This document shows, in pieces, positions 1-64,000 of a DNA stretch of 64,000 nucleotides. This DNA comes from Anaeromyxobacter sp. Fw109-5 (GTDB lineage: Bacteria > Myxococcota > Myxococcia > Myxococcales > Anaeromyxobacteraceae). The DNA lies in NCBI RefSeq assembly GCF_000017505.1, contig NC_009675.1, positions 2,294,001 through 2,358,000 on the forward strand, in the 5' to 3' direction. Below the pieces are notes generated by a model. The model made no database searches and was not told the DNA's origin. It was given only the letters and a program-made list of their open reading frames with translations. A program made the translations under genes and the position numbers. Each line of letters begins with the position of its first letter. Position 1 is the stretch's first letter.

Positions 1-64
1 AGATCAACGGGTTGAGCAGGATCGCAGTACCGAGCCCGAGTGCGGCTTTGACCCTCGCACCCAC
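1..64 (-). CDS. possible N-terminus of a membrane or exported protein, cut by the window edge
   Basis: Read on the minus strand, a GTG at 64 opens a frame of 21 codons that runs off the left edge. It encodes a short basic start (GARVK) and then a hydrophobic stretch (AALGLGTAILLNPLI), which looks like a signal peptide or first membrane helix. A weak purine-rich stretch precedes it. The piece is too short to name. If real, this gene diverges from the transketolase gene across about 200 bases, where I see no other feature. Confidence 0.25.
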   Translation of the reverse strand, partial: MGARVKAALGLGTAILLNPLI

Positions 65-263
65 CCCGCTCGCGCAGTGAATGACGTGCTCGTTACTGTC
101 AGTACGAGTTTGCCGCCGCCGATTCACGCCGTGATGCGCGGCTCCGCCTGCTTCCCCGGCGCTCGGGCGGTCCGGCGAGCCCGCCGCTTTCGCGAAGCTC
201 GAGGGGATGCCCTCCGCCCGGACCGGACGCAGACTCTTGGGATCGAGAGTAAGGGGGGCCGCG

Positions 264-2324
264 GTGGCCCGAGATGTCGATCAGCTCTCCGTGGCGACCC
301 TCCGCACCCTCGCCATGGACGCCGTCCAGAAGGCGCGCTCCGGCCACCCGGGCACCCCCATGGCGCTCGCGCCGGTCGCGTACGTCCTGTGGCAGCGCTT
401 CCTGCGCTACGACCCGGAGGATCCGATCTGGCCGGACCGGGACCGCTTCGTGCTGTCGAACGGTCACGCGTCGATGCTGCTCTACTCCCTGCTGCACCTC
501 GCAGGCGTGAGGGCGGTCGATCCGGACTACGAGACGCTGGGCCGGCTGGCCGTCGAGCTCGGGGACATCGAGCGCTTCCGCCAGCTGGACAGCAAGTGCC
601 CCGGCCACCCCGAGTATCGGTGGACGAGCGGCGTCGAGACGACGACCGGTCCGCTCGGGCAAGGCGTGGCGACGAGCGTCGGCCTGGCGATCGGCGCTCG
701 CTGGCTCGCCGCCCGCTACAACCGACCGGACCTCACGCTGTTCGACTACGACGTCTACGCCATGTGCGGAGACGGCGACCTCATGGAGGGAGTCTCCGGC
801 GAGGCGGCGTCGCTCGCGGGGCACCTCCGGCTGCCGAACCTCTGCTGGATCTACGACAACAACCGCATCACCATCGAGGGCCGGACCGAGCTCGCCTTCA
901 GCGAGGACGTGGCGTGCCGGTTCGTCGCGCTCGGCTGGAGCGTGACGCGCGTGGGAGACGCGAACGACCTCGACGCGCTCACGCGCGCGCTCGAGCACTT
1001 CCGCGCGACCGGCGACCGGCCGACGCTGGTGGTCGTCGACAGCCACATCGCCTGGGGCGCGCCCGGGAAGCAGGACACCCCCGAGGCGCACGGGGAGCCG
1101 CTCGGCGACGACGAGGTCCGCGCCGCGAAGCGCCGCTACGGCTGGCCGGAGGACGCGCAGTTCCTGGTCCCCGACGGCGTGCGCGAGCACTTCCGCGCGG
1201 GGATCGGCGCGCGCGGCGCCCGGTTGCGCGAGGCGTGGGAGGAGACGTTCGCGGCGTACCGGGCGAGATATCCCGACCTCGCCGCCGACCTCGAGCGGAT
1301 GCAGCGGCGCGAGCTGCCCGAAGGGTGGGACCGTGGGCTCCCGTCGTTCGCGCCCGACGCGAAGGGGCTCGCCACGCGCGACGCGTCCGGGAAGACCGCG
1401 ACGGCGGTCGCCGCGAACGTGCCCTGGCTCCTCGGCGGCGCCGCCGACCTCGCCCCCTCCACGAAGACCCGCCTCGCGCTCGATGGCGCCGGCGACCTCG
1501 AGGCGGCCACGCCGGGTGGCAGGAACCTGCACTTCGGGATCCGCGAGCACGCCATGGGGGCAGTGACGAACGGCCTCTCGCTGTCGAAGCTGCGACCGTT
1601 CGAGTCGACCTTCCTCGTCTTCAGCGACTACCTGCGCCCGGCCCTCCGGCTCTCCGCCCTGATGGAGCTCCCGGTCATCGCGATCTTCACGCACGACTCC
1701 ATCGGGCTCGGGGAGGACGGCCCCACCCATCAGCCCGTCGAGCACCTCGCGTCGCTGCGCGCCATCCCGGGGCTCGTCACGATCCGCCCGGCGGACGCGA
1801 ACGAGGTGGTGGAGGCGTGGCGCGTGGTGATGCAGCGTCGCTACGGCCCGGTGGCCCTCGTGCTCACGCGCCAGGCGTTGCCGATCCTCGACCGCACGCG
1901 CTACGCCCCCGCGTCGGGCCTCGCGCGCGGGGGCTACGTCCTCGCCGACGCCGCCGGCGGCCGGCCCGAGCTCCTCCTGCTGGCCACGGGGAGCGAGGTG
2001 CACCTCGCCCTCGCAGCGGGGGAGACGCTCGCGGCGCGCGGAGTCCGCGTGCGCGTCGTGAGCCTGCCGTCGTTCGAGCTCTTCGAGCAGCAGCCGCCGG
2101 AGTACCGCGCGAGCGTGCTTCCACCCCACGTGAAGGCGCGGGTCGCGGTGGAGCAGGCCTCCACGTTCGGCTGGGATCGCTACGTGGGGAGCGGAGGGGC
2201 CGTGGTCGGGATGCGGACGTTCGGCGCCTCCGCGCCGCTCAAGGCGTTGCAGACGCGGTTCGGGTTCACCCCGGACGCGATCGTCTCGACCGCCAGCGCG
2301 CTCCTCGGGCGTGAAGGGGGCTAG
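264..2324 (+). CDS. tkt: transketolase
   Basis: Thiamine-diphosphate enzyme that transfers two-carbon units between ketose and aldose phosphates in the non-oxidative pentose phosphate pathway, in the cytosol. The 686-residue length is close to the family norm of about 660. The N-terminal domain has the SNGHAS region near residue 65 and the cofactor motif GDGDLMEG from residue 169, followed by the downstream YDNN asparagines. The pyrimidine domain (about 350-520) carries GLGEDGPTHQPVEHL, and the C-terminal transketolase domain contains LLATGSEVHLAL. I chose the GTG at 264 because it follows a strong AAGGGGGG ribosome site and gives the usual DQLSVATLRTLAMDAV start. A TTG or GTG further upstream at 207 only adds Arg-rich residues. 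The rpiB start lies 4 bases past its stop, so the two pentose genes are coupled. Confidence 0.96.
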   Translation: MARDVDQLSVATLRTLAMDAVQKARSGHPGTPMALAPVAYVLWQRFLRYDPEDPIWPDRDRFVLSNGHASMLLYSLLHLAGVRAVDPDYETLGRLAVELGDIERFRQLDSKCPGHPEYRWTSGVETTTGPLGQGVATSVGLAIGARWLAARYNRPDLTLFDYDVYAMCGDGDLMEGVSGEAASLAGHLRLPNLCWIYDNNRITIEGRTELAFSEDVACRFVALGWSVTRVGDANDLDALTRALEHFRATGDRPTLVVVDSHIAWGAPGKQDTPEAHGEPLGDDEVRAAKRRYGWPEDAQFLVPDGVREHFRAGIGARGARLREAWEETFAAYRARYPDLAADLERMQRRELPEGWDRGLPSFAPDAKGLATRDASGKTATAVAANVPWLLGGAADLAPSTKTRLALDGAGDLEAATPGGRNLHFGIREHAMGAVTNGLSLSKLRPFESTFLVFSDYLRPALRLSALMELPVIAIFTHDSIGLGEDGPTHQPVEHLASLRAIPGLVTIRPADANEVVEAWRVVMQRRYGPVALVLTRQALPILDRTRYAPASGLARGGYVLADAAGGRPELLLLATGSEVHLALAAGETLAARGVRVRVVSLPSFELFEQQPPEYRASVLPPHVKARVAVEQASTFGWDRYVGSGGAVVGMRTFGASAPLKALQTRFGFTPDAIVSTASALLGREGG

Positions 2325-2328
2325 CGGG

Positions 2329-2814
2329 ATGCGAGTGGCCATCGCCGCGGACCACGCGGGCGTCGCCCTGGCGGCGATGCTGCGCGCCGAGCTGGCGGTC
2401 CTGGGGCACGAGGTCGTCGATCTCACCCCCCGCGACCAGGGGCCGGAGGACGACTACCCCGACCACGCGGTGAGTGTCGGCGAGGCGATCCGCTCCGGCC
2501 GTGCCGAGCGCGGCGTCCTCGTGTGCGGGAGCGGCGTCGGCGTGGCCATCGCCGCGAACAAGCTGCCGGGGATCTACGCGGGCGCGTGCCACGACACCTA
2601 CTCGGCGCACCAGGGCGTCGAGCACGACGCGATGAACGTCCTCGCGCTCGGAGCCCGCGTCGTCGGCGAGGCGCTCGCCCGGGAGATCCTCGGGGCCTTC
2701 CTCGGCGCGCGCCCCTCCGGCGAGGAGCGGCACCGCCGGCGGATCTCCAAGACGCGCGGGATAGAGGCGCGCGCGCTCCAGGGAGCGCCCGGCACCTCGG
2801 GGGAGCCGCGTTGA
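2329..2814 (+). CDS. rpiB: ribose-5-phosphate isomerase B
   Basis: Interconverts ribose 5-phosphate and ribulose 5-phosphate, feeding the transketolase encoded just upstream. The 161-residue protein is a LacAB/RpiB fold: AADHAG at the N-terminus binds phosphate, and the VCGSGVGVAIAANK loop holds the catalytic cysteine at residue 66, the position I recall for the E. coli enzyme. The C-terminal tail of about 20 residues after RRISKT is longer than in many homologues. The ATG at 2329 is preferred over the in-frame GTG at 2311, which lies inside tkt. A GC-rich hairpin overlaps the stop. Confidence 0.95.
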   Translation: MRVAIAADHAGVALAAMLRAELAVLGHEVVDLTPRDQGPEDDYPDHAVSVGEAIRSGRAERGVLVCGSGVGVAIAANKLPGIYAGACHDTYSAHQGVEHDAMNVLALGARVVGEALAREILGAFLGARPSGEERHRRRISKTRGIEARALQGAPGTSGEPR

Positions 2815-2832
2815 GCGCGCCGGCGCGCGCTC
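2813..2832. terminator. hairpin between convergent rpiB and ptsI
   Basis: A perfect 8-bp stem (GAGCGCGC with GCGCGCTC) closes a 4-base CGGC loop. It overlaps the rpiB stop and sits between two convergent genes. There is no T run, so it may act in either direction with Rho or only stabilise 3' ends. Confidence 0.4.
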
Positions 2833-2856
2833 GGGATCCGCGACGCCGTCGGTCGT

Positions 2857-4590
2857 TCAGCTCGCGTCCGGCGCGCCCGCGCCTCGCTCACCCAGCAGGG
2901 CCTCCACCTCGGCGACCGATCCGAGCTCCACGGCCCTCTGCGCGAGATCCCGTGCGTCGTCGAGCCGGGTCTCGCGGATCGCGCTCTTCACCGCGAGCAT
3001 CTCGCCCGGCGCGACGCTGAACGAGCGCAGGCCGAGGCCCAGGAGGAGCCGGGTGTGGAGCGGATCGCCCCCCATCTCGCCGCAGATGGTGAGCTCGCGG
3101 CCGGCGCTCACCGCGGCGTCCGCGACGGAGCCGATGAGGCGCAGCACGCCGGGATGCAGCGGCTGGTAGTAGGGGGCGATGCTCTCGTCCTCGCGATCGG
3201 CCGCGAGCACGTACTGCACGAGGTCGTTCGTCCCGAGGCTGAGGAAGGCGACCTCTCGCGCCAGCGTTCGAGCCATCAGGGCCGCCGAGGGGACCTCGAT
3301 CATCGCGCCGAGGGGGACGTCGGGGTTGAAGGGCCGGCCCTCGGCGGCGAGCTCGGCCTGCACCTGCCGCAGCACGTCGCGGATCTCCCGCACCTCCTCG
3401 AGCCCGCCGACGACCGGGAGCAGGATCGAGGCCGGGTGAACCGCGCTCACGCGGAGGAGGGCGCGCAGCTGCGGCTTCAGCACGTCCGGGTGCCGGAGCA
3501 GGAGCCGGACGCCTCTCTGCGCGAGCGACGGGTTGCGGGCGGGCGGCATGGGGAAGTACGGCAGGACCTTGTCGCCGCCGAGGTCGAGCAGGCGGAAGAC
3601 GACCCTGCGCGGGTGGAAGCGCTCGGCGACGCGCGCGAGGGACTCGTACTGCTCGTCCTCCGTCGGGAACGCGGGGTGGATCGAGAACGCGAACTCGGTC
3701 CGGTAGAGACCGATCCCGTCGGCCTCGAAGCGCAGCGCGGACTCGGTGTCCGCGAGCTGGCTCACGTTCGCGTAGAGGGGGACCGTCGTGCCGTCGCGGG
3801 TCACCGACGGCAGCTCCACGAGGTGACTCAGCTCCTCCTTGCCGGCGCGAAGCTCCGCCTCCAGCCGATCGTACTCGCCCTCCACCGACGGCTCGGGGTT
3901 CACGAAGACCACGCCCGCGAGGCCGTCCACGATCAGCCGATCGCCGGTCCTGATCCGGACCGACGCCTCGGGCACCCCCGCGATGGCCGGGGTCCCCAGG
4001 GAGCGCGCCAGGATCGAGCTGTGCGAGAACCGGTGACCCCGCTCCGTCACGAGGCCGCCGACGCGGTCGAGCTCGAGGCGAGCCGTCACGGACGGCAGGA
4101 GCTCCTCCGTCACCACGATGGCGCCCGCCGGGATGACGAGGCTCGAGGGCCCGCGGCGCTCGATGAGCGTCGAGAGGACCCGCCGGCCCACGTCGCGGAC
4201 GTCGGCCGCCCGCTCGCGCAGGTAGGTGTCGGGGACCGCCTCGATGATCCTCAGGTACTCGTCGATGACCTCCGAGAGCGCCGCCTCGACGTTGATGCGC
4301 TTCTCGCGCACGCGGCGGAGGACCCGCTCGCGCAGCTCGGGATCCTGGACCGCGAGCGTCTGGGCGCCGAAGATCTCGGCCTGGCTCGGGCCGAGCCGCT
4401 CGCCCACGTCCTCCTGGAGCGCCGCGAGCTGGGCGGCGGCCGCGGCCAGCGCCGCGTCGAGGCGCAGCCGCTCGCCCTCGGCCTCCGACGGCTGGATGCT
4501 GCGCCGCGGCGCCGCGGAGCGGTAGCCGCAGGCGATGACGAGGGCCGTGCCCCGCGCGACTCCTGGCGACACGCCCGTGCCTCTGAGCAT
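2857..4590 (-). CDS. ptsI: phosphoenolpyruvate-protein phosphotransferase (PTS enzyme I)
   Basis: First enzyme of the phosphotransferase system: takes phosphate from PEP onto a histidine and passes it to HPr. The 577-residue length is normal. The swivelling phosphohistidine domain has RFSHSSILARSLGTPAIAG with the active histidine at residue 190. The PEP-binding barrel has DGIGLYRTEFAF near residue 290, GTNDLVQY near 450 and CGEMGGD with the active cysteine near residue 503. The ATG at 4590 gives the standard MLRGTGVSPG opening. No HPr, HPr kinase or sugar permease lies nearby, so a regulatory PTS is possible, but their absence from this window proves little. The gene is 252 bases downstream of the CBS/nucleotidyltransferase gene on the same strand. 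That gap (4591-4842) shows nothing I can name. Confidence 0.93.
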   Translation of the reverse strand: MLRGTGVSPGVARGTALVIACGYRSAAPRRSIQPSEAEGERLRLDAALAAAAAQLAALQEDVGERLGPSQAEIFGAQTLAVQDPELRERVLRRVREKRINVEAALSEVIDEYLRIIEAVPDTYLRERAADVRDVGRRVLSTLIERRGPSSLVIPAGAIVVTEELLPSVTARLELDRVGGLVTERGHRFSHSSILARSLGTPAIAGVPEASVRIRTGDRLIVDGLAGVVFVNPEPSVEGEYDRLEAELRAGKEELSHLVELPSVTRDGTTVPLYANVSQLADTESALRFEADGIGLYRTEFAFSIHPAFPTEDEQYESLARVAERFHPRRVVFRLLDLGGDKVLPYFPMPPARNPSLAQRGVRLLLRHPDVLKPQLRALLRVSAVHPASILLPVVGGLEEVREIRDVLRQVQAELAAEGRPFNPDVPLGAMIEVPSAALMARTLAREVAFLSLGTNDLVQYVLAADREDESIAPYYQPLHPGVLRLIGSVADAAVSAGRELTICGEMGGDPLHTRLLLGLGLRSFSVAPGEMLAVKSAIRETRLDDARDLAQRAVELGSVAEVEALLGERGAGAPDAS

Positions 4591-4842
4591 TGGAGCGACC
4601 CTCTCGCGCCCGGCCCCATAAGCGCGCGGAGGTCGCGACCGCCATCCGAACAGGCCGTCCCCTGGCGAAGCGCGCGGCGAAGGCCGGCGGCTCGATCGCC
4701 GGCGCCTCGCTCGCGCGGACGCGCGGCCGCTCGTGCGGCGACGGAGCGGCCGGTGGCTCCTGTCGAGACGTGAACTTCGCCCCCGGGCGGGCGCACCGGC
4801 GGCGCCGCCGCTCGGCGCCGCGGGGCCGCGCCCGCGTCCCGG

Positions 4843-6288
4843 TCACAGCTGATACTCGGTCACGAGCAGGTTCTGCAGCTTGCGCCCCTGCCGAAACGCC
4901 TCCTTGAGGACGTGGCGGTCGAGGTCGTTGAGATCCCGCGGGTCCACGCGGTTCGCGCCCTCGCCGGTGGGCCGCGTCGCCTGGTTCCGCAGCCGCAGCA
5001 GGTGGATGAAGTAGAAGCCGTCGACCATGGCGGTGACGCTGCCGGCGCCGAGCCGGCCGGCGTCCCCGAGCGCGCGCAGGCGCTCCGCGGTGCTCGTGTG
5101 CGCCACCCGGCGGGCGAGCGCGAGGATGCGCGCCGCGTCCACGAACGGCCGCGAGCCGTACATCTTGAGCTCGAGGGTGTGGGGGAACTCCTTCGCGCGA
5201 TTGTCGAAGACGAAGTCGCGCAGGGTCCCGAGCGGCGGCTGGCACCTCAGGGCGTTGTCCGCCATGAAGCGCAAGAAGATGGGGCGGTCCGCGGCCGAGG
5301 CGAGGAGCCACTCGCGCAGCTGCTCGGCGAGCCGATCCGCGCCGTAGACGGGGCGCAGATCGAAGAAGATGGCGGAGTTCAGCAGGTCCTCCTGGTTCGG
5401 CTCGTAGATCCAGCGTCCGAAGGCCCGCTGCCACTCCGCCAGCGTGAGGCACCAGCGGGGGTTGCTCGCCATGATGCCGCCCTTGCAGAGGGCGTAGCCG
5501 CACGCGTCGAGCTTCTCGTTCACCGAGCGCGCGAACGGGAGCAGCGCGGCGCGCACCTCGTCGGCGTCCTCCTCGGCCGCCTCGAAGACGATGCCGTTGT
5601 CCTGGTCGGTGCTGAACGTCTGCTCCAGGCGCCCCTCCGAGCCGAGCGCGATCCAGCAGAGCGGGACGGGCGGCAGCTCGTGCTCGTCGAGGGTCAGCTC
5701 GACGACGCGGATGGTGAGCAGGTCCGAGAGCGTCGAGGTGAAGTGCGTGACCGGCTCGGCGCCGACGCCCTGCGCGAGGAGGTCGATGGCCAGGCGGCGG
5801 ATCTCCGCGGAGGCGCTCCGGAGCGCGGGGAGGTCCCGGGCGGAGGCGATGGCGGCGCTGAGCTCGCCCACGCCGACGCGCTGCAGGCCGAACAGATCGT
5901 CTCGCGAGACGACGCCCACGAGGTGGCCCTCGGCGTCCACCACGACGACGTGGCCCATCGCGTTGCGGGCCATGAGCAGCGCCGCCTGGTGCGCGGTCGC
6001 CTGCGGCCGGAGCGTGACGAGCCCGCCCGTCATCGCCGCGACGATGGGCTGCTGCAGGTCGCCGCCCGGCAGCGTGACGCGGCGGAGGAGGTCGTGGAGG
6101 GTGAAGATGCCGAGGGGGAGGGCGCCGCCCGGATCCGTCACGACGATGGAGTCGATGCGGGTCCGCTCCATCCGCTCGAGGGCCTCGCGCACCGTCGCGT
6201 CGAGCGGGACGGTCACCGGCGGACGGCGGACGATCGCCGAGAGCGGGCTGTACATGGACAGCGTCGCGCGACGCCCATCGGTGCCCAC
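4843..6288 (-). CDS. CBS-domain protein with DUF294-type nucleotidyltransferase
   Basis: Likely signalling protein: two N-terminal CBS domains (about residues 17-70 and 85-140), a nucleotidyltransferase-like domain with GSEGRLEQTFSTDQDNG from about residue 213 (GS, then paired Asp as in the GlnD superfamily), and a helical DUF294 C-terminal domain to residue 481. CBS pairs usually sense adenosine nucleotides, and the transferase substrate is unknown. The start is a GTG at 6288 behind GGAGGGAG. The gene lies 30 bases downstream of a receiver-domain gene and behind a symporter-kinase, so it is probably an output or modulator of that system. Related proteins often occur beside sodium-solute symporters, which fits here. 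Confidence 0.85.
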   Translation of the reverse strand: MGTDGRRATLSMYSPLSAIVRRPPVTVPLDATVREALERMERTRIDSIVVTDPGGALPLGIFTLHDLLRRVTLPGGDLQQPIVAAMTGGLVTLRPQATAHQAALLMARNAMGHVVVVDAEGHLVGVVSRDDLFGLQRVGVGELSAAIASARDLPALRSASAEIRRLAIDLLAQGVGAEPVTHFTSTLSDLLTIRVVELTLDEHELPPVPLCWIALGSEGRLEQTFSTDQDNGIVFEAAEEDADEVRAALLPFARSVNEKLDACGYALCKGGIMASNPRWCLTLAEWQRAFGRWIYEPNQEDLLNSAIFFDLRPVYGADRLAEQLREWLLASAADRPIFLRFMADNALRCQPPLGTLRDFVFDNRAKEFPHTLELKMYGSRPFVDAARILALARRVAHTSTAERLRALGDAGRLGAGSVTAMVDGFYFIHLLRLRNQATRPTGEGANRVDPRDLNDLDRHVLKEAFRQGRKLQNLLVTEYQL

Positions 6289-6318
6289 GAGGCTCCCTCC
6301 CTTCCGAGCGGCCGCCGC

Positions 6319-6693
6319 TCAGCGGCGCACGCCGAGCAGCTCGTCGATCCGCGCCATGAGATCCTTCGTCGAGAACGGCTTCGTCACGTACGCGTCCGCC
6401 CCGAGCCGCAGGCCCCGGGTGACCTCGGTGTCCCTCCCCCGGGCGGTGAGCATGAGGACCTTCGTCCCGCTCCACCGGGGATCGGCGCGGATGCGCTCGC
6501 ACAGCTCGAAGCCGTTCAGCTTCGGCAGCATCACGTCGAGCACCACCAGATCGGGCGTCCGCTCGGCCAGCGCCGCCAGCGCCGCCTCCCCGTCCGGCGC
6601 GACGGCGGTCTCGTGGCCGGCGCGCTTCAGGAGGTACTCGAGCGAGAGGACGATGTTCGGCTCGTCGTCCACGATCAGGACGCGCTTGCTCAT
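6319..6693 (-). CDS. single-domain response regulator (CheY-like receiver)
   Basis: 124-residue receiver with no output domain. It shows the acidic pair at residues 9-10 (VDDEP), the phospho-acceptor Asp53 (LDVMLP), the Thr of LTARG and the Lys of YVTKPF. Its ATG overlaps the stop of the histidine kinase gene upstream (ATGA), so the two proteins are almost certainly translated together and work as a pair. With no DNA-binding domain it must act by protein contact. The CBS/nucleotidyltransferase protein encoded next is the obvious candidate partner, by position only. Confidence 0.93.
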   Translation of the reverse strand: MSKRVLIVDDEPNIVLSLEYLLKRAGHETAVAPDGEAALAALAERTPDLVVLDVMLPKLNGFELCERIRADPRWSGTKVLMLTARGRDTEVTRGLRLGADAYVTKPFSTKDLMARIDELLGVRR

Positions 6694-9473
6694 CGGCCGG
6701 CTCCGGTCCCCTGCGCGGCGCGCCGCGGCTCCTCGGCGGCCTGCGCGGCTGCGTCCAGCGGCAGCACGAACGAGAACGTCGCGCCCCGTCCCAGCTCGCT
6801 CTCGACCCACAGCCGCCCGCCGAAGTGCTCCACGATCCTGCGGCTGATCGGCAACCCCAGCCCCGTGCCGCGCGGCTTCCCGGTCAGCGTGTCGCTCACC
6901 TGGCGGAACTTCTCGAAGATGATGTCCTGGTCCGCCGGGCTGATGCCGGGGCCGTCGTCCTGTACGTCCACCCGGACCCCCTCCGGCGCCGGGGCGAGCC
7001 GGACCTCCACCCTGCCCCCGCGAGGGCAGAACTTCACCGCGTTCGAGAGCAGGTTCATGATCACCTGGACCAGCCGGTCGCGGTCGGCGCGCACGCGCGG
7101 CGCCGGCTGCAGCGCCACCGCGAGCTCCACGCCGCTGTCGCGGAAGAGCTGGCTCGTCGCCTCGACCGAGTCCTGGATGGCCTCCCGCACGTCCAGCTCC
7201 GCCGCGTGCCACTCCGCGTTGCCCGACTCGATCTTGGCCATGTCGAGCAGCTGGTCGATGAGGCGGGTCAGCCGCTCGGACTCCTTCACGATGATGGCGA
7301 GGAACCTCACCCGCTCGGCGATCGGGGCCTTGGGATCGTCGCGGAGGATCTCCGAGAAGGCCCGGATCGAGGTGAGGGGCGTGCGGAGCTCGTGCGTGAC
7401 GCTGGACATGAACTCGTCCTTCATCCGATCGAGCTCCTGCAGCTGGGCGTTTGCGGCGCGGAGCTCGGCGGAGGCGGTCTCGAGGGCGCGCGACTTCTGC
7501 TCCAGCTCGCGGCTGTAGGCGCGCACCTGCGAGGCCTCGTCGAGGATGTCCATCACCTCGTCGAGGCCGAGGGGCTCCTCCTGCACCACCGAGGCGACGA
7601 GGACGCGCGCCGAGGCGCCGCCGATGGCGCCGGCGAGCTGGGTCTCCGCGAAGTGGACGAGGTCCGCGTCCGCGGGCAGCGCTTCGAGGGAGCCGACGCC
7701 GCGCCGCCGCGCGTAGGCGAGGAAGGCCTCGCGCGCCCGCTCCGGTCCGAGGAAGCGCCCCGTGAGCGGCAGCAGGTCCTGCACCGAGGCGCTGCCCCGC
7801 CACAGCCGCGAGCGGTCGAAGGCGTGCGTGCGCTCGAACACGTCCACGAACAGGGCCGCCTGGCTCGTCTCCGAGACCCCCGGCCGGCTCGCGACGGACA
7901 CCGCGACGTACAGGCCGACGTTGGCGAGCATGCTCCAGAACAGGGCGTGCGGGATCTCGTCCATGCCCGTCAGCCCGAACAGCTGCTGGGGCTTCAGCAG
8001 GGCGACCCCGAGGAGCCCCTCGCTGAGGAAGCTCGCGGGCAGCCAGCCCGACTTGGCGAAGGAGGGCAGGAGCAGCGTGTACGCCCAGACCGCGAAGCCC
8101 GCCGAGAGGCCCGCGAACGCGCCGGCGCGGGTGCCGCCGCGCCAGTAGATCCCGCCGAGGATCGCCGGCGCGAACTGCGCGACCGCGGCGAACGAGATGA
8201 GGCCGATCGCGACGAGCGCGTACGCCTCGCCGGCGACGCGGAAGTACGCGTAGCCGAGGAGCAGGATCGCGCCGATCGCCAGCCTGCGGATGGAGAGGAG
8301 CAGGCCGGAGACGTCGCGCCACTCGTTGAGGCGGAGCGACCTCATGCGCAGCAGCACCGGCATGACCAGGTCGTTGCACACCATGGTGGAGAGGGCGATC
8401 GTCTCGACGATCACCATGCCGGTGCCGGCGGAGAGGCCGCCGATGAAGGCGAAGAGGGTGAGGGCCTCCTCGCGCCGGAACATCGGCAGGGTGAGCACGA
8501 ACGTGTCCGCGTCCACCCTCGCGCCCGAGAACAGCGCGAGCCCGCCGATGGCGATCGGCAGGACGAAGACGTTGATGAGCAGCAGGTACAGCGGGAACAG
8601 CCAGATCGCCTTGCCCAGGTGGCCCTCGTCCACGTTCTCCACGACGGTGATCTGGAACTGCCGCGGCAGGAAGAGGATCGAGAGCATCGAGAGCAGCGTG
8701 AGGAACGTCCAGCTGACGTAGCTGCCGCTCGTGGCGGGCACGGTCAACAGCCCGCGCAGCTCCGGCGTCTTCGCCGCCTGCCCGAGGACGTCGCCGAAGC
8801 CCCGGTAGACCGCGAAGGTCACGAACGCCCCGACCGCCAGGAAGGCGGCGAGCTTCACGACCGACTCGAAGGCGATCGCCGCGACGAGCCCCTCGTGCCG
8901 CTCGGTCGCGTCGAGGTGGCGCGTGCCGAACAGGATCGTGAAGGCCGCCAGCATCAGCGCGATGTAGAAGGCCGTGTCCTGCAGGAACGGGAGCGCCAGC
9001 GCCTTGGCCGGCATGACGACGTCCGGGTAGTGCCGCAGGATGGTGAAGCTGCCGGAGATCGCCTTGAGCTGCAGCGAGATGTAGGGGATGACCCCGACCA
9101 CCGCGATCACGGTGACGAGCCCGCCGAGCAGCTGGCTCTTGCCGTAGCGCGACGCGACGAAGTCGGCGATCGAGGTGATGCGGTAGGCCTTGCTGATGCG
9201 GATGATCTTCCGCATCACGTACCACCACAGCGGCACCATGAGGGTCGGCCCGAGGTACACCGGAAGGAAGCCGATGCCGCTCGACGCGGCGCGACCCACG
9301 CTGCCGTAGAACGTCCAGGTGGTGCAGTACACCGCGAGCGACAGCGCGTAGATGTACGGGTTGGCGATGATCGAGCGGCCGGCCTCCGCCCGCTTGTCGC
9401 CCCAGTACGCGATCGCGAAGAGCACGCCCAGGTAGGCGAACGAGGCGACGACGATCACCCAGCCCTGGAGCAT
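6690..9473 (-). CDS. sodium/solute symporter-fused sensor histidine kinase (CbrA-like)
   Basis: Membrane sensor kinase of 927 residues. Residues 1 to about 560 form a sodium-solute symporter domain with about a dozen hydrophobic helices. A linker and a coiled coil (about 640-685) lead to a HisKA dimerisation domain with the phosphorylated His694 in THELRTPL. A HATPase domain follows, with the N box LLSNAVKF, the G1 box DDGPGI and the G2 box GTGLGLPIS. The fusion suggests that transport or binding of a small solute is read directly by the kinase, as proposed for CbrA-type proteins. The ligand cannot be read from sequence. The gene is preceded by a 66-residue two-helix protein and followed without gap by the receiver gene. 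Confidence 0.92.
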   Translation of the reverse strand: MLQGWVIVVASFAYLGVLFAIAYWGDKRAEAGRSIIANPYIYALSLAVYCTTWTFYGSVGRAASSGIGFLPVYLGPTLMVPLWWYVMRKIIRISKAYRITSIADFVASRYGKSQLLGGLVTVIAVVGVIPYISLQLKAISGSFTILRHYPDVVMPAKALALPFLQDTAFYIALMLAAFTILFGTRHLDATERHEGLVAAIAFESVVKLAAFLAVGAFVTFAVYRGFGDVLGQAAKTPELRGLLTVPATSGSYVSWTFLTLLSMLSILFLPRQFQITVVENVDEGHLGKAIWLFPLYLLLINVFVLPIAIGGLALFSGARVDADTFVLTLPMFRREEALTLFAFIGGLSAGTGMVIVETIALSTMVCNDLVMPVLLRMRSLRLNEWRDVSGLLLSIRRLAIGAILLLGYAYFRVAGEAYALVAIGLISFAAVAQFAPAILGGIYWRGGTRAGAFAGLSAGFAVWAYTLLLPSFAKSGWLPASFLSEGLLGVALLKPQQLFGLTGMDEIPHALFWSMLANVGLYVAVSVASRPGVSETSQAALFVDVFERTHAFDRSRLWRGSASVQDLLPLTGRFLGPERAREAFLAYARRRGVGSLEALPADADLVHFAETQLAGAIGGASARVLVASVVQEEPLGLDEVMDILDEASQVRAYSRELEQKSRALETASAELRAANAQLQELDRMKDEFMSSVTHELRTPLTSIRAFSEILRDDPKAPIAERVRFLAIIVKESERLTRLIDQLLDMAKIESGNAEWHAAELDVREAIQDSVEATSQLFRDSGVELAVALQPAPRVRADRDRLVQVIMNLLSNAVKFCPRGGRVEVRLAPAPEGVRVDVQDDGPGISPADQDIIFEKFRQVSDTLTGKPRGTGLGLPISRRIVEHFGGRLWVESELGRGATFSFVLPLDAAAQAAEEPRRAAQGTGAGR

Positions 9474-9482
9474 GCGCGGCTC

Positions 9483-9683
9483 CTACTCCCGCCGTCGCTC
9501 GATCACGAGGGCCATGAGCCCGATGACGAGGCTCCACACGCCGAAGACGTACGCGTACAGGAGCGGGAGCCCCGCGATCTCGCTGGGCCGCGCGAACAGC
9601 GAGAGGATCGGGTAGTTCAGCAGCGCGCCGCCCATCAGGAAGATGGCGACCAGCCGCGGCCCCGTCGTACCCGAGCGGTTCAT
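9483..9683 (-). CDS. small two-helix membrane protein upstream of the symporter-kinase
   Basis: 66-residue protein with two predicted membrane helices (about residues 10-28 and 35-60) and a basic RRRE tail. The ATG at 9683 follows GGAGGCGTCG, a good ribosome site. A longer frame to 9824 exists but adds non-hydrophobic residues across the promoter region. It ends 9 bases before the symporter-kinase start. Many symporters of this family have a short membrane partner encoded just upstream (the DUF4212 or DUF485 type). This protein has the same size, topology and position, so I infer an accessory subunit. I did not recognise the exact family. Confidence 0.7.
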   Translation of the reverse strand: MNRSGTTGPRLVAIFLMGGALLNYPILSLFARPSEIAGLPLLYAYVFGVWSLVIGLMALVIERRRE

Positions 9684-9948
9684 CGACGCCTCCGGCGGCA
9701 GGATAGGGCGACTATAGCGCGGTGCGCCGGGGTGCGCAGGTGACGCGCTCACCCGGATGGTCCCCTGCGGATGGTGACGACACACGAAGGCGCCACGCTC
9801 GCGTGGAGGACACCCTCGCGGCACCGCTGATGACTCACAGAAAGAAGCGGGCCCGGCGACCGGTCGCCGGCGTGCTGGCGCGGGCGTGGCCGGAACCCGT
9901 TTGCGCTATGGTGCGCCGGAGGGGACCCGTCCCGCGCGGAGGAACGGA
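9684..9948. other. 265-base divergent intergenic region
   Basis: Separates the minus-strand signalling operon from the DmeF gene on the plus strand and must hold both promoters. I see no strong -35/-10 pair, repeat or RNA structure, apart from the GGAGG ribosome site just before 9949. Confidence 0.5.
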
Positions 9949-10941
9949 ATGCACATGGAGAGCGTCGAGCGCTGGCAGCACGATCACGCGTTCGTCGGGC
10001 GCGAGCCGGCGCGCGCCGAGCGGCGTACCCGCTGGGTCGTCGCGCTCACGCTCGGCATGATGGTCGCGGAGATCGTCGCCGGGACCCTGTTCCGGTCGAT
10101 GGCGCTCCTCGCCGACGGCTGGCACATGGGCACGCACGCGGCGGCCCTCTCCGTCGCGGCGTTCGCCTACGCCTACGCACGCAAGCACGCCGCGGACCCT
10201 CGCTACACGTTCGGGACGGGCAAGGTCGGCGCGCTGGGCGGGTTCGCGAGCGCGGTGGGGCTGGCGGTGATCGCGCTCCTCGTCCTGACGGAGAGCGCCG
10301 TCCGGCTCGCGTCGCCGGTGACGATCCGTTTCGACGAGGCCATCCTCGTCGCCTGCGTGGGGCTCGCCGTGAACCTGTTCTGCGCGTTCTTGCTGCGGGA
10401 CGAGGAGCACGGGCACGCCCACGGGACGGACCACCTCGACGCCCACGACGGTCGAGAGGACCACGACCACGACCACGTCCATCGCGGCCATGGCCACCGG
10501 GACCACAACCTCCGCGCCGCCTACCTCCACGTGCTGGCCGACGCGATGACCTCGGTCCTCGCCATCGTGGCGCTCCTCGCGGGGAGGACGCTCGGCTGGA
10601 GCTGGATGGATCCGGTGATGGGGATCGTCGGCTCGGTGGTGATCGCCCGCTGGTCGTACGGCCTGCTGCGCGACACCTCGTCGGTGCTGCTCGACGCCGA
10701 GGCCTCGGCGGCGCGCCGCGCCGAGATCCGTGGGGCGCTGGAGCAGGGAGGGGATCGGGTCGCCGACCTGCACGTGTGGCGGGTCGGTCCGAGGCACCTC
10801 GGCGCCATCGTGTCGGTCGTGAGCGACGCGCCGCGCCCACCCGCCGCCTACAAGCAGCGGCTCGCGGCGTTTCCCGATCTCGTGCACGTCACGGTCGAGG
10901 TGCACCGCTGCGACGGTTCGGAGACGCGCGGCGTCGCCTGA
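9949..10941 (+). CDS. dmeF: cation diffusion facilitator, DmeF-type divalent metal exporter
   Basis: Inner-membrane proton-coupled exporter of divalent metals; DmeF members handle cobalt and nickel, and often zinc or cadmium. The 330-residue protein has six hydrophobic helices, the metal site in helix 2 (ADGWHMGTHA, near residue 55) and its helix 5 partner (HVLADAMTS). A cytoplasmic His-rich loop spans about residues 152-187 (HGHAHG, HDHDHVH), followed by a C-terminal domain. The ADGWHMGTHA motif and long His loop are what I associate with DmeF rather than CzcD. The ATG at 9949 follows GCGGAGGAAC; an upstream GTG at 9886 has no ribosome site. A second, different CDF gene lies at 42171. Confidence 0.88.
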   Translation: MHMESVERWQHDHAFVGREPARAERRTRWVVALTLGMMVAEIVAGTLFRSMALLADGWHMGTHAAALSVAAFAYAYARKHAADPRYTFGTGKVGALGGFASAVGLAVIALLVLTESAVRLASPVTIRFDEAILVACVGLAVNLFCAFLLRDEEHGHAHGTDHLDAHDGREDHDHDHVHRGHGHRDHNLRAAYLHVLADAMTSVLAIVALLAGRTLGWSWMDPVMGIVGSVVIARWSYGLLRDTSSVLLDAEASAARRAEIRGALEQGGDRVADLHVWRVGPRHLGAIVSVVSDAPRPPAAYKQRLAAFPDLVHVTVEVHRCDGSETRGVA

Positions 10942-10945
10942 GCGG

Positions 10946-11716
10946 TCAAAACGCGCGGCTCTGCCCGCCGTCCACCACCCAGCACGCGCCGTTCACCCAG
11001 CTCGCCCGCGCCGAGAGGAGGAAGGCGACGACGGCCGCCACCTCCTCCGGCCGGCCGAAGCGCCCCCCGGGGATCTCACGGCCGACGAAGTCGGCGATGC
11101 CCTCCGGATCGGAGAGCCGGCGCCGCTCCCACCCGCCGCCGGGGAACGCGATCGATCCCGGCGCGACGGTGTTCACGCGGATGCCTTCCCGCGCGAGCTC
11201 CCGCGCGAGCGCCTTCGCGAGGCTCACCTCCGCCGCCTTCGCGACGTTGTAGGACGGGCCGCCCCCGGCCTCGCGGCCCCAGATCGAGGAGATCATCACG
11301 ATGGCGCCGCCGCCGCGGCGGCGAAGCTCCGGGATCACCCGGAGGCTCGCGCGCAGCGCGGGGAAGAGGTTTCGATCGAGCACCGCGCGGAAGTCCGCCT
11401 CGTCGGCCTCGGCGACCGTCCTCGCGCCCGAGCCGCCCACGTTGTTCACGAGCAGATCGACGCCGCCGAGCCGCTGCACCGTCCCGGAGACGAGGGCGTC
11501 CACCCCGCCCGCGGTGGTCAGATCGCAGGGCACGGCGAGGTGAGGGCCCGGACCCGCGGCCTCGAGCGCGCGGAGCGTCTCCGCGAGCGCGTCCTCCCCG
11601 CGCGCGCCCACCGCCACCCGCGCGCCCTCGCGGGCGAGCTCGAGCGCGATGGCGCGTCCGATCCCGCGGCTCCCCCCGGTGACGATCGCCGCCTTTCCGC
11701 CCAGTCCCAGGTCCAT
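10946..11716 (-). CDS. short-chain dehydrogenase/reductase
   Basis: NAD(P)-dependent oxidoreductase of the classical SDR family, 256 residues. The cofactor motif TGGSRGIG is at about residues 14-21, NNVG near 90, the catalytic Ser in MISSIWG and the Tyr/Lys pair in SYNVAK. The C-terminus WVNGACWVVDGGQS is typical. SDRs act on many substrates and nothing in the context decides which. The gene ends 4 bases from the convergent dmeF stop, so the two transcripts overlap. Confidence 0.9.
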   Translation of the reverse strand: MDLGLGGKAAIVTGGSRGIGRAIALELAREGARVAVGARGEDALAETLRALEAAGPGPHLAVPCDLTTAGGVDALVSGTVQRLGGVDLLVNNVGGSGARTVAEADEADFRAVLDRNLFPALRASLRVIPELRRRGGGAIVMISSIWGREAGGGPSYNVAKAAEVSLAKALARELAREGIRVNTVAPGSIAFPGGGWERRRLSDPEGIADFVGREIPGGRFGRPEEVAAVVAFLLSARASWVNGACWVVDGGQSRAF

Positions 11717-11759
11717 GAGGCGAGTGTAGCGCCGGGGAGGAACGTCCGGTCCGCCCTCG

Positions 11760-12347
11760 TCACCCCTCGAGCGGAGCGAGCGGGTGGCGCACGATGGTGC
11801 GCAACGCCTCGGGCGGCGTGGGCGGGCCGTTCAGGTAGATCTCGTGGATGGGGGGCGCGAGCCGCCGCCCCGCCTCCCGGGCGGCCGCCTCGAGCCGCGC
11901 GACCGCGGGCCCCACCGCGTCGTACGGCCCGCGATGCAGCGTCTGCACGCACTCGCCCTCGTTCAGCTCCTGGACGCGGACGGCGCGCGAGGCTTCCTGG
12001 TCCTGGATGGCGGCGGCGACCTCGGCGAGCTCGGCGCGGCCGATCGTCACGCCGGGACCGAGCCGGAGGAGCAGCTCCCAGGTGAATGGCCCATGCGTCA
12101 CGTCGGGCGTCCACCAGAGCGCCTCCAGGAACGCCGGCTCGACCGCCACGCCGCGGCGCGCCAGCTCCTCCGCGACCGTGCAGAGCGCCGCCACGTCCGC
12201 CTGGAACACGGCGCCCCCGGGCTCGCCGCGACCGACCTTGGCGAGGAAGCGGGCCGGCGCGACGGTCACGAAGCGCGGCGTCTCCGCTGCGGCGTACTCC
12301 CCCCGTGCAGGCGGCGACGGCGACTCGGCCGCGCGTGCGATCGGCAT
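11760..12347 (-). CDS. GyrI-like small-molecule-binding domain protein
   Basis: 195-residue protein matching the GyrI-like fold found alone or as the effector domain of MerR/AraC regulators. Key features are the ALWWTPDV and FTWELLLRL segments, the LNEGECVQTLHRGPYD strand that shapes the ligand pocket, and the ending HEIYLNGP. There is no DNA-binding domain, so it probably binds or buffers a small toxic molecule. The exact ligand is unknown. The ATG at 12347 was chosen because codons further upstream lack family resemblance and overlap a separate small gene. It lies 43 bases upstream of the SDR gene on the same strand. Confidence 0.82.
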   Translation of the reverse strand: MPIARAAESPSPPARGEYAAAETPRFVTVAPARFLAKVGRGEPGGAVFQADVAALCTVAEELARRGVAVEPAFLEALWWTPDVTHGPFTWELLLRLGPGVTIGRAELAEVAAAIQDQEASRAVRVQELNEGECVQTLHRGPYDAVGPAVARLEAAAREAGRRLAPPIHEIYLNGPPTPPEALRTIVRHPLAPLEG

Positions 12348-12474
12348 GCGTTCACCCCCGTGCTCCCCAGGAAAACACGCGCACGATGGGCCCGAGGCGC
12401 AACTGCGACGAGCCGGCGCGAGCCCCGTGCGCCCCCCGGTCTGCGGGGCGGGCCTGCCGACGCTCGCACGCCGC

Positions 12475-12654
12475 TCAGCGGGGCAGAGGCTGCGCCGGGG
12501 CGCCGCACCGCGATGCGTGCAGGCGGTCGTCACGCTCGACGAGCCGGCGCCGGCACTCCACGCAGGTGACCGTGTCCCGGAGGATGGTGCACCACCGCGC
12601 GTCGGCCGCGCCGCAGAGCGCCGAGTCCTTCGTGACGAAGTGGATGGGGTCCAT
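12475..12654 (-). CDS. small Cys-rich protein, probable zinc-binding knuckle
   Basis: 59-residue open frame with a good ribosome site (GGAGGAACC before the ATG at 12654). It begins MDPIHFVTKDSALCG and continues RWCTILRDTVTCVECRRRL, giving one CxxC pair (CVEC) plus two earlier cysteines, the spacing of a single zinc site. A further Cys falls near the end. The motif spacing and start context argue against chance, although codon bias alone is not decisive in this GC-rich DNA. I do not recognise a named family. It is followed 127 bases later by the GyrI-like gene. Confidence 0.6.
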   Translation of the reverse strand: MDPIHFVTKDSALCGAADARWCTILRDTVTCVECRRRLVERDDRLHASRCGAPAQPLPR

Positions 12655-12848
12655 CGGTTCCTCCGGACATCGTGGGTGACGCCAGACCGGGTCGCGGAAC
12701 CAACAGTGCGAGTATTCGCCCAGTACCCACGGTCCGGGAGTCCCACGTTCCAGGGCGTAGTCCAGTGTGCGACGCGGTGGTCTCGCAGCGATCTCGCGCG
12801 CCTGCGGACGCGGCGCGGAGCCGCGCGGCGCGAGGCCGCGAGCTCATC

Positions 12849-13238
12849 TCAGCGTTGACCGGTCTCCACGGGCTTCCCGGCCGCGATCCAGCCGGAGATG
12901 CCGTCGGTCATCACCCACAGTGTCCTGTAGCCGAGCTGGGCCGCCTCACGGGCGGCCTCGTGACTGGCAGTTCACCGCGGACCCGAGCAGTAGAAGACCA
13001 GCCTCGCGTCGCGATCCTCCGGCAGCACCTCGCGCAGCGGCCCGTCGCCGGCGAACCGCGCGCCGGGGAGGTGATGCCGCTCGAACAGATCGCGGACGTT
13101 GGCGTCGACGATCGTCACGCCGGGGGCGCCGAGCATCTTCTCCACGTCCGAGATGGACGCGACGCGAAACGGCTCGCTGCCGCCGCGCGAGCCGCAACCG
13201 AGCGCCAGCGCGATGACGACCCCCAGGCTCCGACGCAT
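12849..13238 (-). CDS. rhodanese-like lipoprotein with in-frame TGA; candidate selenoprotein
   Basis: Rhodanese fold of 129 residues if the TGA at 12972-12974 is read through, 88 if not. The N-terminus has a lipobox (ALALGC, Cys at residue 15), so it is probably a membrane-anchored periplasmic sulfur or redox protein. Next come DVEKML, VTIVDANVRDLFERHHLPGA and the active loop VFYCSGPR with Cys84. Codon 89 is TGA, followed in the same frame by TASHEAAREAAQLGYRTLWV and DGISGWIAAGKPVE, the normal rhodanese end. From memory, related proteins have C-x4-C-x-A-S here, so TGA replaces a cysteine. The ATG at 13238 follows GGAGG. A point nonsense mutation is the alternative. No selenocysteine synthesis gene is in this window. 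Confidence 0.6.
12939..12957 (-). promoter_or_regulatory. hairpin 14 nt after the in-frame TGA, SECIS-like
   Basis: On the minus strand, GGCCGCC, the loop CGTGA and GGCGGCC form a perfect 7-bp stem. It starts 14 bases after the TGA, which puts the loop 21 bases downstream with G as its second base. Bacterial SECIS elements are usually a short stem-loop with the loop some 16-37 bases after UGA and a G among its first two bases, so geometry fits. A caution: the DNA encodes EAAREAA, and such Ala-rich repeats form hairpins in GC-rich genes anyway. Confidence 0.4.
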
Positions 13239-13260
13239 CTGCACCTCCGGGGCAACCTCT

Positions 13261-13482
13261 AAACGACCGTGCGCGATTCGGAAACAGCGCGGCGAAGCCG
13301 CGCCCGCGGGACGGCGCGCGAGCCCCGAGGGGCGAAGCGCGCCCGGGCCCCGCGTAGCAGGGGTGGGGCCCCGACGAGCTTCGCTCGGCGGGGCGGGGGC
13401 GCAGCCCCCGTCAGAACATGGCTAAACCATGGCGTGATTCGCGACACCGAAGGTGATCGCGAATCACGAACCATGGTTTAGC
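13261..13482. repeat. array of consecutive hairpins ending in a 62-base palindrome
   Basis: The 300-base gap between the rhodanese-like and STAS-like genes is nearly all inverted repeats. Perfect stems occur at 13287-13303 (7 bp, GAA loop) and 13394-13410 (7 bp, GCA loop). A nested stem lies at 13314-13342, a CGAGC/GCTCG stem near 13374-13386, and a further GGGGCCCC-type stem near 13343-13374. It ends with a near-perfect palindrome at 13421-13482 whose outer arms are GCTAAACCATGG and CCATGGTTTAGC. Both strands are open for about 70 codons, which follows from the symmetry; I do not call a gene. It resembles a REP/MITE-like element. Confidence 0.65.
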
Positions 13483-13538
13483 GCACGGCCCCGCGCGGTG
13501 CCAGCGGACGGTTCCTGGAGGCGCGAGCGCGCCCTGCC

Positions 13539-13922
13539 TCAGGCGGTGGCGCCGGACTCGAGATCCGTCTCGGCCGACCACCTCGGCCCCGCGATGGGGA
13601 TCTCGACCTCGTCCTCGATCATCTCCAGGCCGAAGCCGGCGAGCAGGCGGGCGTGATCGGGTGTGCCGGGCAGGAAGGAGACCCGCTTGGTGCGCCGCGC
13701 TTCCCGGGCGAAGTTCGCGAGGATGCTCGCCGCGAACTCGAACGCCTCCACCGCGTGGGTGAGGTCCACGACGAACCGCGCGGCGTCGGACTCCTCCATG
13801 GCGAGCCGGAGCGCCCAGGCCGAGGCGCCGTCGAACGCGCCGTGTACGGCCAGCACGACCGCATCTCCCGCTTGCCATCGAACGATAGACGCGCCGGTCA
13901 TCTCGAAACGAACGTTAGGCAC
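13539..13922 (-). CDS. STAS-like domain protein
   Basis: 127-residue single-domain protein. The pattern AGDAVVLAVHGAFDGASA, then RFVVDLTHAVEAFEFAASIL and VSFLPG, matches the strand-helix layout of STAS/anti-sigma-antagonist domains, with a central acidic FVVDLT strand where the phosphorylatable Ser/Thr loop lies. It may take part in a partner-switching pathway, but no kinase or sigma factor is adjacent. The start is uncertain: a GTG at 13922 or an ATG at 13901, both with weak ribosome sites. It diverges from the HAD phosphatase gene. Confidence 0.65.
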   Translation of the reverse strand: MPNVRFEMTGASIVRWQAGDAVVLAVHGAFDGASAWALRLAMEESDAARFVVDLTHAVEAFEFAASILANFAREARRTKRVSFLPGTPDHARLLAGFGLEMIEDEVEIPIAGPRWSAETDLESGATA

Positions 13923-13968
13923 TCCGCGCGCGGCGCAAAGGGAGAATTTGCACTATGCTCCGGGTCTC

Positions 13969-14625
13969 TTGTCGGAACGGCCTCCGATCGCCATTCTCTT
14001 CGACCTCGACGGCACGCTCGTCGACACGGTGCCCTTCATCCTCGCCTCCGTGCGTCATGCGTTCGCCGGGTACGGGGACTGTCCGACGGACGCTCAGTGG
14101 ATCGCGGGCATCGGCACCCCGTTGCGGGCGCAGATCGCCTCCTTCGCTCGTCACCCCGAGCACGTGGACCCGCTCGTGGCCCGTTACCGGCAGTACTGGG
14201 TCGAGAACCACGACCGCATGACACGCCCCTTTCCTGGCGCCCTCGAGGTGGTCGAGCTCCTCGTTACCAGGGGGCACCCGGTCGGCGTGGTGACGGCCAA
14301 GACCGAGGAAGGTGCGCTGCGGACCCTCCGGCACACCGGGCTCCTGCGTTACATGCGAGCGATCGTGGGCGCGGATACGTGTCTCCGGAGCAAGCCGCAC
14401 CCGGAGCCGGTGCACGTCGCGCTCGCGCGGCTGGAGCGGCCCCCGCCGGAGGCCATCCTCGTCGGCGACTCGCCGCACGATATCGCGGCTGCACGAGCCG
14501 CGGGGGTCCGGGCCATCGGGGTACTGCACGGCGCGTGCGATCGCGAGCGCCTCTTCGCGGCCGGCGCGGAGACGCTGCTCGAGGACCTCGGGCCGCTGCC
14601 TGCGCTCGTCGCCGCGACCGGTTAG
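13969..14625 (+). CDS. HAD-family phosphatase, phosphoglycolate phosphatase-like
   Basis: 218-residue haloacid-dehalogenase hydrolase. Motif I FDLDGTLVDT gives the nucleophile and acid Asp pair near residues 10-12, motif II lies at VVTAKT, motif III is the Lys of RSKPHPEPV, and motif IV is VGDSPHDIAAA. A helical cap sits between motifs I and II. This arrangement is typical of phosphoglycolate phosphatase (Gph) or pyrophosphatase PpaX, and sequence alone does not separate them. The TTG at 13969 is the best start: it directly precedes the conserved domain, and upstream codons run into the divergent STAS-like gene. Confidence 0.85.
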   Translation: MSERPPIAILFDLDGTLVDTVPFILASVRHAFAGYGDCPTDAQWIAGIGTPLRAQIASFARHPEHVDPLVARYRQYWVENHDRMTRPFPGALEVVELLVTRGHPVGVVTAKTEEGALRTLRHTGLLRYMRAIVGADTCLRSKPHPEPVHVALARLERPPPEAILVGDSPHDIAAARAAGVRAIGVLHGACDRERLFAAGAETLLEDLGPLPALVAATG

Positions 14626-14737
14626 CGCGCCCCCTCCGAGCGGCTCCGGACGCGCCCGGAGGCCCGCACGCCGAGCTAAGCTCCCGCCGGTGGCAAGGTC
14701 GTGGCGGCTCACGCCCGCCGCCCGATGGGGAGGACGC

Positions 14738-15157
14738 ATGGTGAACGGGCTCGAGGCGACGCGCCGGGCCGGCGGCCTGGCGAAGGAGTTCCGGGAGTTC
14801 CTGCTGAAGCAGAACGTGATCGCCCTCGCGGCCGGCGTCGTGATCGGCGCCGCCATCGGCAAGGTGGTCAGCGGGATCGTGGATTTCGTGGTCATGCCGG
14901 TGGTGGGGCTCCTGCTCCCGGGCCAGGACGAGTGGCGCCAGGCGAAGCTCGACATCGGCGGGGGCAACGCCATCGGCTACGGCGAGGTGGTGGGGCGGCT
15001 CGTCGAGTTCGGGATCATCGCGCTCGTCGTGTTCCTCGTCCTGAAGGCGTTCGTGCGCGCGCCGCCGCCGCCCGCGCCGACGAAGGCCTGCCCGCAGTGC
15101 CTGGAGACGATCCCGGCCGCGGCCCTCCGCTGCCGCGCCTGCACCTCGGAGGTCTGA
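14738..15157 (+). CDS. mscL: MscL-type mechanosensitive channel with C-terminal zinc ribbon
   Basis: 139-residue large-conductance mechanosensitive channel: an emergency valve in the inner membrane that opens on osmotic downshock. An N-terminal amphipathic helix (KEFREFLLKQN) leads into the pore helix NVIALAAGVVIGAAIGKVV with its Ala/Gly face, then a periplasmic loop and the second helix (GIIALVVFLVLKAFV). The usual cytoplasmic helix bundle is replaced or extended by a Pro-rich linker and a CPQC-x(11)-CRAC zinc ribbon. The ATG at 14738 follows GGGGAGGACGC. Codons upstream of it belong to no MscL region. Confidence 0.92.
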   Translation: MVNGLEATRRAGGLAKEFREFLLKQNVIALAAGVVIGAAIGKVVSGIVDFVVMPVVGLLLPGQDEWRQAKLDIGGGNAIGYGEVVGRLVEFGIIALVVFLVLKAFVRAPPPPAPTKACPQCLETIPAAALRCRACTSEV

Positions 15158-15208
15158 GCTCGAGCGCGTCCGGCCGTCCCCGCGCCGCGGGCGTGGTAAG
15201 AGTCGGGG

Positions 15209-16036
15209 ATGCGCATCGCGTACCTCGGCCCGCCGGGCACCTTCAGCGAGGAGGCGGTGGCGCGCTGCGATCTGGCGCGCGGCGAGGCGGTGCCGCAGCC
15301 GACCTTCGCAGACGCGTACCACGCGCTCCGGCGGGGCGAGGTGGACGGCGCGCTCCTCCCCATCGAGAACTCCATCGAGGGGAGCGTCGGCGCGACGCTC
15401 GACCTCCTCGTCGGCGAGCCCGGCCCGCTCATCCGCCGCGAGCTGCTCCTCCCCGTGCGCCAGCACCTCCTCGCCCCTCCGGGCACCCGCCTCGAGGACG
15501 TTCGCCGCGTCCTCTCGCACCCGCAGCCCTTCGGCCAGTGCAGCCGCTTCCTGCGCGAGCGGCTCCCGGGCGCGGCGCTCGAGCCGACCCACTCGACGGC
15601 GGAGGCCGCGAGAAAGGTCGCCGCGGGCGAGGCCGGCGCCGCGGCGATCGGCTCGCGGGCCGCCGCCGACCGCTACGGCCTCGCGCTGCTCGCCGAGTCG
15701 ATCCAGGACGTCGACGAGAACTTCACCCGGTTCGTCCTGCTCGCGCAGGCCGACGAGGCGCCGACCGGCGCGGACCGGACCAGCATCGCCTTCACGCTCG
15801 ACCGGGATCGCCCGGGTGGCCTGTACGAGGTGCTGGGCGAGCTCGCCAGCCGCGGGATCAACCTCTCCAAGGTGGAGAGCCGCCCGATGAAGCAGGCCCT
15901 CGGCCACTACGTGTTCTTCCTCGACTTCGAGGCGCACCGGCTCGAGCCGGCGGCGGCCGAGGCGCTCGCGGGCGTCCGCGCGCGCGTGCACCGCCTGTGG
16001 CTGCTCGGCTCGTATCCGCGCGGCGGGGCGCCGTAG
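15209..16036 (+). CDS. pheA: prephenate dehydratase
   Basis: Converts prephenate to phenylpyruvate in phenylalanine synthesis. The 275 residues comprise the periplasmic-binding-like catalytic domain (RIAYLGPPGTFSEEA at the start, LPIENSIEGSV, and the catalytic Thr-Arg-Phe in ENFTRFVLL near residue 172) and a C-terminal ACT domain (about 190-270) with GGLYEVLGELASRGINLSKVESRP, which gives feedback inhibition by phenylalanine. It is a monofunctional form with no chorismate mutase domain. It follows mscL by 51 bases on the same strand, with no evident functional link. Confidence 0.95.
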   Translation: MRIAYLGPPGTFSEEAVARCDLARGEAVPQPTFADAYHALRRGEVDGALLPIENSIEGSVGATLDLLVGEPGPLIRRELLLPVRQHLLAPPGTRLEDVRRVLSHPQPFGQCSRFLRERLPGAALEPTHSTAEAARKVAAGEAGAAAIGSRAAADRYGLALLAESIQDVDENFTRFVLLAQADEAPTGADRTSIAFTLDRDRPGGLYEVLGELASRGINLSKVESRPMKQALGHYVFFLDFEAHRLEPAAAEALAGVRARVHRLWLLGSYPRGGAP

Positions 16037-16041
16037 CGCCG

Positions 16042-16884
16042 TCAGCGAGGAGCCCGCCATCCCGCGGCGAGCGCGCGCAGGTGATCCCCCGAGGCGCCGC
16101 AGCAGCCGCCGACGAGCGCGACCCCGGCAGCGAGCGCTGGCCGGAGCTCCGCGGCGAAGGCGTCCGGCGAGCGCACCGCACCCGGGAGCCCGGGGCTCGG
16201 CTTCGCGACGAAGGGGACGGGGAGGGTGGCCTTCGCCCAGGCGGCGAGCGCCCCGAGCGCTGCGCCGGGCGCGCCGCAGTTCACCCCGACCGCGCTCGCG
16301 CCGAGCGACGCCATCGCGAGCAGGGCCTCCTCGACCGAGGTGCCGTCGGAGAGCGTCGCGCCGTCGCCGAGCGCGGTGAAGGTCACGACCGCGTCGAGCC
16401 CGGTCGCGCGGGCGGCCACGAGGGCGAGGCGCGCCTCGGCGCGGTCGTGCTGCGTCTCGAGCCAGAGCAGGTCCGCGCCGGCCGCCGCCAGGGCGCGCGC
16501 GGCCCGTCCGTAGCCGGCCGCGAGGCTCCGGATCGGCGCGGGCCGACCGGGCGCGGCCAGCCCCGTCGGCCCGAGCGCCCCGGCGACACGCGCGCCGGGC
16601 GCCGCCCCGCGCGCCAGCCGCACGGCGATCGCGGCGAGCTCCTCGACGCGCGGCGGGTCGAGGCGCTGCGCGAGGCGCGGCGCCGCCAGGTTGAACGTGC
16701 AGGTGAGGACGATCTCCGCGCCCGCCCGGGCGTGATCGGCGTGGACCTCCGCGATCGCGTCGGGGCGGGCGAGCAGCCACTCCTCGGGGAGCGCACCCTG
16801 CGGGAGCCCACGCGCGACGAGCGCGGTGCCCATGCCGCCGTCGAGCAGCGTCGGCGCGCCGGGCGCCTCGTGGAGGCTCGTCAC
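16042..16884 (-). CDS. homocysteine S-methyltransferase domain protein
   Basis: 280-residue zinc-dependent methyltransferase barrel of the type that heads MetH and occurs alone in BhmT/MmuM/YitJ proteins. The start has LLDGGMGTALVARG. The zinc cysteines are visible in GVNCGAPG and the paired GGCCG near the C-terminus. It probably moves a methyl group to homocysteine. The donor (S-methylmethionine, methylfolate or other) cannot be told. The GTG start at 16884 overlaps the stop of the beta-CASP nuclease gene (GTGA), so it is translated in the same operon. Confidence 0.88.
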   Translation of the reverse strand: MTSLHEAPGAPTLLDGGMGTALVARGLPQGALPEEWLLARPDAIAEVHADHARAGAEIVLTCTFNLAAPRLAQRLDPPRVEELAAIAVRLARGAAPGARVAGALGPTGLAAPGRPAPIRSLAAGYGRAARALAAAGADLLWLETQHDRAEARLALVAARATGLDAVVTFTALGDGATLSDGTSVEEALLAMASLGASAVGVNCGAPGAALGALAAWAKATLPVPFVAKPSPGLPGAVRSPDAFAAELRPALAAGVALVGGCCGASGDHLRALAAGWRAPR

Positions 16885-18266
16885 AGCGCGAGCTCCTCGA
16901 GGTGGGCCGGGACGTGCGCCCTCCAGCCGAGCCCGTCCATGCGCGCCTTGGCCGCGGCGAGCGCCGCGGGCTCGCCGTGGACGAGGAGCGTCCGGGCCGG
17001 CGGGGAGGGGAAGGTCGCGAGCCAGCGCGAGATCTCCGCCTCGTCGGCGTGCGCCGAGAAGCCGCTGATCGTCGCCACGCGGGCCTTCACCGGCACGTCC
17101 TCGCCGTGGATGCGCACGGTCGGCGCCCCGCTCTGCAAGGTCCAGCCGCGCGTGCCCGCCGCCTGGAAGCCCACGAGCAGCACGGTCGTGCGCGGATCGG
17201 GGAGGCGGCGGGCGAGGTGGTGGAGCACGCGGCCGCCGGTGGCCATGCCCGACGCCGACAGGATGACGCACGGGCCGCGCACGTCGTTCAGGGCCTTGGA
17301 CTGGTCGGTGCTCCGGCAGAAGGAGAGCTTCGCGGGGCGGAGCGGCTCCTCTCCCGCCTCGATGAGGCGGGTCGTCTCGTCGTCGTGGTCCGCGCGGTGC
17401 GCGAGGAACAGCGCGGTCGCGTCCACCGCCATCGGCGAGTCCACGAAGACCGGGAGCGCCGGGATCTCGCCCCTCGCCTCGAGCGCACGGAGCGTGAAAA
17501 GCACCTCCTGCGTGCGGCCGATGGCGAAGGCGGGGATGATCACCGCGCCGCCCGCGCGGACGGCGCGCCGGATCTCCTCGGCGAGCGCGGCCGCGGGCGA
17601 GGCGTCCGGGTGGGCCTTGCCCGCGTAGGTGCTCTCCAGCACGAGCGCGTCGGCGGGGGAGCCGGGATCGGGATCCGGGAGGATGGGCGCGCCGTAGCGG
17701 CCGAGGTCGCCGCTGAAGAGCAGCCGCAGCGGCCGCGGCCCGTCGAGCGCGAGCTCGACGAGGGCGCTCCCCAGGATGTGGCCGGCCCGGCGGAAGCGAA
17801 CGCGCACGCCCGGCGCGATCGCGCGCTCCTCGTCGTAGGGGAGCGGGGAGAGCCGCGGCAGCGCCGCGAGCGCGTCTGCCTCGGAGTAGAGCGGGGCCGC
17901 GTGCGGGGCGTGCTTCGAGTACCCCCTCCGGTTCGCGAAGCGCGCCTCTTCTTCCTGCAGCCGCCCCGAGTCCGGCAGGAGGAGCCCGGCCAGGTCACGC
18001 GTGGCGGGCGTGCAGTGCGCGAGGCCGCGGAATCCGTCCCGGACCAGCAGCGGCAGCGCCCCCGTGTGGTCCACGTGGGCGTGCGTCAGCACCACCGCGT
18101 CGATGGAGGAGGGCGGCACGGGCCAGGGCGCGCGGTTGCGGAGCCGCAGCTCCTTCTGCCCCTGGAACAGGCCTGCGTCGACGAGGACGCGGACGGACCC
18201 GGACTCGACGAGGAAGCGCGAGCCGGTGACCGTACCCGCCGCGCCGAGGAAGCGGATGGACGCCAT
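16881..18266 (-). CDS. beta-CASP metallo-beta-lactamase-fold RNase
   Basis: 461-residue RNA-processing nuclease of the CPSF73/Ysh1 type. The metallo-beta-lactamase core has THAHVDHTG near residue 62, the HILGSA and FSGDLG metal ligands, a beta-CASP insertion with PAFAIGRTQEVLF, and the C-terminal RMMBL motifs ILSASGMATGGRVLHH and ISGFSAHAD with a final VHGEP. Bacterial members are probably endo/5'-exonucleases acting on RNA in the cytosol. It is the first gene of a two-gene minus-strand operon with the methyltransferase. The link between the two functions is unclear. Confidence 0.9.
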   Translation of the reverse strand: MASIRFLGAAGTVTGSRFLVESGSVRVLVDAGLFQGQKELRLRNRAPWPVPPSSIDAVVLTHAHVDHTGALPLLVRDGFRGLAHCTPATRDLAGLLLPDSGRLQEEEARFANRRGYSKHAPHAAPLYSEADALAALPRLSPLPYDEERAIAPGVRVRFRRAGHILGSALVELALDGPRPLRLLFSGDLGRYGAPILPDPDPGSPADALVLESTYAGKAHPDASPAAALAEEIRRAVRAGGAVIIPAFAIGRTQEVLFTLRALEARGEIPALPVFVDSPMAVDATALFLAHRADHDDETTRLIEAGEEPLRPAKLSFCRSTDQSKALNDVRGPCVILSASGMATGGRVLHHLARRLPDPRTTVLLVGFQAAGTRGWTLQSGAPTVRIHGEDVPVKARVATISGFSAHADEAEISRWLATFPSPPARTLLVHGEPAALAAAKARMDGLGWRAHVPAHLEELAL

Positions 18267-18366
18267 GATGCGCCGATTCTACAATTCACCGGGGTCGGCG
18301 CGTGCCCGACCTGAGCTCGACTGCGCAGCGCGAGCGCCTCCGGGCGGCTCGGCGGAGACAAACGGA

Positions 18367-18756
18367 ATGCGCCGCAAGATCCGGGTCGTCGGGGCGATGA
18401 TCGAGCAGGACGGCAAGTACCTCATCACCCAGCGGCCGCCGCGGGCCTCCTTGCCGCTGCTGTGGGAGTTCCCCGGCGGCCGCGTGGAGGCGGGCGAGAC
18501 GGATCCCGCCGCGCTCGCGCGAGAGCTGCGCGAGGAGATGGGCATCGGGGTCGAGGTCGGCGACCGCGTGATCCACGTCGAACACGCGTACGAGAGCTAC
18601 GACATCGACTTCTGCGTGTACCGCTGCCGGCTCGTCACCGGGCCCATCCAGAACCTCCGCGTGCACGCCCACCGCTGGGTCCGACCCGACGAGCTCGACC
18701 AGTACGAGTTCCCCGCGGCCGACGAGAAGACCATCGCGAAGCTCCTCGGCCTCTAG
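18367..18756 (+). CDS. Nudix hydrolase (MutT-like)
   Basis: 129-residue Nudix pyrophosphohydrolase. The Nudix box reads GGRVEAGE, then seven residues, then ELREEMGI, with all catalytic glutamates present. The order [20 protein letters not shown] and [10 protein letters not shown] is typical of 8-oxo-dGTP-cleaving MutT-like proteins that clean oxidised nucleotides, but family members vary widely in substrate. The ATG at 18367 was preferred over upstream frames that overlap the divergent nuclease gene start. Confidence 0.9.
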
Positions 18757-18909
18757 CGCCCGGCCACCCGCCCGCTTCGCGCGCGCCTCAGCACCCATCC
18801 GGCCTCCCCGGAAGTCCCGACCCCGGATCGGGGCGCTCCAACGTGAGGCGGCGGATTGCCCGCTCCCCCGACATGCACAGATTCCTTGCGAAGAGGGGCG
18901 GGAGGCCCA

Positions 18910-20973
18910 GTGCCGGACGACAAGAAGCCACACGGACAGCGGGGCGAGCGGGGCTCGCGCCAGGGACCGCAAACACGGGTGCCGCTCGCCTCACCGGCGG
19001 CCTGGCTCGTGCTCATCGCGCTGGCGGTCTTCCTCTTCCGCGCGTTCCAGGACGTGGGCGTCCGGCGCATCCCGTACTCCCAGTTCAAGGACATGGTCCG
19101 CCAGAGCTCGTTCGAGCGCGTGGTGATCGGGCCGGACTGGGTGCGCGGCATCCCGAAGCCGGTGGAGAGCGGCTCCGAGGGAGCGAAGGCGGAGGGCGAG
19201 AAGAGCGAGAAGGGCGGCCAGGCGCTGCCGTACGTCGCGACGCGCATCCCGGGCGGCGACAGCGAGCTCGTCCCGCTCGTGGAGAAGGCGGGCGTCCCGT
19301 ACGACGCCGTGTCCGGCGGCGGCATGGGCGACCTCTTCTGGGTCTGGGTCGCGCCGATCGCGCTCGGGCTCCTGTTCTGGGCGTGGATCATGCGGCGCAT
19401 GTCCGGGCAGATGGGACAGGGCCCGCCGGGCGTGATGGCGTTCGGCAAGTCGCGCGCGCGCGTCCACATGGAGCCGGACACCGGGATCACCTTCCAGGAC
19501 GTCGCCGGCATCGACGAGGCCGTCGAGGAGCTCCAGGAGATCGTCGAGTTCCTGAAAACGCCGGAGAAGTACCGGCGGCTGGGCGGGCGGATCCCCAAGG
19601 GCGTGCTGCTCGTCGGTCCCCCCGGCACCGGCAAGACGCTGCTCGCCCGCGCCACGGCGGGCGAGGCGGGGGTCCCGTTCTTCTCGCTGTCCGGCTCGGA
19701 GTTCGTCGAGATGTTCGTCGGCGTCGGCGCCGCGCGCGTCCGCGACCTCTTCGCCCAGGCGACTCAGAAGGCGCCGTGCATCGTCTTCATCGACGAGCTC
19801 GACGCGCTCGGCAAGTCGCGCAACTCCGGCGTGGTCGGCGGCCACGACGAGCGGGAGCAGACGCTGAACCAGCTGCTCGCCGAGATGGACGGCTTCGACG
19901 CGCGCGCCTCCCTCATCGTCATGGGCGCGACGAACCGGCCGGAGATCCTGGACCCCGCGCTGATGCGCCCGGGCCGCTTCGATCGTCAGGTCCTCGTGGA
20001 CCGTCCCGACAAGCGCGGCCGCGAGAAGATCCTCCAGATCCACGCGAAGAACGTGAAGCTCGGCGCGGACGTGGACCTCCGCTCGATCGCGGTGCGCACG
20101 CCCGGCTTCGCCGGCGCCGACCTCGCGAACGTGGTGAACGAGGCCGCGCTGCTCGCCGCCCGCCGCAACAAGAGCGCGGTGACGCGGTCGGAGTTCGAGG
20201 AGGCCATCGAGCGCGTCGTGGCGGGGCTCGAGAAGAAGAGCCGGCGCATCAACGAGCGGGAGAAGGAGATCGTCGCGTTCCACGAGGCCGGGCACGCGCT
20301 CGTCTCCTGGATGCTGCCCCACGCCGACCGGGTGACGAAGGTGTCGATCATCCCGCGCGGCCTCGGCGCCCTCGGCTACACGCTCCAGCTGCCGATCGAG
20401 GATCGCTACCTCCTCACGCGCTCCGAGCTGCGCGACCGCATGGCGGGGCTCATGGGCGGGCGCGTGGCCGAGGAGGAGGTGTTCGGCGAGCCGTCCACCG
20501 GCGCCTCGAACGATCTCCAGCAGGCCACCGGCCTCGCCCGCATGATGGTGCGCGACTACGGCATGAGCGAGGCGCTCGGCCCCATCGCGCTCAACGAGGA
20601 GCGCGCGCCTTCCTTCCTCGGCAAGGCGTTCGAGACGCGCACCTACTCCGAGCAGACCGCGCTCGAGGTCGACCGCGAGGTGCAGTCGCTCGTGCTGGAG
20701 GCGCAGCAGCGCGCGCGAGAGACGGTGCGGCGCAACCGCGAACGGCTCGACGCGATGGCCGCCCGGCTGCTCACGGCCGAGGTGGTGGAGGAGGAGGAGA
20801 TGACGCGCCTCTGGGGCCCGAAGGTGGCTCGGCCGGACACGATCCACGGCCCCGGGCACACCGAGGCGCCCCCCGAGCACCCGGCCCGTCCCGTGGCGAT
20901 GGCCGAGGAGCACCGCGACACGTGGGGCGCGCCGCAGGCGGTGGCGGGCACCGCGCCCGGGGACCACGAGTGA
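18910..20973 (+). CDS. ftsH: ATP-dependent zinc metalloprotease FtsH
   Basis: Hexameric inner-membrane protease that unfolds and degrades membrane and regulatory proteins. The 687 residues contain two N-terminal membrane helices (about 27-45 and 135-160) around a periplasmic domain, an AAA module (Walker A GPPGTGKT near 236, Walker [12 protein letters not shown], then the second region of homology with its [20 protein letters not shown] run), and the zinc site HEAGH at about 458-462. The C-terminal tail after the peptidase domain is long and acidic/His-rich. The GTG at 18910 follows GGAGG. The next small gene overlaps its stop by four bases. Confidence 0.96.
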
Positions 20974-21197
20974 AGCACGGGTCGGAGAGCCACGAGGCCC
21001 GCAAGGTCCTCTTCCAGACCGGCATCCGCCGCGGGCACCTCTCCCTCCAGGAGATCGACCGGGCGCTTCCGCAGGGGAGCCTCTCGCCGGCGGAGCGGTG
21101 GCTCCTCTTCTACAGCCTGCGCGCCGCGGGGGTGGAGATCCGCGACGGACGCGGCGACACCGTCCAGGAGCTGCCGGGAGAGCCGCCGATCCCCTGA
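20970..21197 (+). CDS. small protein resembling sigma-70 region 1.1
   Basis: 75-residue protein starting with a GTG inside the ftsH stop (GTGA overlap). The stretch [20 protein letters not shown], then DRALP and, after a helix, [11 protein letters not shown], follows the pattern of region 1.1 of housekeeping sigma factors (a short helical domain with G-x-L-t-x-x-E-I-n-x-x-L-P and ending G-I-x-V). No other sigma region is present. In RpoD this domain blocks DNA access before holoenzyme forms. A free copy could bind RNA polymerase or simply be a shared fold. Function unknown. Confidence 0.65.
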
Positions 21198-21276
21198 GAG
21201 ATCGCCGGGGAGGGCGGCACCGCTCCGGCCTCCTCGACCGACCCCGGTGGCGCGTCGCCGCCGGGGGCTTCGACGT

Positions 21277-21304
21277 TTGACAGCCCCGAGCGTGTGGTTA
21301 GGTT
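21277..21304 (+). promoter_or_regulatory. sigma-70-type promoter for grpE
   Basis: TTGACA at 21277-21282 and TAGGTT at 21299-21304, spaced 16 bases, lie 25 bases before the grpE start. I looked for and did not see a CIRCE or a sigma-32-type element in this 131-base gap. Confidence 0.45.
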
Positions 21305-21328
21305 CGCGGCCGGAGGTCACGACAAGGC

Positions 21329-21994
21329 ATGTCCGAAGAGCGACGCGGCGCGCCCGCCCCGGAGGCCGGCGAGCCGCAGGTGAAGGTCGTGGATCGTCGG
21401 CGGTTCCGTCCCGACGGCAGGCCGGTGGAGGGGGATCCCGAGCAGACGCCGGGCGCCGGCGCCGACGCGCCGTCCGAGGAGGCGGCGGCGCCGGAGACGG
21501 CGGCCGATCCGCGCGAAGCGCAGCTCGCGGCCCAGCAGGCGCGCATCGAAGAGCTGGCGCGGGCCTATGCGGCGCTCGTGGAGGACAACAAGGCGTTCCG
21601 CCAGCGGCTCGAGCGCGAGCGGGCGCGCGTCGTGGAGGCGGAGCGCGTCAACGTGGCGCAGGCGCTCCTCGAGGCCGCCGACGACCTGGAGCGCGCGCTC
21701 GCCGCGGTGAGCACCGCGGGTGAGGGGCAGGGAGACGCGCTGCGGAACCTCGCCGAGGGGGTCCGGCTGTCGCTCGCGTCGCTGCACAAGCGCATCGCCG
21801 AGCTGGGCGCGCAGCGCATCCCGGTGCAGGGTCAGCGCTTCGACCCGCACGTCGCGGAGGCGATCGACACCATCGCCGTCGCGGACGCGGAGCAGGACGG
21901 TGTCGTGCTGCACGAGATCCGCCCCGGATATCGCATCGGCGAGCGCGTTCTTCGCCCCGCGCGGGTCCGGGTCGGCCGCCTTGCCCAGGCGTAG
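21329..21994 (+). CDS. grpE: nucleotide exchange factor GrpE
   Basis: Cofactor that drives ADP release from DnaK. 221 residues: a disordered acidic/Pro-rich head (about 1-65), a long coiled coil (REAQLAAQQARIEELARAYA, then LERERARVVEAERVNVAQAL), and a C-terminal beta domain with IPVQGQRFDPHVAEAI and GYRIGERVLRPARVRVG, which is diagnostic. dnaK and dnaJ are not adjacent here. It stands between the FtsH cluster and an HtrA protease, a local grouping of protein quality-control genes. Confidence 0.93.
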   Translation: MSEERRGAPAPEAGEPQVKVVDRRRFRPDGRPVEGDPEQTPGAGADAPSEEAAAPETAADPREAQLAAQQARIEELARAYAALVEDNKAFRQRLERERARVVEAERVNVAQALLEAADDLERALAAVSTAGEGQGDALRNLAEGVRLSLASLHKRIAELGAQRIPVQGQRFDPHVAEAIDTIAVADAEQDGVVLHEIRPGYRIGERVLRPARVRVGRLAQA

Positions 21995-22091
21995 CATGCG
22001 CGCGGTCCGCCGGAGCGGCGGGCGCGCGGGAATAGTTTTCCCGGCCGCACGTCTTTCGGGCGGATCCGGATCACTTGCCCGAGGAGAGGGT

Positions 22092-23669
22092 ATGCGCCGC
22101 ATCATCCACCGAAGCATCGCCACCACGTTCGTCGCGGCCCTGATCGCGTGCTCGCAGGACGGCCGCGCGGCCACCGAGCCCCAGCGTCCCGGCGTGAACG
22201 GCGCCCCGCTGTTCCAGGACGCCTCCCAGCAGGCGAGCCCGCAGCAGCCTGCGGAGGCCGCGGTTCCCCCTCAGGGCTCGCTCGCGCCGCTCATCGAGAA
22301 GGTCAAAGGCGCCGTGGTGAACATCTCCACGACGACGGTCATCAAGCACCCGCAGACCCGCGGGATGCCCAACCCCCACGGCCAGGCGCCGGGCGGTCGC
22401 GGCGGCCCCGGCGACGAGGAGTTCCAGGACTTCTTCGAGCGGTTCTTCGGCGGCCGCCCCGCGCCGCGGATGCCGGAGGAGTTCCGCGGCTCCTCGCTCG
22501 GCTCGGGCTTCGTCATCAGCCCGGACGGCTTCATCCTCACGAACAACCACGTGGTGCAGGACGCGACGGACATCCTCGTCCGGCTCACCGACGGCCGCGA
22601 GCTCAAGGCCGAGACGGTCGGCCGCGACCCGGCGACGGACGTCGCCCTCATCAGGCTCGTGAACCCGCCGAAGGACCTCCCGAACGTCGTGCTGGGCGAC
22701 TCCGATGCGCTCCGGCAGGGCGACTTCGTGCTCGCGCTGGGCAGCCCGTTCGGCCTGCGCGACACGGCCACGCTCGGCATCGTCTCCGCGAAGCACCGCC
22801 GCGAGGTGAACCCCACCGGCACCTACGACGACTTCATCCAGACGGACGCGGCCATCAACTCCGGCAACTCGGGCGGCCCGCTGTTCAACCTGCGCGGCGA
22901 GGTCATCGGCATCAACACCGCCATCGTCTCGCCACAGCTCGGCTCCGGCGTCGGCTTCGCCGTGCCCATCAACCTCGCGAAGTCGATCCTCCCGCAGCTG
23001 CGCGAGAAGGGGAAGGTGACGCGCGGCTACGTGGGCGTCTCGATCACCGATCTCAACCGCGACCTCGCCCAGGGCTTCGGCCTCCCTCCGGATCAGAAGG
23101 GCGCCCTCATCCAGGCCGTCGTCCCCCGCGGCCCCGCCGCGAAGGCGGGCGTGCAGCCCGGCGATGTCGTCGTCGCGGTGAACGGCAAGCCCGTGACCTC
23201 CGGCGGCGATCTCACGCGCGCGGTCGCGCTGGTCCAGCCCGGCAGCAAGGTGGATCTCACGGTCGTGCGCAGCGGCCAGAAGAAGCAGTTCAGCTTCGCG
23301 GTCGCGCAGCGGCCCGATGACGAGGAGGCGATCGCCCGCGGGCAGGGCGGCGAGCAGGAGGAGGGCGGCGACAAGGCCCCGAAGCTCGGTGTGACCCTCG
23401 GTGATCTCACCCCGCAGATCGCGCGGCAGCTCGGGATCGAGCCGGGGGAGGGCGTGCTCGTGCGCGACGTCGCCCCCGCCGGCCCGGCCGGGCGCGCCGG
23501 CATCGAGCCGGGCATGGTCATCGTCGAGCTGAACCGGAAGCCGGTGAAGACGGTGCAGGACGTCGCGCAGGCCATCGCGAAGATGAAGGACGGCGAGGTC
23601 GCGCTCCTGCGCGTTCGCCGCGGTCAGGATCTCTTCTACGTGGCGGTCCCGGTGGGCGGGCGCCAGTAG
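22092..23669 (+). CDS. Do/HtrA-family serine protease, lipoprotein-anchored
   Basis: Periplasmic protease-chaperone of the DegP family, 525 residues. The N-terminus ends in a lipobox (LIAC, Cys20, then Ser), so the mature protein is probably lipid-anchored rather than soluble. The trypsin-like domain has the catalytic His in NNHVV (about 153), Asp in ATDVALI (about 183) and Ser in INSGNSGGP (about 259). Two PDZ domains follow (about 315-405 and 430-520; GYVGVSI and GVLVRDVAPAGPA). The Q-linker with PHGQAPGGRG in the LA loop is typical. The ATG at 22092 follows GAGGAGAGGG. Confidence 0.94.
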   Translation: MRRIIHRSIATTFVAALIACSQDGRAATEPQRPGVNGAPLFQDASQQASPQQPAEAAVPPQGSLAPLIEKVKGAVVNISTTTVIKHPQTRGMPNPHGQAPGGRGGPGDEEFQDFFERFFGGRPAPRMPEEFRGSSLGSGFVISPDGFILTNNHVVQDATDILVRLTDGRELKAETVGRDPATDVALIRLVNPPKDLPNVVLGDSDALRQGDFVLALGSPFGLRDTATLGIVSAKHRREVNPTGTYDDFIQTDAAINSGNSGGPLFNLRGEVIGINTAIVSPQLGSGVGFAVPINLAKSILPQLREKGKVTRGYVGVSITDLNRDLAQGFGLPPDQKGALIQAVVPRGPAAKAGVQPGDVVVAVNGKPVTSGGDLTRAVALVQPGSKVDLTVVRSGQKKQFSFAVAQRPDDEEAIARGQGGEQEEGGDKAPKLGVTLGDLTPQIARQLGIEPGEGVLVRDVAPAGPAGRAGIEPGMVIVELNRKPVKTVQDVAQAIAKMKDGEVALLRVRRGQDLFYVAVPVGGRQ

Positions 23670-23710
23670 CGAGCCTCGAGCCCGCGGGGCCGCAGCGCCG
23701 TGCAGACGAT

Positions 23711-23742
23711 CGAGGGCCGCCCGGCGGATCGGGCGGCCCTCG
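23711..23742. terminator. 13-bp hairpin between convergent genes
   Basis: CGAGGGCCGCCCG and CGGGCGGCCCTCG form a perfect 13-bp stem around a six-base loop. It lies 41 bases after the HtrA gene stop and 35 bases before the end of the opposing gene. No T run follows on either strand. The position suggests a bidirectional 3'-end structure. Confidence 0.6.
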
Positions 23743-23777
23743 CCGTACCGAAGGAGTGAGGTCGCCGCCGGGTGCCG

Positions 23778-24377
23778 CTACAGGACCCGCGAGGCGATCT
23801 CGTTGCCGGTGCGTGCGTCGACGACGCGGATCGCCATGAAGCGCGCCGCGACGCCCTCCATCATCCCGCCCTCGCCCCGCCGCCGCAGCTTCCAGCTCTT
23901 CTCCGGCCGGAAGACGATCTCGAGCTCGATGGCGCCGGTCCGGAACGGTCCCTGGAACTCCAGGTCCATCACGCCGGGCGGGAGCTTTCCGCGGATCGGG
24001 ATGAGGTTCATGAGGGGGTTGCCGGCCGCGTCCTGGCGGGCGGGCGTGCCGTGGGTGAGGGCGAGGCCGCCGCCGTCCACGAAGGGAGTCACGAGGAGCA
24101 CGAAGCCGTCACCCTGGAGCTCGGCGCGGACGAGGGTCGCCGCGTCCGTCACACGCACGGTGAACGTCTTCCCGGAGAGCGCCCGCCGCGACGCGAGCAC
24201 GTTCGCCTCGCAGGTGGCGCGCGTGTACACGTCGGTGCAGTGGCCGACGTAGCGCGTGAGGAAGGGCTCGAGCGCGTCGAGCCGCTCCGCGCCGGTGGCG
24301 AGGGCGTCGAAGCGCTCGCCAGCCAGGGCGGAGGGGGAGGAGGCGAGGAGGAGGACCACGGCCCAGAGAAAGCGCAT
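23778..24377 (-). CDS. exported protein of unknown function
   Basis: 199-residue protein with a clear signal peptide (MRFLWAVVLLLASSPSALAG, cleavage near residue 19). The mature part has two cysteines (VGHCTDVYTRATCEANV) that could form a disulfide, then mostly beta strands, ending ARFMAIRVVDARTGNEIASR. I recognise no catalytic motif; it could be one of the small exported families restricted to myxobacteria. The ATG at 24377 is chosen because it begins the signal peptide. A frame to 24458 adds unrelated residues. Confidence 0.7.
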   Translation of the reverse strand: MRFLWAVVLLLASSPSALAGERFDALATGAERLDALEPFLTRYVGHCTDVYTRATCEANVLASRRALSGKTFTVRVTDAATLVRAELQGDGFVLLVTPFVDGGGLALTHGTPARQDAAGNPLMNLIPIRGKLPPGVMDLEFQGPFRTGAIELEIVFRPEKSWKLRRRGEGGMMEGVAARFMAIRVVDARTGNEIASRVL

Positions 24378-24512
24378 GTGTTGGGATCCCCTTGGTGCGC
24401 GGGCGATGCGCCCGGACGGGTACCGCGAGTGTAACGCGGGGCCGCTCTGCTCGACCAAAAGTTAGGCCGTCGGCGTGCGACCGGGAGGCGCATGAAGGGC
24501 GAGGTGGCTTTT

Positions 24513-24541
24513 TTGACTACATGCGCCCACCGGCCTAGCCT
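24513..24541 (+). promoter_or_regulatory. sigma-70-type promoter for the PilZ gene
   Basis: TTGACT (24513-24518) and TAGCCT (24536-24541) are 17 bases apart. Transcription would begin near 24548, leaving a short leader of about 20 bases before the ATG at 24568. A six-T run overlaps the -35 element upstream. Confidence 0.5.
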
Positions 24542-24567
24542 GTCGGGCAGGTCGGGAGGCGGACGAC

Positions 24568-24930
24568 ATGCTCAACAGCCGCAGGGACGGACGCAGGCCG
24601 ATGCCGGTGGAGCGCCGCGCGGCGCCCCGTCTCGACAAGGTCTTCCGGGTCTACCTCGAAGGCGATCGGGGCATGGGCCTCGGCATCGCGCGCAACATCT
24701 CCGAGGGCGGCATGTTCGTCGAGACGCGCGTCCCCCATCCCATCGGCTCGCAGGTCCGGGTCACCTTCCCGTCCGACGCCGGCGAGATGACCGCCGTCGC
24801 GGAGGTCCGCTACGTCTGCCACCTCGTCGGTCGGGGACCGGTCGACGTCGAGCGGCCGGCGGCGCTGCGCGGGATGGGCGTGAAGTTCCTGTACTTCGAG
24901 GACGACGCCGTCCACGCCGACCTGCAGTGA
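24568..24930 (+). CDS. PilZ-domain protein
   Basis: 120-residue stand-alone PilZ domain. The RxxxR motif is in VERRAAPR near residue 18 and the second half of the site in RNISEGGMFVET (N-x-S-x-x-G). Canonical PilZ domains bind cyclic di-GMP through these residues, and in myxobacteria related domains also work in motility without binding it. A conserved strand (VRVTFPSDAGEMTAVAEVRY) and a GMGVKF ending complete the barrel. It is located 63 bases before an ABC transporter operon, on the same strand. Confidence 0.85.
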   Translation: MLNSRRDGRRPMPVERRAAPRLDKVFRVYLEGDRGMGLGIARNISEGGMFVETRVPHPIGSQVRVTFPSDAGEMTAVAEVRYVCHLVGRGPVDVERPAALRGMGVKFLYFEDDAVHADLQ

Positions 24931-24993
24931 CCGAGCCCGCAAGGTCGCCCGGCGGCCCGGCGCGACCGGTCGACCCGAGGTAGATCTGCTCCC

Positions 24994-25755
24994 GTGACGC
25001 TCGCGATCGAGACGGAGGGGCTGACGCGGCTGTTCGACGGCCGCGTCGCCGTGGAGGGGCTCGCGCTCGCCGTGCCGGTGGGGGCCTTCTACGGGTTCCT
25101 CGGCCCGAACGGCGCCGGGAAGAGCACCACCATCAAGATGCTCACCGGCCTGCTCTCGCCCACGTCCGGGCGCGCGCGCGTGCTCGGGATCGAGCTCGAC
25201 CGCGATCCGCTCTCCGTGAAGCGCCGCATCGGCGTCGTGCCGGACGGCCTCGCGCTCTTCGAGCGGCTCTCCGGCGCCGAGCAGCTCCGCATCCACGGCC
25301 AGCTCTACGGCCTCGATCGCCGCGAGGCCGGGCGGCGCGCCGACGAGCTGCTCGCGGCGCTGGAGCTGGTGGACGACGCGGGGAAGCTCGTCGGCGAGTA
25401 CAGCCACGGCATGAAGAAGAAGCTCGCCCTCGGGTGCGCGCTCATCCACGGTCCCGAGCTCCTTTTCCTCGACGAGCCGTTCGAGGGCATCGACGCGGTG
25501 GCCGTGAACGGCATCCGGCGGCTCCTGCAGGACCTCGTCGCCCGCAGGGCGATGACGATCTTCCTCACGAGCCACGTGCTCGAGGTGGTGGAGCGGCTCG
25601 TGTCGCACGTGGGGATCGTCCGCGACGGCCGGCTCGCGGCGCAGGGCACGCTCGCCGAGGTCCGCGGCGCGTGCACGCTCGAGGAGGTGTTCATCCGCAC
25701 CGTCGGGGAGGAGCGCGAGGTGCGCGGGCTGTCCTGGCTCGGCGAGGGCGCGTGA
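24994..25755 (+). CDS. ABC transporter ATP-binding protein
   Basis: 253-residue ATPase of an ABC-2-type exporter. Walker A is GPNGAGKST near residues 36-44, the signature is YSHGMKKKL near 133 (S-x-G with H, a common variant), Walker B is LLFLDEPFEG near 155, and the switch His is in LTSHVLEVV. The GTG start at 24994 yields the common TLAIETEGLTRLFDG opening. Its stop overlaps the GTG of the permease gene, so they form one transporter. Substrate unknown. Confidence 0.93.
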   Translation: MTLAIETEGLTRLFDGRVAVEGLALAVPVGAFYGFLGPNGAGKSTTIKMLTGLLSPTSGRARVLGIELDRDPLSVKRRIGVVPDGLALFERLSGAEQLRIHGQLYGLDRREAGRRADELLAALELVDDAGKLVGEYSHGMKKKLALGCALIHGPELLFLDEPFEGIDAVAVNGIRRLLQDLVARRAMTIFLTSHVLEVVERLVSHVGIVRDGRLAAQGTLAEVRGACTLEEVFIRTVGEEREVRGLSWLGEGA

Positions 25756-27422
25756 CGCGGGCCGGGGGCGGCGAGGCCGGCGCGGCGGAGCCGGTCCCGG
25801 CGCCCGCCCGCGCGGACGGGTGGGCCACGCTGCGCGCGCTCGCGGAGCTCCGCTGGCTCCTGCTGCTGCGCCGCCTGCGCCGGCCGGGAGGGGTCGCCGA
25901 GATCGTGGCGCGCGTCGCGCTGTACGTCGTGGCGATCCCGGCGGGGCTGGCCTTCGCCGCGCTCGCGGGCGCGGCGTCCTTCCAGGCCGTGCGCGTCGGG
26001 AGAGGGCTCCAGGCCTCGGTCCCCGTCGCGGCGCTCTTCTTCGGCGTCTGGCAGACCTGGACCGTCGTGTCGCTCTCCATCTCCGAGCGCGACGCGCTCG
26101 ACCTGCGCCGCCTCCTCGTCTACCCGCTCCCCCCGGGCCGCGTGTTCGGTTACGGCCTCGTGGCCTCGCTCGCCGGCGACCCCTTCGCCGTGTTCTGGTG
26201 CCTGCTCCTCGCCGGGGCGTTCGCCGGGGCGGCGGTGGCGCGGCCCGGCGCGTGGCTCCTGCTGCTCGCCCTCGTGCTCGTCGCCTTCGTCGCCGCCACC
26301 GTGGCGCTCGTCGCCCTCATCCAGGAGGTCCTCGCCCGGCTCCTGCGCGCCCGCAGGGCGCGAGAGCTGCTCGTCGCCGCCGTGTACCTCGGCGTGGCGC
26401 TGCTGCTCGCCTGGACCGCGGGCCAGCCCGGCACGATCCTTCGCGTCCTGCGCGGCGCGCGCGCGCTCCGCTGGGTCGCTTACCCCGCCGCCCTGGCGGA
26501 GGGCGCAGTGCGCGAGCTGTACGCGGGCCGTGTGCCGGCGGCGCTGCCCTGGCTCGGGGCGCTGGTGGCCGCCACCGTCGCGACGGCCTGGGCCGCCTAC
26601 CGGCTCGCGCTGGCCTTCGCGCGCGACGGAGAAGGCGGCGCACCGCGCGCCGCGGCGACGGGCGGGAGCGGGTGGCGGCTGCCGGGCCGCCTCGGGGCGC
26701 TCGTGGAGAAGGAGGCGAAGTACGTCCTGCGCCACCCCCTGGCGACGCTGCTCGCGCTGGTGCTGCCGCCGTTCGCCGCGCTGGTCGCGTGGAAGGTCCC
26801 GCCCCGCATCCCGCCCGAGGCGGGAGAGATCGTGCGCGTCTTGCCGGTGCTCGGCTTCGCGCTCTACGCGCACATGGCGGCGCAGATCTTCTGGCTGAAC
26901 GCCTTCGGCTGGGAGCGCGGAGGGGGCCGGGTCTGGTTCCTCGCGCCCGTCGCGGCCGGGGAGGTCCTCCTCGCGAAGAACGTCGCCGCCTACGCGTTCT
27001 CGGCGGGGCTGTTCCTCGCCGCCGCGGGCGCGGCGATCGCGGTCGGCGGGGCGCTGCCGGGCTGGGCGCTCGCCGCCGCCATCGCGCTGCACGCCGGCGT
27101 GGCCCCCTGGCTCCTCGCCGCCGGGAACTTCGTGTCGGTGCTGAACCCGCGAGCCGCCGCGAACACCGTCCAGCGCGGCGGCGCGCTGTCCCCGCTCTCC
27201 TCGCTCGCCGGGATGCTGATCGTGGCGGGCGCAGCCGCCGCCTTCGGCGTGCCGGCCTTCCTCGCCGTGCGGCGGGGGGCGCCCTGGCTGCTCGTCGCCG
27301 GGTGGGCGGCGCTCGGGCTCGCGGGGGCGGTCGCCTACCGCGTCGCGCTCCCGTTCGCGGCGCGCCTGCTCGAGCGCCGGCGCGAGGCGCTCCTCGCCGC
27401 GGTCGCGGGCGACCAGGACTGA
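25752..27422 (+). CDS. ABC transporter permease
   Basis: 556-residue integral membrane protein with about 12 hydrophobic segments and a cytoplasmic loop near residues 295-330. The GTG at 25752 overlaps the ATPase stop (GTGA). A conserved EKEAKYVLRHP segment follows the loop, as in ABC-2-type permeases of unknown cargo. Ala/Leu/Val content is extreme, as expected for a membrane protein in this GC range. The last 88 bases overlap the 3' end of the convergent M6 metalloprotease gene. Confidence 0.85.
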   Translation: MTRAGGGEAGAAEPVPAPARADGWATLRALAELRWLLLLRRLRRPGGVAEIVARVALYVVAIPAGLAFAALAGAASFQAVRVGRGLQASVPVAALFFGVWQTWTVVSLSISERDALDLRRLLVYPLPPGRVFGYGLVASLAGDPFAVFWCLLLAGAFAGAAVARPGAWLLLLALVLVAFVAATVALVALIQEVLARLLRARRARELLVAAVYLGVALLLAWTAGQPGTILRVLRGARALRWVAYPAALAEGAVRELYAGRVPAALPWLGALVAATVATAWAAYRLALAFARDGEGGAPRAAATGGSGWRLPGRLGALVEKEAKYVLRHPLATLLALVLPPFAALVAWKVPPRIPPEAGEIVRVLPVLGFALYAHMAAQIFWLNAFGWERGGGRVWFLAPVAAGEVLLAKNVAAYAFSAGLFLAAAGAAIAVGGALPGWALAAAIALHAGVAPWLLAAGNFVSVLNPRAAANTVQRGGALSPLSSLAGMLIVAGAAAAFGVPAFLAVRRGAPWLLVAGWAALGLAGAVAYRVALPFAARLLERRREALLAAVAGDQD

Positions 27423-30400
27423 CCGCCGGCCTTGCGAGCGGATCCGGCGATGGGTGCGCGGAGCCTGGCGCGGACGAGGGCGCCGAGCGCCGCGAGGAGC
27501 CCCGCGAGCTCGCCGCCGCCGCCTGCGGACGCGCAGCCACCGCCCCCTCGCGGCGGTGCGCCGCCGCCGGCAGGCGGCGGAGGCTCGGAGATCCCGGTCG
27601 GATCGCGCGTGCACACCCCGCCGATGCACAGGCCGATCGAGCAGGGCGTCCCGTCCGGCAGCGGAGAGGACGTGCAGCCTCCCGCCGCGATCTCGCACGC
27701 CGCCGCCGTGTGGCATTCGCCCGCGGGCTCGCACGTGACCGGCGCTCCTCCCCCGCACGCGCCGCCGGCGCAGGTCTCTCCGATGGTGCAGGGGTCCCTG
27801 TCCTCGCAGGCGCTGCCGTCCGGCACCGGGACCGCGAGGCAGGTTCCGCTCGGGGCGCTGCACGTCGACGCGGCGCACGGGTCGGGCGAGTCGCAGGCGA
27901 GCGGGTCGGAGCCGAAGCACGTCCCGGCCGCGCAGGCGTCGGCCCGGGTGCAGGCGTCGCCGTCGTCGCACGGGGCGCCGTCCGGCTTCGCCGGGTAGAC
28001 GCACGCGCCGCTCGCGTCCACCACCGCCTCGTGGCAATCGTCGGCGGCCGGGCACGCCGTCGAGGTGAAGCGCGCCGTCACCGCGACCTCGCCGCTCACC
28101 CGCAGAGCACAGTCGCCCGTGCCCACGCACGCGCCCGCCCAGCCGTCGAACCGCGAGCCGGGATCGGGCTCGGCGGTGAGGGTGACGTCCATCGCCGACG
28201 CGTACGTGGCCGAGCACGTGCTCCCGCAGTCGATCCCCGGCGGAGCGGAGACGACGCGGCCGGACCCGCTCCCGAAGCGCGTCACGACGAGCCTCGGCGG
28301 CGCCCCTCCGGGGCCGCCGAAGGCGCCGATGTCCGCGCGCGTGCCGTCCACGTCGCTGTACGACGCGGCAGGATCGCCGGCGTCGATGCAGGCCGAGCCG
28401 GGCGAGAGCCGGTAGTCGCCCGCGTCGGGGTCCACGAACGCCGGATCGGCGAGCACGTCGCTCGAGCCGGGACCGGAGCCGTCGACCGCGGCGATGTCGA
28501 CGCCGTTGCGCGCGAACGCGTTGTAGCCGAGGTCACCGGTGGAGGACGTGCTCGCGAGGACGGCGTAGTCGTTCCGGAAGAAGGCGTTGTTGCGGATCGT
28601 CGGGACGAACCCGTCGTAGTACGTGATCATCAGCCCGTACGTGTTCCCGTCGAACACGTTGTTCGTCACCCGCGCCACGCGCGAGTCGCGGTTCCAGCTC
28701 GGAGGCCATCCCTCCCAGAGCGCGATGGCGGTGTAGAACCCGACGAACGCCGAGTTCGTCACCGTGAACGCCGTGGAGTAGCCCTGCTGCAAGGCGTCGC
28801 CTCCGAACGCGTCGGCGCCTGCGGCGGCACGAAGGGTGAATCCGGACACGGCGCTGTCCTCGCCCGGCATCACGAGGGGGCGGGCGTCGAGTGCCTCCAG
28901 GATCGATTGCCCCGGCCCCGCGCCTGCGAGCGACACCGCGTCCGGAAGGCGCACGAGCTCCCGGAACGTGCCTGCCGGCACCCGCACCGTCGACCCCGCG
29001 GGCGCCATGGCCAAGGCCGTGAAGAGGGTGGGGTGGTCGCCCGTGCCGTTCACGGTGATCCCGACGCCCCTCCGCCACGAGACCACCGCGTCCGCGTGCA
29101 CGTCGTCGCCGTCCTCCACGATGCCGGTGAGCTCGAACGAGCAGCTCCCGTCGTAGTCCGCGCTGCTCGGAGTCGTGGCGCACGTCAGCGCGCCCTCGGT
29201 CCGGCCGCCCGGGAACGGCGTCCCGCCCGCCGAGGTGGAGGCGGGAATCCCGTCCGCCTCGACGAGATCCAGGATCCAGTGGTCGCCGGTGGTGTAGCTG
29301 GCCTGGGTCTCGTCCACGTGCCACACGAGCATGCCGTGGCCCGGCAGGTGGGTGTCGAAGCCCACCCACTGCCGGTTCTCCAGCAGGAACGTGGAGCGCT
29401 CGGTCAGGACCTCGAACGCGGCGGGCGCCGAGGCGACCGGCGGGAGCCGCAGCGGACCCGCGAAGCCGCCGGCGAGCCGCTCCGGCCGGAGCCAGCCCAG
29501 GCGCTTCTTCTCCCACGCCCCGACGTGCGGCGGGGTCCGGCCCGCGTCGAGGTAGTTCCCGCTGCCCATGAGCCCCCAGGTGCCGATGTTCCCGGCGCCG
29601 TAGTAGAGGTCGGGCAGGCCCAGCACGTGGCCGAACTCGTGACAGTGGGTGCCGACGCCGGCGAGGTCCACGCCGAGCGCGGTGCTCGAGTAGAACGTCT
29701 CGGACATCACGTACCAGTTCCCCGGCGCGTTCGGCCAGAGCGCGCTCGACTGGACCTCGCCGGCATAGACGAGCGCGTAGCCGTCGAACTGCGACAGATC
29801 GACGCCCGAGCCCGCGATGGCCTCGTCGCGGAGGCGCCACGAGTCGTTCAGGTACTCCGATCGCGGCGCCGCCGCGCGCACCCAGTCGAACACCTCCCCC
29901 GTGACCGAGAGCTGACCGTACGACACCTCCGCCCAGTACTCGCGGAGGCTGCCCGTCACGTCGTAGCCGAGCGGCGACTTGCGGTACGTGCCTTCCGAGA
30001 AGAACAGCGCGCGGAAGGCGTCCGCGCCGTACGTGTGGGGCACGTCCGGGAACTCCACGAGGAGCACGGCGAGGCGGAACGAGGCCGGGGGCACGGCGGC
30101 GAGCAGCGCCCGCCCGGCCGCCTCGCCCCCGCCCGGGCGGGAGGCGGCGAGGCCGTCGAGCGCGCGCGCCCGGTCGCGCAGCGCGGGGAGCGGCGCCCGG
30201 GCGGAGTTCGCGTCGCGGCGACGGACGTCCATCTCCCGCAGGGCGGCGGGCGCGGGGCGCAGGTGCGGGGCGAACCCCGCGCGCGCCGCGTGCGCCGCCC
30301 GGTCGGAGGCCACGAGGCGTCCCTCGGGCGCGAGGCGCGCGAGGCGCCACTCGCCGGTGGCGGTCTGCGCGAGCGCGTAGCCGTCGAGCGTCTCGAAGAC

Positions 30401-30565
30401 GATCCCGTGCTCGTCCCCGTACGCCCGCACGGCGAGCGGCGAGCCGTCCGGCTGCCGCACGGAGAAGGCGCCGGGCGGCGCGGGGGCGGCCGCCGCTGCG
30501 GCGGACAGGAGCGCGGAGGCGAGCGCCGCGACGCGACGGGTGACCACCCGGAGTGATGACGGCAT
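27335..30565 (-). CDS. M6-family secreted metalloprotease with beta-helix and Cys-rich repeats
   Basis: 1076-residue exported protein. After a signal peptide (about 1-27) comes the M6 propeptide (GIVFETLDGYALAQ), then the immune-inhibitor-A-like zinc peptidase with HEFGHVLGLPDLY at about 308-320. Residues about 560-740 resemble a right-handed beta-helix (repeated short strands, FVGFYTAIAL, NNVFDGNTYGLM). Two divergent beta domains follow, then Cys-rich repeats (about 855-1000) of the kind DGAPCDDGDACT. Near the end, GGGGCASAGGG plus a Leu/Ala helix and Arg residues resemble a MYXO-CTERM sorting signal, but about 35 further residues follow. That tail overlaps the permease gene, so a 3' frameshift is possible. 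The ATG at 30565 follows GGAGACCGCGC. Confidence 0.85.
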   Translation of the reverse strand: MPSSLRVVTRRVAALASALLSAAAAAAPAPPGAFSVRQPDGSPLAVRAYGDEHGIVFETLDGYALAQTATGEWRLARLAPEGRLVASDRAAHAARAGFAPHLRPAPAALREMDVRRRDANSARAPLPALRDRARALDGLAASRPGGGEAAGRALLAAVPPASFRLAVLLVEFPDVPHTYGADAFRALFFSEGTYRKSPLGYDVTGSLREYWAEVSYGQLSVTGEVFDWVRAAAPRSEYLNDSWRLRDEAIAGSGVDLSQFDGYALVYAGEVQSSALWPNAPGNWYVMSETFYSSTALGVDLAGVGTHCHEFGHVLGLPDLYYGAGNIGTWGLMGSGNYLDAGRTPPHVGAWEKKRLGWLRPERLAGGFAGPLRLPPVASAPAAFEVLTERSTFLLENRQWVGFDTHLPGHGMLVWHVDETQASYTTGDHWILDLVEADGIPASTSAGGTPFPGGRTEGALTCATTPSSADYDGSCSFELTGIVEDGDDVHADAVVSWRRGVGITVNGTGDHPTLFTALAMAPAGSTVRVPAGTFRELVRLPDAVSLAGAGPGQSILEALDARPLVMPGEDSAVSGFTLRAAAGADAFGGDALQQGYSTAFTVTNSAFVGFYTAIALWEGWPPSWNRDSRVARVTNNVFDGNTYGLMITYYDGFVPTIRNNAFFRNDYAVLASTSSTGDLGYNAFARNGVDIAAVDGSGPGSSDVLADPAFVDPDAGDYRLSPGSACIDAGDPAASYSDVDGTRADIGAFGGPGGAPPRLVVTRFGSGSGRVVSAPPGIDCGSTCSATYASAMDVTLTAEPDPGSRFDGWAGACVGTGDCALRVSGEVAVTARFTSTACPAADDCHEAVVDASGACVYPAKPDGAPCDDGDACTRADACAAGTCFGSDPLACDSPDPCAASTCSAPSGTCLAVPVPDGSACEDRDPCTIGETCAGGACGGGAPVTCEPAGECHTAAACEIAAGGCTSSPLPDGTPCSIGLCIGGVCTRDPTGISEPPPPAGGGAPPRGGGGCASAGGGGELAGLLAALGALVRARLRAPIAGSARKAGGQSWSPATAARSASRRRSSRRAANGSATR

Positions 30566-30667
30566 GCGCGGTCTCCTCGGCGCTCGACACGCCTAGGATC
30601 GGCATGCACTGGGCGTGGAGCGACGCCCCGCCGGTGCGGCGCTCCGTCGGGGAGCCCGAAGCAGCGC

Positions 30668-30691
30668 GACGGGGCGCCGAAGCGCCCCGTC
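30668..30691. terminator. hairpin downstream of gdhA
   Basis: GACGGGGCGC and GCGCCCCGTC form a perfect 10-bp stem with a CGAA tetraloop, 45 bases past the gdhA stop on the minus strand. There is no T tract. The 170-base gap between gdhA and the M6 gene holds this and a weaker GGCGCTCC-type inverted repeat near 30620-30655. Confidence 0.5.
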
Positions 30692-30735
30692 CCTGACGGC
30701 TCGCAGGTGCCGTGACGCGGCGCCGGCGAGGCCGG

Positions 30736-32262
30736 CTACTGCGAGAACCCCTCGATGAGGTAGTGCGCCTCGATGCGCTTCAGCGCGAGCACCATCGCCG
30801 CGGTGCGCACGTCCGTCTCCTTGCCGACGCAGAACGGGCGCGAGTCGTAGTGCGGCGTCCGCTGCGGGCGGTTCCGCGCGATGTCCCGGATGATGGCGTA
30901 GTTCTTCTTGATGGCCTGCTCGAGGCGGCGGTTCACGTCGCCCTCGGTCCAGTGCTCGAGCCGCTGGTTCTGCAGCCACTCGTAATACGAGACGGTGACG
31001 CCGCCCGCGTTGCAGATGATGTCGGGGATGAGGTCGATCTTGCGGCCCATCATCACGCGATCCCCGTCGCGGGTGGTCGGGCCGTTGGCGCCCTCCGCCA
31101 CGAGCTTCACCTTGAGCCGCTCGGCGACGTCGCCGGTGATCTCCTCGCCGAGCGCGGCCGGGAGGCAGATGTCGGCGTCCACCGACCAGAAGTCGTCCTT
31201 GGAGATGGCCTTCGCGCCGGGGAACCCCGCCACGCTGCGCCGCAGGTTCTCCTTGTTGCCGTGCACGTACTGGACGAGCGCCGCGACGTCGAGGCCCTTG
31301 TCCTCGTGGATCGTGCCGTTCACGTCGTTCACCGCGACGATCTTCGCGCCGTGGGCGGCGAGGATCTCCGCGGCCGAGGAGCCCACGTTGCCGAACCCCT
31401 GCACGATGACGCGCGCGCCCTTGAGATCGAAGCCGCGGTCCCGCGCCCACTCCTCGATGCAGTACACGACGCCCTGGCCGGTGGCCCGCACGCGCCCCTC
31501 GGAGCCGCCGATGCGGACGTCCTTGCCGGTCACCACGCCGCGGAGCTTGTGGTGCTCCCGTTCGCCGTCGGTGAACTGACGCATCATGTAGGCCATGATC
31601 TCCCCGTTGGTGCCGACGTCGGGCGCGGGGATGTCGAGGAACGGGCCCATGAAGTTCTTGAACTTGTAGACGTACCGCAGCGTGATGTGCTCGATCTCCT
31701 CGCGGGAGTAGTTGAAGGGATCGAGCTTGATGCCGCCCTTCGCGCCGCCGAACGGGATCTCCGCGATCGCCGTCTTCCAGGTCATGTCCGCGGCCAGCAT
31801 CTTGAAGAGGTCGAGCGACACGTCCTTGTGGTAGCGGATGCCCCCCTTGTACGGGCCGCGCACCTGGTTGTGCTGGATGCGGTACGCCTTGAACTTGCGC
31901 GGACCGCCCTTCTCGACGCGGAAGAGCCCCATCTTCGGGATGTTGATGACGCCCTGGCGCATGTGGATGTCGGAGCGGAGCAGGGCGCGGCGGTGCAGGA
32001 TGAAGTTGCCGTTCGCGAGCGGCTCGAGCGCGTCGGCGGCCTTCATGTCCGACGGCTGCAGGTCCTTGAACTTGGGCACGTCCTCGGCGGCGAGCGGCAC
32101 GAGCCGATCCCGCAGCTCCGTCGTGACGTAGAAGATGTGCTCGAAGTCCGGCTCCTCCAGCTCCATCCGGACGCGCGGGTTCATCTGGATGAGCTCTGCC
32201 GCGCGATCGAACGTCTCCATCGCCTCGTCGTAGAAGCTCTTCTTGCCGTTTCGACCGGCCAT
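30736..32262 (-). CDS. gdhA: Glu/Leu-type NAD(P)-dependent glutamate dehydrogenase
   Basis: Oxidative deamination of glutamate or its reverse, linking amino-acid and central carbon metabolism. The 508-residue length is somewhat longer than the common 420-450 because of an N-terminal extension and insertions. The catalytic region contains GPYKGGIRYH, PFGGAKGGIK with the active Lys, and PAPDVGTNGEIMAYM. The nucleotide fold has VQGFGNVGSSAA. Near the end, GGVTVSYYEWLQN is diagnostic. ATG at 32262. It diverges from thrH. See the promoter and leader at 32294-32349. Confidence 0.95.
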   Translation of the reverse strand: MAGRNGKKSFYDEAMETFDRAAELIQMNPRVRMELEEPDFEHIFYVTTELRDRLVPLAAEDVPKFKDLQPSDMKAADALEPLANGNFILHRRALLRSDIHMRQGVINIPKMGLFRVEKGGPRKFKAYRIQHNQVRGPYKGGIRYHKDVSLDLFKMLAADMTWKTAIAEIPFGGAKGGIKLDPFNYSREEIEHITLRYVYKFKNFMGPFLDIPAPDVGTNGEIMAYMMRQFTDGEREHHKLRGVVTGKDVRIGGSEGRVRATGQGVVYCIEEWARDRGFDLKGARVIVQGFGNVGSSAAEILAAHGAKIVAVNDVNGTIHEDKGLDVAALVQYVHGNKENLRRSVAGFPGAKAISKDDFWSVDADICLPAALGEEITGDVAERLKVKLVAEGANGPTTRDGDRVMMGRKIDLIPDIICNAGGVTVSYYEWLQNQRLEHWTEGDVNRRLEQAIKKNYAIIRDIARNRPQRTPHYDSRPFCVGKETDVRTAAMVLALKRIEAHYLIEGFSQ

Positions 32263-32606
32263 GCTGTCGACCTCGGTTGGTGGGGACCCCGTGCTTCGCC
32301 GGACGGCGAAGTCGGGCGCATGCTAGCCCCGCATAACTCTCGCGGTCAAAAATTGCGAATCGTCGGGAATCATCAGTGGAGACGCGCGATTACGGTGTGA
32401 TCATGAGCGCGATCCCCGGCTTCGGCACCCGCCGCGAGGGGCATCCGCAGGCGGCGGAAATCTAACTCCGGACTGCCCGCGCCGATAGCTCCGGGAGCGG
32501 CTCGGAAAGGGGCCAGGCGGGCGAGGGCGCGGGTCCGGTGCCCCCGGCGGGCACGCCCCGAACGCGTGCTATCATCCCGCCCCCCACGCATCAGGAGAAG
32601 GCACCC
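32263..32606. promoter_or_regulatory. divergent region between gdhA and thrH
   Basis: For gdhA (minus strand) a good sigma-70 pair is visible: TTGACC (32344-32349) and TAGCAT (32320-32325), 18 bases apart. The short leader contains an inverted repeat CTTCGCC/GGCGAAG at 32294-32311. An A/T-rich patch lies at 32345-32360. On the thrH side only the ribosome site AGGAGAAGG before 32607 is clear. Of the rest of these 344 bases I see nothing: short frames of about 20 codons look like chance. Confidence 0.5.
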
Positions 32607-33221
32607 GTGCAGACCGTCTGTCTCGACCTCGAGGGCGTCCTCGTCCCGGAGATCTGGATCGCCTTCGCCGAGCGCACCGGCATCGCGGAGCTGCGTCGAA
32701 CGACGCGAGACGAGCCGGACTACGACAAGCTCATGCGCTTCCGGCTCGACCTGCTGCGCCGGCACGAGCTCGGTCTGCCCGACATCCAGAAGGTGATCCG
32801 CGAGCTGGGCCCGGAGCCGGGCGCGAAGGACTTCCTCGACGCGCTGCGGACCCGCTATCAGGTCATCATCCTGTCCGACACCTATTACGAGTTCGCCATG
32901 CCCCTCATGGCGCAGCTCGGCATGCCGACGCTGTTCTGCCACCGCCTCGAGACGGACGAGCGTGGCTTCGTGACCGACTACCGGCTGCGCATGCCCGACC
33001 AGAAGCGCGCCTCGGTGCAGGCGCTCCGCGGCCTCAACTTCAAGGTCATCGCGGCGGGCGACTCGTACAACGACACCGCGATGCTCTCCGCCGCGGACGC
33101 GGGGATCCTCTTCCGGCCGCCCGACAACGTCATCGCCGACTTCCCGCAGTTCCCGGTGGTGCGCGACTACCCCGCGCTCACCGCGGCGATCGCGGAGGCG
33201 AGCCGGCGCATCGGGGAGTAG
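32607..33221 (+). CDS. thrH: phosphoserine phosphatase / homoserine phosphotransferase ThrH
   Basis: 204-residue HAD protein. ThrH-type enzymes dephosphorylate phosphoserine (last step of serine synthesis) and can move the phosphate to homoserine. Motif I is unusual for HAD but normal for ThrH: CLDLEGVLVPEIW, with Asp7 as nucleophile and Glu9 in place of the second Asp. Motif II is ILSDTY, motif III includes KRASVQAL, and motif IV is AAGDSYNDTAML. The GTG at 32607 follows AGGAGAAGG. Confidence 0.93.
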   Translation: MQTVCLDLEGVLVPEIWIAFAERTGIAELRRTTRDEPDYDKLMRFRLDLLRRHELGLPDIQKVIRELGPEPGAKDFLDALRTRYQVIILSDTYYEFAMPLMAQLGMPTLFCHRLETDERGFVTDYRLRMPDQKRASVQALRGLNFKVIAAGDSYNDTAMLSAADAGILFRPPDNVIADFPQFPVVRDYPALTAAIAEASRRIGE

Positions 33222-33257
33222 GGCGCCCGCCGCCCTGCGCGGCGCACCCGCGGCTCA

Positions 33258-33752
33258 TCACCCCGTCGCCTCGAAGCTCGTGCGGACCGGCGTCGCCTTG
33301 ACGAGCGCGAGGTAGACCGGGCAGCGCTCGTGCCACGCGCGGGAGAGACGCGCGACGGCGTCGGCTCCGTCCGGCGAGCGGATGCGGACGTCGAGGCTGA
33401 GGTCGGTCAGGTCGGCCGCGACTCCGCCGATGCCGAGGAGCCCTCGCGCGTCCGCGTCGCAGCGCGCCTCGGCCTCCACCGAGTCGACGCGGATCCCCAT
33501 CTGCGGCGCGAGCGTCTCGCGGATGAACACCACCGCGCACCCCGCCAGCGCCCCGAGGAGCAGCGCCGTGGGGCTCGGCGCCGCGTTGCCGCCTCCGAGC
33601 GGCGCCGAGAGGTCGGCTTGCCACTTGAACGACCCTGCCTCGAGGGTCGCGGTCGCACCGTCGAAGCGAGACTTCACGATGGGACTCGATTTCGCTCGCT
33701 CGGGCTCCGACTGCCACAGCCGGGTCGTCTCCTGGATGCGCTCGGGTGTCAC
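33258..33752 (-). CDS. OsmC-family protein
   Basis: 164-residue OsmC-like protein, a family of thiol peroxidases and related proteins. It shows PSPTALLLGALAGCAVVFIRE with the conserved Cys at about residue 92 and a second Cys in WHERCPVYLAL near 143, the pair used for peroxide reduction. The GTG start at 33752 gives MTPERIQET. It converges on thrH across 36 bases and diverges from the AraC regulator gene. Confidence 0.88.
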   Translation of the reverse strand: MTPERIQETTRLWQSEPERAKSSPIVKSRFDGATATLEAGSFKWQADLSAPLGGGNAAPSPTALLLGALAGCAVVFIRETLAPQMGIRVDSVEAEARCDADARGLLGIGGVAADLTDLSLDVRIRSPDGADAVARLSRAWHERCPVYLALVKATPVRTSFEATG

Positions 33753-33850
33753 TCGCCGACCTCCGTGTCCGCCGCGGTCGCGGCGCTTATGACGGGTTGC
33801 CGACAGCGCAGCCCGCGCGGCAAGGGTGCGCGCGCCCGAGAGAGAGGGCC

Positions 33851-34888
33851 ATGAGCCTCGCGCCGGATCAGCTGACCGAAACGCCTTTTCGCCGGGCGGT
33901 TCCCGGACCGGCCGCGCTCGACGTCCTCTCCGACGCGCTCCGCGTGGTGCGGGCCTCCGGAGCCCTCTTGCTGCGCGGCGAGTTCACGGGCTCGTGGGCG
34001 GTGGCGACCCCCGACTCCTCCGCCATCGCGCGGATCGTCTGCCCCGGCGGCGCACGCCTCGCCATCATGCACCTGCTCGCGGAGGGCGACTGCTGGATCG
34101 CGCTGCCGGGACGGGAGCGGGTCCGCCTCGCGACGGGCGAGCTCGTCCTGTTCCCGCGCGGGGACGCGCACCTGCTCGGGTCGGGCGATCACGCTGCGGT
34201 CGTGCCCGTGTCGGCGCTGCTGCCCCCGGCGCCGTGGACCGAGCTCCCGGTGCTGCGGCACGGCGGCGGCGGCGAGCGCGCCCGGATCGTCTGCTGCTAC
34301 CTGCGCTGCGACGACCTGCTGTTCACGCCCTTCCTCGAGCCGCTGCCGCCGGTGCTGCACCTGCGGGCGGACGGCGGCAGCACGCACGAGTGGGTGAGCG
34401 CGAGCATCCGCTACGTCATCGCCGAGTCCACCCGCGGCGGCCCGGGGTCCGGCGCGCTCGTGGGGAAGCTGACCGAGCTCCTGTTCATCGAGGCGCTGAG
34501 GCGCGAGATGTGCAGCCTCCCCGAGACGAGCGTGGGGTGGCTCGCGGCGCTGCGCGACGAGTACGTCAGCCGCGCGCTGCAGGCGTTTCACGCGCGCCCC
34601 GGTCGTGCCTGGACGGTCGAGGGCGTGGCCCGGGAGGCGGGACTGTCCCGCTCGGCGCTCGTCGCTCGGTTCCAGCGCGTGCTCGCGAAGACGCCGATGC
34701 AGTACCTCACGACCTGGCGCCTGCAGCTCGCGGCGAATCGCCTCCTCGCGACGTCCGAGACGGTCGCCGCGATCGCCCACGCGGTCGGCTACGGGTCGGA
34801 GGTGGCGCTCAGCCACGCGTTCAAGCGGGTGACGGGCGTCTCGCCGGCGGCGTGGCGGCGCTCGCACCGGCGGTCCGGTACAACCTGA
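33851..34888 (+). CDS. AraC-family transcriptional regulator with cupin sensor
   Basis: 345-residue regulator. The N-terminal half (about 1-190) is a Cupin_6-type effector domain with short His-containing strands (GDCWIALPG, LFPRGDAHLLG). The C-terminus has two helix-turn-helix motifs: WTVEGVAREAGLSRSALVAR and ATSETVAAIAHAVGYGSEVA, then FKRVTGVSPAAWRR. It is separated by only two bases from a metallo-beta-lactamase gene, so the two are cotranscribed and the regulator may control this operon. The ATG at 33851 fits the domain start. Confidence 0.92.
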   Translation: MSLAPDQLTETPFRRAVPGPAALDVLSDALRVVRASGALLLRGEFTGSWAVATPDSSAIARIVCPGGARLAIMHLLAEGDCWIALPGRERVRLATGELVLFPRGDAHLLGSGDHAAVVPVSALLPPAPWTELPVLRHGGGGERARIVCCYLRCDDLLFTPFLEPLPPVLHLRADGGSTHEWVSASIRYVIAESTRGGPGSGALVGKLTELLFIEALRREMCSLPETSVGWLAALRDEYVSRALQAFHARPGRAWTVEGVAREAGLSRSALVARFQRVLAKTPMQYLTTWRLQLAANRLLATSETVAAIAHAVGYGSEVALSHAFKRVTGVSPAAWRRSHRRSGTT

Positions 34889-34890
34889 GG

Positions 34891-35658
34891 ATGCGAACGC
34901 TCCTCGCCCGCGTCGTCGTGCTGCTCCTCGTGCCCTGGTCCGCCGCGCGGGGGGAACCCGAGACCGACCTCGGCGACCGCGTCCGGGCGCGCCCGCTCTC
35001 GGCCCACGCCTGGCTGATCCGGTCGGTGAGCGCGCTCGAGGGCTTCGGCGACGTCGAGTCGAACGCGGTGCTGGTGACGGGGGCGACGGAGTCCGTGCTC
35101 GTCGACACCCCCGCCACGGACGAGCAGACCGCGCCCGTGCTCGCCTGGGCGGAGAAGACGCTGCGCCGACCGGTGCGCCACCTGATCGTCACCCACTGGC
35201 ACGCCGACCGGATGGGCGGGATCGGCGCCGCGCGGGCGCGCCAGGTCGCGACCTACGCCTTCGGCAGGACCCGCGCGCTGGCGCGGCAGAAGGGGCTCGT
35301 GGTTCCGGAGCACGAGCTCGGACCCGCAGAGCGGCTCACGCTCGCGGGCCTATCTCTGGCGACCTGGTATCCCGGCCACGGGCACACCGCGGACAACATC
35401 GTCGTGTGGCTGCCCGAGGACGGGGTGCTCGTCGCGGGATGCTTCGTGAAGGACGCAGCGGCGGGGACGCTCGGCAACGTACGGGAGGCCGACCCCGTCC
35501 AGTGGGCGACCGGGGTGGCCGCCCTGCGGCGGCGCTACCCGGGGGCTCGTATCGTCGTCCCGGGCCACGGCGCGGCCGGAGGCTCCGAGCTGCTCGCCCG
35601 AACGACGGCGCTGCTCGAGGCGCACGGCAGTCGGGGAGTTCCGGCCTCAGGCCGGTGA
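34891..35658 (+). CDS. subclass B1-like metallo-beta-lactamase
   Basis: 255-residue exported zinc hydrolase with a signal peptide (about 1-22). All six ligands of the B1 subclass are present: His102, His104 and Asp106 in THWHADRMGG, His165 in GHTADN, Cys184 in AGCFVKD and His226 in PGHG. The segment KDAAAGTLGN and the following AD-x-x-x-W also match B1 enzymes such as NDM/IMP relatives, rather than B2, B3 or glyoxalase II. Carbapenem-hydrolysing activity is therefore plausible but unproved, since residues outside the metal site set the spectrum. It is coupled to the AraC gene upstream and overlaps the convergent GIY-YIG gene by 12 bases. Confidence 0.87.
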   Translation: MRTLLARVVVLLLVPWSAARGEPETDLGDRVRARPLSAHAWLIRSVSALEGFGDVESNAVLVTGATESVLVDTPATDEQTAPVLAWAEKTLRRPVRHLIVTHWHADRMGGIGAARARQVATYAFGRTRALARQKGLVVPEHELGPAERLTLAGLSLATWYPGHGHTADNIVVWLPEDGVLVAGCFVKDAAAGTLGNVREADPVQWATGVAALRRRYPGARIVVPGHGAAGGSELLARTTALLEAHGSRGVPASGR

Positions 35659-36060
35659 GGAGCTCCCTCCGTTCGTCACCGATCGCGACTCCGCGGGTGG
35701 CGCGTCGGGTCCGGGCCGGTCGTTGTAGCCGCGGTCACCGTAGGGCTGCAGCCGCTCCAGCCACGCCTTCTCGAGCTGCCGCACGGCGTCCCGCGGGAAC
35801 ACGACGCCCTCGTCCTTCTCCGGCAGCACCTCGAGGATCTCGACCACGAACGCCTCCGGGCCGAGCGCGCTCACGTCCGCGCGGAGTTGCGCGTTCCTGT
35901 GCCATCCGCGCGCGAGCTCCATCCGCCTGCCGTTGAGGGTCTTCAGGTTCAGCGTGCTCTCGACCAGGATCCGCCCGCTCCGGACGTTCCTGATCTGGTA
36001 CACGCCGGCCTCGGGCCTCGTCTCGCGCGCCGCGCGCTTCAGCTCGGCTCTCCGATCCAT
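35647..36060 (-). CDS. GIY-YIG nuclease-family protein
   Basis: 137-residue protein of a small GIY-YIG-like family. GVYQIRNVRSGRILVESTLN corresponds to the GIY...YVG strands, although the second motif is altered (LVES for YIG), and LKTLNGRRMELARGWHRN carries the Arg and His of the first helices. The ending KAWLERLQPYGDRGYN is characteristic of this group. The altered motif leaves nuclease activity uncertain. It follows the DUF2239 gene by 15 bases on the minus strand, probably in the same operon. Confidence 0.8.
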   Translation of the reverse strand: MDRRAELKRAARETRPEAGVYQIRNVRSGRILVESTLNLKTLNGRRMELARGWHRNAQLRADVSALGPEAFVVEILEVLPEKDEGVVFPRDAVRQLEKAWLERLQPYGDRGYNDRPGPDAPPAESRSVTNGGSSSPA

Positions 36061-36075
36061 CGCCTCTCCTTCTCC

Positions 36076-36681
36076 TCAGCGGCCGCGAGGGTTCGCACGG
36101 GTTTCGACCGAAGGCGGACGCTCGAGCCGTGCCGCTTCTTCCGACAGGGCCAGCAGGTGAGCGCGGACGTCCTTCGGCCAGGTCCGGACCAGCGTCCCGA
36201 GCCGCTTCGCGTCGCCGGCGTACAGGGCACGCGAGGCCTCCTCGAAGCCGGGCAGATCGCCTGCCATCGCCCACATGAAGCGGCCCGCGGCCTCTCTGAC
36301 CCGCCGCGCGCGCGCCCGATCCGGCTCGCGCTTCCTCGCCTCGTCCACCAGGCGCCGCAGCGCCGCCGAGCTGCCGTTGGGCTGTTGCTCCAGCCACTCC
36401 CAGTGACGGGGCAGGAGCGAGACCTCGCGGCTCACCACCCCCAGCTTCGGCCGGCCCGGCCCGGCCCTGGGCGCCGCCACGCGCGCGACGACCTGCTCCG
36501 GAGTGCCCCGCAGGTCGAAGTCGAGCTGCCGCCCGGTCGCGTCCTCGAACACCAGCACCGGGTCTCCGCCGGCGTCGTGATGCGCCTTCACCGCGAGCAG
36601 CACGTCACGCCTCGCGCCCGACGCGAGGAGCCGGACGCCAGCGAAGGCCGTGTAGCGGGGCTCGTCCATCGTCTCTGACAT
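36076..36681 (-). CDS. DUF2239 family protein
   Basis: 201-residue protein that I recognise as DUF2239: YTAFAGVRLLASGARRDVLL, FEDATGRQLDFDLRGTPEQV, then GRPKLGVVSREVSLLPRHWE and WLEQQPNGSSAALRRLVDEA. The function is unknown; the family looks like a cytosolic protein with a metal- or ligand-free alpha/beta fold. The ATG at 36681 fits the family start. A longer frame reaches into the tRNA gene and is rejected. Two palindromes just upstream (36709 and 36763) suggest repressor control. Confidence 0.85.
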   Translation of the reverse strand: MSETMDEPRYTAFAGVRLLASGARRDVLLAVKAHHDAGGDPVLVFEDATGRQLDFDLRGTPEQVVARVAAPRAGPGRPKLGVVSREVSLLPRHWEWLEQQPNGSSAALRRLVDEARKREPDRARARRVREAAGRFMWAMAGDLPGFEEASRALYAGDAKRLGTLVRTWPKDVRAHLLALSEEAARLERPPSVETRANPRGR

Positions 36682-36708
36682 GTCCGCCCTCGCTGATCGG
36701 GCGGATTC

Positions 36709-36772
36709 CACCCGGGTAAAATTCAGGGAAGAGCTACCGCAGACCCGCTCGCGGATCAATATCACCCGGGTG
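36709..36772 (-). promoter_or_regulatory. pair of CACCCGGGTG-type operator palindromes
   Basis: CACCCGGGTA (36709-36718) and CACCCGGGTG (36763-36772) are 54 bases apart centre to centre, about five helical turns, each flanked by an A-rich run on the same side. They lie 28 and 82 bases upstream of the DUF2239 start. The arrangement suggests cooperative binding of a dimeric regulator. No regulator gene is adjacent. Confidence 0.55.
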
Positions 36773-36891
36773 AAAAGCGCGGGGCGGAGCCGGAGCACCG
36801 AGGACGGGATGGCGACGCGCGCGGCGTACGGGGCGCGCCGCCCGCCAAAAGGAACGGGCGCTCGACCGGGAGGCCGAACGCCCGCAAATTC

Positions 36892-36967
<76 letters not shown>

Positions 36968-36980
36968 GAAACGGGCGCGT

Positions 36981-37009
36981 TGTTTAGCACCGCCGGAGCC
37001 GGCCTGCAA
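36981..37009 (-). promoter_or_regulatory. sigma-70 promoter of the tRNA-Thr gene
   Basis: On the minus strand, TTGCAG (37004-37009) and TAAACA (36981-36986) are spaced 17 bases. The -10 ends 13 bases before the tRNA 5' end, as usual for stable RNA genes. Confidence 0.6.
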
Positions 37010-37075
37010 GAGCGGAACTCACAGGCTCGCGGCGGGTCGCTCGCGCCCATGACGCTCCGCGCCTAGCTTCGAGAC

Positions 37076-37396
37076 ATGAGGAAGAACCAGCCTGGATCGG
37101 CGAAGCGCGCGATGGGACAGCAGGAGGCGGCGTTCCGCCGCGGCGCGCCCGGGAAGCAGCAGTTCATCGGAGGCGCCTCCGCTAAGCAGAGCCAGGCGGC
37201 CCGCCAGGCGCAGAGGCGCAAGGTCGAGCGCATGGCGGAGGTCGACTCCGCCACGCGCAGGGCGGACGAGCTGGGGACGCCGGTCTCGGCCATCCTCGCC
37301 GAGCTGATCCAGGACACGGTCCGCCTGGCGCGCACCCTCGCCCTGGCGCCGTTCCGGATCGCCTCGGCCCTCGTGCGGCGACCGCGCGAGGCGTAG
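37076..37396 (+). CDS. small basic protein of unknown function
   Basis: 106 residues, Lys/Arg/Gln-rich in the first half (SAKRAMGQQEAAFRRGAPGK) with a probable long helix from about 35 to 65 and an amphipathic helix near 68-95 (VSAILAELIQDTVRLARTLA). I recognise no family. The ATG at 37076 follows a weak GAGAC. The frame ends 13 bases before the convergent surface-protein gene. It could be DNA- or membrane-associated, but this is a guess from charge only. Confidence 0.5.
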   Translation: MRKNQPGSAKRAMGQQEAAFRRGAPGKQQFIGGASAKQSQAARQAQRRKVERMAEVDSATRRADELGTPVSAILAELIQDTVRLARTLALAPFRIASALVRRPREA

Positions 37397-37409
37397 CGGT
37401 GCGCCCGGC

Positions 37410-40400
37410 TCAGAACGACGCGCCGAGCACGACGTAGGGATAGACCTCGTCGGGCGCGATCGCCTCGTCCGCCGCGCGCCAGCCGTCGAAGGGCGCCCCC
37501 ATCGCGCGGGCGAGCCCGAGGCGCAGGTCGGTGCGGATGTAGTAGCCGAGCACGAGCTCGAGGCGGAGCTCCGCGCCGAGGCCGAGCCGGAGCGCGCCGG
37601 CGTCGAGCGGGTTGCCGGCGAGGATGGGCTCGCCCGGCCGATCGAAGGTCTCGCCGAGATCCGCGAACACCGCGCCGTGCAGCCGCCGCAGGAAGAGCGG
37701 CCAGGTCGTGCGCCCCAGCTCGGGCGCGCCGAGCGGGAACCGCAGCTCGGCGTTGGCGAGGACGAACCCGGTGCCCTCGAAGGTCCCCACGTCGTAGCCG
37801 CGCAGCGCGTCGGGCGGCATGCCGGAGCCGAGCGCGACGGAGAGCAGGCTCGGCTGCGGGACCCCGCCCAGCTCGTACGGCTCCCGGCCGCCGAGCGTGC
37901 CGCGCGCGAGGCCGCCGGAGGCCCGGAGGGCGAGCACGGTCCGGCCCAGGCCGGGGACCCGCAGGTACTGCCCGACCGACCCTCTCACACGTGCGAGGTC
38001 GTAGTCGCTGCCGGTGCCGGACCCGGCGTAGCTCAGGCTGACCGCCGCGCTCCGGCCCTCCTCGGGCGAGATGGAGCGCACGAAGCGGCGCGCGTCCGAG
38101 TACGAGAGCAGGAGCGACACGTCCGACAGGAAGCCGTCCTCGAACGGGAAGGGGAGCCGCGGGTCGGGGCCGGGCTCGCCCTCGAGCGTGTCGTAGCGCG
38201 TGCCGCTCCAGCCGAGCCGCAGCGCCAGCGCGCGGGAGAGGCGGGTGAACGTGAACGTCGCGCCGGCGTCGGCGAGCGTCCACACGGAGAGGAGTCGATC
38301 GCCGGGGTCGGGAGAGTCGCCGACGAAGCGCGACGACGAGAGATCGAGCCGTGGCCAGGACCAGCCACCCTGGTACGCGACGGCGTAACCGGGCTCCTGC
38401 GTCTGGGTGCTCCAGAAGGCCTGCGCCGCCCAGGCGTGCCGGCGCAGCACGTCCGCGCCGCCGGTCGTCGCGCCGAAGACCGTGCCGGCCGCGTCCGCGG
38501 CCAGGAACGGGAGCCAGTAGGTCGGGCCGAGCGTGTCGAGGGCGCGGTAGCGGCGGGAGGGGAGGTCGGAGGGGACGGGCTCGGGATGAGCGGCCTCTTT
38601 CCCGGGCGATTCCGGCACAGGGTTGGCGGTCGGGGTCGCGGTCGTCCCTCGACTACGCTCCTCCGCTGACGCGGAGTCGCTACGCTCGGGATGAGCGGCC
38701 TCTTTCTCCGGCGATTCCGGCACAGGGGTCGCGGTCGAGGTCGCGGTCGAGGTCGAGGTCGGGGTCGCGGTCGAGGTCGAGGTCGAGGTCGGGGTCGCGG
38801 TCGCGGTCGGGGTCGGGGTCGGGGTCGAGGTCGCGGTCGGGGTCGAGGTCGCGGTCGGGGTCGCGGTCGGGGTCGCGGTCGGGGTCGGGGTCGCGGTCGG
38901 GGTCGCGGTCGGGGTCGCGGTCGCGGTCGAGGTCGAGGTCGAGGTCGGGGTCGAGGTCGCGGTCGCGGTCGCGGTCGCGGTCGGGGTCGGGGTCGGGATC
39001 GGGGTCGGAGTCGAGGTCGGGGTCGTCCCTCGACTACGCGCCTCCGCTGACGCGGAGTCGCTACGCTCGGGATGAGCGGCCTCTTTCCCCGGCGATGCCG
39101 GCACCGAGGTCGCGGTCGGGTTCGAGGTCGCGAGGGATCCCGCTGCGTCCGGCGCCGCCCTCCCTTCGACAGGCTCAGGGCGAGCGGCTGCCGTCGCGGG
39201 GCGGGGCTCCGCCGGCAACGGCTCGAGCCAGCCCTCCGGCGCGAACGGGATCGTCGCGACGTCGTACCCGGCGCGCGAGTAGAGCAGGAACGCGATCGTC
39301 CGGCCGTCGGGCGAGACGTCCGGCTGCAGCGCTCCCGTCTCCACGTTCGTCACCTGCGCGACGTCGCCGGTCGCGGCCTCCCAGGCGTACAGGTTGTAGA
39401 GGCCGCCGCGGTCGGAGGCGAAGAGCAGGTGGCGGCCGTCGGGCGTCCACGCCGGCGAGGTGTCGAGGGCGCCGTCGTCGGTGATGCGCGTGACGCGGCC
39501 GTCCTCCCACAGCGCGAGGTCGCGCCGTCCCTCCTCCTGCAGCTCGAACGCGATGCGGCGTCCGTCGGGTGAGACGCGCGGCTGGTACACCTCCGCGCCG
39601 CGCCGCGAGAACAGCACCTCGCGCGCGCCGAGCCGGCCGGCGGCGTCGAGGGGACGGCGCACGAGCGCGAGCGCGCCCGGACCGGTGCGCTGCACGTACG
39701 CGAGGAACGCGCCGCCGGGCGCGAGGTCGGGATCGGTGGCGCGCTCGCCGCGCGTGAGCCGAGTGCGGCGGCCGGTGCGCAGATCCACGCGGTGGAGATC
39801 GTCGTAGACCCGGTACTCGCGGTGCACCTCGCCGATCGCCGCGATCGCCTGGTCAGGCGACCGAAGGGTGAGCGTCCCGTTCGCGTCCACCGTCGTGACG
39901 GCGCCGAGATCCCTCCCGTCGGGTGACACCCGGTAGAGGGCGGGCCGTCCGTCGAGCGGGCGCCGCCAGTAGGCGAGGAACGTGCCGTCTGGGCTCCAGC
40001 GAGGGTTCTCGGCCCGGCCGCCGCGGGTGGTCAGCCGGCGGGGGCGGGTGACGGGCCGCGCGCGCACCGCGGCCACCACCTCCTCGGCGCGGCGCCGCTC
40101 GGCGTCCGCGTACTCCGCCCAGAGCTGGGCGAAGGTTCGGCCGCCGAAGAACCGGCGCCCCACCCACGACGGCGCGTACGGCCAGAGCTGCGCGCCCTGC
40201 CGGCCGACGTAGCCCGCGATCGCGCCGTCGCCGTAGCGGGCCTGGAGGTAGGCCATGAAGCGCCCGCCGAGCAGGTAGGGCGCGGTCCCCACCGGCCACT
40301 CGAGCAGCGGGTTCGAGGCGTCGTCGAGCGGCGGGAACCCCGGCGGCTCCAGCGCGAGGGAGCGCGCGTACATCGCGTGCAACGCGCTCGCGTTGCGGCC

Positions 40401-41030
40401 CGTCTCGGGGTCGCCGTTCGACTCGTGCAGCACCGCGAGCCCCTCCACCATCCACGGCGGCACGAGCCCGTTCGGCACGAGCAGCTTGCCGAACACGCGG
40501 TTGAAGAGCGCCGGGAACCCGCCGATCCGGTCGAGGTGGAGGATGTGGACGTACTCGTGGAAGACCAGGGCGTCGAGCCAGTCGCGGTAGTCGTTCAGCT
40601 CGGAGAACGAGGACGGCGGGACCGCGTAGAGCCGGACCGTGTCGTAGGGGAGCGGCGTCGCCGAGCCGTTCGCGTCGTCGGCGTCGTCGGAGAGCACCAC
40701 CTCGGTGCGCCGCGGCTCGTACCCGAGCAGTGGGGTCAGCGCCGCGTGCGCGCGCTCGGCGGCGCGCGCGACGTCCTGCGCGAGCGCCTCCTCCCCCTGG
40801 TGGAAGTGCACGCGGAAGTGCGGCGTGTCGAGGGTGTGCCAGCGGTAGCGCGGATCGTAGGGCTGCGGCGCGCCGCGCGCGGGCACGAGCGCGGCGAGGA
40901 GCGCGACGAGGAGGAGCGCGCGGCGCAGGGGGCGCTCGCAGCACCCCGATCTCGGCGAGGCGAAGGAGGCTCTCGTGGAGCCCGTCCCGGCGTGCGTCGC
41001 AGCAGGCTCCATGCGAGGGGGTGGCGCCAT
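37410..41030 (-). CDS. outer-membrane protein: gluzincin-like peptidase, beta-propeller and barrel
   Basis: 1206-residue protein. A signal-like helix (about 37-50) is followed by a peptidase-like domain with HEYVH at about 158-162, a zinc motif of MA-clan enzymes, and ENPRWSPDG-type WD40/TolB repeats from about 320 to 600. Then comes a low-complexity Pro/Thr/Ser linker (about 615-815) made of minisatellite and inserted dispersed repeats, and a C-terminal beta-barrel of surface-antigen/BamA type ending in GASF. Each propeller blade has the S-P-D-G signature. It may be a secreted protease tethered to an outer-membrane pore. The ATG at 41030 shares a base with the stop of the hydrolase gene (TGATG), which fixes the start by translational coupling. 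Confidence 0.8.
38641..38726. repeat. dispersed repeat, copy A, inside the surface-protein gene
   Basis: About 86 bases beginning GTCGTCCCTCGACTACGC and containing GACGCGGAGTCGC and GGGATGAGCGGCCTC. It is nearly identical to copy B at 39022-39104. A shortened copy lies at 38580-38620. In the gene's frame it encodes [14 protein letters not shown] and RSRGTT. Related text occurs in the recG gene at 59276-59425. Confidence 0.75.
38727..39021. repeat. GNGGTC hexamer minisatellite in the surface-protein gene
   Basis: About 49 units of the hexamer GGGGTC, GCGGTC or GAGGTC in irregular order. On the coding (minus) strand it reads as alternating Thr and Pro/Ser/Ala. Because the unit is six bases, gain or loss of units changes linker length by two residues without a frameshift. 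It lies between repeat copies A and B. Confidence 0.9.
39022..39104. repeat. dispersed repeat, copy B
   Basis: Same sequence as copy A with a few substitutions (ACGCGCC for ACGCTCC, GATGCCGG for GATTCCGG). A different short repeat, CCTTCGACAGGCTCAGGGC at about 39164-39182, the widespread kind encoding PFDRLR or PEPVEG in other frames, lies 60 bases beyond it. Confidence 0.75.
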
Positions 41031-42052
41031 CAACGGGCGCGCGGTCCGTTTCCTCGGGGGCGCCGCGCGCGAGGCGCGGACGCGACCCCGTCCGCCTTCG
41101 CGGCGCGGCGGCGGGGCTTGCTCGCGGCGGCGCCCGCGGCGGTCGCGGCGGTCGCGGCGGTCGCTCCCGCGCGGCGCGGACGCCGGACCGGCGCGTGCAC
41201 GCCCAGGAACGCGAGCGTCCGCTCCCCCACGAGCTCGGGGTCCTCGAGGGGCGCGACGTGGGTGCCGCCGGGCACGACCAGCAGCTCGCTCCCCGGGATG
41301 GCGTGATGGATCGCCTCGGAGAGGCGCAGGGGCGTGAAGCTGTCGCGCTCTCCGGCCACCACCAGGGTGGGCGCCGTGACGTGGGGCAGGTGCGGGCGCG
41401 TGTCGTGGTCCTCGGCCGACGCGAGGAGCCGGACGAACAGCGCCGGATCCACCTCGGAGAGGTCCTCCAGGTAGCGCTCCAGATCGGCCCGCCGCACGCG
41501 CGCGCCGTCCACCTCGAAGGTCATCGCGTACGAGAGGGCGAAGTCGGTCGGCACCACCGTCCGGAAGGCGAGGCGCGCGAGGTCCGGGTAGCGGAGCACG
41601 AGCTGCTTCGCCCAGGGGAAGGCGTAGCGGAGCACGGAGGAGTCGTGGAAGGTGTCGAGCAGGTGGCCCGGTGCGCCGCACAGGAGGAGGAGGCCGGCGA
41701 CGCGGTCCGGGTGGCGCCGCTGCAGCTCCAGGGCGACCTGCACGCCCATGGAGTGGCCGGCGAGCACCGCGCGCTCCTCGCCGGCCGCCTCCAGCACCGC
41801 GAGCAGGTCGGAGACGCAGTCGTCCACCGTCATGCGCTCGGGATCCGACGGCGCGGCGCTGCGCCCGTGCGCCCGGTAGTTCCAGTGGAGCACCCGGCGC
41901 TCGCGGGCGAGCAGCGGCTCGAGCGCCCGCCACACGTAGCCGGCGCAGCCGATGCCGTCGCAGAGGACCACGGCGGGCCCGCCCGCGCCGGCGCTCGTCC
42001 AGTGGAGGCGGGTGCCGTCGAGGGCCGTCGCCCGGTGCTCGGTCTTCTCCAT
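41030..42052 (-). CDS. alpha/beta hydrolase with basic Ala-rich tail
   Basis: 340-residue hydrolase. Core motifs are [11 protein letters not shown] with the oxyanion region, nucleophile Ser in LAGHSMGVQ (about 110), an Asp in GERDSFTP (about 228) and the His in [10 protein letters not shown] (about 257). The last 55 residues are Ala/Arg/Lys-rich ([21 protein letters not shown]), like a histone-H1-type tail, which is not part of the fold. The ATG at 42052 was preferred over an ATG at 42136 because it opens the domain. It is translationally coupled to the surface-protein gene downstream. The substrate is unknown. Confidence 0.85.
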
Positions 42053-42170
42053 GAGCGTCCGCCGTGCCGCGGAGAGCGGCTCGGCCGGGGGCGGGCGGGC
42101 GTGTGGCGCCCGCCGCCTGCCCGTCCTTAGGACCATGGCGTAGACTGAGGGGCTCGGAGGTTCAAGCGGA

Positions 42171-43199
42171 ATGTCGCGCGGTCACTCCCACGGGCGGGGG
42201 GCACACGGACGGAAGCACGAGGCGCCGCACGGTGAGCGGTGCGACGGGCACGGGCACGGGCACCGGCACCCCGAGCACGAGCACGACCACGGCGAGCACG
42301 TGCACGGGATGGGCGGCCACCACGCCGGCGCGAGCCTGCGCCGCCTCGCCGCCTCGCTCGCCATCACCGGCGGAGTGATGATCGCCGAGGCGATCGGCGG
42401 GTGGCTCTCCGGCTCGCTGGCGCTCCTCTCCGACGCGGCGCACATGCTGACCGACGCCGGCGCGCTGGGGCTCGCGCTCGTCGCCGCCTACCTGGCCACC
42501 CGCCCCGCCAACGACAAGCGCACCTACGGCTACCGGCGGGCGGAGGTGCTCGCGGCGCAGCTCAACGTCGGGGCGCTGCTCGTGCTGTCCGTCTGGATCG
42601 TGTGGGAGGCGGTGGAGCGGCTGCGGCAGCCGCACGCCGCCATCGACCTGCGCCTCATGGCGAGCGTCGCGGTGGTCGGCCTCGCCGCGAACCTCGCCAT
42701 CCTGTGGTTCCTGCACGAGGAGCACACCCTCAACGCGCGCGCCGCGTTCCTGCACGTCCTCTCGGACACCGTCTCCTCGGTCGCCATCCTCGGCGGCGCC
42801 GGGGCCATGGCGCTGCGCCCGGACCTGCGCTGGCTCGATCCGGTGCTGTCGCTGGCCATCGCGGCGCTCATCTTGTGGGGCGCGCTCCGGCTCATCTTCG
42901 AGATCACCGACATCCTCATGGAGGGCGTGCCGCGGCACCTGGACGTCGCGGCCGTGACCCGCCAGATGGAGTCCGCGCACGGCGTCTCGGCCGTCCACGA
43001 CCTCCACATCTGGACGATCTCCTCCGGGATGTACGCGCTCTCCGCGCACCTCGTGGTGCACGCGGAGTCGATCGGGCGGAACGACGACATCCTGAACGAG
43101 GTGAAGCACGGCCTCCGCCGCTCGTTCGGCATCGACCACACCACGCTCCAGATCGAGTCCGTGGAGTACGAGCACCTCCACGACGTGCACAGCCATTGA
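42171..43199 (+). CDS. cation diffusion facilitator, ZitB/CzcD-type zinc exporter
   Basis: 342-residue metal exporter with a His-rich N-terminus (about 1-50: HGHGHGHRHPEHEHDHGEH), six membrane helices, the helix-2 motif LLSDAAHMLTDAG with the HxxxD metal site, the helix-5 motif HVLSDTVSSV, and a C-terminal ferredoxin-like domain (VHDLHIWTISSG). Consistent with zinc, cadmium or cobalt export. It belongs to the CzcD/ZitB branch and is only distantly related to the DmeF-type gene at 9949. The ATG at 42171 is preceded by a weak GCGG. It reads away from the divergent hydrolase gene. Confidence 0.93.
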   Translation: MSRGHSHGRGAHGRKHEAPHGERCDGHGHGHRHPEHEHDHGEHVHGMGGHHAGASLRRLAASLAITGGVMIAEAIGGWLSGSLALLSDAAHMLTDAGALGLALVAAYLATRPANDKRTYGYRRAEVLAAQLNVGALLVLSVWIVWEAVERLRQPHAAIDLRLMASVAVVGLAANLAILWFLHEEHTLNARAAFLHVLSDTVSSVAILGGAGAMALRPDLRWLDPVLSLAIAALILWGALRLIFEITDILMEGVPRHLDVAAVTRQMESAHGVSAVHDLHIWTISSGMYALSAHLVVHAESIGRNDDILNEVKHGLRRSFGIDHTTLQIESVEYEHLHDVHSH

Positions 43200-43245
43200 C
43201 CGGCGCCGGCGCCGGCGAGCGGCGGCCGCGTGCTATACCGTCCCC

Positions 43246-44184
43246 GTGAGCTCGCGCCTGTCCGCGTTCCGGCCCGCCCGCACCGTGCAGCGGCTCGCCC
43301 CGCGGAGCGCGGCCTGCCCGCTCTCGGCGCGCGACCTGCTCGCGCCCGCCACCGAGCTCGGCCTGCTGCTGCCCTTCGTCCGCGCGCCGTCGGCCCACGT
43401 CGCGCGCGGCGCGCTCGTGGCGGCGAAGGCGCTGGGGAGCGCGCTCGGGCTGGTGCTGCCGAGCGGGGGGCGCGCGGATCGCTGGTTCGCCGAGGTGACC
43501 GCCGCGGCGGACGAGCTGGCGGCGGCGCTCCCGCTCGTGCTCGCCGGCGAGGTCGCCGTCGCGGGGGAGGGCGCCCTCGCCGTGGAGCGGGCGTCCGCCG
43601 AGACGTGGGCGCTCGTGGACGCGGGGCTCACGCACCTGGCGCTCGACGCCGCCGCGGTGGCGCCGGCGGACCGCGGCCGCGTCCTCTCCGAGGTGGCCGG
43701 GCCCGCGGTCGAGCGGGGCCTCGGGATCGAGTGGATCGTGTCCCTGGAGGACGCGTCAGGGAGCGCGGCGCGGGCCGTGGCCGGGCTGGAGGCGCTCGCG
43801 CGGCGCGGCTTTCGCCCGGATCTCGCCGGGGTCCGCTGCCCGGCGCCGGCCGACGAGGAGGAGGCGCGCGCGCAGGCGGACGCGCTCGCCCGGCTCGCCC
43901 TCGCGCTGCGCGGCACGCCCGTCATGCGGCGTGGCCCCGTGACCCCGGCGCTGCTCGCCGCGCTGGCGCGCTCGCCGGTGCGCGCCTGCGAGGACGGCGG
44001 CGCCGCCGCGGAGCGGGCCCTCGGGGGCGGCGCGCCGGCGGCGGGGCAGGGTGAGGAGGCCGAGCGGGCCGAGGCGCGCGCGTTCGCGGAGACCACCGAC
44101 CTCGTCGAGGGCCTGGCCGCCGCCGGTTCCGCCGCGGCGCTCGCCGCGGCGATGCTGCGCCGCGTCGAGGGTCGCCACCCGTGA
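43246..44184 (+). CDS. conserved-looking protein of unknown function
   Basis: 312-residue Ala/Leu/Arg-rich protein. There is no signal peptide or obvious membrane span. It alternates predicted helices and short strands (LAGEVAVAGEGALAV, LGIEWIVSLEDA, VRCPAPADEEE), a layout like a TIM-type barrel, but I see no catalytic signature and recognise no family. The GTG start at 43246 fits a short gap after the CDF gene. Its stop overlaps the rsmD GTG by four bases, so it belongs to the rsmD-coaD operon. Confidence 0.6.
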   Translation: MSSRLSAFRPARTVQRLAPRSAACPLSARDLLAPATELGLLLPFVRAPSAHVARGALVAAKALGSALGLVLPSGGRADRWFAEVTAAADELAAALPLVLAGEVAVAGEGALAVERASAETWALVDAGLTHLALDAAAVAPADRGRVLSEVAGPAVERGLGIEWIVSLEDASGSAARAVAGLEALARRGFRPDLAGVRCPAPADEEEARAQADALARLALALRGTPVMRRGPVTPALLAALARSPVRACEDGGAAAERALGGGAPAAGQGEEAERAEARAFAETTDLVEGLAAAGSAAALAAAMLRRVEGRHP

Positions 44185-44720
44185 CCCGCATCATCGCGGG
44201 GAGCGCGCGCGGCCGCCGGCTCGCGGCGCCGCGCGGCGAGGCGACCCGGCCGACGAGCGACAAGGTCCGCGGCGCGGTGTTCAACGTCCTGGGCCAGTTC
44301 TTCGAGGGTGGGGACGTCCTCGACCTCTACGCCGGGACGGGCGCCCTCGCGCTCGAGGCGCTCTCCCGCGGCTGCGCGAGGGCCGTGTGCGTGGAGGCGG
44401 ACCGCGGGGCGGCGGAGCTCATCGGACGGAACGCCGCGGCCTGCGGCTTCGAGGGGCGCGTCGACGTGCGGCGGGGGCGGGTGGAGGAGGTCGTGCCACG
44501 GCTGGCGGCCGGGGCCTTCGCGCTCGCCTTCGTGGACCCACCGTACGCGGAGGGCCCCGAGGCGGCCCTCGCCCTGGCGGCGCGTTGCCTCGCGCCGGGG
44601 GCCCGCGCCGTCGCGGAGCACGACGCCCGCAGGCCGCCGCCGGAGCGGATCGGCGGCCTCGCGCTCGCCGATCGGCGGAGGTACGGTGGCACGGGGATCT
44701 CGATCTACGTTAGGGAGTGA
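44181..44720 (+). CDS. rsmD: 16S rRNA (guanine966-N2)-methyltransferase
   Basis: Methylates G966 of 16S rRNA in the small subunit head. 179 residues: SAM motif LDLYAGTGALALEAL near 48-62, the acidic end of strand 2 (CVEAD), and the catalytic FVDPPY motif near 118. The N-terminus TRIIAGSARGRRLAAPRG and PTSDKVRGAVFN are diagnostic. The GTG start at 44181 overlaps the upstream stop. It precedes coaD by 18 bases, a common gene order. Confidence 0.93.
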   Translation: MTRIIAGSARGRRLAAPRGEATRPTSDKVRGAVFNVLGQFFEGGDVLDLYAGTGALALEALSRGCARAVCVEADRGAAELIGRNAAACGFEGRVDVRRGRVEEVVPRLAAGAFALAFVDPPYAEGPEAALALAARCLAPGARAVAEHDARRPPPERIGGLALADRRRYGGTGISIYVRE

Positions 44721-44738
44721 GGGATACTCCGCGCCCGC

Positions 44739-45236
44739 ATGCCTCGCCGGACCGCCATCTACCCTGGTTCCTTCGACCCGCTGACGAACGGGCACCTCGC
44801 CATCATCCAGCGCGGGCTGAAGGTGTTCGACCGGCTCATCGTCGCGGTCGCGAACAACCCGCAGAAGTCGCCGCTGTTCACGGCGGAAGAGCGGAAGGCG
44901 CTCATCTCCGAGGCGGTCGGGAACGACCCGCGCGTCGAGGTGGACTCGTTCAACGCCCTGCTCGTGGACTACGTGCGGACGAAGGGCGTGTACACGGTGA
45001 TCCGCGGGCTGCGGGCCGTGTCCGACTTCGAGTACGAGTTCCAGCTCGCCAACATGAACCGCAAGCTCCTGCCCGAGTTCGAGGCGGTCTTCGTCATGAC
45101 CGGCGAGGACTACTTCTTCGTCTCGGCGCAGCTCGTGCGCGAGGTCGCCACGTTCGGCGGCGACGTGACCGGGCTCGTCCCGCCCAACGTGGCGCAGGAG
45201 CTGCGGCGCAAGCTCGGCACCCCGGCGCACCGCTAG
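44739..45236 (+). CDS. coaD: phosphopantetheine adenylyltransferase
   Basis: Fourth step of coenzyme A synthesis: joins 4'-phosphopantetheine and ATP to give dephospho-CoA. 165 residues with the nucleotidyl-transfer motif [14 protein letters not shown] (T/HxGH), [19 protein letters not shown] and the KMSKS-like [15 protein letters not shown] segment. All are typical. ATG at 44739. The gene forms an operon with rsmD and is followed by an aspartate-type aminotransferase. Confidence 0.95.
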
Positions 45237-45294
45237 CCACGCGCTCCCGCGTTCGGGGCGCGTTCCCCATTTCGGTTCTGCTATCCTCGCCGCT

Positions 45295-45321
45295 TTGGCC
45301 GTCCCGGAGGGCGGCCCAAGG
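45295..45321 (+). promoter_or_regulatory. hairpin in the aspC leader
   Basis: TTGGCCG and CGGCCCAA form a stem with one bulge around a GTCCCGGAGGG-type loop, 26 bases before the aspC start and upstream of its GAGGAG ribosome site. It could be an mRNA leader structure. I saw no matching antiterminator. Confidence 0.25.
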
Positions 45322-45347
45322 CACCTCTGCCCGAGGAGACAACGACC

Positions 45348-46550
45348 ATGAAGCTCGCGAAGCGGCTCGACGCCGTGAAGCCGTCGCCGACCCTGGCCAT
45401 CACCGCCAAGGCCCGGGAGATGAAGCAGAAGGGGATCGACGTCGTCGGGTTCGGCGCCGGCGAGCCGGACTTCGACACGCCCGCGATCATCAAGGACGCG
45501 GCCAAGAAGGCGATCGACCAGGGCTTCACGAAGTACACCCCGACGAACGGCATCCCCGAGCTGCGCGAGGCGATCGCGGCGAAGATCCAGAAGGAGCACC
45601 GGATCTCGTACAAGGCGACGGAGGTGCTCGTCTCCTGCGGCGGCAAGCACGCGCTCTACAACCTGTTCCAGGCGCTCCTGAACGAGGGCGACGAGGTCGT
45701 CATCTTCACGCCGTTCTGGGTCTCCTACGCAGACATGGTGCGCGTCGCCGGCGGCGTGCCGGTGCTCGTCGAGACCACCATGGACACGGGCTTCGACCCG
45801 GCGCCGGAGCAGATCAAGAAGGCCATCTCGCCGCGGACCAAGGCGATCATCGTGAACAGCCCGTCGAACCCGACGGGCGCGATGCTCTCCCGGCGCACGC
45901 TCGAGGCGGTGATCGCCGAGGTGAAGGGCAAGGAGATCCTCGTCGTCACCGACGACATCTACGACAAGCTCGTCTACAAGGGCCGCTTCGAGAACGTCCT
46001 CGACCTCGACCCGTCGCTGCAGCCGCAGGTCGCGCTCGTGAACGGTGCGTCGAAGACCTACTCGATGACGGGCTGGCGCATCGGCTGGACGGCCGGCCCG
46101 CAGGCCCTCATCTCGGCGATGCAGAAGCTGCAGGACAACTCGACCTCGAACCCCACCTCCATCGCCCAGAAGGCGGCGCTCGCCGCCCTCACCGTCGCGG
46201 GCGTGGACGAGGAGGTCGAGAAGATGCGCAAGACGTTCGACGAGCGGCGCAAGCACATCGTCGCGCGGCTGAACGCCATCCCCGGGGTGCGCTGCTTCGA
46301 TCCCGGCGGCGCGTTCTACGCGTTCCCCGACGTGAGCGCGCTCCTCGGCCGCAAGGCGCCGGGCGCCGCCGAGCCGCTCGGGACCGACGGCAAGCTCATC
46401 GACCTGCTGCTCGAGAAGCACCTCGTCGCCGCGGTCCCGGGCTCGGCCTTCGGCGCCCCCGGCTACATGCGGCTGTCGTTCGCGACCTCGATGGAGCAGA
46501 TCGACAAGGGCTGCGACCGCATCGCCGAGATGGCGAAGAGCCTCACCTAG
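45348..46550 (+). CDS. aspartate-type aminotransferase (class I PLP enzyme)
   Basis: 400-residue PLP aminotransferase of the AspAT-I gamma type. Visible are KPSPTLAITAKAREMK at the start, YTPTNGIPELREAI, NSPSNPTGAM with the Asn, TDDIYDKLVYKG with the Asp, SKTYSMTGWRIGW with the Schiff-base Lys and the substrate-binding Arg of LSFATSM near 380. It probably makes aspartate from oxaloacetate and glutamate. Contrast with the gene at 62942, where the Lys is missing. ATG at 45348 follows GAGGAGACAACGACC. Confidence 0.93.
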   Translation: MKLAKRLDAVKPSPTLAITAKAREMKQKGIDVVGFGAGEPDFDTPAIIKDAAKKAIDQGFTKYTPTNGIPELREAIAAKIQKEHRISYKATEVLVSCGGKHALYNLFQALLNEGDEVVIFTPFWVSYADMVRVAGGVPVLVETTMDTGFDPAPEQIKKAISPRTKAIIVNSPSNPTGAMLSRRTLEAVIAEVKGKEILVVTDDIYDKLVYKGRFENVLDLDPSLQPQVALVNGASKTYSMTGWRIGWTAGPQALISAMQKLQDNSTSNPTSIAQKAALAALTVAGVDEEVEKMRKTFDERRKHIVARLNAIPGVRCFDPGGAFYAFPDVSALLGRKAPGAAEPLGTDGKLIDLLLEKHLVAAVPGSAFGAPGYMRLSFATSMEQIDKGCDRIAEMAKSLT

Positions 46551-46575
46551 CGTCCCGCATCCAGCCGTCTCCAGG

Positions 46576-46619
46576 CGCCCCGCCGGCCCCGGGCCGCGCG
46601 GGGCGTCGCCGTCTCCGGC
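46576..46619 (+). terminator. GC-rich hairpin after the aminotransferase gene, copy 1 of a shared element
   Basis: CGCCCCGC and GCGGGGCG form a stem 26 bases past the stop, then CGCCGTCTCCGGC. An almost identical 43-base block follows the small barrel gene at 49203-49245. No T run, so the termination mechanism is unclear. Confidence 0.5.
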
Positions 46620-46625
46620 GCCGCG

Positions 46626-48386
46626 CTACGGGCTCGCGGTGAGCGCGCGCAGACGCTGGTACGACGCCGCGCTGGACGGATCCGCGCCCAGCGCGGCGCG
46701 GTAGCTCTCGATCGCAGCCCGCGAATCGCCCAGCTGCTCGTACGCGAGCCCGAGGTTGTGGTACGCCGGGGCGAACCGAGGCGCCAACCCGATGGCGGCG
46801 CGGAGCGGCTCGATCGCCGCCGCGCCCCGGCCCATCTTCACGTACGTCGCGCCGAGGCCGTTCAGCGCCGTGACGTTCGCGGCGTCCCAGTAGAGCGCGC
46901 GTCCATAGGCGCGGAGGGCGTCCTCGTCACGCCCGGCCGCGTGGTACGCCGCGCCGAGGCTCGTCCACGCGACCGGGCTCTCCTCGAGCCGCAGCGCGGT
47001 CTCGTACTCGGCGATCGCGCGTGGCAGGTCCCCGGCAGCTTCCAGCGCGACCGCGAGGTTGTAGCGGGGGATCGCGGCGCCGGGCGCCTTCGCGGCCGCG
47101 TCGCTCCAGAGCGAGACGTCGTCGCGCCAGGCGGGTTGGCGCGCGGCGACGCCCCAGGCCCACGTCGCGCACAGGACGACGGCCGCGGCGCCGAGCGCAG
47201 GCGCGAGACGGGGCCTGGCCGCGACGAGCCGCTGTCCCGCGATGGCGAGGAGCCAGATGAATCCGAGCGACGGGAGGTACAGGTAGCGCTCGGCGAACGG
47301 GTTCTCGCCGAGGCGGGTGAGCCACAGGCTCGGGAGGAGCGGCAGCAGCAGCACCGCCAGCGCAACGAGGACGGCGCCGCTCCTCCTCCGCCAGGCGATC
47401 GAGACGAACGCCACCACCAGCGCCAGGGCGACGAGGCCCGCGAGCGCACGCGGGTCCGCGATCGACACCACCGGGTCGAAGGGGTGGAACGCGGAGAGGC
47501 CCGACGGCACGACGAGCTTCGCGAGGTAGGCCCCGAACAGCGCGCAGACGTTGAGAGCAAGCTGCAGGGTCGTCAGCTCCTGATGCCGCGAGATGGAGGC
47601 GAAGCCCCCCAGCGCGCTCCAGCGCAGCAGGAAGTAGAGCCCGATCACCCCGGCGAACGGCGCGTACGCCGCGAGCCACCGCACCCGAACGACCGCGTGC
47701 CGCCGGAAGGAGACGTCCCAGGCGACGAGGATCCCCGGGATGACGAGGGCGACCTCCTTGGTGAGGGTCGCGATCGCGAACGCGATGACCGCCCACAGGT
47801 AGCGGGGAGAGGCGGAAGGGACGCGCTCGGGCGGGAGCGTGGCGTACGCGTGCAGCGCGGACAGCGCGAGCAGGGCGACGCAGAGATCGGTCGTCGCGGA
47901 GATCCAGCTCACCACCTCGGTGTGGATCGGGTGGGCCGCGAACAGGAACCCGGACGCCGCGGCGAGGACGCGCGAGCGCGCCGGCGAGGCTCCGGGCGCC
48001 GCACGCAGCACCAGGAGTGACGTGGCGTAGACCAGCACGGAGACTGCCGCGTGCAGCAGGAGGTTGAGGAGGTGAAACCCTCGGGCATCCAGCCCGAAGA
48101 GCGCGTTCGCCGCCGCGTAGACGACGTGCATCATCGGCCGGTAGTAGTTGCTGTGGATCCCCAGGTACCCCCAGGCGTCGGACGTGAACGCCGCGAGGAG
48201 GCTCGAGGCGTCGCGGATCCAGGGATTCTGCACGACCTGTGGGATGTCGTCGTACACGAACCCGTTGCGCAGCGCGCCGGCGTAGATGGCCAGCGCGAAC
48301 GTCGCGATCGCGGCGGCCATCGCCACGGAGCGGAACCTCGACCAGGGGCGCCCGGCCGCTGTCGTGCTCGAGCTCGAAGGGATCAT
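46626..48386 (-). CDS. TMTC-like membrane protein with C-terminal TPR repeats
   Basis: 586-residue inner-membrane protein resembling the TMTC/GT-C glycosyltransferase group. The first helix is followed by NGFVYDD, a signature Asp pair that could bind the lipid-linked sugar phosphate. AHPIHTEVVSWI and GENPFAERYLYLPSLG are other hallmark segments. About ten helices fill residues 20-410. Four TPR-like repeats at about 420-575 (YNLAVALEAAGDLPRAI, YHNLGLAYEQLGDSRAAI) would lie in the periplasm. Likely transfers mannose or another sugar to proteins, an inference from the family. ATG at 48386. Converges on the aminotransferase gene. Confidence 0.82.
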   Translation of the reverse strand: MIPSSSSTTAAGRPWSRFRSVAMAAAIATFALAIYAGALRNGFVYDDIPQVVQNPWIRDASSLLAAFTSDAWGYLGIHSNYYRPMMHVVYAAANALFGLDARGFHLLNLLLHAAVSVLVYATSLLVLRAAPGASPARSRVLAAASGFLFAAHPIHTEVVSWISATTDLCVALLALSALHAYATLPPERVPSASPRYLWAVIAFAIATLTKEVALVIPGILVAWDVSFRRHAVVRVRWLAAYAPFAGVIGLYFLLRWSALGGFASISRHQELTTLQLALNVCALFGAYLAKLVVPSGLSAFHPFDPVVSIADPRALAGLVALALVVAFVSIAWRRRSGAVLVALAVLLLPLLPSLWLTRLGENPFAERYLYLPSLGFIWLLAIAGQRLVAARPRLAPALGAAAVVLCATWAWGVAARQPAWRDDVSLWSDAAAKAPGAAIPRYNLAVALEAAGDLPRAIAEYETALRLEESPVAWTSLGAAYHAAGRDEDALRAYGRALYWDAANVTALNGLGATYVKMGRGAAAIEPLRAAIGLAPRFAPAYHNLGLAYEQLGDSRAAIESYRAALGADPSSAASYQRLRALTASP

Positions 48387-48629
48387 GTCGGCGCTTCTCT
48401 ACCGTGAGCGTCCACCAGAACACCACAGGCGCGGCCGGTCGTCACGCCCGGCCGCCCAGCCGCCTCCTCGCGCCACGGCGTTCGGCGTCGATGTAGGCGC
48501 TCGCGATCCGCAGCGGCGCGCGGCGTGGCTCGCCGGGGCGCGGCCCCTTTTTCTTCGCTCGCTCGCCATCCGGGGCTAGAGTCCCGCCACCAACGACGCA
48601 CCGACCGTGCGTGAAAGGAAAGGAACAGC

Positions 48630-49154
48630 ATGAAGAAGCTGATGTTCGCACTCGCCGCCCTGGCGCTGTCCGCCACCGCCGTCCAGGCGCAGGAGGCGCA
48701 GGCGCAGGCGCGGCGGCCCTTCGGCCTCGGCATCGCCATCGTCCCGCTCGAGCCGTGGAACGTCGAGATCTACGCGCCCCTCGCCGTCGCGCCGAACATC
48801 CGCGTGGAGCCGTCGCTCGGCGTGTCGACGCGCGACGAGTCCGCCGGCGGCCAGGACACGCGGGACGTGACGATCGGGGTCGGCCTCTTCTACGTGGCGC
48901 CCGTCGCGACGGCCTTCGACCTCTACATGGGCGGCCGCCTCAAGCTGAACTTCGCGAAGGTCGACAACGGCGTCAACGACGAGAGCGGCACCGACGTCTC
49001 CCTCGCCGCGGCGATCGGTGGCGAGCACTACCTCGCGACGCACTTCTCGCTCGGCGCCGAGGCGCAGCTCGGGTTCTACTCGGAGTCCGATGTCTCCGGC
49101 GACGCGTCCGGTCTGTACACGACCGGCCTCGCCTTCCTGCGCTTCTACTTCTAG
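48630..49154 (+). CDS. small outer-membrane beta-barrel protein
   Basis: 174-residue exported protein. Signal peptide with cleavage after AVQAQ (about residue 20). Alternating hydrophobic residues make about eight predicted strands (RPFGLGIAIVP, VTIGVGLFYVAP, FDLYMGGRLKLNF, LYTTGLAFLRFYF), and the last residue is Phe, the usual outer-membrane barrel signature read by BamA. The function is unknown. ATG at 48630. It follows a 243-base gap in which I see only the GGAAAGGAAC ribosome site. Confidence 0.8.
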   Translation: MKKLMFALAALALSATAVQAQEAQAQARRPFGLGIAIVPLEPWNVEIYAPLAVAPNIRVEPSLGVSTRDESAGGQDTRDVTIGVGLFYVAPVATAFDLYMGGRLKLNFAKVDNGVNDESGTDVSLAAAIGGEHYLATHFSLGAEAQLGFYSESDVSGDASGLYTTGLAFLRFYF

Positions 49155-49202
49155 CGAGGCTTCCCGCGCGGCCCGCGCGCGGTCGGCTCGCGCAGCACCC
49201 GA

Positions 49203-49245
49203 CGCCCCGCCGGCTCGCGCCGCGCGGGGCGCCGCCGTCTCCGGC
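49203..49245 (+). terminator. GC-rich hairpin after the small barrel gene, copy 2 of a shared element
   Basis: 43 bases matching the block at 46576-46619 apart from the loop (TCGCGC for CCCGGGC) and one substitution. It lies 48 bases past the barrel gene. The rest of the 299-base gap up to 49453 shows a 22-base AT-richer patch near 49320 and a GAGAGGGAA ribosome site, nothing else that I can name. Confidence 0.5.
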
Positions 49246-49453
49246 CCGTGTCGGGCGAGGAGGAGGCGGCGCCTACATCACCCGACGATGAGCGCGCTCC
49301 GCCGACCGACCACGAGGGGGTGTTTCACGGAAAGGCGATCACCGCGCGATATGCTCCGGGTCCGGTGCGCGCCGGAGGCTCCCGGGACTCGGAGCCCGCC
49401 GGGCGCGACGCGGGGTGCGAGGCCGAGCGTCCCTCCGGCCCGCGAGAGGGAAG

Positions 49454-50449
49454 ATGAGCGACTCGCAGCGAGCGCCGGAAGTGGACGCCAAGGGCGGGGA
49501 TCTTCCCGGTCCCGGCTCGACCCAGGACCGGCGCGCCTGGCTCGCCTGGCTCGCCGCCGCGGCGCTCGTGCTCGCGGTCGGCGGCGGCTGGACCGCCTTC
49601 AGCCGCGGGGGGCCCGGCCAGCCAGGGGGCGCGCCGGCCACGCAGGCCGCCGCACCGGAGCGGCCCGACGAGGTGGTGGTCGAGCGGTCCCAGGGCACCA
49701 TCGAGCGGCTCGGTCCGGCGGGCTGGGAGCCGCTCGCCGAAGGGCAGCTCCTCCTCGAGGACGACACCATCCGGACCGGGCCCGCCGCGAGCGCCAGCCT
49801 CGCGATCGGCGACCGGTCGCGCGTCATGGTCTCCGACGCGACGCAGCTCACCGTGCGCGAGAGCGCGGCGGCGGCGCAGCGCCTGCGCCTCTCGCGCGGC
49901 CGGATCTCGGTCGATCATCGGCCGGACGGTGCGCGCATGCTCCTCGTCGAGAGCGACGACGGCGGCGCCGTGGCCCGGGCGGCCACCGCCCGGTTCAGCG
50001 TGCTCGCGAGCGGGACGAGCCTCGCCGTCGCCACCGAGACCGGCGTCGTGCGGCTCCAGGCGGCGGGCAGGGCCGTCGAGGTCGGGGCCGGGCAGCAGGC
50101 ACTGTCCTTCCGGGGGAAGCCGCCCGATCCCTCCCTGCCGATCCCCGCCGCGGTCCTGCTCAAGATCGCGCGGACCGCGATGGGCGAGGGGGTGTGCATC
50201 GTCAGCGGGCTGGGAGAGCCGGGCGCGGAGGTCCGCGTCGAGGGCCGCCTCGCCGAGGTGAGGCGGGATGGCCGGTTCTCGGTCCGGCTGGCCGCCCGGC
50301 GCGGGCTGCGCGCCACGGTCGTCACGCGGGACGCCGCTGGTCACGTCGCGGAGCGTCACGTCGAGTGCAAGCCCCTCCTCGCGGACGACGACGTGTCCGA
50401 CTTCGCGGTGCGCTGGGGACAGGATGCCTCGCCGCGCCACGCTCGCTAG
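49454..50449 (+). CDS. FecR-domain membrane protein
   Basis: 331-residue protein. A membrane helix (about 29-50, AWLAWLAAAALVLAVGGGW) anchors a FecR-like domain (about 74-215: RLGPAGWEPLAEGQLLLEDD, TGPAASASLAIGDRSRVMVS, LSRGRISV). A C-terminal carboxypeptidase-like domain follows (GLGEPGAEVRVEGRLAEVRR). In TonB systems FecR is the inner-membrane signal relay to a sigma factor. Here no sigma factor or TonB receptor is beside it, and the downstream genes code for an adhesin-like barrel and a lipoprotein, so it may be structural. ATG at 49454 follows GAGAGGGAAG. It overlaps the next gene by 26 bases. Confidence 0.82.
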   Translation: MSDSQRAPEVDAKGGDLPGPGSTQDRRAWLAWLAAAALVLAVGGGWTAFSRGGPGQPGGAPATQAAAPERPDEVVVERSQGTIERLGPAGWEPLAEGQLLLEDDTIRTGPAASASLAIGDRSRVMVSDATQLTVRESAAAAQRLRLSRGRISVDHRPDGARMLLVESDDGGAVARAATARFSVLASGTSLAVATETGVVRLQAAGRAVEVGAGQQALSFRGKPPDPSLPIPAAVLLKIARTAMGEGVCIVSGLGEPGAEVRVEGRLAEVRRDGRFSVRLAARRGLRATVVTRDAAGHVAERHVECKPLLADDDVSDFAVRWGQDASPRHAR

Positions 50450-52316
50450 CTGGACCGCGGCCGCGGTCCTCGCGTCGTCCCAGGCGGCGGCGCAGGGGAG
50501 CGTGTCGCTCAGGGCGCCGGATCGCCTCGTGCTGGGGCGGAACGCGAGGGCCGCCATCCAGGTCGAGGTCGAGGGCGCCGGCGACGCGCCGCCGACGCTC
50601 ACCGTCAACGTCGGCCGGATCGAGCGCCTGCGGCGCGCCGGCGCGGGCCGGTTCGTCGCGGACTACGTCCCTCCCGCGGAGCAGTACCCGCAGGTCGCCA
50701 TCGTCGCGGCGGGCGCCGGCGACGCCTGGGCGTGGACCGCCCTGCCGCTCTACGGCCGAGGCCTCGCCCTCGCGCGCTCCGTCCCCCACGCGCGCATCCG
50801 CGTCACCATCGGCGACGTCCCGTTCGGCCCGGTGACGGCGGACGCGACCGGCGAGGCCCGGGTCCCGGTGGTCGCGCCGCCGGGGGCGCGGTTCGCGTAT
50901 CACCGGGACAAGCCGCTCGACCTCGAGGTCCCCCCGGTCCTCCACGTCCACCTGGCGCTCGGGCGGGCCGCCGCGCGCGCCGACGCGGCGCACGACGTTC
51001 CGCTGAGAGCCTTCGCCGTCACTCCCGCGGGCGCGCCGCGCGCCGGCGCCCCGCTCCGGATCGAGGTGAGCGAAGGCCGGGTCGTGGAGCTCGCGGAGGC
51101 GGGGCCGGGGAGCTGGGCCGGCACCTGGCGCCTCGAGCCCGGGCGGGCCGGCGTCGCGAGCGCGACGGCCACCCTGGCGGACGAGCCCGGCCTCGCGGCG
51201 GTCGCGCAGCTCCCGCGGGCGCCGGGCCCGCTCGCGCGCCTGTCGGTGCAGCCCGCCGCACGGCGGGTGACGGCAGGCGACGCGGTCCTGCTGCGCATCG
51301 GAGCCGCGGACGCGGCGGGAAACCCCGTCGAGGTGGCCCCCGTGGTCGAGGCGACGCACGGCGCGCTCACCAGCCTGGCGCGGGTGGCGGCCGGGACATG
51401 GGAGGCTCGCCTCGCCGCGCCGACGCAGCTGGGTCCCCTCCGGCGGGCCGGCCTCGTCGCGCGCGTGGGCGCGGTGGAGGAGCGCGCGGAGCTCGAGCTC
51501 GCCGCCGGCCCCGCCGTGGCGATGGAGGTCGCGGCCGAGGCACCCGGGCTCGTCGCGGACGGCGGCGCGGCGGCGCGCGTGCGGGTCCGGCTGCGCGACC
51601 GCTTCGGCAACCCGGCGGACGCTGGGGCGCCCGAGGTCACGGCCACGCGGCGCGGGGAGCTGACCGCCGAGCCGGATGGGCCCGGGGCGTGGGTGATCCG
51701 CTACCGCCCGCGCCGCGCGCGGGAGGATCGCACCGACACCGTCTCCGTCCGGGCGGGCTCGCTGGCGGGCGAGGCGCAGCTCGCGATCGTCGCGCCGGAG
51801 CGGCGGCTGGGGATCGCGCCGAAGCTGGGGATCGCCGCGTCGTCCGCGGGGCTGCTCGCGCCCTACGGTGCCCTCGAGGCGACGTATCGCTCCCGCTGGC
51901 TCGACGGTCGGCTCGCCCTCGGGCTCGAGCTCGGACGATTCGTCCACGAGCGGACGGACGCGTCGCGGGTGGGTGACGTCGCGCTCTCGATCCACGGCCG
52001 CGCGCGCTACCTGCCGGCGCTGCTGACCGCGCGCTGGCAGGCCTGGGGCCGCGGACGCCAGTCGCTCTGGGCGAGCGCCGGCGGCGGTCTCGCCCACGTC
52101 GGGTCGGAGGTGTCGGCGGACGGCGGACCGGCGGCGCTGGAGCAGGGGCTCGTGCCGGTCGTCCACGCCGGGGCGGGGTGGGCGATGGCGATGCGTCGCG
52201 GCGGCCCGTTCGTGGAGGCGCGCCTCGCGCGCCACGGCGATCCCGGTTTCGAAGCGCTGCGGGGATCCCTCACCGTGCTCCTCGGCGGACTGGGCTGGCG
52301 GTATGACGCGTACTGA
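50424..52316 (+). CDS. exported protein with Ig-like repeats and a C-terminal barrel
   Basis: 630-residue protein with a signal peptide (about 1-24, ending SSQAAAQG). Residues 25 to about 490 look like several immunoglobulin/invasin-type domains (VSLRAPDRLVLGRNA, then strands with DAAGNPVEV and RDRFGNPADAGAPEVTA, both typical of filamin/BIG-like repeats). Residues 490-630 have barrel-like strands and end WRYDAY. It is likely a surface-exposed adhesin or scaffold. The ATG at 50424 lies inside the FecR gene. Its stop is overlapped by the next start (52303). Confidence 0.78.
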   Translation: MPRRATLASWTAAAVLASSQAAAQGSVSLRAPDRLVLGRNARAAIQVEVEGAGDAPPTLTVNVGRIERLRRAGAGRFVADYVPPAEQYPQVAIVAAGAGDAWAWTALPLYGRGLALARSVPHARIRVTIGDVPFGPVTADATGEARVPVVAPPGARFAYHRDKPLDLEVPPVLHVHLALGRAAARADAAHDVPLRAFAVTPAGAPRAGAPLRIEVSEGRVVELAEAGPGSWAGTWRLEPGRAGVASATATLADEPGLAAVAQLPRAPGPLARLSVQPAARRVTAGDAVLLRIGAADAAGNPVEVAPVVEATHGALTSLARVAAGTWEARLAAPTQLGPLRRAGLVARVGAVEERAELELAAGPAVAMEVAAEAPGLVADGGAAARVRVRLRDRFGNPADAGAPEVTATRRGELTAEPDGPGAWVIRYRPRRAREDRTDTVSVRAGSLAGEAQLAIVAPERRLGIAPKLGIAASSAGLLAPYGALEATYRSRWLDGRLALGLELGRFVHERTDASRVGDVALSIHGRARYLPALLTARWQAWGRGRQSLWASAGGGLAHVGSEVSADGGPAALEQGLVPVVHAGAGWAMAMRRGGPFVEARLARHGDPGFEALRGSLTVLLGGLGWRYDAY

Positions 52317-54675
52317 GCACGCCCACCTGGCGATCGCGCTCGCGGTCGTCCTCGGTTGCCAGGCGGCGCAGCCGTCCGTCCCGCCGTCCCCGAGCGCCGT
52401 GGAGCCGCCGCAGGGCTTCGAGGGGTCCAGCACGACGATCGAGATCGTGGGCACCGGGTTCCACGTGCGTGCGGTCCAGCGCGTCGGCGAGCGCGAGAGC
52501 AGGGTGGTGGCGAGGTACCGCGCGTGGGTCGTCGCCTTCGAGGAGGCGTTCGAGCTCGAGGAGGTCGTCTGGCTCGGCCCCACGAGGCTCCGTGCTCGCG
52601 TGCCGGCAGGGCTGCCCGTGGGGCGGTACGACGTCGCCGTCGAAGGGCCGTACGGCCGGGGCTCCGTGGCCGGCGCGTTCGAGGTGCTCGCGGGCTCCGC
52701 GCCGGCGCTCTCTGCCGCGCTGATCTTGCCGCCTGCGGTGAACGTGGGGCAGCAGCTGCTGGTCGAGGTCACCGCCGACAACGCGGGCGACGCGCCGCTA
52801 CAGGCCGTCCGCGCGGAGGTCGCCCTCGGAGGGACCGGCGCGCTCGCTCCCGTGATCGCCGGCGCCGGCGACCTCCCCCGGGACCTCGCGCCCGGGGAGC
52901 GGAAGACCTTCACGGCGAGCTATCGCGCCGAGACCACCGGCAGCGTGTCCGTGCAGGCCTCCGTCCTCGGCTCGGACCCCCGGACCGGCGCCACGGTCGC
53001 TGCGAGCGCGGGCGGGGAGGTGCTCGTCCAGCGCCCGGCGACGCTGGTCGCCACGCTGAGCGCGCCCCCGGGGCCGCTCGCGGTCGGAGAGCTCCCGCTG
53101 ACCGTCACGGTCACGAACAGGGGCGAGGCGACGGCGGTGGGCGTGCTCCCGGTCGCGCTCACCGACGGCGGCTCGACGGCGGCCCTCGTCGCCGGCCCGG
53201 CGCCCTCGGAGCCCGTCTCCCTCGCCGCGGGAGCCAGCGCGACGTTCACGTGGACGAGCCGCGTCGCCGCCACCGGCAGGCTGACGGTCACCGCCACGGT
53301 CAGAGGCCTCGACGCGAACGACGGCGGCGTGCGCACCGCGGCCGCGACGGCCAGCCTCGGGTCGATCGCCCACACGACGGAGGTGATCGCCCCGGATCCC
53401 TTCAGGGATGGCAGCCCGTTCGCCTTCGTCGCGCCGCTCCGCGGGCAGGTGTACGTGGGCCCGAGCAGCACCGGAACCGGGATCGTGCGCATGCAGCGGG
53501 ACGGCTCCGCGCCCGAGTCGCTCGAGCTGTCGTTCGCGCTGGACACGGCGGGGAACGCCATGGGCAACACGGCCACGCCGCATCGGTCCATCGGCTACTA
53601 CGGTTGCCAGACCGACAGCCTCGCCGAGGCATGCGGCCCCGACGACGAGGACGGGCGCGGGCTCCTCACCTCGGTGTCGTTCGCGGGAGAGGAGTGGCTC
53701 GTCCTCGGCGGCGCCAGGCTGAGCGGCGACCTCGACTACGTCTACCTGGGCCGCGCCTCGGCGTCCCCGCTCGCGTTCTCGTACGTGGACCTCTCGCAGC
53801 TCCTCGGCGGGAACACACGCGGCTTCTCGGCCGCGTTCGCCCGCGGCGAGCGGCTCTACCTCGGCTTCCCCGACAACGGCGGGAACCGCCCGTACGGCGT
53901 CGCCCTCCTCGCGCCGCCGCCGGAGGGCGGTGGCCTCGACGCTCGCGCCGGGATCGACGCGATCGATCTGAACCTCCACGACGCGTACGCCGCCTGGAGC
54001 GCGAGCTTCGCGAGCGTGTCGATGGTGGACGCGATCGCCGAGCTGGGCGGTCGCCTCTACTTCTTCAACGACGCGGGCTGCCTGGTCTCCACGAGCGCGG
54101 CCCCCGCCACGAAGGACGACTTCCGCCCGTGCTCCCCCGCGTCGGGGGCGGAGTACGACCGGAGGAGCTCCGTGGAGCCGACCCGCCAGCACGACCTCGA
54201 GCCGGGCGACAGGGCGTGGCCGCAGGCCGTGGCGTGGCAAGGGCGGCTGTACGCCATCCGCAACACGTACACCGGGCCGCAGCTCTGGACGTGCGACCCG
54301 GCCGGCGGGGGCACGGATCCGGTCGCGTGCGAGGCGGCGGAGTGGAGGCTGCTCGCGGCAGACCCGGCGACGCTCCGGACGAGGTTGGGGCATCCCGGGG
54401 TCACCGCCGCGTCGATGCTGCTCGCCACGCCGACCCACCTCTACGTCGGGCTCGACGATCCCGTCGCCGGCCTCCACGTGCTCCGCACGCGCGCCGCGCT
54501 GCCGGCCATCTCGGACTTCGAGGGGCTGGGTGGCGCCGTCTTCGGCGCGCCCGGCACGACCCTGAAGCGGATCTTCGACGCGAAGGTCGTCACGGGGGCG
54601 GACGGGCGCGCAGACGTGTTCCTGACGGCCGGCGACGGCAACTCCGCGGTCAGCGTGATTCGCATGGACCCGTAG
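52303..54675 (+). CDS. large TIG-like and repeat-domain lipoprotein
   Basis: 790-residue lipoprotein: signal peptide with lipobox VLGC (Cys19). Residues about 35-130 resemble an IPT/TIG domain (GFEGSSTTIEIVGTGF, PTRLRARVPAGLPVGRYDV). Two CARDB/DUF11-like domains follow (about 145-240 and 255-350), with VTVTNRGEATAVGV. The rest (about 360-790) is a beta-propeller or lectin-like region with few Cys (CQTDSLAEACGPDD and others). The starts overlap in an operon of three genes. Function unknown; adhesion or cell-surface binding is a guess from domain type. Confidence 0.78.
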   Translation: MTRTEHAHLAIALAVVLGCQAAQPSVPPSPSAVEPPQGFEGSSTTIEIVGTGFHVRAVQRVGERESRVVARYRAWVVAFEEAFELEEVVWLGPTRLRARVPAGLPVGRYDVAVEGPYGRGSVAGAFEVLAGSAPALSAALILPPAVNVGQQLLVEVTADNAGDAPLQAVRAEVALGGTGALAPVIAGAGDLPRDLAPGERKTFTASYRAETTGSVSVQASVLGSDPRTGATVAASAGGEVLVQRPATLVATLSAPPGPLAVGELPLTVTVTNRGEATAVGVLPVALTDGGSTAALVAGPAPSEPVSLAAGASATFTWTSRVAATGRLTVTATVRGLDANDGGVRTAAATASLGSIAHTTEVIAPDPFRDGSPFAFVAPLRGQVYVGPSSTGTGIVRMQRDGSAPESLELSFALDTAGNAMGNTATPHRSIGYYGCQTDSLAEACGPDDEDGRGLLTSVSFAGEEWLVLGGARLSGDLDYVYLGRASASPLAFSYVDLSQLLGGNTRGFSAAFARGERLYLGFPDNGGNRPYGVALLAPPPEGGGLDARAGIDAIDLNLHDAYAAWSASFASVSMVDAIAELGGRLYFFNDAGCLVSTSAAPATKDDFRPCSPASGAEYDRRSSVEPTRQHDLEPGDRAWPQAVAWQGRLYAIRNTYTGPQLWTCDPAGGGTDPVACEAAEWRLLAADPATLRTRLGHPGVTAASMLLATPTHLYVGLDDPVAGLHVLRTRAALPAISDFEGLGGAVFGAPGTTLKRIFDAKVVTGADGRADVFLTAGDGNSAVSVIRMDP

Positions 54676-54969
54676 CGCGGGCGCGCGTCGCCGCGCCCGA
54701 AGCGTCGCGGCCCATGTCCGGTGGTCGCCCGTGTGCCCGGTGTGCTGGCGTCCCGGCGGGACGGCGACCCCGCCGCGCGAGGTGTGCTCCTCGCCGTCCG
54801 GGAGCCGAGAGGCGGCGGTCCGGCTCGGCGGATAGGCTCCCCGGGAGCTCCCGGGGAGCTCCCGGGGAGAGCTCCCGGGGGCCGCCGGCGGGGGCTCCGA
54901 CGCGACGCGGCGGGTTCCTCCCCCGGCCGTGTCGAGGTCGCCTCCAGTGTGCTAGGTTCCCCGCCCCAT
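54676..54969. other. intergenic region with GAGCTCCCGGGG repeats upstream of carB
   Basis: The 294-base gap contains three tandem copies of CCGGGGAGCTC within 54838-54885, each itself a partial palindrome of the form GAGCTCCCGGGGAGCTC. They could form a long hairpin or be protein sites. No -35/-10 pair stands out. Confidence 0.5.
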
Positions 54970-58217
<3,248 letters not shown>

Positions 58218-58221
<4 letters not shown>

Positions 58222-58246
58222 CAGCAGGCCCGAGGCGCTCTACTGA
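58218..58246 (+). promoter_or_regulatory. strong sigma-70 promoter for greA
   Basis: TTGACA (58218-58223, overlapping the carB stop) and TACTGA (58241-58246) are spaced exactly 17 bases. Transcription would start near 58253, right at the leader hairpin. Confidence 0.7.
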
Positions 58247-58257
58247 AAGGTCTGGAG

Positions 58258-58299
58258 GCGGCCGCCCCGGGCTTCTCGGGCCGGCCGCAGTCATTTTTT
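58258..58299 (+). terminator. intrinsic terminator in the greA leader
   Basis: GCGGCCG (58258-58264) pairs with CGGCCGC (58282-58288), and an inner CCCG/CGGG stem closes a small loop. T6 follows at 58294-58299. The greA ribosome site GGAAGG begins at 58301, so this terminator sits inside the greA leader. It also serves as the carB 3' end. Confidence 0.75.
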
Positions 58300-58312
58300 C
58301 GGAAGGTGGATG

Positions 58313-58819
58313 ATGTCCGAGCGCGTTCCCATGACGAAGGGCGGCCTCCTCCGGCTCAAGGAGGAGCTCAAGCGGCTCAAGAACGTCGAGCGCCCCAAGA
58401 TCGTGAAGGAGATCGCCGAGGCGCGCTCGCACGGGGACCTCTCCGAGAACGCGGAGTACCACGCGGCCAAGGAGAAGCAGAGCCACATCGAGGGCCGCAT
58501 CCTGCAGGTCGAGCACTGGATCGCGAGCGCCGAGGTGATCGACGTCTCGAAGCACGCGGGCGACCGGGTGGTCTTCGGCGCGACCGTCTCGCTGGAGGAG
58601 AGCGAGTCGGGCGACCACGTGACCTACCGGATCGTCGGCGAGCTCGAGGCCGACCTCAAGCAAGGCCGGATCTCCGTCACGAGCCCCATCGCCCGCGCCC
58701 TCATCGGGCGCGAGGAGGGGGACGCGGTCACCGTGCGCACGCCGGGCGGCCAGAAGGAGTACGAGATCCAGTCCATCTCGTTCGTCGAGGAGGAGCTGCC
58801 CGCCGAGTCCGGCGAGTAG
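58313..58819 (+). CDS. greA: transcription elongation factor GreA
   Basis: Binds the secondary channel of RNA polymerase and makes stalled complexes cleave backtracked RNA. 168 residues: a coiled-coil domain (PMTKGGLLRLKEELKRLKN, then ARSHGDLSENAEYHAAKEKQ with the paired acidic tip DLSENAEY) and a C-terminal FKBP-like domain ending EIQSISFVEEEL. ATG at 58313 lies 6 bases past the GGAAGG site; an ATG directly before it at 58310 is also possible. It follows carB and precedes recG. It has its own promoter and a leader terminator. Confidence 0.95.
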   Translation: MSERVPMTKGGLLRLKEELKRLKNVERPKIVKEIAEARSHGDLSENAEYHAAKEKQSHIEGRILQVEHWIASAEVIDVSKHAGDRVVFGATVSLEESESGDHVTYRIVGELEADLKQGRISVTSPIARALIGREEGDAVTVRTPGGQKEYEIQSISFVEEELPAESGE

Positions 58820-58845
58820 TCGGACCGCGCTGGTAGCCTCGCCCC

Positions 58846-61572
58846 GTGGAGCCGAGGGGCCACCAGGGCGACGCGCCCGCCGCGGGGGAGAGCTCTCCCG
58901 GCCTCGCCGCCGCGCAGCGTGCGCTCGCGGCGCTCGTGCCGCCGCTCCGCTTCGCCGTCAAGGACGGGTTCGCGGGCGCGCCGCGGCTCAAGGGCTTCGG
59001 CGAGCTCGCCCGCGGCGCCATCGCGCGTGCGCGCGCGGCGGGCGCCCCCGACACCCCCGCGCTGCAGCGGCTGGCCATCGAGGCCGAGGCGTTCGACGCG
59101 CTCCCCGCCGACGAGCGCCGCGCCGCCCTGGCCCGGATCGCCGGCGGGCTCTCTGCGCTCATCCCCGTGCCCGAGGAGCTGCGCGAGGTCGCGCGGCTCG
59201 GGCGGACCGGCGTGGCGGCGGGCACGCGGCAGGGGCGGGGGACCTCGACCTCGGCCGGCCCCGTCGAAGCCGGTCCTTCCCAGCGAAGCTCCGCGGCGTC
59301 AGCGGCCGAGCGGAGTCGAGGTACGACCGCGACCGCGAGCCCCGCCGCAACGGGAGCTCACGAGGCCGCTCATCCCGAGCGCAGCGCCGTCCTGAGCCTG
59401 CCGAAGGACGGCGCGAGGTCGACGGACACCTGGACCGAGGCTCCACCGCCCAGGACGCCGGAGGAGCGCGCGGCTCGTCGCAAGAAGCTCGCGACGCCGC
59501 TCGCCGAGCTCCCGCGCACGCACCCGTCGACGCGCGCGCAGCTCGAGGAGCGCGGGCGCCTCACGGTGGAGCAGGGGCTGGAGTTCTTCCCGAAGGCGTA
59601 CCAGGACCGCACGCAGGTGCGGCGCATCGTGGAGCTCCGCGCCGGCGACGAGGGGATCGTCCACGGGACCGTCGGTCACGTCCGCGTGCAGCGGATGCGC
59701 AACGGCCGTCCGCTCCTCAAGGTCGGCCTCTCCGATCCGTCGGGCGCGCTCGAGCTCGTCTTCTTCAACCCCCCGCCGTGGCGCGCGCGGCAGTTCGCCG
59801 CCGGAGACGCGCTGCTGTGCTCGGGGAAGGTGACGGAGGGCTTCGGCCGGCGCTTCCAGATGAGCCAGCCGGAGGTCGAGAAGCTGCAGGCCGGAGACTC
59901 GGCGAGCTTCGGCCGCATCGTCCCCATCTACGCCGGGCCCGCCGACTACCAGCATCCCGCGCTGCGCAAGCTCGTGAAGCGGCTCGTGGACGAGTACGCC
60001 CCGCTCGCGGTGGACGACCTGCCGCCGCAGGTGCGCGCGCGGCGGGGGCTGCTCTCGCGCGCCGAGGCGCTGCGCGACGCGCACTTCCCGGGCGCCGGCA
60101 CCGACCTGGTGGCCGCGGCCGAGCGGGCGACGCCGGGGTTCCGGCGGCTCGTCTTCGAGGAGCTGTTCTTCCTCCAGCTCGCGCTCGCCCTGCGCCGGCG
60201 GGGGGTGCGCGCCGAGGCCGGCATCGCGTTCGACGCCTCGCCCGCCGCGATCGCCCGCGCGCTCGAGCTCCTCCCGTTCCGGCTGACCGGGGCGCAGGCC
60301 CGCGCGCTCGACGAGATCGCCCGCGACATGGCGCGGCCCGAGCCGATGAACCGGCTGCTGCAGGGGGACGTGGGCAGCGGCAAGACCGCGGTCGCCTTCG
60401 CGGCGATGATGCTCGCCGTGCGCTCCGGCCACCAGGCCGCGATCATGGTCCCGACGGAGCTGCTCGCCGAGCAGCACGCGCGCACGCTCGCAGGCTGGCT
60501 TCAGGGGACCGGCGTCGAGGTGGCGCTCGTCGCCGCCGCCGCCCGCGGCAAGGGGCAGAAGGAGACCCGCGCGCGCGTGGCGGACGGGACGGCGCGGATC
60601 GCGGTGGGGACGCACGCGCTCCTCGAGCAGGACGTGGCGTTCGAGCGGCTGGGCCTCGTGGTCGTCGACGAGCAGCACCGGTTCGGCGTGCTGCAGCGCG
60701 CGAAGCTCATCTCGAAGGGGCATCGGCCCGACGTGCTCGTCATGACCGCCACGCCGATCCCGCGCACCCTCGCCCTCGCCTTCTACGGCGATCTCGATCA
60801 GTCCAAGATCGGCGAGCTCCCCCCCGGCCGCACGCCGGTCGCGACGAAGGTGTACGGCGACTCGCAGCGCCGGGGCGCCTACGAGGTGGCTCGCCGGGAG
60901 CTCGAGGCCGGGCGGCAGGTGTACGTGGTCTACCCGCTCGTCGCCGAGTCCGAGAAGTCGGACCTCGCCGACGCGACGAGCGGGGCCGAGGAGCTGCGCC
61001 GCGTCTTCGCCGGCCACGAGGTGGGGCTCCTCCACGGCAAGCTGAAGGCCGACGAGAAGCAGGCGGTGATGGATCGCTTCCGGACCGGGGCGCTGCGCGT
61101 GCTCGTGGCGACGACGGTCATCGAGGTCGGCGTCGACGTGCCGAACGCGAGCGTGATGATCGTGGAGCACGCCGAGCGGTTCGGGCTGTCGCAGCTCCAC
61201 CAGCTGCGCGGACGCGTGGGGCGCGGCGCCGCCCGCAGCCACTGCCTGCTCATCGCCCACTTCAAGCGGGTGGGCGACGAGGCGCGCGAGCGGCTACAGG
61301 CCATGGCCGAGACGCAGGACGGCTTCGAGGTGGCGCGGGTGGACCTGCGCATCCGCGGCCCCGGCGAGCTGCTGGGGACCCGCCAGTCCGGCCAGAAGCT
61401 GTTCGAGATCGCCGACCTGTACCGCGACGAGGCGATCCTCGAGGAGGCGCGGGAGGACGCGTTCGCGCTCGTCGACGCCGATCCGGAGCTCGGCCGGCCC
61501 GAGCACCGGGCGGCCGCCGAGGCGCTCGAGGGGCGGTGGGCGGGGCGGCTCTCCCTCGCGCAGGTGGGGTGA
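58846..61572 (+). CDS. recG: ATP-dependent DNA helicase RecG with repeat-derived N-terminal insertion
   Basis: Reverses stalled replication forks and migrates Holliday junctions. 908 residues, longer than the usual 680-700. The core: an OB-fold wedge domain (about 270-365), helicase motif I GDVGSGKT near 508, DEQH near 607 and the C-terminal helicase domain with HGKLKADEKQAVM and QLRGRVGRG. The extra length sits at the N-terminus: a domain at about 15-125, and a low-complexity region at about 131-200 that includes a dispersed-repeat sequence ([28 protein letters not shown]). GTG start at 58846. The domain order matches long RecG forms that carry an extra N-terminal domain. Confidence 0.92.
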   Translation: MEPRGHQGDAPAAGESSPGLAAAQRALAALVPPLRFAVKDGFAGAPRLKGFGELARGAIARARAAGAPDTPALQRLAIEAEAFDALPADERRAALARIAGGLSALIPVPEELREVARLGRTGVAAGTRQGRGTSTSAGPVEAGPSQRSSAASAAERSRGTTATASPAATGAHEAAHPERSAVLSLPKDGARSTDTWTEAPPPRTPEERAARRKKLATPLAELPRTHPSTRAQLEERGRLTVEQGLEFFPKAYQDRTQVRRIVELRAGDEGIVHGTVGHVRVQRMRNGRPLLKVGLSDPSGALELVFFNPPPWRARQFAAGDALLCSGKVTEGFGRRFQMSQPEVEKLQAGDSASFGRIVPIYAGPADYQHPALRKLVKRLVDEYAPLAVDDLPPQVRARRGLLSRAEALRDAHFPGAGTDLVAAAERATPGFRRLVFEELFFLQLALALRRRGVRAEAGIAFDASPAAIARALELLPFRLTGAQARALDEIARDMARPEPMNRLLQGDVGSGKTAVAFAAMMLAVRSGHQAAIMVPTELLAEQHARTLAGWLQGTGVEVALVAAAARGKGQKETRARVADGTARIAVGTHALLEQDVAFERLGLVVVDEQHRFGVLQRAKLISKGHRPDVLVMTATPIPRTLALAFYGDLDQSKIGELPPGRTPVATKVYGDSQRRGAYEVARRELEAGRQVYVVYPLVAESEKSDLADATSGAEELRRVFAGHEVGLLHGKLKADEKQAVMDRFRTGALRVLVATTVIEVGVDVPNASVMIVEHAERFGLSQLHQLRGRVGRGAARSHCLLIAHFKRVGDEARERLQAMAETQDGFEVARVDLRIRGPGELLGTRQSGQKLFEIADLYRDEAILEEAREDAFALVDADPELGRPEHRAAAEALEGRWAGRLSLAQVG
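59276..59425. repeat. dispersed repeat text inside recG
   Basis: Two pieces, at 59276-59330 and 59358-59425, share words with the repeat copies in the surface-protein gene: GAGCGGAGTCGAGG and CGCTCATCCCGAGCG, plus CTGAGCCTGCCGAAGGACGG, a known kind of dispersed bacterial repeat. The frame is kept through both. Confidence 0.6.
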
Positions 61573-61602
61573 GGCGCCGCCCGGCGATTGGTACGATGGA
61601 GC

Positions 61603-62226
61603 GTGAGCGCCGAGCTGTCGCGCGCGGTGGCGGCGATGGGGATCCGCGATCCGGCGGTCCTCCGGGCCATCGCGGAGGTGCCGCGTGACCTGTTCGTGCC
61701 GCCGCGCCTGCGTCACCAGGCCGGCGCGGACCAGGCTCTCCCCATCGGCTTCGGCCAGACCATCTCGCAGCCGTTCGTGGTCGCGTTCATGACCGAGCGG
61801 CTGCACCTGACCGGCCTCGAGCGCGTGCTGGAGGTCGGGACGGGCTCGGGGTACCAGACCGCGATCCTCGCCCGGCTGGCGGCGGAGGTCTTCTCCATCG
61901 AGATAGTCCCGGAGCTCGCCGCGCGCGCCCGCGCGGCGCTGCTCGAGACGCTTCACCTGCGGAACGTGCGGCTGCGGACGGGCGACGGCGCCGCAGGCTG
62001 GCCCGAGGCGGCGCCGTTCGATCGCGTCCTCGTCACCGCCGCGGCGCCCGAGGTCCCGCCGGCGCTCACCGCGCAGCTCGCGCCGGGCGGGCGGATGGTG
62101 GTGCCGGTGGGCGCCGCGCCCGGGCTGCAGGTGCTGCGCGCCGTCGACAAGGGGAACGACGGCGTGGACCTCTCGACCGACCTCATCCCGGTGCGCTTCG
62201 TTCCGCTCACCGGGGCGAGCGGCTAG
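61603..62226 (+). CDS. pcm: protein-L-isoaspartate O-methyltransferase
   Basis: Repairs proteins with isomerised Asp/Asn by methylating isoaspartyl carboxylates with SAM. 207 residues: VPRDLFVPP near the start, GFGQTISQPFVVAFMTERL, SAM motif VLEVGTGSGYQTAILA near 75-90 and PGGRMVVPVG near 160 are diagnostic. Start GTG at 61603 follows ATGGAGC. An in-frame TTG at 61588 adds five residues and cannot be ruled out. It lies 30 bases after recG. Confidence 0.94.
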   Translation: MSAELSRAVAAMGIRDPAVLRAIAEVPRDLFVPPRLRHQAGADQALPIGFGQTISQPFVVAFMTERLHLTGLERVLEVGTGSGYQTAILARLAAEVFSIEIVPELAARARAALLETLHLRNVRLRTGDGAAGWPEAAPFDRVLVTAAAPEVPPALTAQLAPGGRMVVPVGAAPGLQVLRAVDKGNDGVDLSTDLIPVRFVPLTGASG

Positions 62227-62307
62227 CGGAGCCCGCCTGGTCGAAAGTCGCGTCGCAGCAGCGCATCGGGCGGTGGTCTTCGCCCTGGTGCGTTAGACTC
62301 GCGAGCG

Positions 62308-62823
62308 ATGATCATCTGTCCGCTGTGCGAGCACGCTCAGCCCGAGGCGGGCGAGTGCGAGATCTGCGGGTACGCCCTCGAGTCCTCCGGTGACGCGGCG
62401 CGGCCGCCGCCGCTGGAAGGGCTCGAGCGCGCCGGGTACGCCCCGGCGCCCGCGCTGCACGCCCTCCCGGTGGACGGCCTCGAGCCGACGGCGCACGCGC
62501 GGGTCGGCCCGGTCGTCGCGCCGCCGCTCGAGCTCGAGCCGACGGGCGCCGCGCCGCTCGACGTGGACGCGCCCGCGCTGGACGGGCTGGAGCGGACCGC
62601 GGCGGACCCGGTGGACGATCCGACGCCGATGTCGGCCTTCGTGGCCTGTCGCTACTGCAGGACTCCCGCGCTGCCCGGCGAGCGGATCTGCGGCCGGTGC
62701 GGGATGCGCCTGTCGCTCGCCGCGGGCGGGAGCGCAGAGCGGGAGGGAGGCGCGGGGCGAGCCTGCGGCTGCGGCGCGCTCGTCCGCGGCCGCGCGTGCC
62801 CGTCGTGCGGCGCGCGCGCCTGA
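62308..62823 (+). CDS. zinc-ribbon protein of unknown function
   Basis: 171 residues: an N-terminal zinc ribbon (CPLCEHAQPEAGECEICG), a Pro/Leu-rich linker (about 30-105), then two further CxxC pairs (CRYCRTPALPGERICGRCG) and a third ribbon near the end (CGCGALVRGRACPSCG). Three zinc sites joined by an unstructured linker suggest a scaffold or RNA/protein-binding role. ATG at 62308. 81 bases after pcm. Confidence 0.75.
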   Translation: MIICPLCEHAQPEAGECEICGYALESSGDAARPPPLEGLERAGYAPAPALHALPVDGLEPTAHARVGPVVAPPLELEPTGAAPLDVDAPALDGLERTAADPVDDPTPMSAFVACRYCRTPALPGERICGRCGMRLSLAAGGSAEREGGAGRACGCGALVRGRACPSCGARA

Positions 62824-62941
62824 GCCCGGCGACGATCGCGCGCTCGGCCGCGAGCACCGCGACGGCGCTCCGGCCGGCCGGAGCGCGATCCCGCGACCCC
62901 TTGAAATGGAGGCCTGGTCCCGGCAAATTGGCGGGTCCTCC

Positions 62942-64000
62942 ATGAAGACGTTCCACGATCCCGAGGTGTTCGGCCGCGTCCGGCGGCTCCCCGTCCCGGT
63001 CTCCGCCGTCGTCGCCCGGCTCCGCGACGAGGCGCTCGCGCGCGGCGTGGACGTCGTGGATCTCTCGAGGGGAGGCCTGGACCGAGGCGCGTCGCCCGCC
63101 GTCGTGGAGCGGCTCCGCGAGGCGGTGGCCGACCCGCGGCTTCACGGTCACGCCGGCCCGCTCGGCCTGCCCGAGCTCCGTGCGGCGGCCGCTCGCTGGT
63201 GGAGCCGGCGGCACGGCGTCGAGGTGGACCCCGAGCGCGAGGTGCTCGTCACCCCCGGCTCGGAGGCGGGCCTCGGGCACGCGCTGCTCGCCCTCCTCTC
63301 CGAGGGCGACACGGTCCTCGTCCCCGCGCCGGCGTATCCCCTCCACGCGTACGGGGCCGTGCTGGCGGGCGCCGAGAGCATCCCGGTGCGCGCCGGGCCC
63401 GGGGTGGACTTCTTCGAATCGCTGATGGAGGCGACCGAGAAGGCGGAGAAGCGGCCGAAGGGCATCGTGGTGAGCTTCCCCGCCAACCCGACGGCGGCGG
63501 TCGCCACGCCGGAGCTGCTCGAGAAGGTCGTGAGGTTCGCGGAGGCGCGGGGCCTGTTCGTCCTGTCGGACCTCGCCCACGGCGAGCTCGTGTTCGACGG
63601 GGGGCGCGCCCCGGCGATGCTCTCCGTCCCCGGCGCGCGCGAGCGGACGCTCGAGTTCGTGTCGCTGGCGAGCAGCCATGGGATGGCGGGCTGGCGAGTC
63701 GGGTTCTGCGCCGGGAACCCCGCCCTCGTGGCCGCGGCCGCCCGCGTGACGGGTCACCTCGGCGGCGGCCCGTTCGGCGCGACTCAGCTCGCGGCGGTGA
63801 CCGCGCTCGACGAAGGCGACGCCGGCGTCGCCGCGACCCGCGAGCGCACCCAGCGGCGGCGCGACGCGCTCGTCGCCGCCCTCGGCGCGGCCGGGTGGCG
63901 GATCCCGCCCCCCGCCGCCACCCCGTTCGCGTGGGCGCCCGTCCCGGAGCCGTTCCGGGCGCTCGGCTCCCTCGAGTTCGCGCGGCGGCTGGTCGACGAG
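62942..64000 (+). CDS. aminotransferase-fold protein lacking the PLP lysine, truncated by the window end
   Basis: 353 residues visible; the 3' end lies outside the window. The fold matches class I/II aminotransferases (LGLPELRAAAARWW, VTPGSEAGLGHALLAL, FPANPTAAV with the Asn, SDLAHGELVFDG with the Asp, MAGWRVGF). The lysine that should precede MAGWR by four positions (S-K-x-x-x-M) is absent: the sequence reads LASSHGMAGWR, with Ser. Asp is kept, and the Tyr after it is His. Catalysis as an aminotransferase is therefore doubtful. ATG at 62942 gives a clean family-like start. 118 bases after the zinc-ribbon gene. Confidence 0.85.
   Translation, partial: MKTFHDPEVFGRVRRLPVPVSAVVARLRDEALARGVDVVDLSRGGLDRGASPAVVERLREAVADPRLHGHAGPLGLPELRAAAARWWSRRHGVEVDPEREVLVTPGSEAGLGHALLALLSEGDTVLVPAPAYPLHAYGAVLAGAESIPVRAGPGVDFFESLMEATEKAEKRPKGIVVSFPANPTAAVATPELLEKVVRFAEARGLFVLSDLAHGELVFDGGRAPAMLSVPGARERTLEFVSLASSHGMAGWRVGFCAGNPALVAAAARVTGHLGGGPFGATQLAAVTALDEGDAGVAATRERTQRRRDALVAALGAAGWRIPPPAATPFAWAPVPEPFRALGSLEFARRLVDE

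Follow-up and report, generated by a model that had tools for sequence, protein, structure and literature searches.

Rhodanese-like selenoproteins are already on record. A 2026 review (PMC13188914) recognizes five forms; it cites Zhang and Gladyshev 2005 for the first, which combines domain PF00581 with the motif UxxS and has WP_010941598.1 as its example. A selenoprotein that contains a rhodanese-like domain was described from a marine deltaproteobacterium in 2021 (PMC8318568). Therefore, the kind is known. The 2006 list of 11 selenoproteins for Anaeromyxobacter dehalogenans contains no rhodanese (PMC1794560), and the member analyzed here, together with its Anaeromyxobacter family, appears to be unlisted in the searchable literature, which leaves out most subscription journals and all supplements. 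The gene lies in a 64,000-nt stretch of the Anaeromyxobacter sp. Fw109-5 genome (the window), within one contig of 5,277,990 bases.

Comparison with the closest described systems showed both likenesses and differences. First, the product resembles form 1 in its PF00581 domain and in its U-T-A-S, which fits UxxS, as do the U-G-Q-S and U-R-G-S of some homologues with a hairpin at the same position; this comparison is by motif and domain only, and the table in the review (PMC13188914) gives neither export nor C-x4-U spacing for form 1. Second, no NCBIfam model reached its own cut-off with this protein. The best match was TsoB (NF045694; E 8.6e-13), a rhodanese/DsbD fusion-like selenoprotein with the motif UxxxxU, and this model was matched by 21 of 21 aligned family members. 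By motif, the spacing of the two redox residues is the same. However, TsoB spans 572 positions with a DsbD-like fusion and two Sec, whereas the present protein has C-x4-U, one Sec, and no DsbD part, and its 47.2 bits against a cut-off of 805 place it outside TsoB. Third, NF041203 (rhodanese_LYCAU "(seleno)protein," form 3, CxU) shares a single rhodanese domain, a similar length, and the occurrence of Sec forms, but the score here was 33.6 bits against a cut-off of 115, and Sec stands in C-x4-U rather than C-x-U. Finally, Geobacter ExtH is likewise an exported rhodanese lipoprotein of a metal-reducing bacterium (PMC6148476), but it is a 49-kDa protein (PMC5877670) encoded in a cytochrome/porin cluster and is not described as a selenoprotein (PMC6148476).

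Gene frame and predicted protein

The gene occupies 12849..13238 on the minus strand and consists of a 130-codon frame interrupted by one TGA only. The original prediction had given exactly these coordinates, which belong to the minus strand, and was also right in placing 88 residues ahead of the TGA and 41 codons, the stop among them, behind it. As read from the sequence, the start is the ATG at 13238-13236, with a Shine-Dalgarno sequence GGAGG at 13244..13248, 5 nt before it. The in-frame TGA lies at 12972..12974, and the final stop TGA (12851-12849) follows 40 codons later. With the internal TGA read as U, the product counted from ATG 13238 has 129 residues, including Sec89 (residue 91 in P0002), and the motif around the recoded site is LVFYC-SGPR-U-TASHEAAREAA. 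Three lines of evidence indicate that the gene is full length and encodes an exported rhodanese-like selenoprotein with a single domain: the TGA=U translation, the PF00581 match over the whole domain, and homologues that align through the TGA. The long ORF that overlaps the gene on the plus strand (12672-13262) is a mechanical one and does not affect this reading.

The read-through product matched the Pfam Rhodanese family PF00581 across the TGA (residues 32-121 of P0002; E 1.2e-11, 45.4 bits, cut-off 22.2). An AlphaFold2 model built from 20 sequences, with Cys in place of Sec, has a rhodanese fold (mean pLDDT 90.3, pTM 0.79) that is closest to 6mxv, 3nhv, and other rhodaneses, and the sequence profile gives rhodaneses too. 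The model thus shares its fold with GlpE, YgaP, and BH2092 (PDB 1gmx, 5hbo, and 3nhv, respectively), which have no Sec. Cys84 (codon 12987..12989) is the first residue of the C-x4-U loop and an invariant column in alignments A1 and A3. Its site is where rhodaneses carry their catalytic Cys, and it is the presumed catalytic residue here.

The original prediction had described an exported lipoprotein. Export is supported by signal-like N termini, seen by eye throughout the family; in this respect the protein would differ from the rhodanese domain of YgaP, which is cytoplasmic. GlpE is cytoplasmic as well. The lipoprotein part would fit this copy, in which residues 11 to 15 read LALGC and presumably fit the PROSITE lipobox pattern, with Cys15 (codon 13194..13196, read from the translation) as its last residue, and for a minority of relatives. 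Most homologues lack this Cys by eye, and most relatives have signal-peptidase-I-like sites at the end of the N-terminal stretch, so they look like cleaved periplasmic proteins. Since an N-terminal signal and lipobox precede a single rhodanese domain, the present protein would be exported and probably lipid anchored.

Possible function and gene neighborhood

Sulfurtransferase activity may be inferred at the level of the fold, and a role in sulfur transfer or thiol redox chemistry is somewhat favored for the protein. The active-site loop would be C84-S-G-P-R-U89, in which Cys84 may accept the sulfur and Sec89 may resolve or activate Cys84 through a selenenyl-sulfide. Such chemistry would allow thiols or sulfane sulfur to be transferred or reduced rapidly outside the inner membrane, and relatives in genomes without selB would do the same job with Cys-x4-Cys.

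A different role for the same Sec-containing protein is that it mainly handles or senses metals or selenium and tellurium oxyanions and is not a sulfurtransferase. Exported rhodanese lipoproteins such as Geobacter ExtH are encoded within clusters for extracellular electron transfer, and in Geobacter the reduction of selenite and tellurite is impaired when extI is lost (PMC6148476, PMC5877670). However, no such cluster was found beside this gene or its examined relatives, and the neighbors differ between lineages, which leaves a metal or oxyanion role unlikely. In most of the Anaeromyxobacteraceae checked, the gene is convergent beside thiC and enolase genes (names assigned by reading sequences), and in family f7 and three MAG loci it adjoins an OPT transporter; in this genome it lies beside neither. 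A connection with thiamine synthesis by way of thiC was rejected in view of the convergent gene orientation and the export of the protein. No conserved operon pointing to a substrate was seen among the loci checked, and these neighborhoods gave no function. As a separate observation, the family genes at L058, L059, L060, L064, L072, L074, and L097 to L100 adjoin an OPT oligopeptide transporter, with a gene order that varies by lineage.

SECIS hairpin and selenocysteine machinery

The preferred reading is that Sec is inserted at the TGA. A hairpin, GGCCGCC-CGUGA-GGCGGCC, lies at 12939..12957 on the minus strand (loop 12950-12946); its 7 bp, its 5-nt loop, and its start 14 nt after the TGA are as originally claimed. 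The bSECIS model, as given in PMC13188914, allows a 3- to 9-nt loop with a G in its first two bases, a 4- to 16-bp stem, a distance of 16 to 37 nt from the UGA, and an MFE of at most -7.5. The hairpin falls within these limits, with the loop CGUGA 21 nt after the UGA, G at the second place of the loop followed by U, a 7-bp stem, and -15.6 kcal/mol. No Rfam family matched it.

Comparison among homologues supported the proposal that this hairpin is the Sec signal. In a gap-free alignment of 30 TGA genes (L046 and L067, the remaining two of 32, have hairpins outside the common register and were left out), 97.6% of the pair cells were paired, both sides had changed in four of the seven stem pairs, and the covariation score was above that of all 500 shuffles. 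All seven pairs formed in 25 of 32 TGA genes compared to 1 of 25 Cys genes. For the pairs that join two third codon positions, which are hardly constrained by the protein, the TGA genes had 89 of 96 paired and the Cys genes 34 of 75, and after thinning the counts were 62 of 69 and 32 of 72, respectively. Of 32 TGA genes, 29 open the loop with an Arg codon, either CGT or CGG and never CGC, whereas Arg in the long ORFs of the window is encoded by CGC 56% of the time and by CGT 4%; one TGA gene has Ser AGT at the loop start and keeps the GU. The loop of this family's clean SECIS constrains the protein sequence. Against synonymous shuffles, the TGA genes averaged a z score of -1.6 and the Cys genes +0.7, and this gene alone was borderline (p 0.06); a single codon table served for the hairpin tests and the sequences are related, so p-values overstate independence and are to be taken as guides. 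Many genomes share the TGA, the open frame behind it, and the hairpin, all in the same place, which rules out chance.

A hairpin of the same dimensions, GGCGGCC-AGCGA-GGCCGCC (7 bp, 5-nt loop), is kept at the SECIS position by one Cys homologue (L045, in the selB-positive genome G021), perhaps after a recent Sec-to-Cys change or by chance.

All four genes of the machinery that the original prediction had pointed to, selA, selB, selC, and selD, were found in the Anaeromyxobacter genome. The tRNA-Sec gene (selC, anticodon UCA) is at 2230996-2231090, selB at 4858634 (325 bits against a cut-off of 242), selA at 4872486 (545 bits), and selD at 4028582 (397 bits). The selD gene (4028582-4029508, minus strand; L106) has one internal in-frame TGA, within SHGAG-U-ACK, with a stem-loop just behind it, and this provides a second, independent sign that the genome decodes Sec. 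By the proposed mechanism, SelB with Sec-tRNA(Sec) would bind the hairpin, which begins 14 nt past the UGA, so that translation continues with Sec89 rather than ending.

TGA or cysteine in the homologues

In 60 related genomes, the best 29 matches comprised 23 with exactly one TGA and 6 with none; an in-frame TAA or TAG occurred in none of the 29. The TGA column is the last residue of FYC-x4-[U/C], five residues past the FYC cysteine, and every homologue read at this column has either TGA or Cys. Cys was present where TGA was absent, in line with the original prediction, and the downstream frame was kept open in the close relatives checked for a break. A scan of a named collection added TGA forms from Myxococcota and a few MAGs labeled Beta- or Proteobacteria, along with many Cys forms, and the class sampled around a Desulfuromonadales MAG (L076) contributed the TGA homologues with U-G-Q-S or U-R-G-S.

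An alternative reading of the codon is a true stop, in which case the gene would either encode a truncated protein of 88 residues or be a pseudogene in decay. The standard-code ORF does end at the TGA, and the 88-residue part holds the signal and most of the domain (the listed ORF starts at an upstream GTG). However, the 40 downstream codons stay open and alignable in divergent genomes, with full-length matches 46 to 55% identical, and the recurrence of the same TGA column, the Cys homologues, and the SECIS covariation also speak against termination, which we regard as very improbable. A faulty base in sequencing or assembly, or a recent point mutation, could turn TGC or TGT into TGA by a single change, yet this TGA is shared by many genomes that were sequenced independently, including MAGs and the single-contig genomes G002 (probably A. 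dehalogenans), G005, and A. oryzae Red232 of the same genus (G007 and L053, which cover the same place), leaving this explanation a negligible probability. From these sequence comparisons, Sec is almost certainly inserted at the TGA (12974-12972), and gene callers stopping there would lose the last third of the protein together with the Sec residue.

The distribution of selB agreed with Sec insertion. Each of the 21 TGA genomes with a completeness of at least 85% had a selB hit over the cut-off (one of them, G003, was counted by its single TGA without the column itself being read), compared to 20 of 30 other genomes (Fisher p 0.0024). Two further genomes with TGA copies, G008 and G059, had no selB hit over the cut-off and are 66 and 61% complete, respectively. 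In the selB-less genomes G028, G029, G042, and G043, close homologues have Cys at the column. A tree of 55 domains over 105 columns, with many forks unresolved, suggested about eight Sec/Cys changes, at least four of them forced by well-supported branches. Substitution counts behind the TGA were mixed; some pairs were rich in third-position changes, and others were too close or too distant to decide.

We tentatively propose, with somewhat less than even confidence, a distinct and widespread subfamily of exported C-x4-U rhodanese selenoproteins in Myxococcota, Desulfuromonadales relatives, and a few Pseudomonadota MAGs. It would lie outside the curated models and have been missed in the published Anaeromyxobacter selenoproteomes, with Sec and Cys exchanged repeatedly and the SECIS loop dictating an Arg codon. 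The family offers natural Sec/Cys pairs for testing what Sec contributes to an exported rhodanese.

The genome also carries a second rhodanese paralogue (3471909-3472187, plus strand; L048), which falls in a separate clade of the tree. Its frame contains a single TGA, at the column of Sec89 (FYCRGAG-U-TLSHEAA), and the same hairpin is present, here with the loop CGUGC. Through these two genes, Anaeromyxobacter, which serves for studies of metal and halogen respiration, gains a well-supported selenoprotein and a further paralogue. Another family match, in A. oryzae (G007:C1:1426519-1426902, minus strand; L105), has two in-frame TGAs. A scan of the window for other recoded TGAs gave three weak candidates, one of them clearly the end of a gene ahead of coaD. 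An inverted repeat around "aaccatgg" (gctaaaccatggcgtgattcgcga ... tcgcgaatcacgaaccatggtttagc) lies upstream of the rhodanese gene start, at window positions 13418-13481.
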